64,000 nucleotides of DNA from Cercospora beticola (Eukaryota; Ascomycota; Dothideomycetes; Mycosphaerellales; Mycosphaerellaceae), in NCBI RefSeq assembly GCF_033473495.1, contig NC_088936.1, forward strand, positions 682,001 to 746,000, in the 5' to 3' direction. Each line of letters starts with the position of its first letter. Position 1 is the stretch's first letter. The translations under genes and the position numbers were made by a program. Positions 1-64,000 of the stretch are shown here, piece after piece. The notes under the pieces are model-generated. The model did not search any database. It was given only the letters and a program-made list of their open reading frames with translations, and was not told the DNA's origin.

Positions 1-3000
1 CGTGGTCATGGGCTGTCTCCCGGCCACTCAAATCGGCATCGCCTCTGCTGCTGCTGTCGCTGCCGAGATGTCGGCGACGTTCCCGTCTCTTCGCTTTGGC
101 CTATTGGTCGGCATCGGAGGTGGTGTACCCGGCAGCAAGGACATACGACTGGGCGATGTCGTTGTCAGCCAACCAGACTTGCGAGCAGGGCACGGCGGGG
201 TGGTTCAATATGACTTTGGCAAAGCGATACATGGAGGCGCATTTCAGCCAACAGGAATGCTTAATCAGCCCCCCGAAATCCTCCCCTCTGCCCTTGGCAA
301 GGTTCAATCAACACCACGAAAAGAGAGTCGATTTGATCAGTACTACAACCATGAGGATTTCGACGACGAACCAGACTTTGCGGAGCGGCCAAACATAGAC
401 CACCTTTTCCATGCTTCCTACCCTCACGTTCCAGAGAAATCATCATGCATGGATTGCGATGCTTCGCAGGTGATAGAGCGCAAATCACGCAAGAGATCCG
501 GACCCGTCGTCCACTACGGCTTGATAGCTTCCGGAAATCAGGTGATGAAAGACGCCGCAAAGCGGGACACTATCAGCAGACAGCATCACGACGTCCTTTG
601 CTTTGAGATGGAAGCCGCAGGGCTCATGAACCGATTCCCTTGCCTCGTCGTCCGCGGCATTTGTGACTACTGCGACTCTCACAAGAACAAGGAATGGCAG
701 CCTTTGGCAGCTGTTGCGGCGGCGGCCTGGGCAAAGGAACTCCTGTTCAACATTGCACCAAGCCAGGTCGAGGCGGAGAAGAGAATCCAAGAGACCCTGC
801 ACAATAGTTAGTCGTCTTCCAGGCCGAAATGTAAGCTCATTCACACATGTGCTAATCACACGTCCAGTCGAAAAGATCGGTAATCAAGTACAGGCAGATA
901 TCCAAGCGACAAGACATGTCGTCACTGCTCAACTTGGAGATCATCAAGAACAGCAAATCGACAAATGGCTCTCTCCGCCAGATCCTTCGACGAATTACAA
1001 CATAGCCACAGACCTGAGACATCCTAATACTGGTCGATGGTTCCTTGATAGCGACGAGTATATCATTTGGAAAGCAAATCCCAGCGCCCCTCTCTGGCTG
1101 AATGGGATTCCCGGTTGCGGTAAGACCATCCTTAGCTCTGCCATCATCGAGGATCTGAAAGACGGAGCTGACACGTCGGGTTTCATTGTGCTGTTCCACT
1201 ACTTTGACTTTAATGATTCCAGCAAGCAGTCGTTTGACAAGATGTTACGCTCCCTTGTTGCTCAACTTTATCAGCAGCATGAGCCATGCCGACATCATGT
1301 GCACCAGCTCCACTCTTCTTGCAAGGATGGCAACGAGCAGCCGTCCACCCAGGCGCTGGCTACAATACTCCAAAGCATGACCAGTGATGCGAGGAACGTT
1401 ACTATTGTGCTCGATGCGCTGGACGAATGTGAAACAAGAAGAGATCTCCTCCACTGGCTAGCCTCACACCATCTAGAGAAAATTCGAGTCCTCCTGACCA
1501 GTCGCAAGGAAGGCGATATCGAGGCCTCATTCTCCAAGTGGATTCCGGCAGCGGCAGTAGTGCCTATCCAGGAAAGGACCGTGGATGAAGATATTCGCAA
1601 AGTAGTACGCAGCCGGATTCACCATGACGAGGATCTCCAGCGGTGGAAGAAGTGGCCAGAAGTACAGAAAGAAATTGAGACGGCCTTGATAGAGAAAGCC
1701 GGTGGAATGTAAGCAATCGAAGTCCAAGCACCACGTCAAAAGCTCAGATTACTCACAGGTTCCGATGGGCTGCATGTCAGCTCGATGCCCTCAAAGATTG
1801 CGTTAATCTCCGAAGCCTCCGGGATGCATTATCGTTCCTTCCCGAAGATCTGGATGGAACTTATTCTCGCATCTTAGAAAAAGTCTCCGAGGGAAACAGC
1901 AGAGACATGATTCGGGTTCTTCAATTCTTGACTTTTTCGGAGCGGCCACTACGACTTGACGAAGCCATCGACGCGATAGCGATTGACACGGAGGAGAGTC
2001 CCGCCTTTCGGGCCGAAAATCGGATGCCGAATCCAAAAGATATCGCTAGGGTCTGTTCTAGCTTAATTAAAATAATAACAAGACAACGCGCTTTAGAAGA
2101 TAACGAAAGTAGGGCAAATCGGGACTATATAATAGAGCTATAGCTAGCGCATTTCTTAGTAAAGGAATATTTAGTCTCGACTCGCGTTATAGAACGCTTT
2201 TAAGCCTACCTAAGTAAGCTATATACTAGAGCTATAATCGTAGAGACTAGTATTACTTACTTGCTTACGGCTACTTAAGATATATTAGAAAGTAATATTA
2301 GTATATAGTTACTACTTTAATACTTCGTAGCTAAGTACTAGATAGATTATACTATTATAGCTAAAAGAGAAGAATAGGATATATAGCTCTTAATATATAA
2401 ACTCTTCGTTACGTATATAGTATATAGATTCTAGTTATATACTTTCGACCTCGATAGACTTTAGAGAAAGTATAGTAGAAAGTATTAGATACTAAGCCTA
2501 CTAGCTCTACTATACTATATATCTCGTCGTAGGCTTATTAGGTCTACTTAGAGTCTACTCGATAGTAGTACTAGTATTAATATATAAGGAGAGTACTATA
2601 GTAATATACTCTAGGCTATATCTTATAGAAGTTATATAGAGGTTATCTAATTACTAGTCGAGAAGAGTACTAATATTAAGATATAGAGAGAGTACTATAA
2701 TAACGTACTCTAGGCTATATCTTCTAGAAGTTATATAGAGATAGTCCGATTACTACTCGAGAAGAGTACTAATATTAAAATATAAGAAGGATACTATAGT
2801 AGTATACTCTAAGCTATATTTTCTAGAAGTTATATAGAGATTATTCTATTACTAGTCGAGAAGAGTACTAATATTAATATATAGATATAGGATAATAGTA
2901 ATATACTCTAGGCTATATCTTATAGAGATTATATAGAGGTTATCTAATTACTACTCGAGAAGAGCGCCGATATTAATACCTAAGGAGAGCTATACGATAA

Positions 3001-3289
3001 CGTACTCTATACTATATCTTTAGAAGATTATATAGAGGTTATATAGTTACTACTAAAGGAAGGTACTAATATTAATATATAGAGAGGCGACTATAGTAAT
3101 ATACTCTAGACTATATCTAAGAAAAGTTATATAGATATAGTCCGATTACTAGTCGAGAAGAGCGCTAATATTAAGATATATAGAGAGATATATAGTAACG
3201 TACTCTAGGCTACGTCTTATAGAGGTTACGTAGAGGTTATCTAATTACTAGTCGAGAAGAGCGCTAATATTAATATATATAGAGAGTAT
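1..3289 (+). pseudogene. PNP-NACHT-ankyrin NLR gene, 5' cut by window, 3' half RIP-inactivated
   Basis: Fungal NOD-like receptor, presumably a cytoplasmic sensor in non-self recognition or programmed cell death (family knowledge; ligand unknown). Three exons are visible: 1-806, 868-1708 and 1759 onward. The introns (807-867, 1709-1758) keep phase. Exon 1 encodes a nucleoside-phosphorylase-like domain with VGIGGGVP, DIRLGDVVVS and FEMEAAGLM. Exon 2 encodes NACHT: Walker A GIPGCGKT near 1106-1130 and Walker B IVLDALDEC near 1405-1430. Exon 3 begins FRWAACQLDAL, the usual post-NACHT segment. The frame is open to 2143, where TAG replaces an expected Gln before LAHFLVKEYL. From about 2,050 the composition changes to RIP type and stops recur, through to the ankyrin array ending at ~3,285, where a LINE tail abuts. 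The start lies upstream of the window. It cannot make a full-length receptor; a truncated PNP-NACHT product is possible. Confidence 0.88.
2562..3285 (+). repeat. Seven tandem 99-bp ankyrin-coding units, RIP-mutated
   Basis: The anchor ctaggctata or its RIP variants recurs at 2611, 2710, 2809, 2908, 3007, 3106 and 3205: exactly 99 bp each time, or 33 codons, one ankyrin repeat. Reading TAG/TAA as mutated Gln, each unit resembles the fungal NLR pattern YSN-LQAASYRG-EVVQLLLEKGADIN. A more divergent unit lies just upstream (~2,470-2,560). The period is preserved without indels, as expected for RIP, which makes only transitions. High-identity repeats of this kind are typical of fast-evolving fungal NLRs and are also a natural RIP target. 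Confidence 0.85.
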
Positions 3290-4163
3290 AATTTTTTTTA
3301 TATTCTATATCGATATAGTTCTCTTTCGAGCCTATATAGAGAGTTACTATATATTTACTAGAAATAAAAACTATAGCTAGAGCTCGGGTAAAAAACTCTC
3401 CTATTTCTACTATCTATCTTCTATACTAGGAAACTATTTAAACTATAAGCTACTTCTTTTATAGCCTAGGTAGCTTTAGTTATTAATATTATATCTCCTT
3501 CTTCTTTCTAGTTAGCTTTTTCTTTTTACTATTTCCTATACTAGTAAGAAGTATAGTAGAATATTCTATTCTAAGAACTATACTATTACTATATATAGTC
3601 TCTTCTCTATTATAAGTATTTCGTAGTAGTCTTATATATCTACTACTCTCGTTATCTTATTATAGTTATATTCGAAGTATAGATAGAATAGTATAATATA
3701 CTTTAGCGTCTACTATATAAAGCTATATATATATATAGAGGACTTATAGCCTAGTATCTTATAGTAGTAGAGGTAGTCGTTTAGTCCGATATACTCTATT
3801 TATAGGAGTATTATAATTATATTTTCTATTTTACCGAGCTACGTATAGAGTCTATCTAAGTAGAGGTAGAATTCTACTTATATTATAGTAGCGAGGTACT
3901 ATCGCGTTATATTATACGCTACTTATATCTCGCGTTAATATATTTCCTATTATATACTCTATAGTTCGAGCGCTACTACTCGAGAGGTAGTATTTTACTT
4001 ACTTTCCTAATAATACTAGCTAATCTACTAAAGTTCTTACCTCTACTATATATAGCTATTATATTATACGTTATATTATATTCGAGCCTATTCCGCTACC
4101 TACTATTATACTTAGTCGATAATTATACTTATTATAGCTATTACTATCTTCTTACTATATTCT

Positions 4164-4179
4164 TATATAGTCTATTCGA
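4164..4179. repeat. Left target-site duplication of LINE-1
   Basis: tatatagtctattcga, identical to 9244-9259. It brackets LINE-1 and fixes its ends. Confidence 0.85.
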
Positions 4180-4379
4180 TTATAATAGTCCGGTTATAAT
4201 AAGTAAAATGAACGCGCTCTAGTAGGCGACGACGACGACGGCGGGAGGCCTCGAGGCCTCCTAATACGCGACAATACCCCCCGACCGACACCGCGACGCC
4301 GCGAGCAGAGGAGGGAGCCTAGAAGGAGGAGGTTGCGACTCTAACTCCTAGGCGGCCCAAATCCGCCCGCAACTACCTC

Positions 4380-5650
4380 TCTCTAGCTAATAAGGCCAGA
4401 AAACAACTACTAATACTAATACTCTAAAACTAATAATCTAAAAGAACCTAAAAACACTTATAGAACAGATCTAGAGCTACCTCGATATCTAGATAACTCT
4501 TTCTCCCTCTCTAACTCTCCTCCTTCTCTAATAAGCCTAATAGGCCCTCCTCTACCTCGCCCTCTACTAGGAAGAGTCCTAGACTCTTTAAGCTATTTAG
4601 AAAACCCTCTAGAGTCGCCTAATACCTACTGCTACTACCTCTAAAACATAGGCCTAGATAGCCTAAATTAGATATATAATACTAAGGCCCTAGCCTTAGG
4701 TATCTATAACTATCTTAGTAAGGATAGGAAACTAAGAAGAAAGGGAGATAATAAAGAAGATAAGCTATAAAGAGCTCCGAAGGAAACTAGGAGTATAGCA
4801 ATTTAAGGCTATATAAAAGCTCCTAAGTAGAGATCTTAAAGTTATCCTCTATAGAGAAGGAGAGAAAAGTAGGCTAGAGAAGGACTAATCTTAGCTTAAG
4901 GCTATATACCTAGAGGCCTAGGTAGAGATACTAAGCACCTAGGTAATTATATATAGTATTAGGACATCCTAGAAGCTAGAGGATATAAATAGCTAGGCCT
5001 AACTCGACTAAGACAACCTTACCTAGTTCCTAGAGAGGCTTAAAATTAGGAAGGCCTTTTAGCTTAAGAACTAGAGAGTAAGGGAAGAGACTAACTTCTT
5101 ATTAGTAGTAATAGTAGTATAGGATAGATAAACTATAAGGGAAATATATAGGAGAGGCATTACTATTAGGTTAATATAGTATATAGTAGAACTATACTAC
5201 CTATAGTAGAGGATTATATAATGCCTTAAATGCAATAGCTTTAAGTATATTACTACCTACTATAAGGCTATAGAAGATATATATAGATACTATATAGGGA
5301 AGTATAGGATAGATAGCTATAAGGAGAAGAAAATTAAATATAGCAACTATAGAGGAGACTATAAGGCATACTCCCTCTAATATAGCTATAAAGCTACTAT
5401 AAAGGCTAAAGCAAGAGTATTCTTAGAGTAGTTCAAAAAGCAATAGAAGATAGCCTTAGGCCTAATATAAGGAGATAGTAATATAGAACCTCTAATTCTT
5501 AAGAGGAAAGCCCTACTAGCTAAGCCTCTATAGAGGGATATTAGATATAAAGGCAGGCCCCTAGGTACTATAGCAGTAGCGATAGCTAGTAGGCGGCAAG
5601 TAAGCAAGCTCTACTTCCCTCTTATATAGGAGAATAAGGACACCTAAGAG
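4380..5650 (+). pseudogene. LINE-1 ORF1, gag-like zinc-knuckle protein relic
   Basis: ORF1 of LINEs encodes a nucleic-acid-binding protein that packages the element's RNA. Around 5,222-5,400, reading through stops, CLKCNSFKYITTYY is seen: a CCHC knuckle whose His and last Cys appear as Tyr, the expected CAY/TGY to TAY change. Further Cys/His-like spacing follows. The limits are approximate because no intact frame survives. Confidence 0.6.
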
Positions 5651-5899
5651 GTAACAAACACCTACTAGGAAGACATAGATATTAACCTAATTAAGCTCCT
5701 CTCCTAAGAATCCTATAAATCCTATAAGTAGCTAAACTCTAACAATCTACTAATATAATATTAATAGGTTAAATACTACCTAAACCCTACTACTAGATAG
5801 CTAAGCTACAAAAGAGGCTATAGTAATAGCATTATAAGAACTATAGCTTAATACTATAAATAGTAGGACTAAGGTTAAGAAAGGATACTCTATAGTCCT

Positions 5900-8800
5900 C
5901 CTACCCTAGTAGAACCTAAGGGTCGCAATACTTATATTAGACAAAGTTAGAACTAATAGCTAGAAACTACTCTTCTATAATATAGGTAACTTAGTAACTA
6001 TCTAAGTCTAGACACCTATAGGAACTATCTCTATCTATAACTGCTATAACTCCTTAGAGCTAATAAGCTATAGACAAGAAGGGACTATCTCTATACTTAA
6101 AGAAGCACTATTATAAACCCTAGAGGTTATAAAAGCAAGCTAAGTAGTAGTAGGAGACTTTAACCTCTACTACCTAAAATAGGGGGGAAATATAACCCTA
6201 ACCTAATATACTATAGCAGATAAGCTTATTAAAACAATTATAGAGGCCTAACTATAGCTAGCCCTAGAGCTAGGGACAATTATATAGGAAAGATATATAG
6301 CTAGCTACTAAACACTAGACCTAGTCTTTGTTAGCCTCTCTCTCTAAAACCTAATCTAAGAATATAAAGCTCTCCTAGAAGAGATATATAGCTCTAACTA
6401 TATCCCCTTTAGGACAACTCTCTATATTAACCTCTAAGAGCTAAAAGGAAGAAGCTAGAGAAAGTAGTAGAAAGCTGCTAACTAGGACAGAATCTAGGAC
6501 CTTATAGCCTAAGATACTAACTAACTTAACTAACTCCTACTTAATATAAGAGAATACCTAGACATACTAGCCTATAGAATATAATCCTCTATCTAGAGGA
6601 TTGCAGAGGAGACAGTTCTAATAGCTAGACTATTAAGCTATATAAAGATAGTATAGACCTAGGAATATAAGGAGGCTATAAAGCTAGTAAGAAGGAGGAG
6701 AAGAGAATAGAGGAACTATAAGACAGAATAGAGCTATAAGCTATACCTTAAGGCATTATATATAAGAAGCAAGGCTATAAGGAGAGAGCAAAACCTAGCG
6801 TAGAGGAGACTAATAAAAGAAGTTATAGAGGACTCTAAGAAAATCTAGAAAATAGCTAAATAGGCAAAAGAGAGAGCTAACTAAGAGCACTAGCTACTAT
6901 ACTTCCTAAGCCTAGCTAATATAGAGTATAATAGAGATACTAATAAGGGGAAGGCTATAATCCTAGTAAGATACTTCTTCCTAGACCTAAGGGAGGCAGA
7001 CTTAAGTAATATCTAATATGCCTAACTACTACTCTAATTCTAGATAGAGGTTAAGGTTTAACTAAAGGAGGTAGAAGGAGTCCTTAAGAAACTACCTAGT
7101 AATAAGGCCCTAGGACCTAACTAAATACTAAACCTCTTACTTAAAGAGTATAGAGAACAACTCTCTCTAATCCTAGCTAAACTCTTTACTATATACCTAA
7201 GGATAGTATACTACCCTAAAGCCTTTAAGTACTCTATAATAGTAGTACTTAGGAAACTATAGAAACTAGACTACTTAAAGCTAGGAGTATATAGACCTAT
7301 TGCCCTACTTAATATAATAGTAAAGGTCCTAGAAGCTATAGTTACTAAGAGGATATCTAAGAAGACTAAAGAATAGAAGCTCCTTCTAGAAGAATAAATA
7401 GGTGCTAGGCCTAGTAGGTCTACTACCTTAGTATTAGACCTTATTACTAAGCAAGTAAAAACTATCTAGAAAACTAAGCTAGGAGCTATAGTATCTATGC
7501 TCTGCCTTAATATCTTAGAGGCATTCGATAAGGTCTTCTACTAGAGGCTGCTTTATAATATTAGAATAAAAGGCTTCCTAGACTATACTATTACCTTTAT
7601 CTAATTATTCCTCTAAGATAGGACTACCTGCCTAAGGCTTAGAGAATTTATAGACTAACTAAGGCCCTAAAATATAGGAATTCCCTAAGGCTCTACTCTG
7701 TCTCTAATCCTCTTCCTCTTCTTTACCTCTACCCTACTCCTAATACTATATAAAGGGACTACTTTAGCAATAGGGTTTATAGATAATTCTAATATCCTTA
7801 TATATAGTATATTAATAGAGGACAACTATAGGCAACTTAAGAAAGCCTACTAGAAATATAAAGAATAAGCAAGGAGATATAGAGTAGAATTTGTACTATA
7901 GAAATATTAGCTAATCTACTTTACTAGGAGCAGGAAACATAACCTTAAGGCTATAGTCTAAATCTAGGGATTTAATAGAGAACTACTACTATTACTTAGA
8001 CTCCTTAGAGTATAGGTAGATACTAAACTTAAATAGGGCCTATATATTAAATAAGTAGCAGAAAAGGGAGCCTACTAAATGTAATTACTTTAGAGACTAT
8101 ATAAGTCTATATAGGGAGTATCCTTCTAAAAAGTAAGGCACCTCTATATAGTAGTAGTAAGACTAGCTATTACCTTTAGCTACTAAGTCTAGTCTAACCT
8201 AGAGAGTATATAAAGCTACTATAGGAACCTTACTAAGCCTATTAAGAAGATCTAGAGAGAGGCCCTAAGGAATATTATAGGAGTATATAAGTTAGTTATA
8301 ACAGCTATCCTAGAGAGAGAAGCAAACATTACTCCTCTCTATTTATATACCTAGGACCTAGCTAGGCAAGCATCTAAAAAGCAAGATACCTAACCTATAT
8401 ACTAATATATTAAAGATAGGTATAGGGAGATTAAAAGGCAAGTATAAGCAGAAAAGAGAGCTAGGCAACCTATACTACTAACCCGAACTAGATAGGAGGA
8501 AATCCTCTAGATAGTATAAGGCTAAGAAACAACGATATAGGCATACCTAGGCTACAAGGTATAGTAGGCTAAATACTAGTAGGACAGAAGATAGGAAGGG
8601 AATAAGGAGGAGAGAAGGGCAAGAGTAGGAGGGGAACAACTACTAGTATAGAAAACTACTACTTCCTCTACTATTAGACAAACTCTATATAAAGGACTTA
8701 CTAGACTAGAAAGCATAATAGTTATACTCTTAAGGACAGAGCATATTAGGATAAGGCAATACCTTACTAAAAGGAGAGTCCTAGAGTTTATACTAGACTA

Positions 8801-9090
8801 CGAATATAGGTAGGGACATAAGACACTAAAACATATATATATGTTCTGCCTAAAATAGAACGAGAGAAGATATATACTATTCTAGGCAGAGGCATCTATA
8901 AACTAGAAGAATCTAGCTAATATAAAGAGAGGGCTATATATAATAGCAAAGTAGCTTATCTAAGAAGGGGTCCTAGACTAATTCTTACTTACGAGAGAAG
9001 AGGTATAGGAGGATAAGAGGAGAGAGAAGAGGAAGGATAGGGCCTAGTAAGAGGAGGACTTACTAGATACCTAGTATTGTCCGAAGGAAA
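5900..9090 (+). pseudogene. LINE-1 ORF2, endonuclease-reverse transcriptase relic
   Basis: The catalytic polyprotein for target-primed reverse transcription. An APE-type endonuclease shows VVGDFNL at ~6,150. Reverse transcriptase shows ARPSRSTTLVLDLITKQVK at ~7,405-7,470, then LNILEAFDK at ~7,505-7,530. The catalytic region is seen as FIDNSNILIY at ~7,771-7,800, where FADD is expected, so a catalytic Asp reads Asn. The C-terminal part (~8,715-8,860) has RTEHIRIRQYLTKRRV followed by a degraded Cys/His cluster typical of this clade. Many TAG/TAA codons sit at Gln/Trp positions. Confidence 0.72.
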
Positions 9091-9243
9091 ACAGAAACGA
9101 AGGAAGTAGCTACGCAGGCCGCAAACAAAGGGATATACGAGGGTTTTTCGAAGGCTTTTCCCTTAACCGAAATCTATAGAGCGTGCTACTTACTCTAGTT
9201 AAAAGAGGTAGACCGGCGTATAAGAATTATCTATCTATCTATC

Positions 9244-9259
9244 TATATAGTCTATTCGA
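9244..9259. repeat. Right target-site duplication of LINE-1
   Basis: Identical 16 bp to 4164-4179, directly after the (TATC)n tail. LINE-2 sequence resumes here. Confidence 0.85.
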
Positions 9260-12200
9260 GGAAGATATCTAGTAGCTCTATCTCTATTTTGTACTCTAGT
9301 TCTATAGTTACTATAGTCTAGTATACTTCTACGATTACCTAGAAGTATTAATTCTAGGCTACTTAAAGAGGATAGATACTTTTATTCTAGCTAATCCGGA
9401 GGTCTACTCGATTATACTAAATAGAGATTCTATATACTATTATCGGCCGGACGACTATAGTATATATCTATCGCGCTTTCGAGAACGCTACGCTCTATAT
9501 ACTATATATAAGTCGGGTTACTACTACTATCTATACTATCGCTCTCTCTATTATTTTTTAGATATATAGTCTCTATTTTAGTTTAGAGTCGAGATAGACT
9601 TCTAGAATCTTTATTATTAGTTATAGGCTACTCTAGAAGCCTAGAATATAGATCGTAGCTTATATATTAAACTACTTCGGCTTCGGATAGAAGTATATAA
9701 GTTAATACTTATTAGGCGCGAATATAGCTCTATATCTATAGGCCTACTATATATAGATCTTATACGCTCTCTCTAGCTTATAGTAGTTTTCCTTTATAGA
9801 TCGGCTAAAAGTAAGAATATTCGTATTATCTACGAACTCTACTATACTAGTATATTAATTATTAAGTTCTAGAAGAAATATAGATATAAAGTATAGGAAT
9901 AGAATTAGTAAGAGAGTAGAGCCTTATAGAATACTAGTAGATATTACCTATATTATACTTCGATATTCTCTAAGTATAAGGTATATAGTATAGTCGCTTA
10001 GAAATAAGTAGACGTACTATACGATCTAGGTAGGGATTTCTATAATTTAGAGATTATAGATTAGCCTATTATAGGATACGTTATCGAACGCGCTTAAGAT
10101 ATCGAGACTAAGTAATATTACTATAAGCTTAGAGTCTACTATCTAGATAGTCTATATCTATTCTATAAGTAGCTCGAGTATAATTATTATCGATTGCTTC
10201 TACTATATACCTATCTATATATCTAGTAGAAGGCCGTAAGTTTTAGTTAGTATAGTAACTTACTATATAATAATACTTTCGAGGACCTTTCTAAGTATAT
10301 TTAGTAGTATAATAGGTCGGTATACTTTAGGTATATTATATATTAGTTTCCCTAGCTTCTATAGAACGATAGTATTTATATATCGGAATAGTATTAGGTA
10401 ATATACTCTATAGAGGCATTCCTAGAATAGCGCTATAAGTAGCCGAGCTAGGATATCTCTATATTCGTAGAGAAATCGATTCGGAATACTATCTAGGCTA
10501 GGCGCTTTATTAGGCAGAAGGCGTTTTAATACTATAACTATATTACTTAGTATTACCTTCTACGATATATAGAGCTCTAGTAGGTATATATAGCTAGTAA
10601 TATCGCTTAGGTTAGTAGGAAGAGAAAATAGAAAAAAGTAGTCTATAAGTATACTTACTTTCGCTTTATTTAATATATACTAGCCTCTATTACGGTCGAT
10701 AATTATCGGGAATTAGAGTAGTACGAGTAGAGTATACGCCGATATCCGAGCCTACTTAGCTAGCTACTATATAGTCTCGGGCTCTACTATTAGTTTTACT
10801 ATAGTTTCGTACTATAGTATCTTTATATCCTTCCTAATTTATTTCTTCTTTATATTCTTTACTTTTTAGTAGTTCTATAGGTCGTCCTTATTCTTACTTA
10901 TATTCTACTATTATCTCGCTCTTCTAGCTTTAGCTACTCTATTACTATACTCTTACGTCTATCTTACTTTAACCTACTACTATAGCTTACCTAGAGAGAC
11001 TATTATCTAGATAGTATTATTAATTATCTTCTAGAGTATTCTAACCTTTTCGTCGATCTAGTTATTTATCTCTATTTCCTAGAAATAAATATCGACTAGT
11101 ACGAGTCGTTCTATTAGATTATACTAGATAGCGATCTAGTCTACTTTCTTCTATAATTACTATACTACTAGCTTCTATCGTATAGTCGCTATAGTAAGAA
11201 TAGAGGTAATAATTAGAATATAGTCTAAGTCCGAGTTAAGCTCCTTATATACTTAATATTATATAATTCTCTATATAATCTACTCTATAGTAAATATAAA
11301 GTCTAGTATACTCTTACTCTATTAACTCTACTACGTTATAGTTCTAAGTAGAAAAGTAAGCTAGAGTTATACCTATTCTATAATATCGATAAGTGTATCG
11401 GCGAGAGTATACTAGGTAAGGACTATATTTCCTCTCTAGTATAAGTAGTAGAGGTTAAAGTCTCCTACTAAGAGATATTTACCTAGTTCTACTAGAGCTA
11501 CTAGGAGTAGATCTAGGACCTCTTAGCTTTAACTCGTTAATAACTATAGAGGCTACCTATAGTAGTTATAAATATAGAGCTTCTAGTTCTCTAGTTAGAT
11601 ACTAAGTATAATAAGATCTAGACTATACTCTATAATTTTCTATTATAGCGCGTCGAGGTACTTACTTATATAGAAGTAGACGCGAGTCTTAGTATTCGAG
11701 AAGTAGGCGAGTTTATAATTCGCTAGGTATATCGTTATATACTTTTATAGATTTCTCTATAGTTCCTAGATTATAATTATATAGTAGTAGTCTAGTCGGA
11801 GTACTATATTTAACGCCTATATAACCTAGTCCTTACTTTTATAGATATTATACTATACGATATTAATCGTCTTCTTAGCTCTAGATATTAATTTCTATTA
11901 GCTCTATTTAGAACTATATAGATATTATAGTCGATAGTTATTAACTCTAGCTAGTAGTACCTAGCCTATAGGCTACTAGTAGACGCTCTAGCCTAGTATA
12001 TTTTCGTTTCTAGTTTTCGACTATTTACTAGTTACTATCGGCCTAGCTCGAGCCTAGCGCCTACTCTAGTATATAGTAATACTAGAGGCCTATCTACTAG
12101 AGCTATTATATATATACTTTCGTCTAGCTCTAGACTATATATTCTCTATTCTATACTAGATATAACCTCTTATAGTTAGTATAATAGAGATAGTCTTAGT

Positions 12201-12839
12201 TAGTATATTCCTCTATTAGATATAGTTCTATATAGTATCTATATATCTCGGCCTAGTAGTAGCTTAGTATAATATATCTATACTAGTAATATTTAAAATA
12301 CTATATAATCTAGTATTCTAAGCTATAGTATTTAGCTAGGTAGAGTAAGTAATAGATTATAAGGCCCTTCTAGATAATATAGTCTACGCTCTATACTATA
12401 GAGAGTATAAATAAAAGAGAGGAATATATCTTTTCTACTAAGTATATCTAGCGAATCTATTTAGCTTTAGAGATTTTAATCCTAGAGTATAGAGCCTAGT
12501 TCTACTCTTCGATCGCTTAGAGTATATCTAGAGCTTCTATCTTAATAGCTACGTAGGAGATATAATAGACTATAACTTAGTAATATTTCTCTACTTTTTT
12601 ACTAAATTTTCCTAGGCTCTTTTTCTATTCGGCTATTTAGAGGATTATATACTTTATATTTTCTTCTATAAGAAAGAGTCGGATATCTCTACTTAGAAGC
12701 TTTCGAGCTACTATAATTTCTCTATAAGATAGGTATATCTATTATACTTTCCAGCCTACGAAGTCCTATTATATACCTCTACGTAGTCGTAGGTAGAAAT
12801 AGATAGCTTCGGCTATACTAGTAAAGTATAGGGCGGCTA

Positions 12840-13995
12840 GATACCTATAGAGGCAGAAAGAAAGCGACAAAAAAAAAGTCTAGAAATCTATAGAAGCGTA
12901 TACTAGGCGAACTCTAACGAATACTATAAACTAGAGCTAGCGCGGCTAGAACTAATATAAGACCTAGTACTAAGAGACTAGACTAGAATCTCTAGATAGT
13001 AAATTCTATTCTAGGCTTAGAAGCTAGAATAGTAACCTAGTACTAAAATAAGCTAAAGAGAAGGAAGGAGTATACTATAATTAAAGCTTTAAAGTAAAGC
13101 AAGAAGAGTAGAGAGGAGTATAGGACAAAGTAGCTAAAACTATAAAGGAAAACGTCCTAGTCTAGGTAGAAGGCAGGATAATAAGCTAAATAAAAGGCCT
13201 AGAAACCTCTTAGGAAGTACTCTAGAGAGAAAGAAGAATATACCTCTATATACTAGTATATACCTCTAGTACTACTAGGTTTAACTACTTATTCTAAGGG
13301 ATTAGGAACTCTATCTATAGAGCCTATTTACTTACTAGGTCCTATAGTAGAATTATATAATAACTAGTAGAACTATAGGAATAGAGATATTTATCTAAAG
13401 TCTAGCTCTTCTAGATACCTTATAACTAACTCTAAAGATAGAGTATCTAATAAAAGCAACTCTTATTCTATATTTAAAGCTACCTATAACGGAAGAGCTA
13501 GTTTAGAATACTACTACTTAATATAATTTCTATAAATATAGGTTATATAACTTAGATACTAAGTAAGGTAGAAAGTTTAGAATAGAAGTATAATATTAGA
13601 GAGAGCTCCTACTATAGACTAGTAAGAAAGAGTTAGATATAAGATTAATATAGATACTAGCGTAGGGACAAAGACTATATATATAGGCTAGAGTCTCTAA
13701 GCTAGTAGGCAAGAGGATCGGGCCTCTAAGTAATAAATAATATAAGAAATAACTAAGGAGAACTATATTATAAAGGATCTAATAAACTATTAAGATAATA
13801 TAAATTATCCTAAGGAGAACTAGAAACTATAGAAGTAGCAGGCTATATAGAGCTTACTATAAAATATAAAGATATAAGGAGGTTTTTCTACTAGAGTACT
13901 AGTACGAGGGCTTTTCTATCTACGAAAAATATAGGGCGTACTACTTACTCTAGTTAAAAGAGGTAGACTAGCGTATAAGAGTTATCTATCTATTA
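12840..13995 (+). mobile_element. LINE-tailed fragment or non-autonomous element
   Basis: The last ~60 bp before 13,995 (cttactctagttaaaagagg, then (TATC)n) match the 3' tail of LINE-1 at ~9,185-9,240. The preceding ~1 kb does not visibly match LINE-1 and no endonuclease or RT motif was found in it. It retains CpA, for example in an A9 run at ~12,871, so it is less RIP-mutated than its surroundings. It could be a fragment of a related LINE or a parasite using the LINE tail. Confidence 0.45.
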
Positions 13996-16900
13996 TACTT
14001 TCTATATAATTACTTCGATAAGTAGCTTCTATATCTCTTCTCTATTTTTAATATCTCCTAGCTAGATAGTAATTTCTATAGTCTATATCTAGTATAGCTA
14101 GTAGTAAGTAGCTACTAGAGGTATAGTACTTCCTATTACTATTTTTTATATCTATATTAGGTAAGTAGAAGGAGATTAAGAGAGTATTAGTAGGTTCTAA
14201 ATTATATATTTTACTATACGAACCTCGTTTAGGACCTATTAGAGGTCCGGTAGTTTATAGGTTTATTACTAGAAGATTATAAATATAGCTTTCGCTTTAG
14301 ATAGAACTTTATAGAAAAGAAAAGAAAGGAGTATATCTAAACTATCTAGTATATCTAGAGCTATATAAATTTTATTAATATTAGAAATAGCTATCGCGTA
14401 CTTATCTATACTAGTAGTAGGTTATAAGCGTAGGTCGTTATCGAGCTATAGATATAGTATAGGAAGAGGCTAGCTTCTACTTTCTATTATAGTTCCGCGC
14501 GCTATAGTAGCGAACTTTAATTTTAATTTTAGTCGTCGTTACGATAATAGATTAATTACCTCGATAGTATCTCTCTCTATATCTAATATATTCTCCTATT
14601 ATTAAAAGTATAATTTAATTTTAATTAAGCTATTAATAGGATTAATTACTAAAGCTACCTTATAGTAGTATAGGATTAATAAATAAATAGATTTATATAT
14701 TAATAGTAAGGTACGATAGATACTTAATCCCGACTATAATCTCTATCTAGATATTAGAATCTTAATTAAATTCTACCTAAGACTTCTATCTCTATTCTAA
14801 AATAAGTTCGGTAAAGGAACTAAAGGAGAGTCTAGGGAATATAGCGAGAAGTTAGAGCTATAAGTAAAGCTAAATACTAGTATCGATCGAGAAATATAGT
14901 ATACTATACTTCGTAGAGATTTAGCGTAAACTTTAGACTAGTCGTAGCGATTAGTTATTTTATAAAAGTATACGATTTAATTTCTAATAGAGTCGTATTT
15001 TATTCTAGCCTTACTACCTACTTATATTCCTATATCTACTCTAGTTCTAAAGTATAAAGTAAGAGGAATACCTTCTTATTACTTCGCAAAACGATCTAGT
15101 AGTAGAAATATATAGATATAGAGGAATAAAAATAGAACTTTATAGTATTAACTACCTTAGCTACGGCTCTACTACTTTAAGCCTATCTAATACGCGCCTA
15201 CGAGCTAATTTACGTATAGCTCGAGGCCTTACGTATTATAGAACTATATAGAAGAGGACTACTACCTTATAGTTAATACTCTCCTCTAAGTTATAATTCT
15301 CGCTCTTTACTATACTTCGTATAGCCGTCCTTCTTCTATATACTACGCCTATTCTACCTAGTAGTAGTACCTTATCTAGATAATAGTAGTAAAGAGAAGG
15401 CCCGCCTTAATACTAACTAGACTACGTCTATAATTAATCTAGCTATACGACTCTAGCTCCTACTAGTTTAATTTTATCGTACTTCTACGACTCGGAGTAG
15501 TATTATACGCCCGCTATACTTATAGATCCTACGTATTTCTCTTGCCTACTATTATATCTACTGCCTCTAGTAGTACTATAATCTATAGATTATAGACTTT
15601 ATAATAGATATCTCTCTACGAATAGTATACTTTACTATAGCTAGCTACTACTATAACTCTATAGACGTTATAGGTAATATATTCCCTATATAATAACTCT
15701 CGTAGTAGACTAGTACTATCTATATCTACTACTCGGTTAGCCTATTTATAATAGGCTTAATTATAGTCTAGTATCTAATATAAATTATAGCTCGAAAAGA
15801 AAGTAAGTATATACTATATAGATATATTACTCTTTTAATTCTCTATAGCCGAGTATTAATTTTACTAACGTACTATAGGTATATAAGAAGTACTAGAAAC
15901 GTAAACAAAAATATAATAAAGGAACTCTATATTCTTTTTATAAGGAATTTTTCTTACTATATTAATACTATAATACTCTACTAGTAATATTAGTATCTTC
16001 TACTTTCCTTCTAGTTAATTCTAATAAGCTCGGCAGAACTAATAAAAATATAAATAAGCTACTTAGTTATATAGAAATATATTCGTATAGGCTAGGCTAA
16101 CTTATAATAAAAATTAACTAGTTCGAGACGTAATTGCGTCGCGTAGAGTAGAATACTTAGAAGAATTTATAGCCTAACTATATTAGTCTAATATATAGTA
16201 GAGCTAAGTAAGCAATTCCTATAAATAATAAGATAGTACTATAGTCGTATAAAGTAGATCTCGACGATTATTAAATAGTACTATATAAGCTACTTCTACT
16301 ATAGCCGAGTATCTAACTACTTCTCTAGAGAGCTAGTATTAAGTATAGTAATAGCTATATTATAGAAGCCGAGGACCGAGAAGTACTACGCTTATAGACT
16401 CGTAGCGAAAGTATCGACGAGTATAATAGAGCTTATCTAGGTAATAGCGTAAGTCCTATATATAGTAATAATAGCGGAAGCTTTAATAATATTTCGACTC
16501 TCTTAGAAGCTCTCTAGAGTATAGAAGTTCTCTTAACTCTAGGTAGTACTAGTAGGAGATTAGAAAAGGATAGTCCTAGTTTACTTAAAGCAAATATATA
16601 TAATAGTCTCGATATAACTATAATAAATACTCTCTATAAGAGCTATATATATAATATTTATATTATATACCTCTTCCTAGAGAAGTAATAGTTATATAAA
16701 TTATTCGATAGTTTTTTTAAGAAGTATACTAGTAAGTACCTTTAACCTAGATTTACTATTACTAACGAATATAGTAGCAAATAGTTACTTAAACGTTAAC
16801 GATATAACTTTAGCTCTATTACTATTCCTATAACTATAGGCTCGAGTATAGAACTACTACGAGAGGTAGCTACTAATCGAACCTCTAGAAATACTATTAT

Positions 16901-18240
16901 CTTTCTTATTCTTATACTTAGTAAGATATACTTATATAAAGGCCCGCTACTTCTACTAATTTCTAATAGTATATTATATATAAAAACAGTTAGTTCGTAC
17001 TAGATCTCTAGATAGCGAGGCTCTATATCTAGTTCCTCGACTTCTACGAATAATAAACTATCTCCGATTTAGATAAAGTCTACTCCGATAACTAATCTAA
17101 TACTACCTTTAGAGGCTAATATTTATACGTACGATTCTTATTACTAATATAATATAGTAGATAGATCTATAGGCCTATACCTTACTCTACGAAACCTAGA
17201 TATAATTCTAGGTCTATTATACTATATCTATATAGCCGAGATTCTCGGTACCTAGAGCGATAGTAACGAACTTATCTATACTTAGATATTCCTTCTTATA
17301 GAACTTTATAAAGGATAGCTAGTATAAGTTAAAGAGAGTATAAGCTAGATTACTATAGTAGGCTATATTATTCTTATTCTTCTCGATCGCTATAAGCTAT
17401 ATAATAATAATTACTAGGAGGACTTTATCGGCGTATACTCCGAATATATACGATCGTAAGTCTATATTAAGAATACGTAGTAGAGTCTAATTATACTTAT
17501 ATTATAGATATACTTATAACTTAAGAGTAATATTCTTATAGAGCTCTAGTTACCTACTAGCGGTATCTATAAAATCGAGTACTTACTTTTAATACTATAT
17601 AAGGTAAACGAAGATAAGACCTATAGTAGCCTCGAGCCTAATAGACGATTTCGGAATTATAATAATATACTTATATATTACTTAGCTTAGTTATTTCTAT
17701 AACGAAGACTAAATTAAGTATATCGCGAGATATATAGTAAGGCTTTACTCGACTAACTACTCGCCGAAGTTTAGAAGATACTAAAGAGCTATAAGTTAAT
17801 TCTATAGTTCTAGAAGGAAAGCTTACTAGCCTCTCTAAAATAGAACGATAATAATAAGCTACTATTAGATATCTTATCTATATAATTATATATAAAGTAC
17901 TATAGAGCCCGTTACGTAATTAATAGACTATTTTTAGACTAGGCTCTTAGAAGCTATACCTTATATATCGTAGTCTATATACCTATAGTCTCTATCTAGC
18001 GCTCGATATTATCTATTTCTCTCCGATTCTATTCTACTTAGAATCTATATATATTCGATAAATTAGGTAGTACTTATAGCTAGCTTATAGTTACTTAGGA
18101 TACTCTAGAGGTTAGTATATCGTAGTAGTCTACTAAGGAGCTCCTTATATAGACTATATAGTTATCGATATATAAGAAGTACGTATTACTCGGTTTAGCG
18201 TTCTTCTTAGTAGTAGTATAGATCTATACCTAGAGCTACC
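13996..18240. other. RIP-saturated DNA, no gene assigned
   Basis: A+T-rich with frequent stops in all frames and hardly any CpA/TpG. Long plus-strand stretches, notably ~14,700-15,250 and ~17,100-17,900, keep coding-like texture when stops are ignored, but I could not match them to a family. Confidence 0.6.
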
Positions 18241-19960
18241 TTTTTTCTTAGGCATTATATAGAGAGGAGCGTCTTCTCGAGTACCTTATAGTATTACTTC
18301 TCGTCGAGCCTATCTTAATTTCTCTATACTATCTCTATATAATATAGTAACTATAGATCGATAGTCGTAGCGATCGGAAGATAGTATAAATCGTAATCTA
18401 GTAAGTAGTCTACCTAGCTATATACCGCTCTATCTATAAGGTCTATAGTAGCGAGATATAGATCGATTATAGTTTATAAGCTATATTTCTTATAAGTAAT
18501 AGTTCCTAATAGGAATCTATTCTATAGTATAGTTTGTTCTATAATTCTAGTTAGTTCTATAGCTTTAGCGTCTATCTATATAATATACTCTCTACTATAG
18601 AGAGAATAGTAGAGGTTAAAGTCCCCTATTACTATACGTTCGTTAGCTATAGATTTCTCGAAGAGTTTCTTTAGAGAAGGTAGAACGCTTATATAATATT
18701 CTATACTTCGGAGTAGGATATAGATATTAACTATCTCGAGGCTCCTTAGTACTTCCTTAGCTCTATACTATAATATAAGTAAGTAGATATCTCGCTATAC
18801 TAATTAAAATACTACTAGATATAATCGAGTTTCTTATAGATAAAGAAGGATACTTATACTAGTCTTTCCTCTATATTACTAGAAGTATAGTAGAGGTAGA
18901 AGAGGTTTTTTGTTAGAAGATATATTATATCTATAAATAGATCGTTCTATAGTTCTTATATAGTAAGGATATTAAAGTTACTTATCTTAGTATCGCGTAG
19001 TAGTATAGCTATAACTATATCCTATAACTTCTAGATATCGTACTATAATATACTAGATACTAGGTCTCTTCTTAAGCGTTACTTTATATAGCTATCTATT
19101 TAATAGCTACTATTACGTCCTATTCTATATATATATAGAGACTCTAGCGCTTTCCTAGTTAGATAGTACGTCCGCTATAGCTTTTAACTACTAGATTCGC
19201 TCGGAGTAATAAAATCTATAGTAAATAGAAATAGTAGAGAGAGCTTACTAGATTAGTATTTATAGGCGCGATTAATATAGGATTTAAGATACTACGAGTT
19301 TATTACGCGTAAGCGTTCGATAATTATAAAGTTTCTAATATTTATAATAACTTTATACTAGCTCTAGATAAACGTAGTCTATATATAGTAAGAGTTATAT
19401 ATACTACTAGCTAGTATACTACTCGCTACTACTACTATATAGCTTACTAGTATACTTTTATAATTCTATAAGTTATTATTTTTTATATCTCTTATAAGTA
19501 CGACTCCTATCTTACCTACTTTAATTACTTCTTTTACTACTCTCTTCGTCTTCTTACTAACTATAGTAATCTTCTCTATCTATATATTTATATCTTATAG
19601 CTCTTTCTTTAGTACTTCTAGTCTCTATAACGTCTTCTCTTTTATTACTTTCGCGTCTTTATATATTATAGATAGTATATTATAGATAGTAGTTATATCG
19701 GAGTAGTTCTACGCCTTAGATCGCTATCTTTATAACCTTAGTCGGTATAGCGTAGCTCTTAGTATAGTTAATATAGCTATAGATATCTAGTAGTAACTTA
19801 ATAAATTTTAGAGTATACTCTTAGTATTCGGTAAGCTAGGTTATCTCTTTCGGCTATAGTTCCGCTATCGTAGTAGGCGTAGTAGGCTAGGCGTCTAATC
19901 GCTTAGCTTTACGAAGCCTTTGCTAATAGATAGACTATACTTTAGTACGACTAAATTTCG
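18240..19960 (-). mobile_element. LINE-3 fragment: minus-strand endonuclease region
   Basis: On the minus strand, ~19,030-18,240 reads as an APE-type endonuclease when stops are ignored. It has SNFNILTIQELQ-like sequence near the N-terminal side (~18,975) and GDFNLYYSL at ~18,610-18,640, plus downstream endonuclease-like sequence. The upstream part, to ~19,960, is consistent with ORF1 but shows no clear motif. No RT follows on the 3' side, so the copy is truncated or split. Confidence 0.55.
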
Positions 19961-20399
19961 AAAAATAACGTTCTCGCTATATTACTATTTTTCTCTATCT
20001 ACGCTATCTAGTAGTTAGCTGCCGGCTTTATACTAAGTATATATAAAATATTACGTAATTAATGCCTATTAGATTATTCGTAGTATAGCGTATCGCGAAA
20101 TACTATTCTGTCTTTCGAGTATTCCTATCTATATACTATATATATACTTATATTCCTATTCTTATAAGGCGTAGAGTATATATTCTATTATATAAATTTA
20201 TTACCGGGTCTTAGGAGACGATACTAACCTACTTACGTAAACGGAATACTTCGCTCTCTTCCCTACTATTAAGCGGCTCTTTATAATAGGTATAACTATA
20301 TAGCTCTCGAATCTTAGATAGTTTATCTAACTAATAAGTATATAGGAGACTAAGCTAGAGATCTCTCTATTAGAAGGCGTTCTTAGAAGTATAAGAAGA

Positions 20400-22010
20400 G
20401 AATATAATATCCGTCTTCCTAACTTTTACTACGACCGACCTTCTAGGAAGAAACGTAAGCGTATTAACGATAAGTAGGTATTAGGGCAGTTACGAGAGCT
20501 TTATAGCAAACGTAGAAAGAGTTAATCTAAATAAGGGTAGGAGCGGGACTTAAATTACTATAAGGATAGCTTAAGAGAGCGAGATCCTATTTACTATTAG
20601 GCAAGGATAGGGAAGTAGCTAAGGTCCTTCGCCCGGATAAGCGAAGCCGAGAGTAACGGCTCGAATAAGAGGCGTCGGTCTAGTATACCGAGTTATTCGA
20701 GCCGGGCAAGAGATAGAAGCGCTCTACCTGCCTATATAGCTATATATAAGGAAGAACTCTAACGCTACGGTATTATATTCGACGATTTAACTACTAAGGA
20801 CTTAGTTACTACCGAGAGCAAGGCTATATACTAAGAGTTATTAAGTATAGAAGAGCTCGCTCCGGCGTATAACTTCTGCTCCGAGGATATATATATTAGA
20901 ATCTTCTAACGAGTATATAAATATAACGAGGAAAGAGTTCGCTACGATCTAACCTCTTATATTATACTCTTAGTAGAGCTCTTATACGTACTTAACCGAG
21001 AGACTATACTAGAAAACGTTAGAGAAGAGATATCTATAGATTAGACGAAATATAGTCTACTTAGTAGTACTTAGCTAAGGCTAGACTATATATACGGATT
21101 GTTATCTATAACTTTTACTAACGAAGAGCGTATAAAGCTAGAAAACTATACAAATATTAATAACTCTACTAAGTTTATAGAGTCTATATACTTCCCTTTC
21201 CTCTTATATAAGGCGAAGTATAGAAAGAAAAATATTAATAACGCGGATTAACAAAATGTCTATAGTACTAGTATCGCTATTAATACGATTATTTAGCTAT
21301 ACTACGCTACCGGAGAATAAACCGCTTAACGCCTTAGTAGCTACGTCCTCGTCTTTAGTATCTCTTATAATAATAAGAGAGTTAAGATCTATAGATACTT
21401 CCCTATTATCCGAGATAGCCGTACTACGTTTTATCGATACTATATTTACGACTATAGCCTCGATAGTTACTATAGTCGAGATAGAAATATAGGGTTAAAT
21501 TTTATACGAGCTATTTACTATAATTTTTACCTCTTATATCTACGAAGGATATAGTACGTAATCGTATATCTACCGGATCTATAGATAATATCTACGCTCT
21601 CTAATATTAGTATTAGTAAAAGTAAGACGTAAGAGAGCGAATAGTTCTCGTAAGAGAGAGATTTATCGCCTAGACTATCGCTTCGTCGAGCTAAAAGTCG
21701 GGGGAGCTAAGGCGAGTTAATATTAATAAAACAATAGATAGCGAAAATCGAATAAATATATAAGGCTTAGCTCGAGTAGCAGAAGGAGTAGATAGAGTAG
21801 TAGATAGAATAGTAGAAGGAGCAGATAAGGTAGTAGAAGGCGTAGATAGAGTAGTAGAAAGAGGAGAGTTAAAGATAAATAGAATAGTAGAAAGACGAAA
21901 GTCGGAAATAGATCTCCTTCCTAGAGAGAGTACTAGATTAAATACGTAGTAGATAGGCAAATATAGTTCTCGTATTAAAGACATTACCTAAAGTTTTAAA
22001 GAAAGGCTAA
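20400..22010 (+). pseudogene. DUF7924-like gene relic with C-terminal coiled-coil repeats
   Basis: Relic of a multi-copy fungal gene family of unknown function. The plus-strand frame, reading through TAG/TAA, begins RLPNFYYDRPSRKKRKR (~20,410). It runs through an Arg/Lys/Ser-rich N-terminal part and VLNRETILENVREEIS (~20,988-21,035). A conserved core follows, with FSISYNNKRVKIYRYFPII (~21,357-21,413) and TTFYRYYIYDYS. The core matches my memory of the DUF7924 pattern, in which a protein carries an ISHDH-V-IYGHYP type stretch. Near 21,765-21,860 a ~21-bp repeat encodes E/Q-rich coiled-coil heptads. The frame holds over ~1.5 kb with substitutions only. The family name is inferred from pattern alone. 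Confidence 0.5.
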
Positions 22011-22019
22011 TAGTACGCT

Positions 22020-25000
22020 AGAGTCGTTCTAGGACTGCCGCGCGTACTAAGACTAGAGGACCGCGTAATCTAGGACGCTACCTATAGTATCCTAAGTAAA
22101 TACCTTATAGACGTAGTAGAGAAGTCGTTAGTAACGTAGCTTAAGTATAGAGATTATCTCGTAAGACGCTTCTCCCGTTAGACTATATTTAGCTTCCTAG
22201 ATTAGAATAGAATATTATAAGAGGACTAATCTATAGCGCTCGAGGCCTAAAGGATAATAGTAAGCTCTAATAGTCTATATATAAGCCTATTGCTAGCTAC
22301 GTCGATTGTACTCCTATAGCTTAGATACGAGTTATATTACCTAAGGAGTAGGCGTCGATTATACTATATAGTAGCTCTAGAGAGCCTAGATAGCGACGGC
22401 GGAATACGCTTTCTATAGCTTTGCCTACGAGCTAGGTAAATTAAGCCTAGGATGCTTCGGCGTATCGTATGTTTCGGTAAGTGCCTATATAGAGTATATA
22501 CTAAAAGGCGTATACGACGAAGCTATAGTTAAAGCGAGAGCGATCTTATACGTACTACCTAACCTTTAAAATCCCGTAGTAAGCTTTATCCTTATACGGC
22601 TAGTTATAGATAACTATAAGACTAGCGAATTATACCTAGAGTTAGGAGACTACTCGAGTTAAGTAGAGTCCTTAGTCCGTTATATATATATTAATAGCTC
22701 TAGTTTTTATCGGCGACGGGCTTTAATCTACCTCTATAGGCGCCTATCTATATAGAGGGCGCGAAGTATATAATATATAGCAATTTATATAAGCTATTAT
22801 TATTATAAAGTATAGGTCGGGACAGCTACTAAGTTAAAGTCCGAGTACTCCCGATTTGCTAGAACTTAAAGCTAAGCTTAGACGTTCTCGATAGTAATAG
22901 TAGTATAGCTCCTAAATATTATATAATATCTACGTAGAGCTCGATATATATAGCCGCTACGATAGCGTTCTATAGATAGGCGCGCGCTTAGATTCTATAT
23001 TAAGTATTCGACAAGTAAGTAGTTATAAGAGCTAGAGTTAGTCGATAGATACCGCTCTATATCTCCCGAGATAGAGGGACTTATAGTGCCCTCGCTCTAT
23101 CTAGTACTTTCGACCTAACTCTTAAGTACTAACTATAGACCTATATATATCTTAACGCTAAAAGAGATAAAATCTTACGAACTAAGCTAGGCGCCTTATA
23201 ACTTTCTAAATTTCCTACTTATACTAATAGGAAGTTCTTATTCCGCTTATATAGTATATTATACTAAGTAGCTTTATACGCGAGATATATATATAGCTCC
23301 TACTAGTTAAAGTATATAGTAGTAGACTACTCTATTATAGCTATAGTATAAGCGGAGTAAGCTATTAGGTTAGTAGCTAATCGTTATATACTATATTATA
23401 ATACTTATAAAGGAAAGTAGGTATCTATATAAAGGCGATAGTAACTTCTTAGAAGTATATAATATTACTAAAAGTAATTTTTCGCCTCTATATATAAATT
23501 TTATAGAAATATCTCTACTTATAAGTAACGAAATAGCGTATATACTATAGACTTAGAAGCTATAAGTATATAATTAAAAAGAAGCGCGATAAGTCGTCTC
23601 TAGGAAAATTAGTAGTAAGCTATATAAAGTAGAATAGCTCTATACTATAGGAAGTAGTACTATACTAATAGGAATTTCTAGTATACTCTTCTAAGCTATT
23701 TATATAAGCAAAATATAATTTACTAAATATAGAGCTTTATATTTAGTATTCGGATTTACTAGATAATAAGAAGTAACTACCTCGCTTATAGTATAATATT
23801 TAATATATAAGTAACCTTAAGGAGTTAACGCTAATATAGTTAATATTTTATTACTCGAGAAAAGCTAACTAGCTAGTTTCCTATAAATTCTAAGTCTACC
23901 GCTCTAGATTATAATAGCGCTAGCTAATAAATAGAGCTATCGTCTATAAAAGATAACTATAGATATCTATAAATACTTATAGAGGCTAACGTAACTATTA
24001 ATAATATATTTCTAGCGAGATAACTAGAGGCTCTATATCTAGAAATATACTTTTAAGAAGAGTTAGAGAAGAGAGCTCTCTACTTATAGTATTAGAGTAT
24101 ATCTAGTATAATTATAAGTTACGAATCTATAGAAGGCTCTACTAGCGTCGTAGTATTCTATATAGAGTAAGCGAATAACTTCTCTCTAAATATAGTAACT
24201 TTCGGAATCCTCGCTATACTATAAGTCTTATAGTACTCGAGTTACTAATACTACTAGTTATACTACTCGTCTCGGTTTAAGTTATAATTATCGTAGCCTT
24301 CTATTAGTTATATAGTATAGATCTTTAATTTAATATTAGTTCTAGAAAAGCTCGTAAAGTAGGCTCTATACCTATCGATTAATATAGGAGAATAATATAT
24401 AATAGAATAATACTACGAGATACTATTTATAGTGTATTTCGCGATCCTCGGGACCTATTATATCCTCTATTATTAGCGCGTATAAAGGCTCTCGAATACT
24501 ACTATCTATACTTTTAATACTAAGATAAATACTAAGTATTCTATTAATTATAGTAGCTCGAGAAGCTCTCGATCCTAGATAGCGATCTCTATAGATATAT
24601 AGTTATCGCTACTATTATCGTTCGAACTATTAGGCTACTAAGTAGTAAAAACGAGTATCGGCTACTAGATATCTTTCGCTTTAGGTAGAAATATACCTCT
24701 AGTACTCGCGTTCTTTAAGTACCTAATACGTAGTACTTAGCCTTACGTAATTACTTATATAATTATATAAAGTATATCGAACTAAAATACTACTTTCTAC
24801 GAGAAATAACGCTTAGTAGAAGGATTAATACCGAAAGAGTTAGTACTAAGAATAATCTATCTAATCTTCTTATAAAGCTACTTCCGAGAAATACTTATAA
24901 AAATCTAACGAAAGGACTCGAGATAGATAAGAGCTCTTATACTAGACTTATTACTCGCTATTAGTAGAAGAGTTATTTTAGAATAGTATATAACGAGCTA

Positions 25001-25030
25001 GTAAATACCTATTAGGTATCTATACTAGAG
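22020..25030 (+). mobile_element. Ty1/copia remnant (plus strand)
   Basis: The 3' end of the pol region is recognisable. At ~24,725-24,960, ignoring stops, it reads NYIKYIELKYYFLREI and then NNLSNLLIKLLPRNTYKNLT, matching the copia RNase H end (HIDIRYHFIRE ... NLADLLTKPLPR). The upstream ~2.5 kb is RIP-degraded and less certain, with a patch at ~22,440-22,490 that keeps TpG. LTRs were not located. Confidence 0.5.
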
Positions 25031-25039
25031 CTATAGCTA

Positions 25040-25900
25040 CCTATATAGATATAGATAATATATATATATATATTAGTCTCTAAAACCTTATAGGCTAAGT
25101 AATATACTTAAAGAATTATATTTATAACTCCTTATAGTATACCTATAGATACCGAGTATAGTAGAGACTTAAAGCTATCTACTATAATCCTTATCGATTA
25201 GTTACTAAGAAAGCTAGCGATCTATCGGACTAGTTTTCTATTAACTCTATAGGTTCGTAGATCGTAGAGTAGATATTCGTATAAGACGTTATCGAACGTA
25301 TATAAGATATCTAGTAGTAATAAGCTTATAACCTTCCTCTATTCTATATTCTATATCTTATAGATTCTATTCGTAATTCTATAGAGAGTATATTCTATAG
25401 ATCTTTATTATCGGCTCCCGATATATATATTAGAGAGGATATTATATATTTCTACTATATAGCTTACCTTTCTCGCTATAATAGCGTCTATAACTTTACT
25501 AACTATATTTAGGAGCGCGATTAGTCGGTATATCTTAAGTATAGTATAATTATTCTTTCCTAGCTTTCTTAGTACTACTATTATAGAACTATAAAAGTAT
25601 ATAGTATAGTACTCTAGAGCGATACTACTATTAAATATATTAGTAAAGTATTTTACTAGTAATAATTTACTAACTTAGTCTACTAGATATTCTTCTATTA
25701 ATAGCTATAGCTTATATACTTCTATCGATATAGAAGTCGAGGAGTCTATAAATATATAAAAGTATCGCTAAAGTTTATAAAGGATTATATCTTAAAAACT
25801 AAATAAATCGTTAGGTAGACTATATAGAAATAACGTAGCTATTAATATAACTATATACGTTATATTAAAGATTAAATAGTAGTAGTAGGTCCTAGATTTA
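25040..25900 (-). mobile_element. LINE reverse-transcriptase fragment (minus strand)
   Basis: On the minus strand, ignoring stops, this stretch resembles the core of a LINE RT, with an SIGILQGVI-like segment near 25,140 where IPQGSP is expected. RIP is near-saturating. No endonuclease is visible in the expected upstream position. Confidence 0.4.
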
Positions 25901-28450
25901 CTATCCGAGTATTAGAATAGAGCTAATTATAACTCCTAGTTATAAGTCTAAGGTACTAATAATATTAGAGTAGTATACGAAGCGACGCTAACGTAGCTCT
26001 ATAGCCGATATTACTTATAATATCCTATAGCTCTTCGTTAAGCAAATTTAAAGAAATATTTAGGAAATAGAATCGGACTATTAGTAGGAAGGCGAATAAA
26101 CTTACTAGGCTATATAGAGCGCAAGTCTACCTTATAGTCCTATTCTATAGATAGCTCTATATCTATAGCTCCTATAGTATATAAGCCTAGCTACTATTAT
26201 AGAAGGATATTATATACGTAAGATATAAGCCTCGGCGAAATATAAATCGGTTCTTTAAATATATATATAATAATAGAAGTCTTAAGTAATACTCTATACG
26301 ACGTCGGCCTTAAGCGTAGTAAAGAGGTAACTAATTCTCCTAAACGCTACTTAAGAGCTTTATCGACCGAGCTATATACGTAATTTAGTATAAAAGTTTA
26401 GTATACTAGACTTCTATAAGTTAGAGAAGACGTACTATAACCGATTTTAAGTTCCTTAGATTATAATATAGAGCGCTCCTAATTACTTTAGCCTAGCCTA
26501 AACTAGATATATTAGGTTTAGATAGAGCTTCTTATATAGGCTAAGTTAATACGTTACTAAATCTATACGTCTTAACTTAGTTATAGTAGTAGATTTACGA
26601 TTTTATCGAGAGGTAGAGATATAGACGACTAGGAATAATATGCCTCTAGATAGTATTATAGCGATATAAGATAGGTCTAATATATTATTAGAGAGGAATA
26701 TAACTTCTACTCGGCTAGAACGCTATAACCGATATACTACTAGTAGCGCGCTTATTAGAGCGTCGAATAGATCTACTATAGTAGGTCGAGTAGAAGCTAT
26801 ATTCCTAACCTAATACTATATAATATCTAATTTATATAACTATAATCTTAGCTAGAGGTATATTACCTTCTATCGTTTATATTTTCCTATATAGATATAA
26901 GTATACTTAATAAGGTTACCTAATCCTACTAATCTAGTTTTAGAAGGAAGTAACTTACTTATAATTATACTTAGAGAGACTTATTTATATATCTAATAAT
27001 ATATATAATATAGTCTTTGTAGATAGTCTTAAAAGAACTATACGATATTTAAGTCCTCTAAAATACTTCTTTAACTTTAACTAGTATAAATATTTATACT
27101 ATCTAAATAACTAAAGCGTATTTTAGATAGTAGTCTTATCTAGCTACCTAGAAACGAGCAACTTACTAGTAAAGCTAAAGCTATAGAACTTATATACTCT
27201 ATTTTTACTAGGAAACTAAAAGCGCCTTAGTAGACTAGAATTTTCTAGTATAGGATAATATAGATTTTATACCTATCTACTCTATAAATTTTAATCGGCT
27301 TATTCTAGTACTAGATTACTACTTTAGCTTCTAAGCCTAGGATAGTATTTACTATCTAGATATCTTAGTCCTTCCTCTCTATATTAGTATCTTATATATT
27401 TAGTTCCTACTACGCTAGCTCTAGCCTATTTATATAGAGGAAGTCTTCGCTTTTAATTCTCTAGATTTCTAACTATATATCGCTTACTTACTATAGTAGG
27501 CGGTCCTATACTTCGTTAGTATACTCTAGAAGTATCTATTTATACCTACGACTATATAGAGGTATATAATAGAAGTTTATAAGCAAGATAGTAAATACTA
27601 GAAACTTTTACTAAGATATTTAATTATATATAAAAGAAAAAATATCGCTAACTAAATAGTCTCTCTTACTCTATTATAATCTATAAGCGTACGTCTAAAG
27701 GGTATAATATCCTAATATTATATATAATCCGTTCGCTAGCTTACCTCTCTACGATAAATAAGTAGATACTAGCCGAGAGTAGCCTCTATATCCGTTCTAG
27801 CTTTATAGTAGTATAATAAGGCTCGAGGAGCTACTATTATTATACTAGCTTATATATACGTCGACTAAAGAGCTAATTATAGATAATTTAAGATTAATTA
27901 TTAGAAATCTCGTCGTATCTCTTATAGAAGTTACTAGATTACTCTTAGTAGTAACTTTAAATATAACGTTATACTCTACTAGTAATAGTTTTACGTTAGG
28001 ATCCTCGATCTTACTTCGGTTTATAGAAGCGAGATATATTACGTTCTAGCCTAAAGGAATTATAGGAATATTCCTCGTACGATAAGTAAGCTCTCTATAT
28101 AGTAAATTAAGCTTCTTACCGAAGTTATTTTCTATAACTATATACCTACTATATAATAAGTACGTTCTCTTATCTTTTATTTTAGTAATATCGGCTTAAA
28201 TATCTATAGACCTAGAAGTACTTAGAGTAAGAATAAGAATACTCGGATTAATATAGATAATTACGTACCTTTCTAAAATTATACTATTAAGAACTTATAG
28301 TAATACTATCCTACTATCCGGCTTTTATATAAACTATATAATAGAGTAGTCTTCTAAGTATAAGCTTATTATAGTCGCTACTAGGATTAATAAGAATCTA
28401 TATATAGACTCTCTACTCTATCTATTAGTAACTATTAAGGTTATATTACG
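25900..28450. other. RIP-saturated DNA, no gene assigned
   Basis: No domain recognised on either strand. Composition and stop density are like neighbouring dead elements. Confidence 0.55.
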
Positions 28451-30340
28451 AAATAATTCGGTATTATTAAAAGCTAGAAAGTCTATTAATAGTATAGTCC
28501 TAGCTTCGTATACTAAGAGAGTATTTACGAGACTACTACTCTACTACTACGTCGATACTAATATCCTCTAGATAGTATCTATACTATTACTAAAAGGAAG
28601 TAGTATAGCCGTATAAACTAGTCGTTATCTAATCTCGGACGCGCTCTAAGATAGGCTAGTAGAGCGTAAGAGAGTAGCGTAGCTAGCGATATATACTAAG
28701 AAGACTAAAGTACCTAAGAACGTACTATATCTACTAGTACTCCTAGGTATAGTAGATCGAATCCCGCCCTCTATACCTATTAGTAAAGGTAGAGTAGAAA
28801 GATCTCCGGATAGACTCTAAGATCTATTAATATTAATTATACTTAGAGAGTAGTATAGATTTTTATATACTTAGAAAGAGAGTAATAATATAAAGTTAGA
28901 ATCTATCTTTAGGACTAAAGTTATAGCTATAGTAGCTATATTTGCTAGTTCGTAACCGTCTAAAGCGAGTAAGCTCCCGGTACCTTTAATTCCTAGTACT
29001 ATATTATCGTACTAAAACAGATCCTAATTACTTATAGTTATATTATCGAATATAAGAGTATACTTAGCTCTATTAGTAGCTACTTTATCTAATTTCTACT
29101 AGATCGAGTATTCTCTACGAGATATTAGTATAATATAGCTATTATAGTCTAGTTTTATAGCGCCTAGATCTTCTAGCTTATATATATTATAGAAAGCTAG
29201 ATAAGTTATAGCCGATATATATATTAGAAGCGATTCTAGAAACCTACTTAGTAGAGCGGGCAACTACTTAAACTAGAATATATATTCTATACTTCTGCTT
29301 ATATAATTCGCTTAGGCTACTAGATTAGACTTAACTACGTAGTCGCTATATACTATACCTACTAAAAGTACTCCTATAGTAGTAGATAGCAGGATAGCTA
29401 AAAAAGGACCTATTAGGCTATAATTCCCGGTAGAAACTATATAAATTATACGATCCTCTTCCTAAACTTAATATATAATTTCTAAAACTAGGTCGTTTAT
29501 AAAGGAACTATAGCCGTTAGATAAAGATAGCGAGATAATATCGACGTTCCGAGAGTAGGCTAATAAGATAGCTTCGATTAAAATATTATTATTAAACCTT
29601 ATAGTTTCTCTATAGCTCCCGACTCGATAATACTCTAGCTTAGCTCTAGGAGTAATACTTTAGAAGCCTACCTCTATTTAACTACCTATAATAAGTACTA
29701 AAACGTAGGTACTATATATAGAGTATTCGGTATATATATCGCTATTAGGCGTTAGTTTATTAATTCTAGGTAAGAAGTTATCGCTAACGAGATCTATTAT
29801 AAAGCGTATAATAGAGTTATTCTAGAGTCTACGATAGAAGACTAGGTAGTTATAGTCTAAACCTCTATCTATAATAGTAATAGTTACTCTTTTCTCTATA
29901 ATTTGTTATATATATAATTAATTAATACTAGTATAGTTAAATATAATATCTACGACATTTTAAATATTACTTCTACGTTACTATTTCTTACTATATTATA
30001 GAGTTAGTTATCCGCTCGGTAAGTCTACTATTCTAGGCTATCTTATATAGTCCTCTTCTAGGCTTTACCTAAAGAGTAGAGCTACTAGAGCCGACTTAGG
30101 AACATACTAGATATATATTAAACTAGATAGCTAGCTCGATATATAAGTTTTAAAAGTAGCTAGGTTTCGCCTATTACGAGTATCGAGCTTAATTACTAGT
30201 CTATAGAATAGTAGGCTATAAATAAGCCGCTTTCGAACGATAACGTTAGTATTAGCGTCTACGTATAGCGCGTTAACTCGTTATAAGATATTTTGCGCTT
30301 ACCGGACTTTCTAGATTATTATTAGCTATATCGGCGCCTA
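28450..30340 (-). pseudogene. Subtilisin-like serine protease (S8) with PA insertion, RIP relic
   Basis: Reading the minus strand through stops gives a long substitution-only frame with subtilase landmarks in order. The Asp motif TIIDRGLDYN is at ~29,875-29,845. The His region IYSTYV is at ~29,718-29,700, where HGTHV is expected and both His read Tyr. VDIISLSLSNGYSSF is at ~29,560-29,515, IVSTGNYSLIGP (SAGN-like) at ~29,440-29,405, and a GTL at ~28,715-28,707 stands where GTS is expected, so the nucleophile Ser (TCA) is now TTA. Between them, at ~29,200-29,000, lies a PA-like stretch with LISRREYSIQQKLDKVATN. A propeptide-like segment lies above 29,900. Family members are secreted proteases. 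The residue changes and stop codons make this copy dead. The ends are approximate. Confidence 0.62.
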
Positions 30341-31313
30341 TTAGTTATTAATATATATATACTAGCTAATTCGAATTTAAGAACGATCTTATAGCTATAG
30401 GAGCTATAAATTATAAGGCTATAAATTAATAATAACTAGGTTAATAGAGGTATAATATAACTACTACCTTACTATTACTAAGGTATATACTCTATAAGAA
30501 GAATAGAATATAGAATTTTAGTAGATAGCTATATATTATCCCTACTATATAGAACGGTCGAGCGCTTTAGCGACTAGCTATAAGCCTAAATCTAGTAAAG
30601 TATAAACCTACTTTTAAGATAGAGAAGATAAAGTATCGAGAACTCGAAGCTTATTAGGTACTTATTACTACCTTCTCGATCTTCTTATAGAGTAGCTCTC
30701 TATAACTATACTCGAAAGCGAGTTTAGATACTAGGATTTTATAATTCCTCTTAGAGAGTACGCCGTCTTCTACCTAAGCGACTATATCGGACTTTTACTA
30801 GTTACGTATATATATATAGATAATATTCTAATCTCTATTCCTACCTTCTAATCTACTTAGTATATTCTCTCTAGACCTAAGTAGATCTATTAGCTCTATA
30901 CGACTTCACGACTTCTAAACTACTAGCTTAAACTATATTTAGCGTTTACTTAGACGTAGATCCTCTATCTTCGTCTATAACTTTCGTATTACTAGTATTA
31001 TTACTATCCGTTTCGAAGCTATAGAAACTAATTATCTATCTATAGGCTATAAATAGAGACCTCTTTATCTATATAATAACTTAGACTTAAGCTCGCGGAC
31101 TAAAATATACGTAGTCGAAGCGTATATACCTAAAGTAGTAGTCTAATAGAAATAGATACTAATAATAATATAGTAAGTAAAGAAGTAAGCTTTATTATAA
31201 CTTTACTATCTATACTATAAATTATTTAGTAGGTACTAATTCTAGTACGATAGTATTAGTAAAAGAGGAAAGAGAAAATATATTCTATAGCGACTTCCTA
31301 AATATATTTATAG
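30340..31313. other. RIP-saturated DNA, no gene assigned
   Basis: Between the protease relic and the long-TIR element. No motif was recognised on either strand. Confidence 0.5.
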
Positions 31314-31436
31314 GTATACTACTCTCTAGTTCGAGGTAACTCGAAAGTTAAAGGCTAACTACTTTACGAATCTCGGCTTACTATTCGAAAATTATAGGAA
31401 AGCTTAGAATAAAGCTAATTTAGGTATTATAGTTTA

Positions 31437-31585
31437 TTCTAACCTATAGCTATAGAAGCTTATTATAGCTTATAGTAAGCTATAGTTATAGAAGCTTATT
31501 AGCTTAAGTATTATAGCTTATTATAACCTATAGCTATAGAAGCTTATTAGCTTAAGTATTATAGCTTATAGTAAGCTATAGTTAT
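31437..31585. repeat. Subterminal repeats in the left inverted repeat
   Basis: The block containing tatagctatagaagcttatt and agcttaagtattatagctta recurs at a ~75-bp spacing. The right arm has fewer copies (~34,915-34,990). Subterminal repeats are common transposase-binding sites in DNA transposons. Confidence 0.55.
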
Positions 31586-33973
31586 AGAAGCTTAGATAGT
31601 CGTAATACTACCTACTACTTAAGCCTAATCTCTTATATAGTTTTAAGTATTATAATTCGGACGTTTTAGATTTATACTTATACTAGGTAGAGGAGCTTAA
31701 AGCTAGGACCTATAGATCGATAACGAGGCAGTTAAAGTACCTTACCGATTAGTAGATAGAGAGTAATATATAGATATACTAGAGTAAGGTAGCTCTATAT
31801 AGAAATATAGCTATAAAAGATAATTATATATCTAGAAATAAGAACGTAGGAATAGTTAGATTTAACTATAATATAGTATAGCTCCTATATCTATAAAGTA
31901 AAGTCTAGAGATATATATTATAAGAGAGAAGCTTATAGAAATATATATAGAACGTCTTAATCGAAGCTATAATATTAGACTAATATAATCGTATAATATA
32001 TATCTAAGTAATATAAGAGTACGTTATTCTTTATAATATCTAGAAAAGGTTATTCTTATTTTCTTATAACCTATTACTTTAGTCTAGTACGAGTTCGAAA
32101 GTTAGGGAAAATAGTATAGAAATAATAAGGCGAGATAATAGTTCTAAGTATATCGATAAGAGTAGAGATCTACTAGGAATAGAAAATTAGATCGAATATT
32201 AGTATAGTTATAGCCTATTTAAGAAGAAAATACTATTTATAAAGGAAGTTTTAGCTTCGATAATTACTACTTCGCTCTACTAGATCGCTATTTTTATAAT
32301 CGTATAGCGCGACTTAGATCGAGCTATACTATTCTCTTTTTTACTAATAATACTAAATATTCTATAAAATTATAGTAACTCTACTAAGGAAGCTATAGGC
32401 GCTAGATATAATTTCGAGCTATAGTTCTTTTCCTAGATACTAGAGCTATATTTTAATTCTCCTCTTAATAAGGATTTTATCGAGCGCTAGACGTTTTAAA
32501 GTAAAGATATCGGTACTTATTATTAAGACTCGAAAGGTTAAGTCGAACTCTTATTCTCTAATATACTTATAGGTACTCGCGACCTTATCTATACTACCTA
32601 GAGATAGTACTACTAGTATTATATCTATAGAGTATATAGAGTAATTCGTATTCTTAATAGAAGCTTAAAACTTACTATACTTATACTAATAACTAAACAG
32701 AACTTAGATATAGATTACCGGCGCTACTACGATAAAGTTATCGTAGATCTACTATAGTATACGTAGAAATATATTAATATCGAGTTATATATTAGATTCT
32801 AAACCTATATTACTAAAGGTATCTAGTAAGCCGAGCAAAGTAATAAAGCATTATATATAAAATAAGATCTAGTCTCTACTATTCTTATCTATAAACTATA
32901 TCTCTTTAGCGAAATCGAAAGTATTAGTATATTAGTAATAGATATATATTATTTCTAATCCTAGAGTATTGCTATTATTTAAGATATTCGTCCGTTCTCT
33001 CTTCTAATTAGTCTCTTCTAATAATAGATTACTAGTATATATAATACTATTATAGAGGTACTCGAAATAATAGAATATATACTTAATATTATAGTATATA
33101 AAAACCTCGTAGTTCGTAAAATAGTATCCTATTAATATATCTATAATTAAGTACTAAATAAGCTACTTTAGTATCTTAACTAGAAGAAATTATTTACTTA
33201 TATAACCTACTAGATAATATAGCTAATAGAATACTATAATTTTATAATATTCTATAATTTCGTTAGTAAAAGAATTTTGTTCTTATAGTAGCGCTAGAAG
33301 AATATTAGTATATTAATCTAGCCTAGGTATATAAATAAAACCTCTACTATCTAAGTAGTAGTATATTAGCGTCTAGCTATATAGCTTTAATAGCGCTAGA
33401 TATATATAGAAAGAGAGTATTCTAGTTACGTAGAATATACTTCTAATCTTCTAGCAATATATTAATATATATACGAAAATTATTATTACTCTAAAACTAT
33501 ATAGTATATAGATAGGCTATAGTCTAATTATTAGTTACTAGTCTAGTAGAATAATAAACTAATAATATTACTCTTAGGAATAAAGCTATTTATCTCTTAA
33601 CTAGTATATCTACTTACTATATTTTAATAGATATATCGAGTCCTAGAATATAATAAGATAGAGAGATCTAAAAGAATAACTATAAGGATAAAATAGAATA
33701 TAAAGCTATTCGCGAGCCTATACTACCTACTCTAGCGCTATTCTACTAGAATATTCTTCTTTTTATTCTTAGCTTCTATTAATAATAAAGACTCTATACT
33801 TATAGTAGTATCTTATACGCCTCGCGCTATAGTAAAGAGATTAGTCGCTATTTATACTAGTTTAGAGCGCTAATAGTCTATATACTACTTATAGATAGTA
33901 TCCCTAAAAGCGTAATTTATTACTCTTTATAAAAGTCTACTATATAACTATATAGATAGAATAGATCTCTACT

Positions 33974-34640
33974 TATAAGAGCGGGTTACGTAGTAATATA
34001 CTAAAGATTTATAACCTAGAGCTGTCCGTACTTACTAAGCTCGGATATTATACCTTTTTAGCCGAGGAGCAACGAAATAAAGCTCTAGGATTTCGCTATT
34101 ATAAGAATATCCGAGCTTAACGGTTCTACTATAGGTTCGGCCGGATTCGGTATCTCGGTATATCCGAGGTCTTCGGTTCGATCCTCGCTCGGAGCTAAAA
34201 AGCGGAGTTAAAATTGCGTCGGTATACGTACTAAGGCTAAATGTCTTAGCACTAGACGACGTATATAGATTTGCCTTATTATATACTCGTATTACGTAAC
34301 TAGGTTCTGCACGCGTGCGACCTATATACTTCCGCAGTCCCTTACCTATCGCTTTAGAGTTAATATAACTTAGTAAGCACTCTTAGTTACGTAATATGCT
34401 GCGGCCTCTAAGTACGTAATCCGGGCTTAGCGCTAGGGCGTCGCCTTCCGAGGGAAGGGGATAGTTGTAAGAGCGGGTTACGTAATGTCACGTGTGTCAC
34501 GTGATGTCACGTGATGCCTAGGTCACGTGGTAACATGCTGAAGATTTATAACCTAGAGCTGTCCGTGCTTACTAAGCTCGGACATTATACCTTTTTAGCC
34601 GAAAGGTAACGAAATAAAGCTCTAGGATTTCGCTATTATA
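33974..34640 (+). mobile_element. 667-bp LTR mini-element (TRIM-like) with 5-bp TSD
   Basis: The 5' LTR (33,974-34,103) and 3' LTR (34,466-34,640) share tRtaagagcgggttacgta at the start, a long common body and ctattata at the end (ancestral TG...CA). The target duplication ctact lies at 33,969-33,973 and 34,641-34,645. A polypurine tract (gagggaagggga, ~34,450) precedes the 3' LTR. The 362-bp interior has no coding capacity, so the element needs another element's enzymes. It contains GGTTCGATCC, like a Pol III B box, and the 7-bp pair TCCGAGC/GCTCGGA 84 bp apart. It keeps far more CpA/TpG than its host. Confidence 0.8.
34488..34535. repeat. Array of CACGTG palindromes in the 3' LTR
   Basis: Four CACGTG hexamers occur within ~48 bp, mostly as tGTCACGTG units. 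The matching stretch is missing from the 5' LTR, which jumps from gttacgta to RIP-altered gtaatatac. CACGTG is the core site for bHLH factors such as Cbf1/Pho4-type proteins, so it may act as an LTR enhancer; that role is inferred. Confidence 0.75.
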
Positions 34641-35117
34641 CTACTATAGAGAGTCTACTTATTCCTAGGCGTATAATCGTCTTTTATAGCTATATTTCTA
34701 TATAGAGCTACCTTGCTCTAGTATATCTATATATTACTCTCTATCTACTAATTAGTAAGGTACTTTAACTACCTCGTTATCGATCTATAGGTCCTAGCTT
34801 TAAGCTTCTCTATCTAGTATAAGTATAAACCTAAAACGTCCGAATTATAATATCTAAAACTATATAAGAGATAAGGCTTAAGTAGTAGATAGTATTATAA
34901 CTATCTAAGCTTCTATAACTATAGCTTACTATAAGCTATAATACTTAAACTAATAAGCTTCTATAGCTATAGGTTAGAATAAGCTATAATACCTAAATTA
35001 GCTTTATTCTAAGCTTTCCTATAATTTTCGAATAGTAAGCCGAGATTCGTAAAGTAGTTAGCTTTTAACTTTCGGGTTACCTTATACTTCGTCCTATAGT
35101 AGTATATTTATAATTAC

Positions 35118-35311
35118 TATTAGAGCTAGGAGTATATAGCTCGAGAGGTATAGCTTATTAGGCGTTAAGGTATAACGGCTAGTACTACTTATACTTAGCG
35201 TAGGATAAAAGTATATAGAACGTATATAAACTAAGAGGCAAGAATTATTCTTAATATCTCTAGATAGGGAGTCTAGAAGCGCTTAATATATTACTATGTT
35301 CTACTCTTATA
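35118..35311 (+). repeat. Gypsy-1 5' LTR
   Basis: 194 bp, about 95% matching 41,730-41,923; the differences are mainly transitions, as RIP predicts. Confidence 0.85.
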
Positions 35312-35329
35312 ATTATAATTCTTCTACCT

Positions 35330-38300
35330 TATCGAGAGTAGCGATCTATTAAGGCCTATTATACTTATACGAAACGTATCTGCCTAGTAGACTAATTACG
35401 ACGACGATATACTAAACGATAGATAGCTATTAGGCTATATCGAAGAGATATTAGAATCCGGAATAGTATAAGCTAAAGAGGAATAGGATAAGAATATAGA
35501 TAATACCGATAACGCTAGTAATATATATATAATACGTAGGCGCCTCTAAGCTAAAAATAATATATTATACGAATAGCTAGAGATCTATACTCTTAAGGCT
35601 AAGAACGAACGCTTACTAAGAGAGATATAGATAATTAAATTACTAGTATAGCTAAGCGCGATAGCGCTAGGCCTTAGATAGCTAATACCTTAGTAAGGCG
35701 ACGCGTCTATAAGTTATACGAGTAGCGTACGTTCCGAAAGCGACGAGTATAGCTTATACGAGTCTATTAAGCTACGTACGCCTAAGCTCTTTAAGAGTAA
35801 GACTATAAAGGAGATATATAAATTTATCTATACTTTCGAAGTAAACTTTATAGCTATACTAAAGAGGTTTCCGACAGATTACTAGAAGGTAATTATAGGT
35901 ATTATATACCTCGTAGGCGAAGCGTAAGAGGTATAGTATAATAAATACCTAGGCGTTCTACTTATAGGATATACCTAGTCTTAGTTCTATTAATTCCTAT
36001 ATAATATCGTCGGGGAATAAGCGAACTATATACTTCTCGTAACTATAGAATACGAGAATATACGCTAGAGTAAGAGCTAGAGTATATAATAGTTCGTAAT
36101 AGACCTTAGTAACCTAGAGTCTTAGTTAGGTAATTATACTAAGGCGTAGCTAGTATACTAGTTCCTTATAAAACTAAAGCTATTACTACGTAAGGATATT
36201 ATTAAGAACTATATTATCTCTAATAAGTATACTAACCTTATCGCTCTAGTAAGGTACCTCGAGTAAGCTAAGAAAGCTATACCTCGTAAGCCGTATTATA
36301 GTAATACCGAGAATAAGTAGGCTAAGCGTAAGTATACTAATAGTAACGCTTCTTATAAAGGAGCCTCTAGTTCGACTAGCGGCTAATATAATACCTATAG
36401 TAGTAAGCCGAAGAGTAAATATAGAGATAAAGGTAAGAGTAAGAGTTAGTAACTAACGTACTACGTATATAACGAGGTTAGCTATATTAGTTCTAACTAC
36501 CTAAATTCTAAGAAAGATAGTAATAAGCCGGCTATTCGTAGAGTAACTATAGTAAAGGAGCGGAGAGCGAAAAAAGCTAAGGCGCTAGAGATAACGCGCG
36601 AGTTACCGGCGCTAAACTAGATAGCGATAACTCTCTACTAGTCTAGAGTATACTAGCGATATATATAGAAGAAGAAGTCGAAACGTAGTTAGATAGTAAG
36701 CTAGCTACTTTCCTTCTCGACGATACTATAGATATTAATATAATATTAAGGGCCTTTATACTATAGTATAACCTACTAATAAGGCCGAATATAGCTCTAC
36801 TGCTAATTACTACCTTTATAGGTAAATTAGGGCACTATTATAGTACGTACTATATATATATATAGATTATAGACTCTAGTAGTAAGGAGTAATCTATAGG
36901 TAGTATCTTCTATATATATAATATACTAACTCCTAACGTAATCTTAAGCTATCTATAGCGACGTACTTAGCGTATACTAGCTAGTAGCGCTATAGATAAA
37001 TAGCTATATAGTAACGATCGTTTTAGTAAGTTCGAAGTCCGAGAAGCCTATAAGTTCTTTAAGGATCTTTAGAAGGTACTAGTAGTATTTATAGTAAGCC
37101 TAAGTAAGATAGGCGATAAGGTTAAGCCTATCTCTAAGGAGTTCTATTATTTTAATAATATTCTTAATCCGATAGAGGAAATAAGAAGCAAGCTAGTTAA
37201 TAGCGTAGAGTATATAATTAACCTATAGCCTAGAACTATACTACTATTCTATCTACTATATTACTAGTCGGAGCGAGAATTAGACGAGCTTAAGGAGTAC
37301 CTAAAAATAGGACTCGAGTACGATTAGATCGAGCGTTCTAATAGTAAGGTAGGTACGCCTATCCTATTCGTACTAAAGAAGAATAGTAAGCTATAGTTAT
37401 ATATCGACTACTATAGGCTAAATCAGATTACTATTAAGAACCGGTATCTACTACTTCTAATTAGTAAGACGCTAGATAGGCTTATAGAAGCTATATAGTT
37501 TATGTCCTTAGACTTAGCCGATATATACTACTATATTCGGATTAAGCTAAGTAACTACTAGAAGACTACGTTTCGTATACGCTATAGCTATTTCTAGTAT
37601 AAGGTAATACTCTTCGGCTTAACGAATATACTAGCGACGTTCTAAGTATATATTAACCGTACGCTAGTAGAGCTAGTCGATATAAGCTATATAGTATACT
37701 TAGACAATATCCTAATCTATAGTAGAATACGCGAGAGATATATACGAGACGTATACGCTATACTTAAGAGGCTCTATAAGTTTAGACTCTATATATAGCG
37801 TTCTAAGTATAAGTTCTTCTAGAAAAAAGTCGACTTCCTTAGATTTATAGTAACTACTAGTAGCGTTACGATAGACCTAAGTAGAGTAGCTATAATCGCC
37901 TTATAGCTAACTCTAACTATACTAATAGAGATTTAATCCTTTCTTAGATTCGCGAACTTCTACTATCGATTTATCTTTAGATATTCGAGAGTTATAGTAC
38001 TTTTAATAGCGCTATTAAAGAGTATAAAGGATAGAAAGAAGCTAGAGCTAATTAAGTAGAGAGCAGCTAAGGAGTAGGCGTTCTATAAGCTAAAGAATCG
38101 ATTTTAGACTATACTACTACTAAGACACTTTAACCCTATACTATACCTACGAGTCGAAACCGACGCTTCCGACTTTATAGTAGCCGGTATCCTAAGCTAA
38201 CTATTCGAAGCGGAATAGTATCTAATTGCCTTCTTCTTATAGAAAATAATTAACGCTAAATATAACTATAAGGTTTATAATAAGGAACTACTCGTAGTAG

Positions 38301-40430
38301 TTAAGATATTTAAGGTATAGCGACTATATTTCGAAGGCGCTATATATAAGGTTAAGGTACTTATTAATTATACTAACCTTAAGAGATTTATAGATATTAA
38401 GTAGTTAATAGGTAGATAAGTAAAGTAGGCGATATTCCTCGCTCTCTTTAATTTTACTATTAGCTATCGAGCTAGTAAGCTTAACTTAGCCGATATACTA
38501 TCTAGATATAGCGACTATATATAAGAGGCAAAGGAGATAAGTAACCTCCTACTATTACTATAGTAGAAACTCTAGGTATAGAGTACTATACCTATAAGTA
38601 GCCTAGTTATTACCCGTATAAAAGCTACTTACTAGGCTTAGTTAGATACTCTAAAGGTAGTTATAGTAGTAGTTAAGAGCGGAGAGGTAGCGCTACTCGA
38701 TAGTAGGTATATTATAGTAGTAGTTAACTATTCGGTTTATCTATTTAGCTTTACTCTACTCTTACGAGTCGCTAGCGCTATTGCTATATAAGAGCAGCCG
38801 TACGCTAACGTCTTAGATATAATTATTAGGTATACTACTATAGTAGTATAGCTCGATCCGAAAGTAAAAGTACTATACGAGTAGGCCGAATACGAAAGTA
38901 TAGCGAACGAGAAATATACTATTAAGGATAGCTATATATACCGGGAAGAGGCTCTATACCTACCGAACGACCTAGTATTATAGATATAGGTAATCTATAT
39001 ATACTACGACGATATCCTAGTAAGCTATTTTAGTAAGGATAAGACGGTAGAGTTAGTTAAGCGGAAGTACTAGTAGCCGGAGATTAGTAACGACGTAAAG
39101 TAGTACGTCGAGTAGTATAGTAGCTATTATAAGGTAAAAGCAAGGCGCTATCGCCTCTATAGCGAGATAGCTACGCTCCTACTACCTAACCGTTCTTAGA
39201 AGGATTTATCTATAGACTTTATTATAGATCTTCTACCTAGTAAGTAGAACGGCCGTATCTTCGACGCGATCCTCGTAATCGTAGATCGTTACTCGAAGAT
39301 AGTAACTTTCGTCCGAACGATAAAGTGCTATACTAGTATAGAGCTTACGGATATCCTACTTAATAAGGTAATACGACTACGTAGTATACTAGCTAGTATC
39401 GTAAGCGATAGAAGCTTAGTCTTTACTAGCTAGTTCTAGTTAGACTTCTACTACGAGACGTATATTAAACGTAGGCTAAGTACTATATTCTACCTATAGA
39501 CTAATAGTTAAACCGAGCGCGCAAACTAGACGCTTAAGTAGTACCTACGTATCTATTACGGCGAGCGATAGGACGACTAGGCGTCTATTCTATTATTAGC
39601 GGAATTCGTATATAATAATAGCGCGAATACTACGCTTAAGATATCGCTATTTCGAGTAGTATATAGGTTTAACTTAGACCTTTCTATAGAAACGTATAAG
39701 AGGGACGTAGGCGAAGCTCGGGATACGCTTCTTCGAGAAAAGATACTAGTAGCGAAGGATACTATAAAGAAGTTAAAGCAGAACTACGAAGAGCTAACTA
39801 AGTACTAGTAATAAGTAAGCGAATCTTAGGCTAAGTACTTTAATTAGAAGTACTAGCTAATAGAATTTAAGGTTAGCGACTTAGTCCTATTATCTATAAA
39901 GAACTTCTAGTTAAAGATACTATCGAAGAAGCTAGCGGACAAATTCGCTAGACTATTTAAGGTTATTAATATAGTCGGAAAGTAGGCGTACTGCCTAGCT
40001 CTACTAACCGGCTCGCGGATTTATAATATCTTCTATATATCTCTTTTAGAACTCTAGCGAAGTAGCGATATATAGAATACTAGCCTACTACTTATAGATA
40101 AGTAAGGCGAATAGAAAGTCGAGAGGATACTAGAAAGCTATATAGAGAAAGGTATAAAGAAGTATCTAGTTCGATAGTATAGATAGCCGGAGGAATACGA
40201 TACCTAGGAGCTAGTAGAATATATCGGAGATTATAAGGTACTTAATATATTCGAGGCGTAACGCGAAACTAAGTAGCCTATATATAAGGCAAAACTATAG
40301 AAGAAATAGTAATACTAGTAGTTAGTAGAATAGTAGGAAATTCTAAGAATTCTAAACGCTAAGTATCGCTAAGATATAAGAACTACTAAGATATAAGAAT
40401 TTAGAAAACTAAGACGTTATAAGAGGAGAG
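35330..40430 (+). pseudogene. Gypsy-1 gag-pol relic with chromodomain-like C-terminus
   Basis: The polyprotein for capsid and replication enzymes. Reading through stops: a CCHC knuckle seen as YYVYNEVSYISSNY at ~36,458-36,500 with Cys/His mutated to Tyr; RT with LYIDYYRLNQITIKNRY (~37,396-37,446) and YLDNILIYS (~37,697-37,723), where YLDD is expected; RNase H with ETDASDFIVAGIL (~38,157-38,195); a degraded HHCC zinc region (~39,060-39,130); and an integrase core with SIDFI (~39,210-39,226), IVDRYS (~39,280-39,297) and later conserved stretches. At ~40,150-40,260 LVR, PEEYDTQE and EYIGDYKVL fit a chromodomain, which targets integration to heterochromatin in this clade. Confidence 0.75.
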
Positions 40431-41713
40431 AAAGCATTTATTTATAGTACCTATAGGTATAGCGTATACTATATATAATAGAAGTATATAGCCTAGAGCT
40501 AGTAAGACGTAAAAGTACTACGAGAGCCTAGTAGAAGAAAAGCGTAAGGCCTATAGGCTACTCGCCGGCTACGCCTATATTTATAGCCTTATTATTCTCC
40601 TTCTTACTCTCCTTCTTACTTTTCTTCTTATTATCTATCTCGAGCTTAGAGAGCTCTCTCTTATCCTAAGTAGACTAGCTAGAGTAGATAGAGGCAATAG
40701 CGAAGTCTAAGGCTTTACTAGAAGTACTAAGTAGGCGGAGCTTCTATTATACGAATTAGTACTATATAGGAGAAGTAAGCAACTAGTAGAATATAAGATA
40801 TACCTCGTACTCTAGCTCGAATATACTATACTAAATAGCGAGGCCTATACTTATCGCTATAAGCTCGTTAGCGGAGAGTATACTAGTAGCTAGCGCCTCG
40901 CTAGCTTTCTTTAGTATAGAGAAGATACTAGCAGACTTGCCCGAGTTACTCTATAAGCGCTTAAGAGTAGTAGCGATAGCCTCGCCTATATTATCGAAGT
41001 AGTAGCGGAGCTACTAGAGGCGTATAGCGCGCCTGCTTATACGTAGTAGGCAGTAGTAGTAGTATACGCGCTACGTCTACTTTATAAGGTCGGGATTAGT
41101 AATATAGATATACTTATAGTTAGACTTACTATAGCGAATATAGTTTAGCTACTAGCCGAGCTTTATATCGCTATTATAGCGTAGCTCGACGGCTAGGTAT
41201 AAGAAGTTAGTAGACTCGAAGTATATAATACGTATACGAACTATACGACTTATAGTCTACGAGATATAGGAGATAGCGCTAGTAGTTATTATCCTCTACT
41301 TTCGGTAGGTCGTCTACTATATAAGAAAGATAGTTAGTAGCCGAGGCAGCAGGAGTAGCGGCAGCTCTCCTAGGAGGTATATTACTTATAAGTCGCGTAT
41401 AAGGGAAGTACTAGATAGTTAAGCGTATAGTACGAGTCGGATATAAAGAGCTTACTAAATATAGATAGTTAATAGAGAAAATATATAAAGAGTATACGAC
41501 GAATTTATAGTATACCGGCGCCTTATAGCGCAAGCGCCGATAGTATATACTATTAATAAGCCTATTACTATAGAGAGTTACTATATAGTAACTAGCTACG
41601 AACTAAGGCTCGACTTAATATTTACGTACGTAAGAAGTAGTACGAACGCACTAGATACTATACTAAGACGATAGAAATATATAGTCTCCTCTACGAGCTA
41701 AGATAGCTCTATT
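40430..41713. other. Extra 1.3-kb segment between gypsy-1 pol and 3' LTR
   Basis: Longer than a usual gypsy 3' untranslated region. The minus strand has a coding-like texture across ~41,400-40,640 when TAA/TAG are ignored, which could be an antisense ORF. No domain was recognised. Confidence 0.4.
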
Positions 41714-41729
41714 AGAGAGAGGAGATAGT

Positions 41730-41923
41730 TATAAGAGCTAGGAGTATATAGCTCGAGAGGTATAGCTTATTAGGTATTAAGGTATAACGGCTAGTACTAC
41801 TTATACTTAGCGTAGGATAAAAGTACGCAGAACGTATATAAACTAAGAGGCAAGAATTATTCTTAATATCTCTAGACAGAGAGTCTAGAGGCGCTTAATA
41901 TATTACTATATTCTACTCTTATA
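41730..41923 (+). repeat. Gypsy-1 3' LTR
   Basis: 194 bp, the same length and start/end motifs as the 5' LTR, preceded by gagagaggaga. Confidence 0.85.
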
Positions 41924-43250
41924 ATTTCGAATTAAGTAGGCTTTAATAAAAATAGTAACTTCTTTCCTAAATATTACTATAGATATACGAAATTTACTTA
42001 GAATATCTCTATCTCTATATAGACTTTATATAGATCGATCTAAAGGTATTATAAGATCTATACTTATACTAGAAATATACTCTTCCTAGAGAGTCTATAC
42101 TCTCGTCTACTATAGATCTCTTATAATCTATTATAAAAGTCTAATAACTTTCTAAATTATAGATAAGCTATAATCTAGTTATAGAGAGTAATAGCTATTA
42201 TACTCTAAGCCGAGATCTCTATTTATAAAGTAGATAAGCATTTTTAACTCCCGCTACGATTTAATTAGTAAAGATAGTATTACGATCGATATATTAGTAT
42301 ACTTATAGAGTAGGTCTATTAAATTTATTACTATCTACTTTTGCTTCTTATTATACTAATTAATATAGACCTTATTAATCTAAAATATCTCCTACCTAGT
42401 TAATATAAGATAATTTACTACTCGATTAGATATATAATTCTAAATCTCGACTTTTTTATAGTATTCTATACGACTATACTCGACCGAGTATTTTCCGGTA
42501 ATAATACTTTTATAAGCTAAAGGTTCCTAGATCTATAAGATAGCTACGAATAGTTATTCTAGATTCTAATTATAAATATATCGAAACTTACTAGGAGAGG
42601 TACTCTAGTATAGTAGATAAAGCGGATTACCTAAGTATATACTTTTTCTATATTCTATATATATTTTTAGATTTTAATTAGCTTAGAAGATAAGCTTAAG
42701 TATTTATAGTATAGAATCTATCGAATAGTATATTATCTATTATCTATACTTCTTTATAGATAGCTAGAGTAGCTATAGCAATCTAAGAGAGTATACTATA
42801 GCTATACTAGAAGCGTAGTAGTAAATATATTATAAGTATTATAGTTTACCGGTTATCTAACTACTCTCTTATACGCGAATAATAATCTACTACGCTATAA
42901 ATAGATAGTATAGCTCTAATAATCTTTAGTTCTATAACTACTACTATACTTCTAATAGTACTCTAGTTATAAGTATACTTCTAGTCGTTAGATTAAGCTT
43001 TAGAACTACTTATTCTACTATCGTATCGATAGCTCTATATAGTAATATAGATATTAAACGACTTATAGTATTATAGCTATAGCTAAGAATACCTGCCTCT
43101 CGTAAGACGAATACTAATATAAGGTATAGTAGGTCTATATATTAGCTCGAGAGGCTAGGGAGCGAATTAGAAGGTATAGTAGACTATAAGTAGCGTAACT
43201 CGTACTATTAACTAGGCTAGATAGTACTTTTAAAGAAGTATTACGTATAT
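41924..43250. other. RIP-saturated DNA, no gene assigned
   Basis: Between gypsy-1 and the DUF3435 relic. It may include that gene's 3' part, but no motif is recognised. Confidence 0.5.
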
Positions 43251-45740
43251 CTAGTAAGTAATTTTAGGCCTAGCTACTAGCGTTCGAGTATCTCTTATAG
43301 TAAAATACTAGTTAAGTATTTATATATCCTATCTACGCTAAGGATACTTATTTCCTAATACTAAGTATCGTAGATCTCCTCTTTATTTTAATATTATCTA
43401 CTATCTATATTATAGTCTTATAAACGACTATAGTATAGTTTTATAGATATATTAGGTTAGTAAGTTTTATATTATAGTACTTTAGATAAGAATAGCTAAT
43501 AGGCTAATTCTTTATATAATACTATAGGTACTTTCGATAAAAATATCTCTTAAGCCTATTACGATTATAGAATATTTTTATATATTTATTAACGTAGAGG
43601 TCCGCCTTACCGATATAAAATATATATTATATTAGAGTATATATAATAGGAAAAGGATCTTATAGTACTTTTACTTCGCCTATAAGGTCTATACTTATAT
43701 TACTACTATACTTACTAATACGTACTATCTTTATATAATATATCTTCTATTCGATTAATTTCTAGCTTCTACTTAGCGCTAATACTACGTTTATAGTATT
43801 CGTACGTCGTTAATACTCTTCGATAGAGTTAGATATTATAAAGATAAAGAGAGCTTTTATAGTACGATTCCGCTCTTTACTAAGCTAACTATATAGTTAG
43901 ACTTTCGATAACGTTATCTTATTATACTTAATAGGTAGATATTCGAGCTAGGTCGTAATATCTATAGTAGATTACTACTTATAATAGCTCTATAAGATCC
44001 TAGCTATTATAATCTTATATATAGCTTTTCTCTTATTCTAGTACTATTAGTCTACTCTCTAGTAAGCCTTATATAGCTAAGTACCTCGAGCTTTAGATAA
44101 CGTCCTATATTTAGTATAGATTTTCTTAACTAAGCTCTTTCGCGTTCTATATAATAGCTTTACTTCTAAGTAATATATAATTTATACTACTTAAGTCTCG
44201 TTTAATATATAGAGATAGCGTAGATCGATCGTATAGGTTATACTACTCGTAGCTCTTATAACCTCGGTCTAAGGTATAAGTCCCTAGTAAATAGTATATA
44301 TATCTTATATAATATAACGAGATAAGTAATTATACTAAAATACTACTAAGCTTATATACTAGAGGATAAGGTTTCGCTACGCGTTACTAATAAGACCTAT
44401 AATTCTTTAGTAGATAATCTACTCTACGCTAAACGAAACCTACTACTACTATCTAGAGCTTCTCTATTACCTCTATAGAAGTAATAAGGTTTTACTATAT
44501 ACTCGAATCCTATAATTATACTAAGTATAGATAGTCTACTATATAGCTAATTATCTATTATAAGAGTAGTAGCGGAGAGTATAACTCTATATATAGTATT
44601 CTCTAGTCTCTAAAAAAGTAGTATACTAGTCTAAGAGTCCTTAATTAGTAATTCTAGCTAGTTAAGGCCTATAGGTACTTATAGATAGAGAAGCTCCTCT
44701 AGTTCTATAAGGCTAGGCGCTACGAACGCTTCGTCGGCAAATACTAGGCTTAAAAGGAGTATCTATAGATAGAGAAGAAAGTATAGTTCGCTTAGAATAT
44801 CTAGAATACTAAATATATTTCTAATATAAGTACTAGCGATTCGGATTACGTCCTTAAATACTAATTATAGTATTATAGTACTATATACGTATCTTTTAGA
44901 CCTAGGTAACCTTTAGTATACTTAAATATTAGCTTAATTAGAAGCCGTAGCTATTCGCTTTCTATAGGATCTCGAAGAAATATAAGCTTAAAGTATTCGT
45001 ACTAGAGTCCTAGAAGCGCGCCTAGCTAGTTACTAGTAATACCTATAAGCTAAAGAATTAAGGCTAGTTATACTCTTAACTATTTATAGTCGAGTATAAA
45101 CTCGAGCAAGGTCTATAATATTTTTAGTAGTCTAAATTTATTCTCTACTTATATAATCGGCTTCGGTCTCTTCTCTATTTATAATCGGAATTCCTATACT
45201 AGACGTTACTAGACCTATAGTATATAAGTAGTATAGACCGAGCTAGGATAAGAGTATTAATACTATATATACGCCGTATATTTAACTTTTAATAGTAGAG
45301 TCGATTAAGATATAGCCTATCTTAGTCTTCTATATAATATAGAAAGTATTCTAGTATATCTATAGAGTACTTATACTTCGTAGAGTTTCGTATCTCTATT
45401 CTAGTAACTAGTAAAAGAATAAGTAGATAATAGTAATAGATATTTCCTATAGCGTTTCGTAGGTATCTTTCCTAGTTATCTAATAGTATCTATATTCTTT
45501 AGCTTAGTAGAGTACTCTAGAATACGTCGTAATCTACTCGTACTAGTAATATACTTATACTATAATCGTTTTACCTAGCTCTATAGCTACTCGCTCTCTT
45601 TAGTATAAATCTTTTATATATATACTACCTTATCGAACTCTACTTCTATACGCCTAAAGCGCTCTACCTAAAAGAGTAAAGCGGAAATTTCTGCCGTATA
45701 GTCTATAACTAGAAGAACTCTACTATAAGTTAAAATTCTA
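43250..45740 (-). pseudogene. DUF3435 protein relic (tyrosine-recombinase superfamily)
   Basis: The minus strand, reading through stops, matches my memory of DUF3435 proteins. LIKLIFKYTKGYLGLKDTYI at ~44,935-44,875 corresponds to the family's F-TKG-LG-KDAN hallmark. It is preceded by FILDYKQLRVQLALILQL and GITSNRLGALL (~45,100-44,985), the usual family stretch before that hallmark. At the C-terminal side, DPFPIIYTLI (~43,661-43,632) and a Cys/His-rich run with RNRLKRYFYRKYLQY fit the C2H2-like tail of some members. DUF3435 includes the captains that mobilise Starship elements, but many members are not proven captains. RIP has destroyed the gene. Catalytic Arg/His/Tyr residues were not assigned. 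Ends are approximate. Confidence 0.62.
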
Positions 45741-47470
45741 TTAGATATAGTACTATATAGTAATCGTCTTGTAATTCCTTAAAGTAGAATAATTATATAG
45801 GCTAATAAGTAGAGTACTATAGAAGCGTAGTAGATATAAGAAGGAATAGCGAATAAATAGGTAAGTCTAGCTAGCTAGTAACTCGAGGAACGGTAATCTA
45901 GCGCCTCTATATACTTTAGAGAGACCGAAGAGAGAAGAAGTAATTAGTATAGATATAAAGATATAGTAAGGCGCTCGCTCTATAAAGTAATATACGAGGC
46001 CTACTACCGGCGCGAAGGTTAGTTAACTATAAGAGTTAAGGAGTAGCGGGCCGTAGCGTCGGCTAAGTCGTATTAGAGCGATCGAGCGGCGAAATAGTAC
46101 TCTAATTTATATATATTTATATTCCGAGTCGATCGCGATTTTGCTCTTCTTTTATTAAATTCTATTATAGGCGAATAATATATATACTAAGGTTTATAGT
46201 AGTATTTAATAAGTTTAATAAGAAGAGAGAAATCTATTATCTAGTAACTATAAAGAATCTTCTAGCTACTAAGTCCTAAAGTACTAGTATAGCTAGTACT
46301 TAGTAAATAGAGCTTTAACTTTTATATTACTTCTTTTCTTTTCTTTCGCGTTATCTCTTTATAGTATATTATTAGAATCTATTAACTTTCTAATAATAGT
46401 ATAACGCTATACTACTTAGCTAAAGTAGTAGCTAGTTAATACTATATACTCTCTTACTATAGCTAGTAATACGCCTTACTACTAAGCTAAGGTATTAATA
46501 ATACTATATACTTCTACTACTACTAGTAAAGTAGAATTAATAATATATACTCTCTTATTATAGCTAGTATAGTACTCTACTACTTAGCTAAAGTAGTAGT
46601 TAGATAGCGACCTTAGCGTCTATTTCTTTACTTATAGGCCTAGTTATTAAACTAATACGCTCTACTAGTAGGATCTAGCGTTTAGAGTTTCTTCTAATAT
46701 TATACTCTACTATTAATCTAATACTATCTACTAGGAACTTACTATAAAACCTCTTCTAGTACTTATAGATACTACTAGTAAACTAATACCTTCTACTTTA
46801 TTTCTATCGATATATAGAGAGTCTATATAATAGTAGCTATAATAATAGCTAGCGATAATAGCTAGTAATAATAGTTAGTATTAGAAAGTATAGTCTAGTT
46901 AGATATTCTAAGAGATACTTTAGAGATTAGAATTAGATAATATAGATTATATAATATTAGGTTATATAACCTAGCTAATACCTATCTTAGGAGTAGAATA
47001 TAACCTATAACTAACTAATATAATTAACTCGGTTAGTTCCTATCTATCGCCTCTACTTCTATTATACTATATACCTTACGATCCGACCTACTAACTCTAT
47101 AATTCGATATTCTCTACTCTTATTAATATTTAGCTACTACTAGGAGTAGATAGTAGTATAGTAAGAGGCCTCGAGGCCTCTTCTATCTAGTAGTTCTTCT
47201 ATCGTTATACTTATTCTTTCTATAAATAATCTATTTTAGAATTATAATATATTTACTAATAGTATATAGGTATTATTATAATAAAACGAAGCTAGATAGG
47301 GCGCCTTATAGTTATTATAGAGATAGGGAGTAATAAAGCCTATTAGGAGTCGAGCGAGATATCTAGGATATATACTATACTAGGCTATATATTAGACGTA
47401 GGAACTATATAGAGAAGGACGCAAGGTTAGAACGAATAAGGCATAGGACTATTTGTTAGATATACTATAG
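45741..47470. other. RIP DNA between DUF3435 relic and island, with local repeats
   Basis: No gene seen. It holds degenerate ~100-bp repeats around tatactctcttactatagct (46,440-46,600), taatagctag microrepeats (~46,835-46,880) and a perfect 20-bp palindrome centred on CCTCGAGG at 47,163-47,182. RIP character ends near 47,470. Confidence 0.6.
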
Positions 47471-47966
47471 TCGGGGATGTCTATAATGGGGTCTTCACGA
47501 TCTGCGGTACGGCGAGGCCGGAACATAGCGTAGGCCCAAGGGCTGGCGGTGGCGGTAGCTACTTGTCGAGATCGCATAATTCGAACAGCCCCCACGGGGC
47601 GTAGAGGATTGCCGTCAACGCACTCTCCTCGTCACTTACCTAATACTCCTGCAGGTTTTGGCTAATCGTAGTGTAAAGTGAGGTGTTCCATCGGCGATTC
47701 GTGGAGCGAGGGGAATGATCACGTTGGCGTTAGCTAGGGGAGGGGATGAAAGCAACATGGCTTTGTCCTGTCAGGTGCAATGGATATATGTGAGCACGTA
47801 GAGCACTCATTGATAAGATGTCTCTCAGGCTTGCTGTATGCACGATCCTTCGAACAGATTGCGACGATCTGCGAATGTTGATGCTCGGGATCACTGGTGC
47901 GCCGAGCGAGCGTCAACATCTAACGAAACCTCTTGCTATGATACACGCAATAAGCTGGCATTTCGT
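47471..47966. other. Non-RIP left edge of the island, no gene assigned
   Basis: Normal composition begins abruptly. Short open stretches exist on both strands, including a minus-strand gtaagt donor-like site at ~47,639, but none has a recognisable domain. It may be the 3' flank of the UstYa gene or a truncated gene end. Confidence 0.5.
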
Positions 47967-48949
47967 CTACTCTCTACCCGTCCAGCTATAGTATGGCACA
48001 CTCCCGTTGGCCTTCTCCAGCTCAGCCCCAATGCTGTGATTCCGATGCCAGTGCAGCAGTGAATCGTAGTTCCTGCACCGTTTCCGTCTGCTGAAGTCCA
48101 TCTTACCCTCCCCATTTTCGTCACGCATGTAAGGGATGATGGCCAGATCTGACTCACACATGATCGATTGCCTAAGCTGGTCAACGCAGTGCGCGGTGTG
48201 CAACTCCATCAGTGAGTAATTGCCTAGCATAACCTCCTGCTTGGAACTCCAGTCAGGGTGCTGGATCCGGCGATAGTATTCCCAATTATACCACAAGCCT
48301 TGTCGAAGCATATTCAGACAATGAAGTCGATGTTGCGCCTGTATCATTCCAGCAACTCCCTCGTATGGAATTGCAGATGATTGGCTAGGATCAACCCGTG
48401 CATGATGGGGCTCGATATCAAAATACTGAGTTTCCGCGGTAGGTACGACAATCGGCGGGCCTTCAGTATTCGTTAAGCGTTTCCCACTTGTGCCACCAGA
48501 CAAAAAGAGAAGTCTTACCGTTGACTCCTAGATCATGCCAGTTACGATCGACCTGGGTGCCGACGTAGTCTGGCTTATCTGTATATCGGGTCACCTTATA
48601 GTCGAGATCGTTGAACGTCAGGGTGTAGATCGCCATGTCCATGTCGGACATGAAAGGCGCTTTTGACAATTAGCATAATCTTGCAGAGCTTCCGGCCTTA
48701 CTCTTTACCTTGTGTTTGATCCCTCATCTCGAATTTCCCAGTCCGAGCGCACGCATGCAGCCAATCAGTCGAGAAGAGAAGGGTAAGAATGTTTGTAACA
48801 ACAACAATAATTCCCCACACGATATTGTTCCATGGCAGAGGCCCTTGATAGCATCTAGACGACTTAGAGCAGCATCTAGAGCATGGATTCGTGTCCGGCT
48901 CGGCATCCAAGGCGGCGTATGCGCAATTTCTGTTCGCAAAAACAGCCAT
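47967..48949 (-). CDS. UstYa-like (DUF3328) oxidase A
   Basis: Membrane-anchored UstYa-family protein of 291 residues. Relatives catalyse oxidative steps such as cyclisation on ribosomal peptide precursors in the ustiloxin, asperipin and phomopsin pathways. Exons on the minus strand: 48949-48709, 48659-48519 and 48460-47967. Introns of 49 and 58 bp both have GT donors, AG acceptors and consistent phase. A single membrane segment spans residues ~43-60, placing the catalytic part in the secretory lumen. The family stretch DYVGTQVDRNWHDLG is at 111-125. The two metal-binding HxxHC motifs are intact: HRLHC (171-175) and HTAHC (215-219). The usual Cys/Trp tail (RCRNYDSLLHW) is present. It is transcribed in the same direction as the precursor gene, 547 bp downstream of it. 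The intron-1 acceptor (AAAAG) is not the preferred CAG, so that junction is slightly less sure. Confidence 0.87.
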
Positions 48950-49495
48950 AGCAGAGCAAGTCGTTTATGGTTAAGAGAAAATGAATGTCACTTTCTACGG
49001 GTAGCTACAAGCTTTTAGTTAGGAACGCTGACTCTCAAAGACTAGCCCTAATGCCTCATTTGTTGTCCCGGTAGATGGGGTTGAGCTAACGGGCAGTAAC
49101 AGGGCAGGGTTGTGTTGGGGTTGACCAGACAGGCCGCCGGACTTAACATACATTTCTTGGTCACGAGGCGCGTATGTAACGTTTTAAACAGCAATGGCGA
49201 CGGACATGTCTTACAGTGAGGTCTACGCTGCTAGCCGTTCTGCCTGACTTCGCCGTGGGAGGATTCCCGTTCACAGTTCGTTATAGTCGATCACAGTGCT
49301 CACTCAGCATACGACATCGCCGCGAAATCACGCGATTGGAATCAATAGTCGAGATCTAGCAGCTTAAAATTGGTAAAGCGTATGGCAGAAGTGCTTTCAC
49401 AGAAGCACATGCTTTTATCTGGCCAGTGCCTCCCCTAGTCGACGTACTTCTCCCTCATAGCTCTAGAGCTTGCCCGATCTCACGCATCGAACGCA
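48950..49495. promoter_or_regulatory. Intergenic region upstream of UstYa A, downstream of precursor
   Basis: 545 bp of normal composition. It should hold the UstYa A promoter and the precursor 3' end. No specific binding site was assigned and no gene is seen. Confidence 0.45.
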
Positions 49496-49802
49496 TCAAT
49501 CTTCGTTCGGACGCTTGTACTCGAAGTCCCAATAGAACGGCGTGACTTTCAATGCGGCTTGATCATGTTCTTCCTCCTCATCCTCATTATGCTTAGTGGC
49601 CTCTGCCCTCTTCGCTTCATTCTTCTCTTGGATCATATCTATTCAGAATGATTAAATCAGCTTTCAGGCAAAATGGCCAGTAGCGGAACATGTGAGCGTC
49701 AACCATGTTATACATACCTATCTTTGACGCAGTGCCTTCCACGGGAAGACAGTGCACCGTGACGGCGAACATAGCAACGAGCGCCAATGCAGCGTGTTTC
49801 AT
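49496..49802 (-). CDS. Candidate single-core RiPP precursor peptide, secreted
   Basis: Two exons (49802-49718 and 49638-49496; 79-bp intron with GTATGT donor, CTGAT branch-like site and TAG acceptor) encode 75 residues. The chosen ATG starts MKHAALALVAMFAVTVHC, a clear signal peptide; an ATG 42 bp upstream would bury it. Residues 38-39 are KR followed by AEA, a Kex2 site with a dipeptidyl-aminopeptidase-like tail. Residues 46-54 are strongly acidic. Residues 63-69 are FYWDFEY, followed by KR (70-71) and four last residues. Family knowledge: UstYa-pathway precursors are secreted, cut at KR, and have Tyr-rich cores that UstYa proteins oxidise. Inference: FYWDFEY, perhaps with a few preceding residues, is the core. 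Most known precursors carry several core copies; this has one. Its position beside three UstYa genes supports the call. It could be another small secreted protein. Confidence 0.75.
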
Positions 49803-50882
49803 GTTGGCTTGAAGAGGTATTTGAGAAATTTGGAAGTTGTTCAATCTGCTGATGGAAGGAGAGTGTCAAGCAACGCACAGTTCAGTCTCGTTTTTATAGA
49901 CTCCTCGCTCCTCAATCGAGCCATCCCGCTCATCGTTCAGAAGTTTTCACTGGGAGTCGGGGGGGGTCTCACGGTTCATCCCTCTCGCCACAGCTAGGGG
50001 TAGCTCTACAAACCCTATCATGCATACGGTGAACAGGAAACCAGTGTGAACGTACAGCACAGACGGTGTGAAAATTGATAAGTGCATGCCACTGCTAGCG
50101 TCTTGCGCACAGACATCGTCGATGTCAACTCCGCATGGACGTTCCTTGTACAGGCTGGGTGAAGAATCATACAGTACGAACCCCTGCTAGCGCTTTGCGA
50201 ACAAAATACGTCTGTGCAACACAGGCACGGACGAAGTTTGTATGCAAAGCGCTGGCAGGGGTTCGTATGATTCTTTACCCAGCCTGTCTGCACGACGCTA
50301 ACAGGGATATCTATCATCCTTCACACCCACTGTAGTACAAATGCTACAAATGGTACAGCAGGTGTGAAGAATTTGGGCAACTCCTGCTAGCGCTGATACC
50401 CCTTGGCTAGCCATTTTGCGTGATTGATTCCACCTTTCTATACACAAAGTGGTAGACAAGGTAGTGACTCAATGCAGGCGAGTCACAAGACATGGGTTAG
50501 CAAGATTCTCCACACACCACTATAACTTAGGGCAGATTCTTCACTCATGAATGGGTACCATGTTCATATATGCAGTCAGAGTCGTGTGAGTTTCGCATGG
50601 GCGACTTATGAGGAAGCTGCACTCGCCGCTTTTGGGTTCAACCGCGATATCAGCACGAGAATTTTCTATCCCTCAGGATACCGTGTGTCCACGTTGGGCT
50701 TCGATGGATGACCTTGCCGGGTCTATCATGGGTCTCGATCGGGTTCGTCGACTAGATGTGCTTCCTGGATGTTTTGGTTCTGTCCCCGCGCCCATCGCCA
50801 ACTTGATATCAACTCGTTGTTTGGCCATCGTTGAGCTCAATTGGTCTCTCATTGCTTCACAGTGCTCGAAAGCGTTGAAACT
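49803..50882. promoter_or_regulatory. Divergent intergenic region between precursor and UstYa C
   Basis: 1,080 bp separating the divergently transcribed precursor (minus) and UstYa C (plus), so it should contain both promoters. About a third is a fold-back repeat (50,065-50,395). No TATA box or regulator site can be assigned with confidence, and no gene is seen. Confidence 0.6.
50065..50395. repeat. Fold-back repeat cluster of ~40-bp units
   Basis: Five related units share GGTGTGAAgAAT at one end and CCTGCTAGCG at the other. Direct units are at 50,065-50,108, 50,156-50,200 and 50,361-50,395; inverted units at 50,243-50,284 and 50,293-50,329. The two central ones form near-perfect ~65-bp arms (50,150-50,218 against 50,222-50,288) with almost no loop, so the DNA can form a long hairpin. 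It may be a MITE-like insertion or promoter repeats. It is not RIP-mutated, and the units are well below usual RIP length thresholds. Confidence 0.8.
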
Positions 50883-51963
50883 ATGCCGAGGCAAGATGCA
50901 GACTTTAGCGACCAAAGCAGGCACTTGCTAGGCAAAGACTTCCAGTGCAAGCAACGGGATCGTCGGCCAGAGGTGTTGCTGGATTCAAAGATACTGACCA
51001 GTATTCTCTTCGCGACATGCTTACTATCACTCACTTACTATGCTGGCTACCGGCATGGCAAACAGACTGCTTTTCCCACAATGTCGACACATTGTAAGCA
51101 GCAGAACAACAGATCCTACTTGGCGCGATGTTGTTCGTAGCTGATGAGTTGCATAGATATCACAGCAGATAGCACGCGCTATGTGATCAAGACCCTTGAC
51201 GACAATTTCGAAGTTCGACAAAAGGAGAATGCGTTGTTCAAAGGTCCACCCCGACCTGAGCACGAAGCGGCGTGGCGCGCTCTGATACGTGGTAAGAGCG
51301 GCTTGATGTTCAGCTATGCTTGGGTCAATTGCGCTCCAGACACAAACATTGATTGCTGATTGATGGCGATACAAGGTATGAACATACGAGTGCCATCCAG
51401 CGCAGCAGCTGCTTCAAATTTTAGCTCTTTCGAGCTACTTGATGGGACCGGAGACGTGTGGGCCACACCTTTTTTGTTTCATCAGCTTCATTGCTTGGTA
51501 CTTATCGATCCACTGGCCCAGACTTGCTTCAATGGTGACTAACTGTCGGTCAGAAAACAATTCGCGAGGCACAATATCCAGAAAGATACCCGCAATCGTG
51601 GGAGGTCATGAAACCTCAGGAAACAGGTGAAATGAGCCGGCATTTCGACCACTGTCTCGAAAAGTGAGTCCTTTGTTCAAAATTCCGATACTGAGCGAGA
51701 ATCTGCTAACGTGGAGATATTCCTGCAGTCTTCGACAATCAGTGTTGTGTCAAGGAGACATGTCATTGTCGGGGTACGAATGGGACGATAATGGCCCGCG
51801 AAGCCTCATGGGAGGTCAGCACGTATGCGTGGACTGGGAGCGAATGTATAAGTGGGTGATGGAGCGTAGCTTTGATATCTGGGACACACGTTTGACTGGA
51901 AAATGGGCGCAAAGTCTGCGCCACCCCGAGGAGTTCTACAACGCTTCCGAGGTCCATTGGTAG
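50883..51963 (+). CDS. UstYa-like (DUF3328) oxidase C
   Basis: A 270-residue UstYa-family protein, expected to oxidise the neighbouring peptide precursor in the secretory pathway. Five exons: 50883-51093, 51157-51291, 51376-51497, 51554-51663 and 51729-51963. All four introns (63, 84, 56 and 65 bp) keep phase and rebuild the family's conserved stretches. The third has a GTACTT donor, less usual, but it joins HQLHCL to KTIREA exactly where the family expects it, and an ACTAAC branch site precedes its CAG. One membrane segment is at ~37-54. FEVRQKENALFKGPPRPE is at 88-105. HQLHC (151-155) and HFDHC (186-190) are intact, followed by LRQSVLCQGD. The start at 50883 is preferred; an in-frame ATG at 50841 would add 14 residues. 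Divergent from the precursor, and followed by UstYa D on the same strand. Confidence 0.85.
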
Positions 51964-52607
51964 CAATGTTGATGGCCTTTATTCCGCGGCTACGATAATG
52001 ATGCTTCACTTGAGAGCACCTGTTATACGATCGAACAACGAGTCACCCGTGGAAGAGTCACATGTTGCAATGCGTGCCGGCTCAACTTCTATGACACCAT
52101 GGACATAATCTCTGTGCCCTGGGGGAGCTCGAGGTACAGGTCTCATGGAAATGGAACTTAGAAGCACAAGCCGAGGGGGCAAATGACGATAATCTGTCGG
52201 CCAGTTCGTGCTTCGAGTGGTTCCACCGATTAGCCTTTTGTCTGCGCGAGCACTGGGGAGACGGGAGAACTCGGCTGGGGAGAGAGTGCGCTACAAGCTC
52301 CAAGCCCTGCGCTGCATCTTTGCGAGCCCATCCTGTGGTTCGGCTACATAGCTAGACCGAGTGCATTATTCGCTTTTGCTTGCCTTTCAGCGGGGATTTA
52401 CAGGCCTAGTAAATCCAGTCTTGCCGGGGAACTCCATGCAAAGAAGTAATAGGAAGCTACGGGAAGATTCTTTTATCCGTACTGTCATTGAGCATGCAGA
52501 ATAAACGAGGCGCAAGTTCCGATTCCCTCTGTCACATCCTGTCCATGGGAACAGAGTCTTTTTCTGCGCCGCAAGCCTGTCTCGACATGCTAAAGCATAC
52601 ACACATC
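51964..52607. promoter_or_regulatory. Intergenic region between UstYa C and UstYa D
   Basis: About 640 bp of normal composition. Presumed terminator of C and promoter of D. Open stretches here show no domain and are taken as chance. Confidence 0.45.
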
Positions 52608-53345
52608 ATGACTTCAAGATTTCAACCAAGCAAGCGAAGCGTCATTGGTATCGCGACTGTTACAGCCATATTTGCCACGATGTTCTTGCTATATAATCGA
52701 ATTGGCTTGTTGAGTCAAAAAGCTTTATCTGCGACGTGCGGCAAAGTCAAGCCCGCAGGACCATGCCAAAATCACCGCGCACTGTACAAGGAGTTCAAAT
52801 CGATACCAGAATTTGAGGATGTGACTGGCCATCTTTCAGCCTTTACCTCAAACATTAGCGCCCTTGATCACGCTGCGCATCGAACTGCCTTAGAGGAAAT
52901 CAGCCTACCAGAAGAGCAGTTCCTTCTTGTCGAGCAGAATGGCGTGCCAACCTACTTCGGTGTTACGATGTTCCACCAGCTACACTGTCTACACATGATT
53001 CGAGATGAGCTTGCGCAAGGCTCGCAGCACCGGGAAACGACTTTACGCCACGACGACAAGCAACAACATGGCGGGCACGACCACCACTGGGCTCACTGCT
53101 TGGCGTATCTTGCTCATGCAATCACTTGCAACGCAGATGACACACTAGAGCCCATTGTTGGTAATCTGGTTTTCGATGGTGTTGAAAGACCCGTGGTAAA
53201 CGGAGAGGCATCGTTGCACCAATGCCACGATCCATGGGCGCTACGTGCTCTAGTAGAGAAGAGCATATCGAGACCATTAACTCCGATTGATAAGCGCGTA
53301 TTTCGCACTGGGGACCGGGCACGAGACTTCCGCGAGACTATATAG
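52608..53345 (+). CDS. UstYa-like (DUF3328) oxidase D, intronless
   Basis: A 245-residue UstYa-family protein in one exon, unlike the three- and five-exon neighbours. Start chosen at MTSRFQPSKR because a basic cytoplasmic tail of ~10 residues then leads into a membrane segment at ~12-33; an in-frame ATG at 52,488 would add 40 residues of no clear character. HQLHC is at 123-127 and HWAHC at 160-164, followed by AITCNADDTLEP, the usual post-motif stretch, and a QCHDPWAL tail. The family's Y-G/W region before the first motif is not recognisable, so it is the most divergent of the three and may do a different oxidation. The stop TAG (53,343) lies ~70 bp before RIP-type DNA resumes. Confidence 0.82.
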   Translation: MTSRFQPSKRSVIGIATVTAIFATMFLLYNRIGLLSQKALSATCGKVKPAGPCQNHRALYKEFKSIPEFEDVTGHLSAFTSNISALDHAAHRTALEEISLPEEQFLLVEQNGVPTYFGVTMFHQLHCLHMIRDELAQGSQHRETTLRHDDKQQHGGHDHHWAHCLAYLAHAITCNADDTLEPIVGNLVFDGVERPVVNGEASLHQCHDPWALRALVEKSISRPLTPIDKRVFRTGDRARDFRETI

Positions 53346-54017
53346 TTTTCAACTCTAGGGATATAAGATACGTAAAATATACTAGGACTGTCGTACTTGA
53401 AAGCGCAACGCGCTTATTATCGGCGTAGCTAATACGCCCGAGTACTCGCTTCTAGAGTTTTCTCTATAGTAATTATCTACTTATTACGAAGTTACGTATT
53501 ATTATATATTATTAGGAATACTAAGAGACTCTCTTCTTCTTATTACTAAGTAAAAAGAGAGTTATAGAGAGTAGTATACGATTAGATAAGATAGAGAATA
53601 GATATATAGATAGATAGATAAATTTAATTACTATTCTATTTTCTATAGAGAAGTATATAGTATATACTACTTATTTATTTAGAAGAGGAAAGCTTATAGC
53701 TAAGACTCTTAGCTATAAAAACTCTCTATATTCTTTTTATTTCTATAGGTTAGTAGTTCTATACTTTAGATTATATATTTCTTTTAAATAAATATAAGTA
53801 CTTTAGAAGTTCTTTCTTTTATTAAGTTTCTATTTCTTTTTCTTTTTTCTAATTCTCTAGAGTTCTTTTTCTTTAGTAAAAATAAACTATTCTAGTACTT
53901 CTTTCTAGATTAGCTATCTAGCTATTACTAGTAGCTCTTTCTTAATATTTATAAAGTTCTTTTAGTTACTAAAACCTATTATAGTAAATAGTATCTATTA
54001 TAGTAAATAGTATCTAT
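53346..54017. other. Right island edge passing into RIP DNA
   Basis: Normal composition persists to about 53,415, then RIP texture begins (tata/ctag-rich, few CpA/TpG). No gene seen. A short direct repeat of tatagtaaatagtatctat sits at ~53,980-54,020. Confidence 0.6.
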
Positions 54018-54288
54018 TATAGTATATTATAAATAGAAATAGATAGGAAGGTAGATATAGTTAATATAAGTATAGTTACTATAGATAGAGCTTAGATACT
54101 TTATACTACTATATAGGTAGCTCTCTTTAATAGAATATAGCTTAAAAAAAGAAAAAGAAAGCTTTCTTTTCTTAAGTATATAAGTATATAGATACTTCTA
54201 TACTTTCTATATAGATAAGCTAGAGCTAGTATTACTATCTTCTACTAGCTTCTAGGTAGTTCTATATCTATAAGTCTAGCCTATAATA
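54018..54288 (-). repeat. Gypsy-2 3' LTR
   Basis: Shares agatagagcttagatact and tactatcttctactagcttc blocks with the split right copy. Confidence 0.75.
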
Positions 54289-54759
54289 TTACTCTCTTCC
54301 TAATAGTAATACTCTAAGTTATATTCTTTTTAATAGAGTAAGTATAGTATACTCTCTTCCTAGATAGTATATAGCTTCTTTTTCTCGAGTTCTACTCGAG
54401 AGTAAAATAAAATAGAATAGATACTCTATAATAGTAGAGTAAATAGATTAGCTTCTATAAGTAGGAGCTTTCTATAGTATTACTTTTAGTATATATAGCC
54501 TACTCGAGGAACCTAATCTACTATTATTACTATAACTAGTATACTAAATCTAAAGATAGTACTAGAGCTTTACTATATATAGTTCTTTATAGTTAGAATA
54601 GCTCTCTTATAGTACTAGAGTTACTAGATAGTTAGGCTAGTCTTATATATAGCTTTTTAATTTATAGAAACTTTCTAGAGAGAAGCTCTATAGTTAGTTT
54701 ATCTAATTAGTTATAGGTAGAGGATTCTAGATCTAATATAACTTTTTAGAATTTAGATT

Positions 54760-54830
54760 ACTTCTATAGTATAGAGGTTATAATTATCTAGTAGGAATCT
54801 AGAGTCTCGAGTTTAATTCTTAGTAGAAGT
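54760..54830 (+). tRNA. tRNA-like relic (71 nt), RIP-mutated
   Basis: The 7-bp acceptor arms ACTTCTA (54,760-54,766) and TAGAAGT (54,824-54,830) pair perfectly at tRNA spacing. Between them are GTATAGAGGTTATAAT (A-box/D-arm-like), a 5-bp anticodon-type stem TCTAG/CTAGA with a 7-nt loop, and a T-arm TCGAG-TTTAATT-CTTAG. The T-arm mismatches disappear if CpA-type transitions are undone. Position 33 of the anticodon loop is not T, so no anticodon is assigned. It lies inside gypsy-2 and is a relic, not a working tRNA. Confidence 0.55.
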
Positions 54831-54889
54831 AGAGACTAAGTATTAGATTTTAAGTAGTTCGAGATATAGACGCGTAGTAGAAGTTATAT

Positions 54890-57800
54890 ATAAGTAGATA
54901 GTAAAGTTAGAATAATTTTCCTAGCGACGATAGGCGAGGTATAGCTATTCTTAGTAAGAAGGTTAACTTCCTTAGAGTCGTATATTCGAGTCGGTTTAGA
55001 GTAGTAGTATTAGATATATCTTTAGGTCGTAATAAGTTAGAGAGAGTAGCTAGTAGAGTAGGCAGATATACTAAGAAGTTATATAACTTTTCTTAGAGCT
55101 ATATATATAGATAGATCTTCGACTAAAGTAGGCTTATATAACTTCTAGTAGTTATCGCTATAGCTATAAGCTAGTATAAGTCTTTATTATCTAATAGATT
55201 TTAGGTATTATATAGTAGTAGGAATCGTACTTAGTTAGCTCGTCTAGTTAGTCTAGAGTATAGATATAGGCCGAAAAATAGAACGTCTATCTCTTTAGTT
55301 ACTATACTTAACGCTTAGAGTTCGAACTTCTAATAGGCTATATATAATATTAATAGTATCTATAGTATCTTAATATTATACTAACTTTTTACTTCTTATA
55401 CTAGTATCTAGTAGAGTACTAGTTTAATCGAGTACTAGTAGTAGAAGTTCTAGACGAAATATAGTATATTCTCGATAATTATATTAGTAGGTTCTATAGT
55501 TAGGATATCGTAGCCTTTCTATTTTACTATATAGTATAGTCGTTCCTTACTACTATAGCTATAGTAGTCGACCTTCGAGTTAACGATTTCTTCGATTTCC
55601 TACTTCTTAACCTTATTAATAATAATAGGTAGTAGTAGAGATATATACTAATAGCTATATAGGTTATTTATAGTAAGAGTAAGTAGGTCGTTATTAAATA
55701 CTAGGTATAGCTTTATCGTTATAAGTAGGTCTAGCTAGTAGATATATAGTTTCGCTTCGAAGATATAGAATAGATTTAAGTTCTTCTAGTCGAGTTTCTT
55801 TATAAAGTAGAGAGTCTTAATATTCCTAGTATCGAGCTAGACCTAATCTCTAATAGAGAACTTATAAGAGGCGCTATAATATCGATTAGTAGCCTTCTTA
55901 TATTAGAACTATACTAGGCTGGTCTCGGCTTTTAGAAAGTTAGTAATTATCTTTATATCTATAACGAAAGATTCTACTTCTCGACTTATAAAGGTATTAG
56001 TCGTATACTATAGAACTTTAGTTCCTAGAAGAGATTAGAAACTATAGATAGCTAGGAATAGAAATAAGCTAGTAGTTTTAGAGAATACTAAGTTCGCTAA
56101 GAATTCTACTAGTAGTAGCTATTCTATCTAGTTATCTTATAGATATAAAATATATATATATATAGGTATTATTCGAGAACTATATTTAGCCTCTCGGTCT
56201 AGCTATCTATCTATAGGTAGTAGATAGTCGATAGAGAGTAGGTAATTCTTAGTTTCTATATAAAGTATTTCTAAAAGTTAGATATAAACTTAGCGTTCTA
56301 ATTAGAGATAATATTAATTAGTTTTCTATAGAGTCGGAAGATATTCTTAATAAATAGGCGAGTAATCTCTTCGGCGCTATTAGTTATAAGATATAGAATA
56401 TAGTAGTATAGCTTTATAAAGCGATTAATAACTACGAAGATAGTATCGAACTCTTTAGACTTAGATAAGTATATAATAAAGTCTATCGAGATCGAATTCT
56501 AAGTATAGTTAAATATTAGTAATAGTTATAGAAGTTCTCGATTATATTATTAGCTAGGCTTAATTCTACTATAGATATAATAGTTCTAGACCTAGCGGTA
56601 GATATATATACTTATACTTAGCTAGTAGTAGTTCCTCGATATAATCTAGTATATATAGGCTCTTCTAGAGTATCTAGTAGCTAGGATTTTATAGTAGAGG
56701 TAGAGAACTTAGTCGTAAAGCTCTTTATTATTCGGTATATAGAGTTAGCTTTAGTAGAAGAGTAGGTCCTCTCGTAGCTCGTACTATATAAGCTAGATCG
56801 TCGGGTAATAGCTTTTCTCTTCTTATATTATATCTATTATCTTATAGAGAGTCTTATTAGTTCGGTATTCTTACTTTATTATTTCCTAGAGCTCTTTAGA
56901 GATCTATACTATACTAATAGTATCTCTCGGCGAGAACTATTCTCTTATTCGGATTAGGAAGGTATATAACTATAGTTCCGGTATAGGTAGTATATAGATC
57001 GTAATCTAGTTAGAGAACGATACTCGTTTTTATTTTCTAGAAATAGAGAGGTTTTCTTATTTTAGAATCGTTTAGCTCTAGTACTATAAGTATTTATTCC
57101 TCTCTTTAGGTAGATTATCTAACCTTCTAGTTAGAGAGTTAGGTTTTTAGCCTTATTTCTCTAGTTAGTAGATAATCTAGAAGTAGAAACGAGATAGAAA
57201 TTCGGACTAGTATACTTAATAGTAGTTAAGTTACTTTATTATTATAAAGTATTCTAGATTCTTATAGTCGGATAAGACTTTAATCGGATATTCGGCTCTC
57301 TTAAGCTTAGAGTACTACTTTTCGAAATAGTAGATAATAGTAAGTAGCTCTTTATTATAGATCTCGTAGTTATATTCGGTAGAGCTATACTTCTTTAAGA
57401 AAAAGGTAATAGATTATAGTATTCCTTTATTATTATATTAGAAGAGAATCCTAGTAGATATATAGTTAGAGACGTTAGTCTCGATAATAACTTCCTTAGT
57501 CTAATCGAATAGAGCGAGTATTAGGCCTTCTATAAAAGCTTACTTTAGATCGTCGAAGACTTTCTAGTAAGTAGAAGTCTAAGCGAATAGAGTATCCTTA
57601 TATATAAGAGCTATAAGTAGCTAGTAGATTTTCGAGAAGTTCTATATAAAGTAGTAGTAGAAGTTTATAAACTCTAGATAGGACTAGACGTTAGTAATAT
57701 TCTTTAGTTTAGGCTAGTTCTAGATTATTTAGACCTTTTCGGAGTCTATCTAGATACTATTTTAGCTAACGATTATTTCTAGGAACTTAGTTTCGTATTA

Positions 57801-60420
57801 GAAAAACTCGTACTTCGATAGCTTTATATAAAGACCTATATCTTATAGCTTCTATAGAATAGCTCGGACGTATTTCTTATATTCTTCCTAGGTCTAGCTA
57901 TAAATTAGGATATTATCTAGATAGGCTAAGTAGAATTAGTCGAGGAATTCGCGTAGAGTATCGTTAATAAACTACTAAAAGGTTCTCGGTACGCTAGTAA
58001 GTCCGAAAGGTATAATAAGGCTTTTAAATAGTCCGAAATAGATCTAGAATATAGTAAGATACTCTTACTCTTCCTTTATATATATATTATTAAATATAGA
58101 AATAATATCGATCTTTATAAAGTACTTTATTCTACTTAGGTTATTTAGAGTCTTAGTCGTTAGTAGAAGTAGGTATCGGTCCTTAATAGTAAGCTCGTTT
58201 ATTGCGTAGTAGTCTATATAGAGCCGTAGGCTACTTCTAGGCTTCTTAACGAATAGAATAGAGAAGGTAACTAGAGAAGAGCTTAGTCGAATAAAGCTCT
58301 TCTAAAGGTTCTTATCTAGCTATTTCTTTAAAGCTTATAGTTCGTCTTAAGATATTCTATATAAAGAGCTAAATAGTAGTTCGGCGCTCTCTTTTAGCTT
58401 AATATCGTAGTCGTATAAGTAGTATAGAGGAAGCTAGTCGGCTAGCTTTAGAGAAAATATAGAGCTAAAGTTATAGAAGTACTTAGGTAGCTATTCTTCG
58501 ATATCGGCTTTTTCTTTAGAAGTAAATATCGACTATAGGTCCTTAATCTTTATATAGTAGAGGTAGTATCCTTTCTATTATATAGATAGAGCGGCGTACT
58601 TCGTAGTAGCTTAGAACGATATCTTAAATATATTAATAGTCTAGCGTTTCTCTTTCTAGATCTAGAGAAAATATTTTATATATATCTAGATAGGTCGGGA
58701 CTTAGCTAGAATAGAATAGTACTTCTTATAGTATTCGCTTCTAAACTAGAAAGTAGAGCGACTCGGATAAATATTAGGATCGTAGACTTTAAGCTATAAA
58801 TATTCTAAGATAATAGGACTTCCTTCTATTTTAGTAAGTTAGAAAACGACTTCCTTTTCTAAGTAGTTATTAATCCGGAGTATATAGTAGGTACTATAGT
58901 AGATAGCTACTCCTTTAGCGTCGCTATTAGTATTAAATAGAAGTATAATAACTTTTTTCTTTAGAAGTTAAATACTAAAGCCTTAGGCTTTAGCCTATTA
59001 TAAGTCTATTATTATATAGACTTCGCTACTAGTATCGACTAAAGTATAGTCGGAGATAATCCTCTCTTATAGAGAGATTAAGAATAGAATTTTCGGTAAT
59101 ATAGATCGGTCGTATTTATATAGAATAGTAAGTAGTAGTTCGATTAAGGAATAGAAAATATAAATAATTTCGAGTAGAATAGAGCTACGTAGACCTAACG
59201 CTAGGCTACGACTAAAGCTAAGCGTACTCTATTTTCTAATAGTAGAAAGAAAGAGGAAGAAGTAGTCTATTTCGAGCTAGGTAGAGATCGGCCTCTTAAG
59301 AGAGATATAGCTATAGCTATATAGTAGCGTTCGGCGTTATACTTCTAAATAGCTAGAAAGTAGCAGTTAGGCTCCGAATAGTCGGCGACTCGGTATTCTA
59401 GTTTATAGTAGTAGTAGTAGTTCTCTAGCTTCTTATCTATCTTACGATCTATATTTAAGTCTATAGAGTCGTCTATAGTCTTAGCTCTTATAATAGGACT
59501 CTTTTCTTATCGAGTAGGTTATAGAGTAGTAGGTCGTACGTTCGGAATCGTAGTAGTTCTACGCGTAGGTACCGATCTATATAGCTATAGTCGTTAGTCG
59601 AAGCTCTAGAAGTAGTAGTATAGTTCCTAAAACTTATATAAGAGTAGCGGACTATACTTAAGTATACTCTTAAGTTTATTAGAGACTATAAACTCGAGTA
59701 TAGTCGTAAGAAATACGTCGGTAGCTATCTCGCTCTTAAGACTTAGATACTAGAATTCGGCAAAGAAGATACTATAATTCTTATTTATCTAGTAGTAGTA
59801 GAGGAGCTAGTTACGCGCGTTTTATACCTAATTTAGGTCGCCGTATATACGTTTAAGTATATCTAATACTCCTTAGAAATCGGTAGAGTAGATAGTAAGT
59901 CTCTAATATATATAGAGTACTACTTAGTCGTAGGTAGCGCTCTTAAAGTAGTTCTAGATATAGGTAAGATAGGAATCGGTAGTTAGGAAATAGTCGTAGT
60001 TAACTATAAGTTTCTAGATAATTTAGTTTATAAAGCGCCGGAGGTCTGCCTTATTATCTAAAAACTTATTAAGATCTAGTATATATTCGGAGAGCTAAGT
60101 AGAGAAGGAAGCCGGAGTAGTAAGAGATATAGGTATTCTTATAAGAGGATCTATACTCTCTTTAGTCTATAACTTAGTAGGTAAGAAAGACGGAGTTTAT
60201 ATAGTAGGTTAGGCTAAATAGAGAGCTTCTTATACTTCGAACTTCGCTTAGAAAACTTCGTTATAGAGCTTAGACTCTAGCTCGCTATACTAGCTCTTTT
60301 AGAAGTCGACGATTATATAGAGTTTCTAGCTTTCGAGATATATAGATTAAAAGTTCTCGTTTAGCTCGGTAATATATACTTACTTATAAGCGAGTTTATT
60401 TTCTAGTATATCTCTTATTT
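54890..60420 (-). pseudogene. Gypsy-2 gag-pol relic
   Basis: A polyprotein relic on the minus strand. The RT finger/palm (YIDY, LTSVPRTF, YLDN) and the integrase core can be followed by ignoring TAA/TAG. YLDD reads YLDN, a G-to-A change that alone would abolish catalysis. No chromodomain was recognised here, unlike gypsy-1. Confidence 0.65.
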
Positions 60421-60701
60421 CTTACTATTTCTCGATATACTTATAGATAGATTAGAAGTAGTAGAACTAGATAGATAGATTAGTAGAGGTATATTCGAGG
60501 AATTAGAATTCGGTTTCTAGAAGGAATAGAAGTAGAGAGTAGTCGATAGCTATATCTAAGAGTAGGAGCTATATAGTATTATAGATAGAGATAGATAGGA
60601 AGGTAGATATAGTTAATATAAGTATAGTTACTATAGATAGAGCTTAGATACTCTACGCTACTATATAGATAGCTCTTTTTAATAGAATATAGCTCGAAAA
60701 G

Positions 60702-61838
60702 AGAAAGAGATTAGTTAGTTAGTTAGTTAATTCCTATATAGTTATAGCTACTATAAAGGTAGCTATACTCGAATATAGAGGATTAGCGAATAGCCGACGT
60801 AATACTAATAGTATTAGCGTACTCCGCTTCGCTATACCGATAGTACGACTAGCTATTCCTTTATCTCTACTTATAGTCTATCTCTATATCTAACTATTTA
60901 TATTTCTCTAATAAGTATCTTCTTATATATCTCCTCTATTTACTTCTTATATCCGATATTAAGACTTTTATTATATTCCTATTTATTATAGCTCTAATAG
61001 TATCTTAATACTATATCTACGACTATCTATATATAGTCTCTCTCTAATATTCGGTATTATCTACTTATTCTAACTTAAATAACTTCCCTCTATAGATATA
61101 AATATATACTTCGAGTTATATCTATATAATTTTATTACCTCTTACTAGGTTTCTATATAGCTCTATATTTCTTTCCTTTTATATTATATATTATCGGCGG
61201 GCTAGTAGCGCTATAAGTCGTCGTCTAGGTCTATAAATAAGATTTTCTACTCGTACGAGGTATCGAATTACTAAGTATAAGAGCTCTATTACGAATCTCT
61301 CTAGACCTTATTAGATATATTAAAGAGTAAGTAGTTCTTCTTTATTTAGAGAAAGAGCGATAGTAGATAAGGCTATCTATAGACTATATATATTATTAGT
61401 ATCGACCGTAGTATACTAGATATCTAGTATTTCGATTTATAGAGAAGATAATACTATTCTCTTTAAAAGTCTATCGATATAGAATATTATAAATATTATT
61501 AGAAGTTAGTAATAGACTAGCTAGAAGCCTATTAGTAACTATATATTACTACTATAGTATTATTAAGTATCTAGACTTCGTCGTCCTATCTATATTACTA
61601 GCGAGTCGTTTATAGCGCTACTACTATCGCCGACTCTATTATATATATTCTATCTATTTTATACTTTTAGTATTTAGTAGCCTTATATCTCCTACGACTA
61701 TAATAGTAGCTCTATAGGTATATCTACGCGGAGGGACGCGTAGAAGCCTATAGATACCGTTACGGCCGTATATAGATATATAATATACTATTATACTACT
61801 AAATTCTAAAAAGTATACTTCTCGCTATATTTATATTT
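60702..61838. mobile_element. ~1.1-kb insertion inside the gypsy-2 5' LTR
   Basis: Absent from the left LTR copy. It starts with TTAG repeats (attagttagttagttagtta at ~60,709). No coding region is recognised, and RIP is heavy. Identity unknown; possibly a non-autonomous element. Confidence 0.5.
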
Positions 61839-61985
61839 TCTATTAGAGGAAAGGAAAGCCTTCTCTCCTCGAGTATATAAGTATATAAGCGCTCCTATAC
61901 TTCCTATATATATAAGCTAGAGCCGGTATTACTATCTTCTACTAGCTTCTAGGTAGTTCTATATCTATAGGCCTAGCTTATAATA

Positions 61986-63740
61986 TATACTTTATAGCGC
62001 GCTCTCGAATTCCTTATCTAATACTACTTTAGGTTTATCTATCTAGATATTACTCTCGACTAGTTACTACTTATAGTACTATCTAAGAATAAGTCTATCT
62101 ATAAATAGTTATATATAGAAGAGTATATAAAGTACTTATATCTAAAGTATAACGATCGATAGCTTAAGTATATAGATTATTTATAGAACTATATAGTAAG
62201 AGTATATAAAACGTTAATATAAATATCTTTTTAGATATAAGTACTAGGTACTTATTAATAGTAAGTAATTAGCCGAGCTAATATTCTAGGAGTATACTAC
62301 TAGAGCTAGATAGCATATTCGAGAATATAGAAAGATATAGAAGCTACTATATAAAGCTATAGATATAGAAAGGTCTCGAGTATAAAGGAAATAGAGCCGA
62401 TATATATATACTATCGATAGCGCACTTTCTAGAGAATATATATTAAGACTAGATAGACTACTACTATATAAGGCTATAGAGATTCTTATATAGACTCGAA
62501 TAGAGCTATATATATCTAATCGGATATATAGCTCGAATTAGATAAGTTAAAAGTATAGCGTACGTATATAGTAGGTAGCGTAAGACTATAAAGTATATCC
62601 TTTATTACTCGAACTAGATAGTAGAAAGTAGGTAGTAAAAGAAGCGGCCGGTTATAGATAGAAATAGAGAGACGTATCGTATCTTCTAGGTAGAAAGAGT
62701 TAAAGAAGAGACCGAAGAATAGAGAAGTATATAGATAGTAACTAATAGCGGCTAGATCTAGTAATAGTAAGAGCGACGATCGTATTTCTTAATAGTATAG
62801 GAAGGTATTCGAGCTAGAAGATAGGCGTAAATCGCTACTAATTACGCTCTTATCTAGTAGCTTCCTCTACTTATACTTATAATAAAATTAACTTAGAGAT
62901 ATACTAAGTTAAAGTAGCTTATAGAAGTACGAATATAAGATATAATAATTAGAGATAGCTTATCTAGCTTAATCTATATATAGCTAGATTAAATAACGAA
63001 ATAAAACGAAACGAAACGAAACGAAACGAAATAAAATAGAACGAGTAAAGGATACTAACTATCTAATATATAGCTACTTAAAGATATTAAGGAATACTAG
63101 CTAGAAGGTATATTTATCTACTAGTCTCTACCTCGAGCTTATATATTATACTTTAAGTATAAGTAGCTATAGAAGCGTATCTCTAGCTATACTTATATAC
63201 TTAACTATAAGAACTTTAGATCTATATATAGCTCGATTTAATAATATAATAAATATACGAAATACCTACGACTTATTTCGAATTAGAAGGAAAGCTAAAG
63301 TAGCTCTATAGATATATAGTACCTTTCTACGAAGAGTACTCTATAATTACGTTACTTAAAATTAGCTTCTAGGCCTACTTTTACTTTAGCTTATAATTAT
63401 CTAACTTATATTTTCTATCTTATAGTATACTTATTAGTAAAAACTCTACTATTATTCGGAGTTAATATACTCCTATATATAAAAGTAGACGACTATCTAA
63501 GATAGTAGTCCTTATTACTTAAGCTAGGAATAGGATTTAAGTATATCTCTACTTTATTTATATATATCTTTTTAGTAATATACTTTTATATATCTAAGAG
63601 TACTAGGAGCTTATTCGTATCGGTAGGTTTAGTAATATTCTAATAGATCTCTACTAAGTCTAGTTATTAGGATTCCGAAAAGTATATTAAAAGAGTATTA
63701 AAATCTCGGTAAGTTTTATAGACTCCGAAATTAAGCTATT
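61986..63740. other. RIP-saturated DNA, no gene assigned
   Basis: Nothing recognised apart from an (ACGAA)n microsatellite near 63,000. Confidence 0.55.
62995..63040. repeat. (ACGAA)n microsatellite
   Basis: About six consecutive acgaa units with degenerate flanks. Confidence 0.85.
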
Positions 63741-64000
63741 TTTTTTTTATATCTTATACTAATATAGTTCTCTTTCGGGCCTATATAGAGAGCTACTATA
63801 TATTCGCTAGAAATAAAAACTATAGCTAGAGCCTAAGTAAAAAACTCTTCTATTTCTACTATCTATCTTCTATATTAGAAAACTATTCGAACTATAAGCT
63901 ACTTCTTCTATAGCCTAGATAGCTTTAGTTATCGATATCGTACTCTCTTCTCTTTTCTAGTTAGCCTCTTCTCTTTACTATTTTCTATACTAGCGAGAAG
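63741..64000 (-). mobile_element. Second copy of the LINE-2 3' end
   Basis: Begins with an oligo-T tract, then tagttctctttcgggcctat and onward, matching 3,290-3,551 at roughly 90% with differences mostly transitions. The element runs out of the window. Confidence 0.75.

Follow-up and report, generated by a model that had tools for sequence, protein, structure and literature searches.

Does a compact group of four genes in Cercospora beticola, three for UstYa-type proteins and one for a small peptide with Kex2-type sites, encode a pathway to a cross-linked ribosomal peptide? The genes lie at positions 47967-53345 of the window (the whole 64-kb stretch of DNA that was analysed), in an island of ~5.4-6 kb where three intact UstYa (PF11807) genes, here called A, B and C, accompany one precursor gene placed among them, and no further gene was recognised in the island. 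We consider it probable, at roughly 0.6, that this island is a small RiPP cluster of dikaritin-like type, built around a single-core precursor whose aromatic core the three oxidases would cross-link.

Three oxidase genes and a spliced precursor

Gene A (47967-48949, minus strand; exons 48949-48709, 48659-48519 and 48460-47967) encodes 291 aa with a hydrophobic segment at the N-terminus and the motifs HRLHC and HTAHC; its first exon is a model made here, the annotated 208-aa form (P0003) beginning inside exon 2. Gene B (50883-51963, plus strand; exons 50883-51093, 51157-51291, 51376-51497, 51554-51663 and 51729-51963) encodes 270 aa with HQLHC and HFDHC. The divergent gene C (52587-53345, plus strand) is intronless and encodes 252 aa, or 245 aa from an alternative ATG at 52608, with a transmembrane-like helix at the N-terminus and the motifs HQLHC and HWAHC. 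The initial annotation had claimed three UstYa-like genes with two HxxHC motifs each, and this is borne out: A, B and C are all full-length and match the UstYa/DUF3328 profile PF11807 (E 6.5e-35, 7.1e-38 and 1.8e-18, respectively), and both motifs are invariant in 3/3. NCBIfam profiles gave no match above cut-off.

With mutual identities of only 24% (A-B), 17% (A-C) and 18% (B-C), the three genes do not appear to be recent tandem copies of one another. Their relatives within the genome are also distant: the best other match of gene A is at 48% (C8:1143622), the three strongest for gene B reach 34, 42 and 34% over partial lengths, and four for gene C reach 34-42%, again over partial lengths. 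Taken together, these values suggest three distinct oxidases kept together. A search with the three-protein alignment returned 9 matches among 1810 candidates at E <= 1e-10, of which two belong to this very gene set (P0002, P0003) and the remaining seven share at most 51% identity with gene A. The search for a solved structure of the UstYa family gave 0 matches. AlphaFold models of the 208-aa form of gene A (mean pLDDT 39.2, 6-row alignment) and of gene C (52.2, 8-row alignment) place both HxxHC motifs in predicted helices, at a confidence too low for the metal site to be assessed.

The precursor gene (49496-49802, minus strand; exons 49802-49718 and 49638-49496) is open up to its stop codon and encodes 75 aa. 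It is spliced; read without the intron, the gene lacks the core. The peptide begins with a hydrophobic, signal-like stretch (best 9-residue hydropathy mean 2.9 within the first 25 residues, a judgement from hydropathy only) and runs through an acidic spacer into an aromatic block followed by KR. The proposed core, PFYWDFEY (residues 62-69), directly precedes the second of two KR sites (70-71), and the first (38-39) stands 22 residues ahead of it, so that at the level of KR sequence the core has Kex2-type sites around it. What had been described as a small KR-containing secreted-peptide gene is corrected here to a spliced gene with a single core. Apart from its own two exons, no paralog was reported in the genome at E <= 10.

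For the precursor a single homolog was found, CBER1_11820 of C. berteroae (1 candidate in 5.8 billion proteins), likewise of 75 aa and identical at 71/75 positions. All four differences fall within the last 17 residues (of 75; chance 0.002 under uniform placement), where they flank the core, with both KR sites retained and PFYWDFEYKR identical; an unchanged core says little when there is one ortholog only, 95% identical and at short distance. To this extent, the earlier proposal that one Kex2-type precursor is served by three oxidases gains from a KR and aromatic block kept in one close species. Gene A is 100% identical to P0003 (CBER1_11819) across 208 aa, 71% of its length; P0003 stands for a two-member cluster spread over 2 contigs, one of which is from this genome, and the C. 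berteroae tags for gene A and the precursor are consecutive. Gene B is 100% identical over 270 aa to a C. beticola protein annotated on a contig of another assembly, and it was found in this species only, with 1 hit among 286 candidates. The 245-aa form of gene C corresponds to a database cluster with two members, on 2 contigs, including one from this genome. Given the annotated match of gene B and the annotated precursor ortholog, the gene models go beyond chance. The same four-gene set, suggested earlier as something to look for in related genomes, was seen in no other species in the protein databases, where C. berteroae shows the precursor and A, and C. beticola B.

Relation to known peptide pathways

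By the class-defining enzyme, a DUF3328/UstYa protein with two HxxHC motifs (as reported in PMC12048977), all three oxidases qualify as dikaritin enzymes; the five-gene definition of Ding et al., as reported in the same source, asks for repeated cores and for a tyrosinase, methyltransferase, transporter or peptidase in the cluster, and does not cover an island with a single core and partner genes not seen. On gene content, we regard the cluster as dikaritin-like but outside the older five-gene, multi-core definition, with a precursor that departs from the usual models in lacking repeated cores, a usual hallmark. Ustiloxin and phomopsin likewise have UstYa homologs (2 and 5, respectively) and a precursor that carries a leader and Kex2-type KR sites, but are described with 16 and 8 repeated cores where there is one here, and with an essential tyrosinase, a methyltransferase and, in ustiloxin, more tailoring genes, none of which was seen here (PMC6514808, PMC7329392). 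Asperipin-2a from Aspergillus flavus comes closer, with four genes, an aromatic core, a UstYa-type oxidase and no tyrosinase listed in the account consulted; that cluster has one oxidase with a reductase and a transporter, whereas here there are three oxidases and neither partner (PMC6514808), and its precursor has repeated sequences (PMC7329392) in contrast to the single core here. Epichloecyclin precursors are likewise described as multi-core (PMC6514808). Victorin, from the Dothideomycete Cochliobolus victoriae, is grouped with the dikaritins and likely processed by Kex2, but is described with a multi-core protoxin, chlorination and cluster-encoded peptidases (PMC9233826, PMC12048977). Dikaritin-like clans of lichens also have two-HxxHC UstYa genes and no repeated precursor, and the authors of the 2025 survey suggest that the core may be single; no precursor is pinned down in that account (PMC12048977), whereas a specific one, with an ortholog, is proposed here.

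For the enzymes, a close comparison is CctR, the cyclochlorotine hydroxylase, a copper-dependent DUF3328 enzyme that shares the two-HxxHC family and the N-terminal transmembrane helix but hydroxylates a non-ribosomal peptide (PMC12435403). On our preferred model, the 75-aa precursor would enter the secretory pathway. Phe/Tyr/Trp side chains of PFYWDFEY would be oxidatively cross-linked by the three membrane-anchored UstYa/DUF3328 proteins, all of which have the type of two-HxxHC site that was shown in CctR to hold two copper ions. Kex2 would cleave after KR39 and KR71, a carboxypeptidase would take off the C-terminal KR, and exopeptidases would trim the acidic spacer to give a ring-closed peptide of ~7-10 residues. 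Secretion, copper use, cross-linking, step order and core boundaries are inferences. A bolder version, which we hold only tentatively and think rather doubtful, is a single-core, oxidase-only pathway where three anciently diverged copper oxidases would each make a different cross-link on PFYWDFEY, giving a polycyclic peptide with no tyrosinase, transporter or methyltransferase. If true, this would be a class invisible to repeat-based genome surveys. The large KEP survey required three or more tandem repeats, each of 8 aa or longer, between Kex2 sites (PMC7329392), and the precursor, with a single core in 75 aa, is not a KEP and would be missed by such surveys. In open-licence literature we found no description of this cluster or of a concrete single-core, oxidase-only UstYa pathway. 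The single-core idea becomes directly testable in a cluster this compact, whose precursor is defined and for which masses are predicted exactly, and such a cluster suggests a way to look for more. For PFYWDFEY the calculated [M+H]+ is 1166.483 if linear and 1164.467, 1162.452 and 1160.436 after loss of 2, 4 and 6 H; the corresponding values for FYWDFEY are 1069.430, 1067.415, 1065.399 and 1063.383. In Mycosphaerella (Pseudocercospora) fijiensis, infected leaf showed higher levels of 11 DUF3328 genes, and no gene of the family was higher in culture (PMC5006380).

Other readings of the peptide and the oxidases

The 75-aa protein might instead be an ordinary Kex2-processed secreted peptide, a small effector or signalling molecule that stays linear while its UstYa neighbours act elsewhere. 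We judge this improbable: the gene sits among three UstYa genes with no other island gene recognised, and its product has one Cys, in the leader, unlike effectors of the cysteine-rich type. The single core and acidic pro-region would nevertheless suit such a peptide. KEP genes show an enrichment of DUF3328 genes in their vicinity (PMC7329392). Only 22% of KEPs have such neighbours (PMC7329392), and Kex2-processed secreted peptides and effectors without these oxidases are described as common (PMC8528282, PMC7329392). The core itself points the other way, being aromatic with Tyr, a residue found in 65.6% of repeats with DUF3328 neighbours vs 38.2% without (PMC7329392).

We give still less credence to the peptide being a bystander while the three proteins act on a non-ribosomal or polyketide product or on a second precursor elsewhere. 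DUF3328 enzymes do work outside RiPPs, in the cyclochlorotine, astin and atpenin pathways (PMC12048977), and the genome carries 63 exon-level PF11807 matches, but no NRPS/PKS-length frame was found in the window or in stretches L014-L016, and the precursor is the only candidate substrate recognised in the island. A detector combining a hydrophobic start, an aromatic block and a dibasic site near the C-terminus, designed after this precursor was known and thus not a blind test, gave 1 model in the island, none in the four flanking stretches L013-L016, and 2 weaker ones among 16 further UstYa stretches taken from this genome, 9901 bases apiece with L020 and L021 overlapping; these two came from L023 and L030, one in each, and the remaining 14 gave none. 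The L023 candidate, on the minus strand from 8825, is weak and may be chance, and no convincing single-core precursor emerged from the 16 stretches, including L024, a four-oxidase locus with gene A's closest paralog, which held no precursor candidate. Repeat-type KR precursors were recognised in 2/16 of them.

Flanking RIP blocks and the intergenic repeat

The island lies between AT-rich, RIP-mutated blocks at 2101-47440 (GC 0.31-0.32; RIP composite +1.71 to +1.76 in three parts) and 53401-64000 (GC 0.296; +1.73), the latter starting no more than ~100 bp from the stop codon of gene C in a 200-bp window boundary scan. Their closeness, and usual partner genes not seen, would fit a degenerating relic stripped by RIP-driven decay and yielding no product, which we regard as the least likely reading, as none of the four reading frames or seven modelled introns is broken, other Cercospora records carry annotated versions of A, B and the precursor, and the island (RIP composite -0.57) has no RIP signature and resembles this genome's normal-GC stretches in its indices. 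The initial annotation had noted no visible methyltransferase, tyrosinase, transporter or regulator, and we agree, adding peptidase: none was seen in the window or L014-L016 by a general inspection of frames and Pfam searches of surrounding pieces. Its further suggestion that the missing genes were lost to the RIP blocks finds no support: Pfam recognised no pathway-gene relic in ten surrounding pieces, a weak test given how short are the pieces that RIP leaves. A weak reverse-transcriptase match (58068-58301, E 0.0046) lies in the right block, below cut-off.

The precursor and gene B diverge from a 1.08-kb intergenic region (49803-50882), likely a shared promoter, from which the genes may be co-regulated. 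It contains five diverged copies of a ~60-bp unit (50055-50420), three direct (50055-50122, 50146-50214 and 50351-50420) and two inverted (50290-50226 and 50337-50280), which match by construction the nhmmer query built from them; nhmmer detected no further copy in the window or L013-L032. With up to 1 mismatch allowed, the window contains 14 matches to the CTGCTAGCG motif vs 15.1 expected, which is no enrichment. A genome search with 50020-50450 recovered this locus plus a single partial match at C1:910668-910741 (81% to 50379-50444), and with this one other match a MITE reading of the repeat is unproven. Of the 3 genome occurrences of a 16-base pattern taken from the repeat, 2 are in this region.

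Three UstYa-type oxidase genes beside a proposed single-core precursor

The studied genome comprises 36.07 Mb on 10 contigs, the window being C2:682001-746000; proteins shared with Cercospora berteroae and C. beticola at full or almost full identity put it within this group or very close to it. The island on contig C2 runs in the order gene A (47967-48949, minus strand), precursor (49496-49802, minus), gene B (50883-51963, plus) and gene C (52587 or 52608 to 53345, plus). A profile search with PF11807 (DUF3328) matches all three full-length proteins (E = 6.5e-35 for A, 7.1e-38 for B and 1.8e-18 for C). None of the six HxxHC motifs is disrupted, and in the alignment the three oxidases share the His and Cys of each motif, confirming what the initial annotation had observed here, namely three intact two-HxxHC UstYa genes with a KR-containing precursor. 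The five-exon model of B agrees in 270 of 270 residues with a protein annotated in C. beticola, which lies on a contig other than this genome's C2. Exons 2-3 of A equal P0003 (208 aa, 100%), labelled CBER1_11819, a cluster of two members on two contigs, one of them this genome's C2, so the 100% may not hold for the C. berteroae member. Exon 1 of A, which supplies the hydrophobic segment, is our own model; the Pfam match starts at residue 40. C corresponds to a database cluster of two members on two contigs. AlphaFold models are of low confidence (pLDDT 39 for the 208-aa form of A and 52 for C), that of C showing an N-terminal helix.

Pairwise identity is 24% between A and B, 17% between A and C, and 18% between B and C. 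The best paralog of A in the genome reaches 48% (C8:1143622). For B the three best hits elsewhere in the genome show 34, 42 and 34%, and for C the four best show 34-42%, in both cases with partial coverage. By these comparisons A, B and C do not form a recent tandem array, which would argue for distinct functions rather than for a dosage effect.

The precursor is encoded in two exons that yield MKHAALALVAMFAVTVHCLPVEGTASKIDMIQEKNEAKRAEATKHNEDEEEEHDQAALKVTPFYWDFEYKRPNED. Because its stop-to-stop frame continues into the intron, the core is missed when the gene is read as intronless. A single homolog was found among 5.8 billion proteins, the 75-aa CBER1_11820 of C. berteroae, with four differences (K59R, T61K, E74Q and D75V); residues 1-58 and PFYWDFEYKR (62-71) are identical. 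All four differences fall within the last 17 residues (P = 0.002 under uniform placement, a descriptive value only, for four changes between close species). Conservation of the KR and the aromatic block, one of the two points on which the RiPP proposal had been staked, is observed in one close species. Because locus tags 11819 and 11820 are consecutive, A and the precursor are implied to be neighbours in C. berteroae. The proposed pathway is plausible, and close relatives retain some of its parts. The complete four-gene set was seen in no species besides the studied one: the searches returned B from C. beticola alone and the precursor from C. berteroae alone, which may be an annotation effect.

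Class membership and proposed maturation

The newer dikaritin criterion in section 23 of PMC12048977, which takes DUF3328 with two HxxHC motifs as the class-defining enzyme, includes this cluster; the older five-gene definition recounted in the same section does not, nor does the KEP definition in the methods of PMC7329392, which asks for no fewer than three repeats. The cluster is classed as a variant whose mode of action is probably dikaritin-like, and its RiPP reading is a plausible, well-posed prediction from sequence. A single core with an oxidase-only gene set makes it of greater interest than one more ustiloxin-like cluster.

By analogy with characterised enzymes, Kex2 would cleave at KR39 and KR71, inside the secretory pathway the three oxidases would cross-link a core rich in Phe, Tyr and Trp, and peptidases would trim the ends. 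In PMC12435403 the DUF3328 member CctR is described as a membrane-associated, homodimeric and copper-dependent enzyme that requires dioxygen and electrons, its HxxHC(x)nHxxHC motif forming a binuclear copper centre. According to PMC6514808, ustiloxin biosynthesis requires UstYa homologs together with a tyrosinase, and asperipin-2a biosynthesis requires a UstYa homolog, its four-gene cluster listing no tyrosinase.

Other candidate precursors in the genome

Chance was assessed with two detectors, both built post hoc with the precursor already known, on 16 other UstYa stretches, which are part of the genome's UstYa places (63 exon-level matches). The first sought a hydrophobic start, an optional intron and at least four aromatics within the eight residues preceding a dibasic site near the C-terminus. 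It found the precursor alone in the island (five aromatics), one weak model in each of two UstYa stretches (L023 and L030), none in the other 14 (L020 and L021 overlap) and none in the four flanking stretches, L013-L016. The second, with a stricter start, at least two aromatics before KR and an upstream acidic stretch, recovered the precursor and two overlapping models in L023, with none in the other 15 UstYa stretches. At L023 8825 (minus), a weak single-core-like model whose last residues read ...DFPYYVLEKRKAARER is separated by some 3.4 kb from a UstYa match and may be chance.

A scan for repeated KR peptides gave one or two open pieces in each of eight UstYa stretches (L017, L019, L021, L024, L025, L026, L028 and L032) and none in the other eight, the four flanks or the window. 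By eye, tandem KR-core precursors occur in only two of the eight: L019 6462-6982 (C9, ~621 kb), with repeats like VPYEVGLTYADYGREGAAKAEKRQFQDE, adjoins UstYa genes, and L026 2594-2884 (C3, ~400.7 kb, minus), with EPYFLGRTWTPPEAAENTKREA repeats, has a UstYa match at a distance of about 2 kb. Classical multi-core types thus occur in this genome alongside the single-core precursor of the island. The L024 piece was rejected as a 39-aa, low-complexity sequence and the remaining pieces as long ordinary frames. Four UstYa genes, one of them A's closest paralog, lie at L024 3386-9072 (C8, ~1.14 Mb); no precursor was recognised at this locus, part of which appears RIP-mutated from the whole-stretch RIP composite of +0.32.

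RIP surroundings and partner genes

AT-rich blocks flank the GC-normal island (~47450-53400). Their RIP composite is +1.71 to +1.76 on the left and +1.73 on the right; that of the island is -0.57, with values from -0.52 to -1.01 across its genes and intergenic region. In 200-bp windows the index is positive up to ~47600-47700 on the left and again less than ~100 bp past the stop of C. The initial annotation had offered loss of partner genes to these blocks as an alternative to a minimal pathway, an idea that the Pfam searches and frame inspection neither support nor contradict. Pfam searches of 10 surrounding pieces matched two of three NACHT-gene frames, gave a reverse-transcriptase match below threshold in one RIP-block piece, and returned no match at all for seven. 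Sixteen window frames reach at least 100 aa: eight in the island, six within 1-2143 (the PNP/NACHT gene and frames crossing it) and two in a RIP block (103 and 115 aa). Frames of at least 120 aa are absent from flanking stretches L014 and L015 and number two in L016, one of which was submitted to Pfam with no match. No tyrosinase, methyltransferase, transporter or regulator was seen among these window and L014-L016 frames, an inspection by length rather than by family search that covers frames of at least 100 aa in the window and at least 120 aa in L014-L016.

At 1-2143 the window carries a fungal NLR-like gene (PNP_UDP_1 with NACHT/NPHP3_N), whose 3' part extends into the RIP-mutated block. 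Within the island, the precursor (minus) and B (plus) diverge from a 1.08-kb intergenic region. In this probable divergent promoter, at 50055-50420, a unit of ~60 bp built around GGTGTGAAGAAT...CCCTGCTAGCGCTTTGC is present in five diverged copies, three in direct and two in inverted orientation, with one further partial match genome-wide (C1:910668-910741); the copies may act as a control array or be what remains of a fold-back element.
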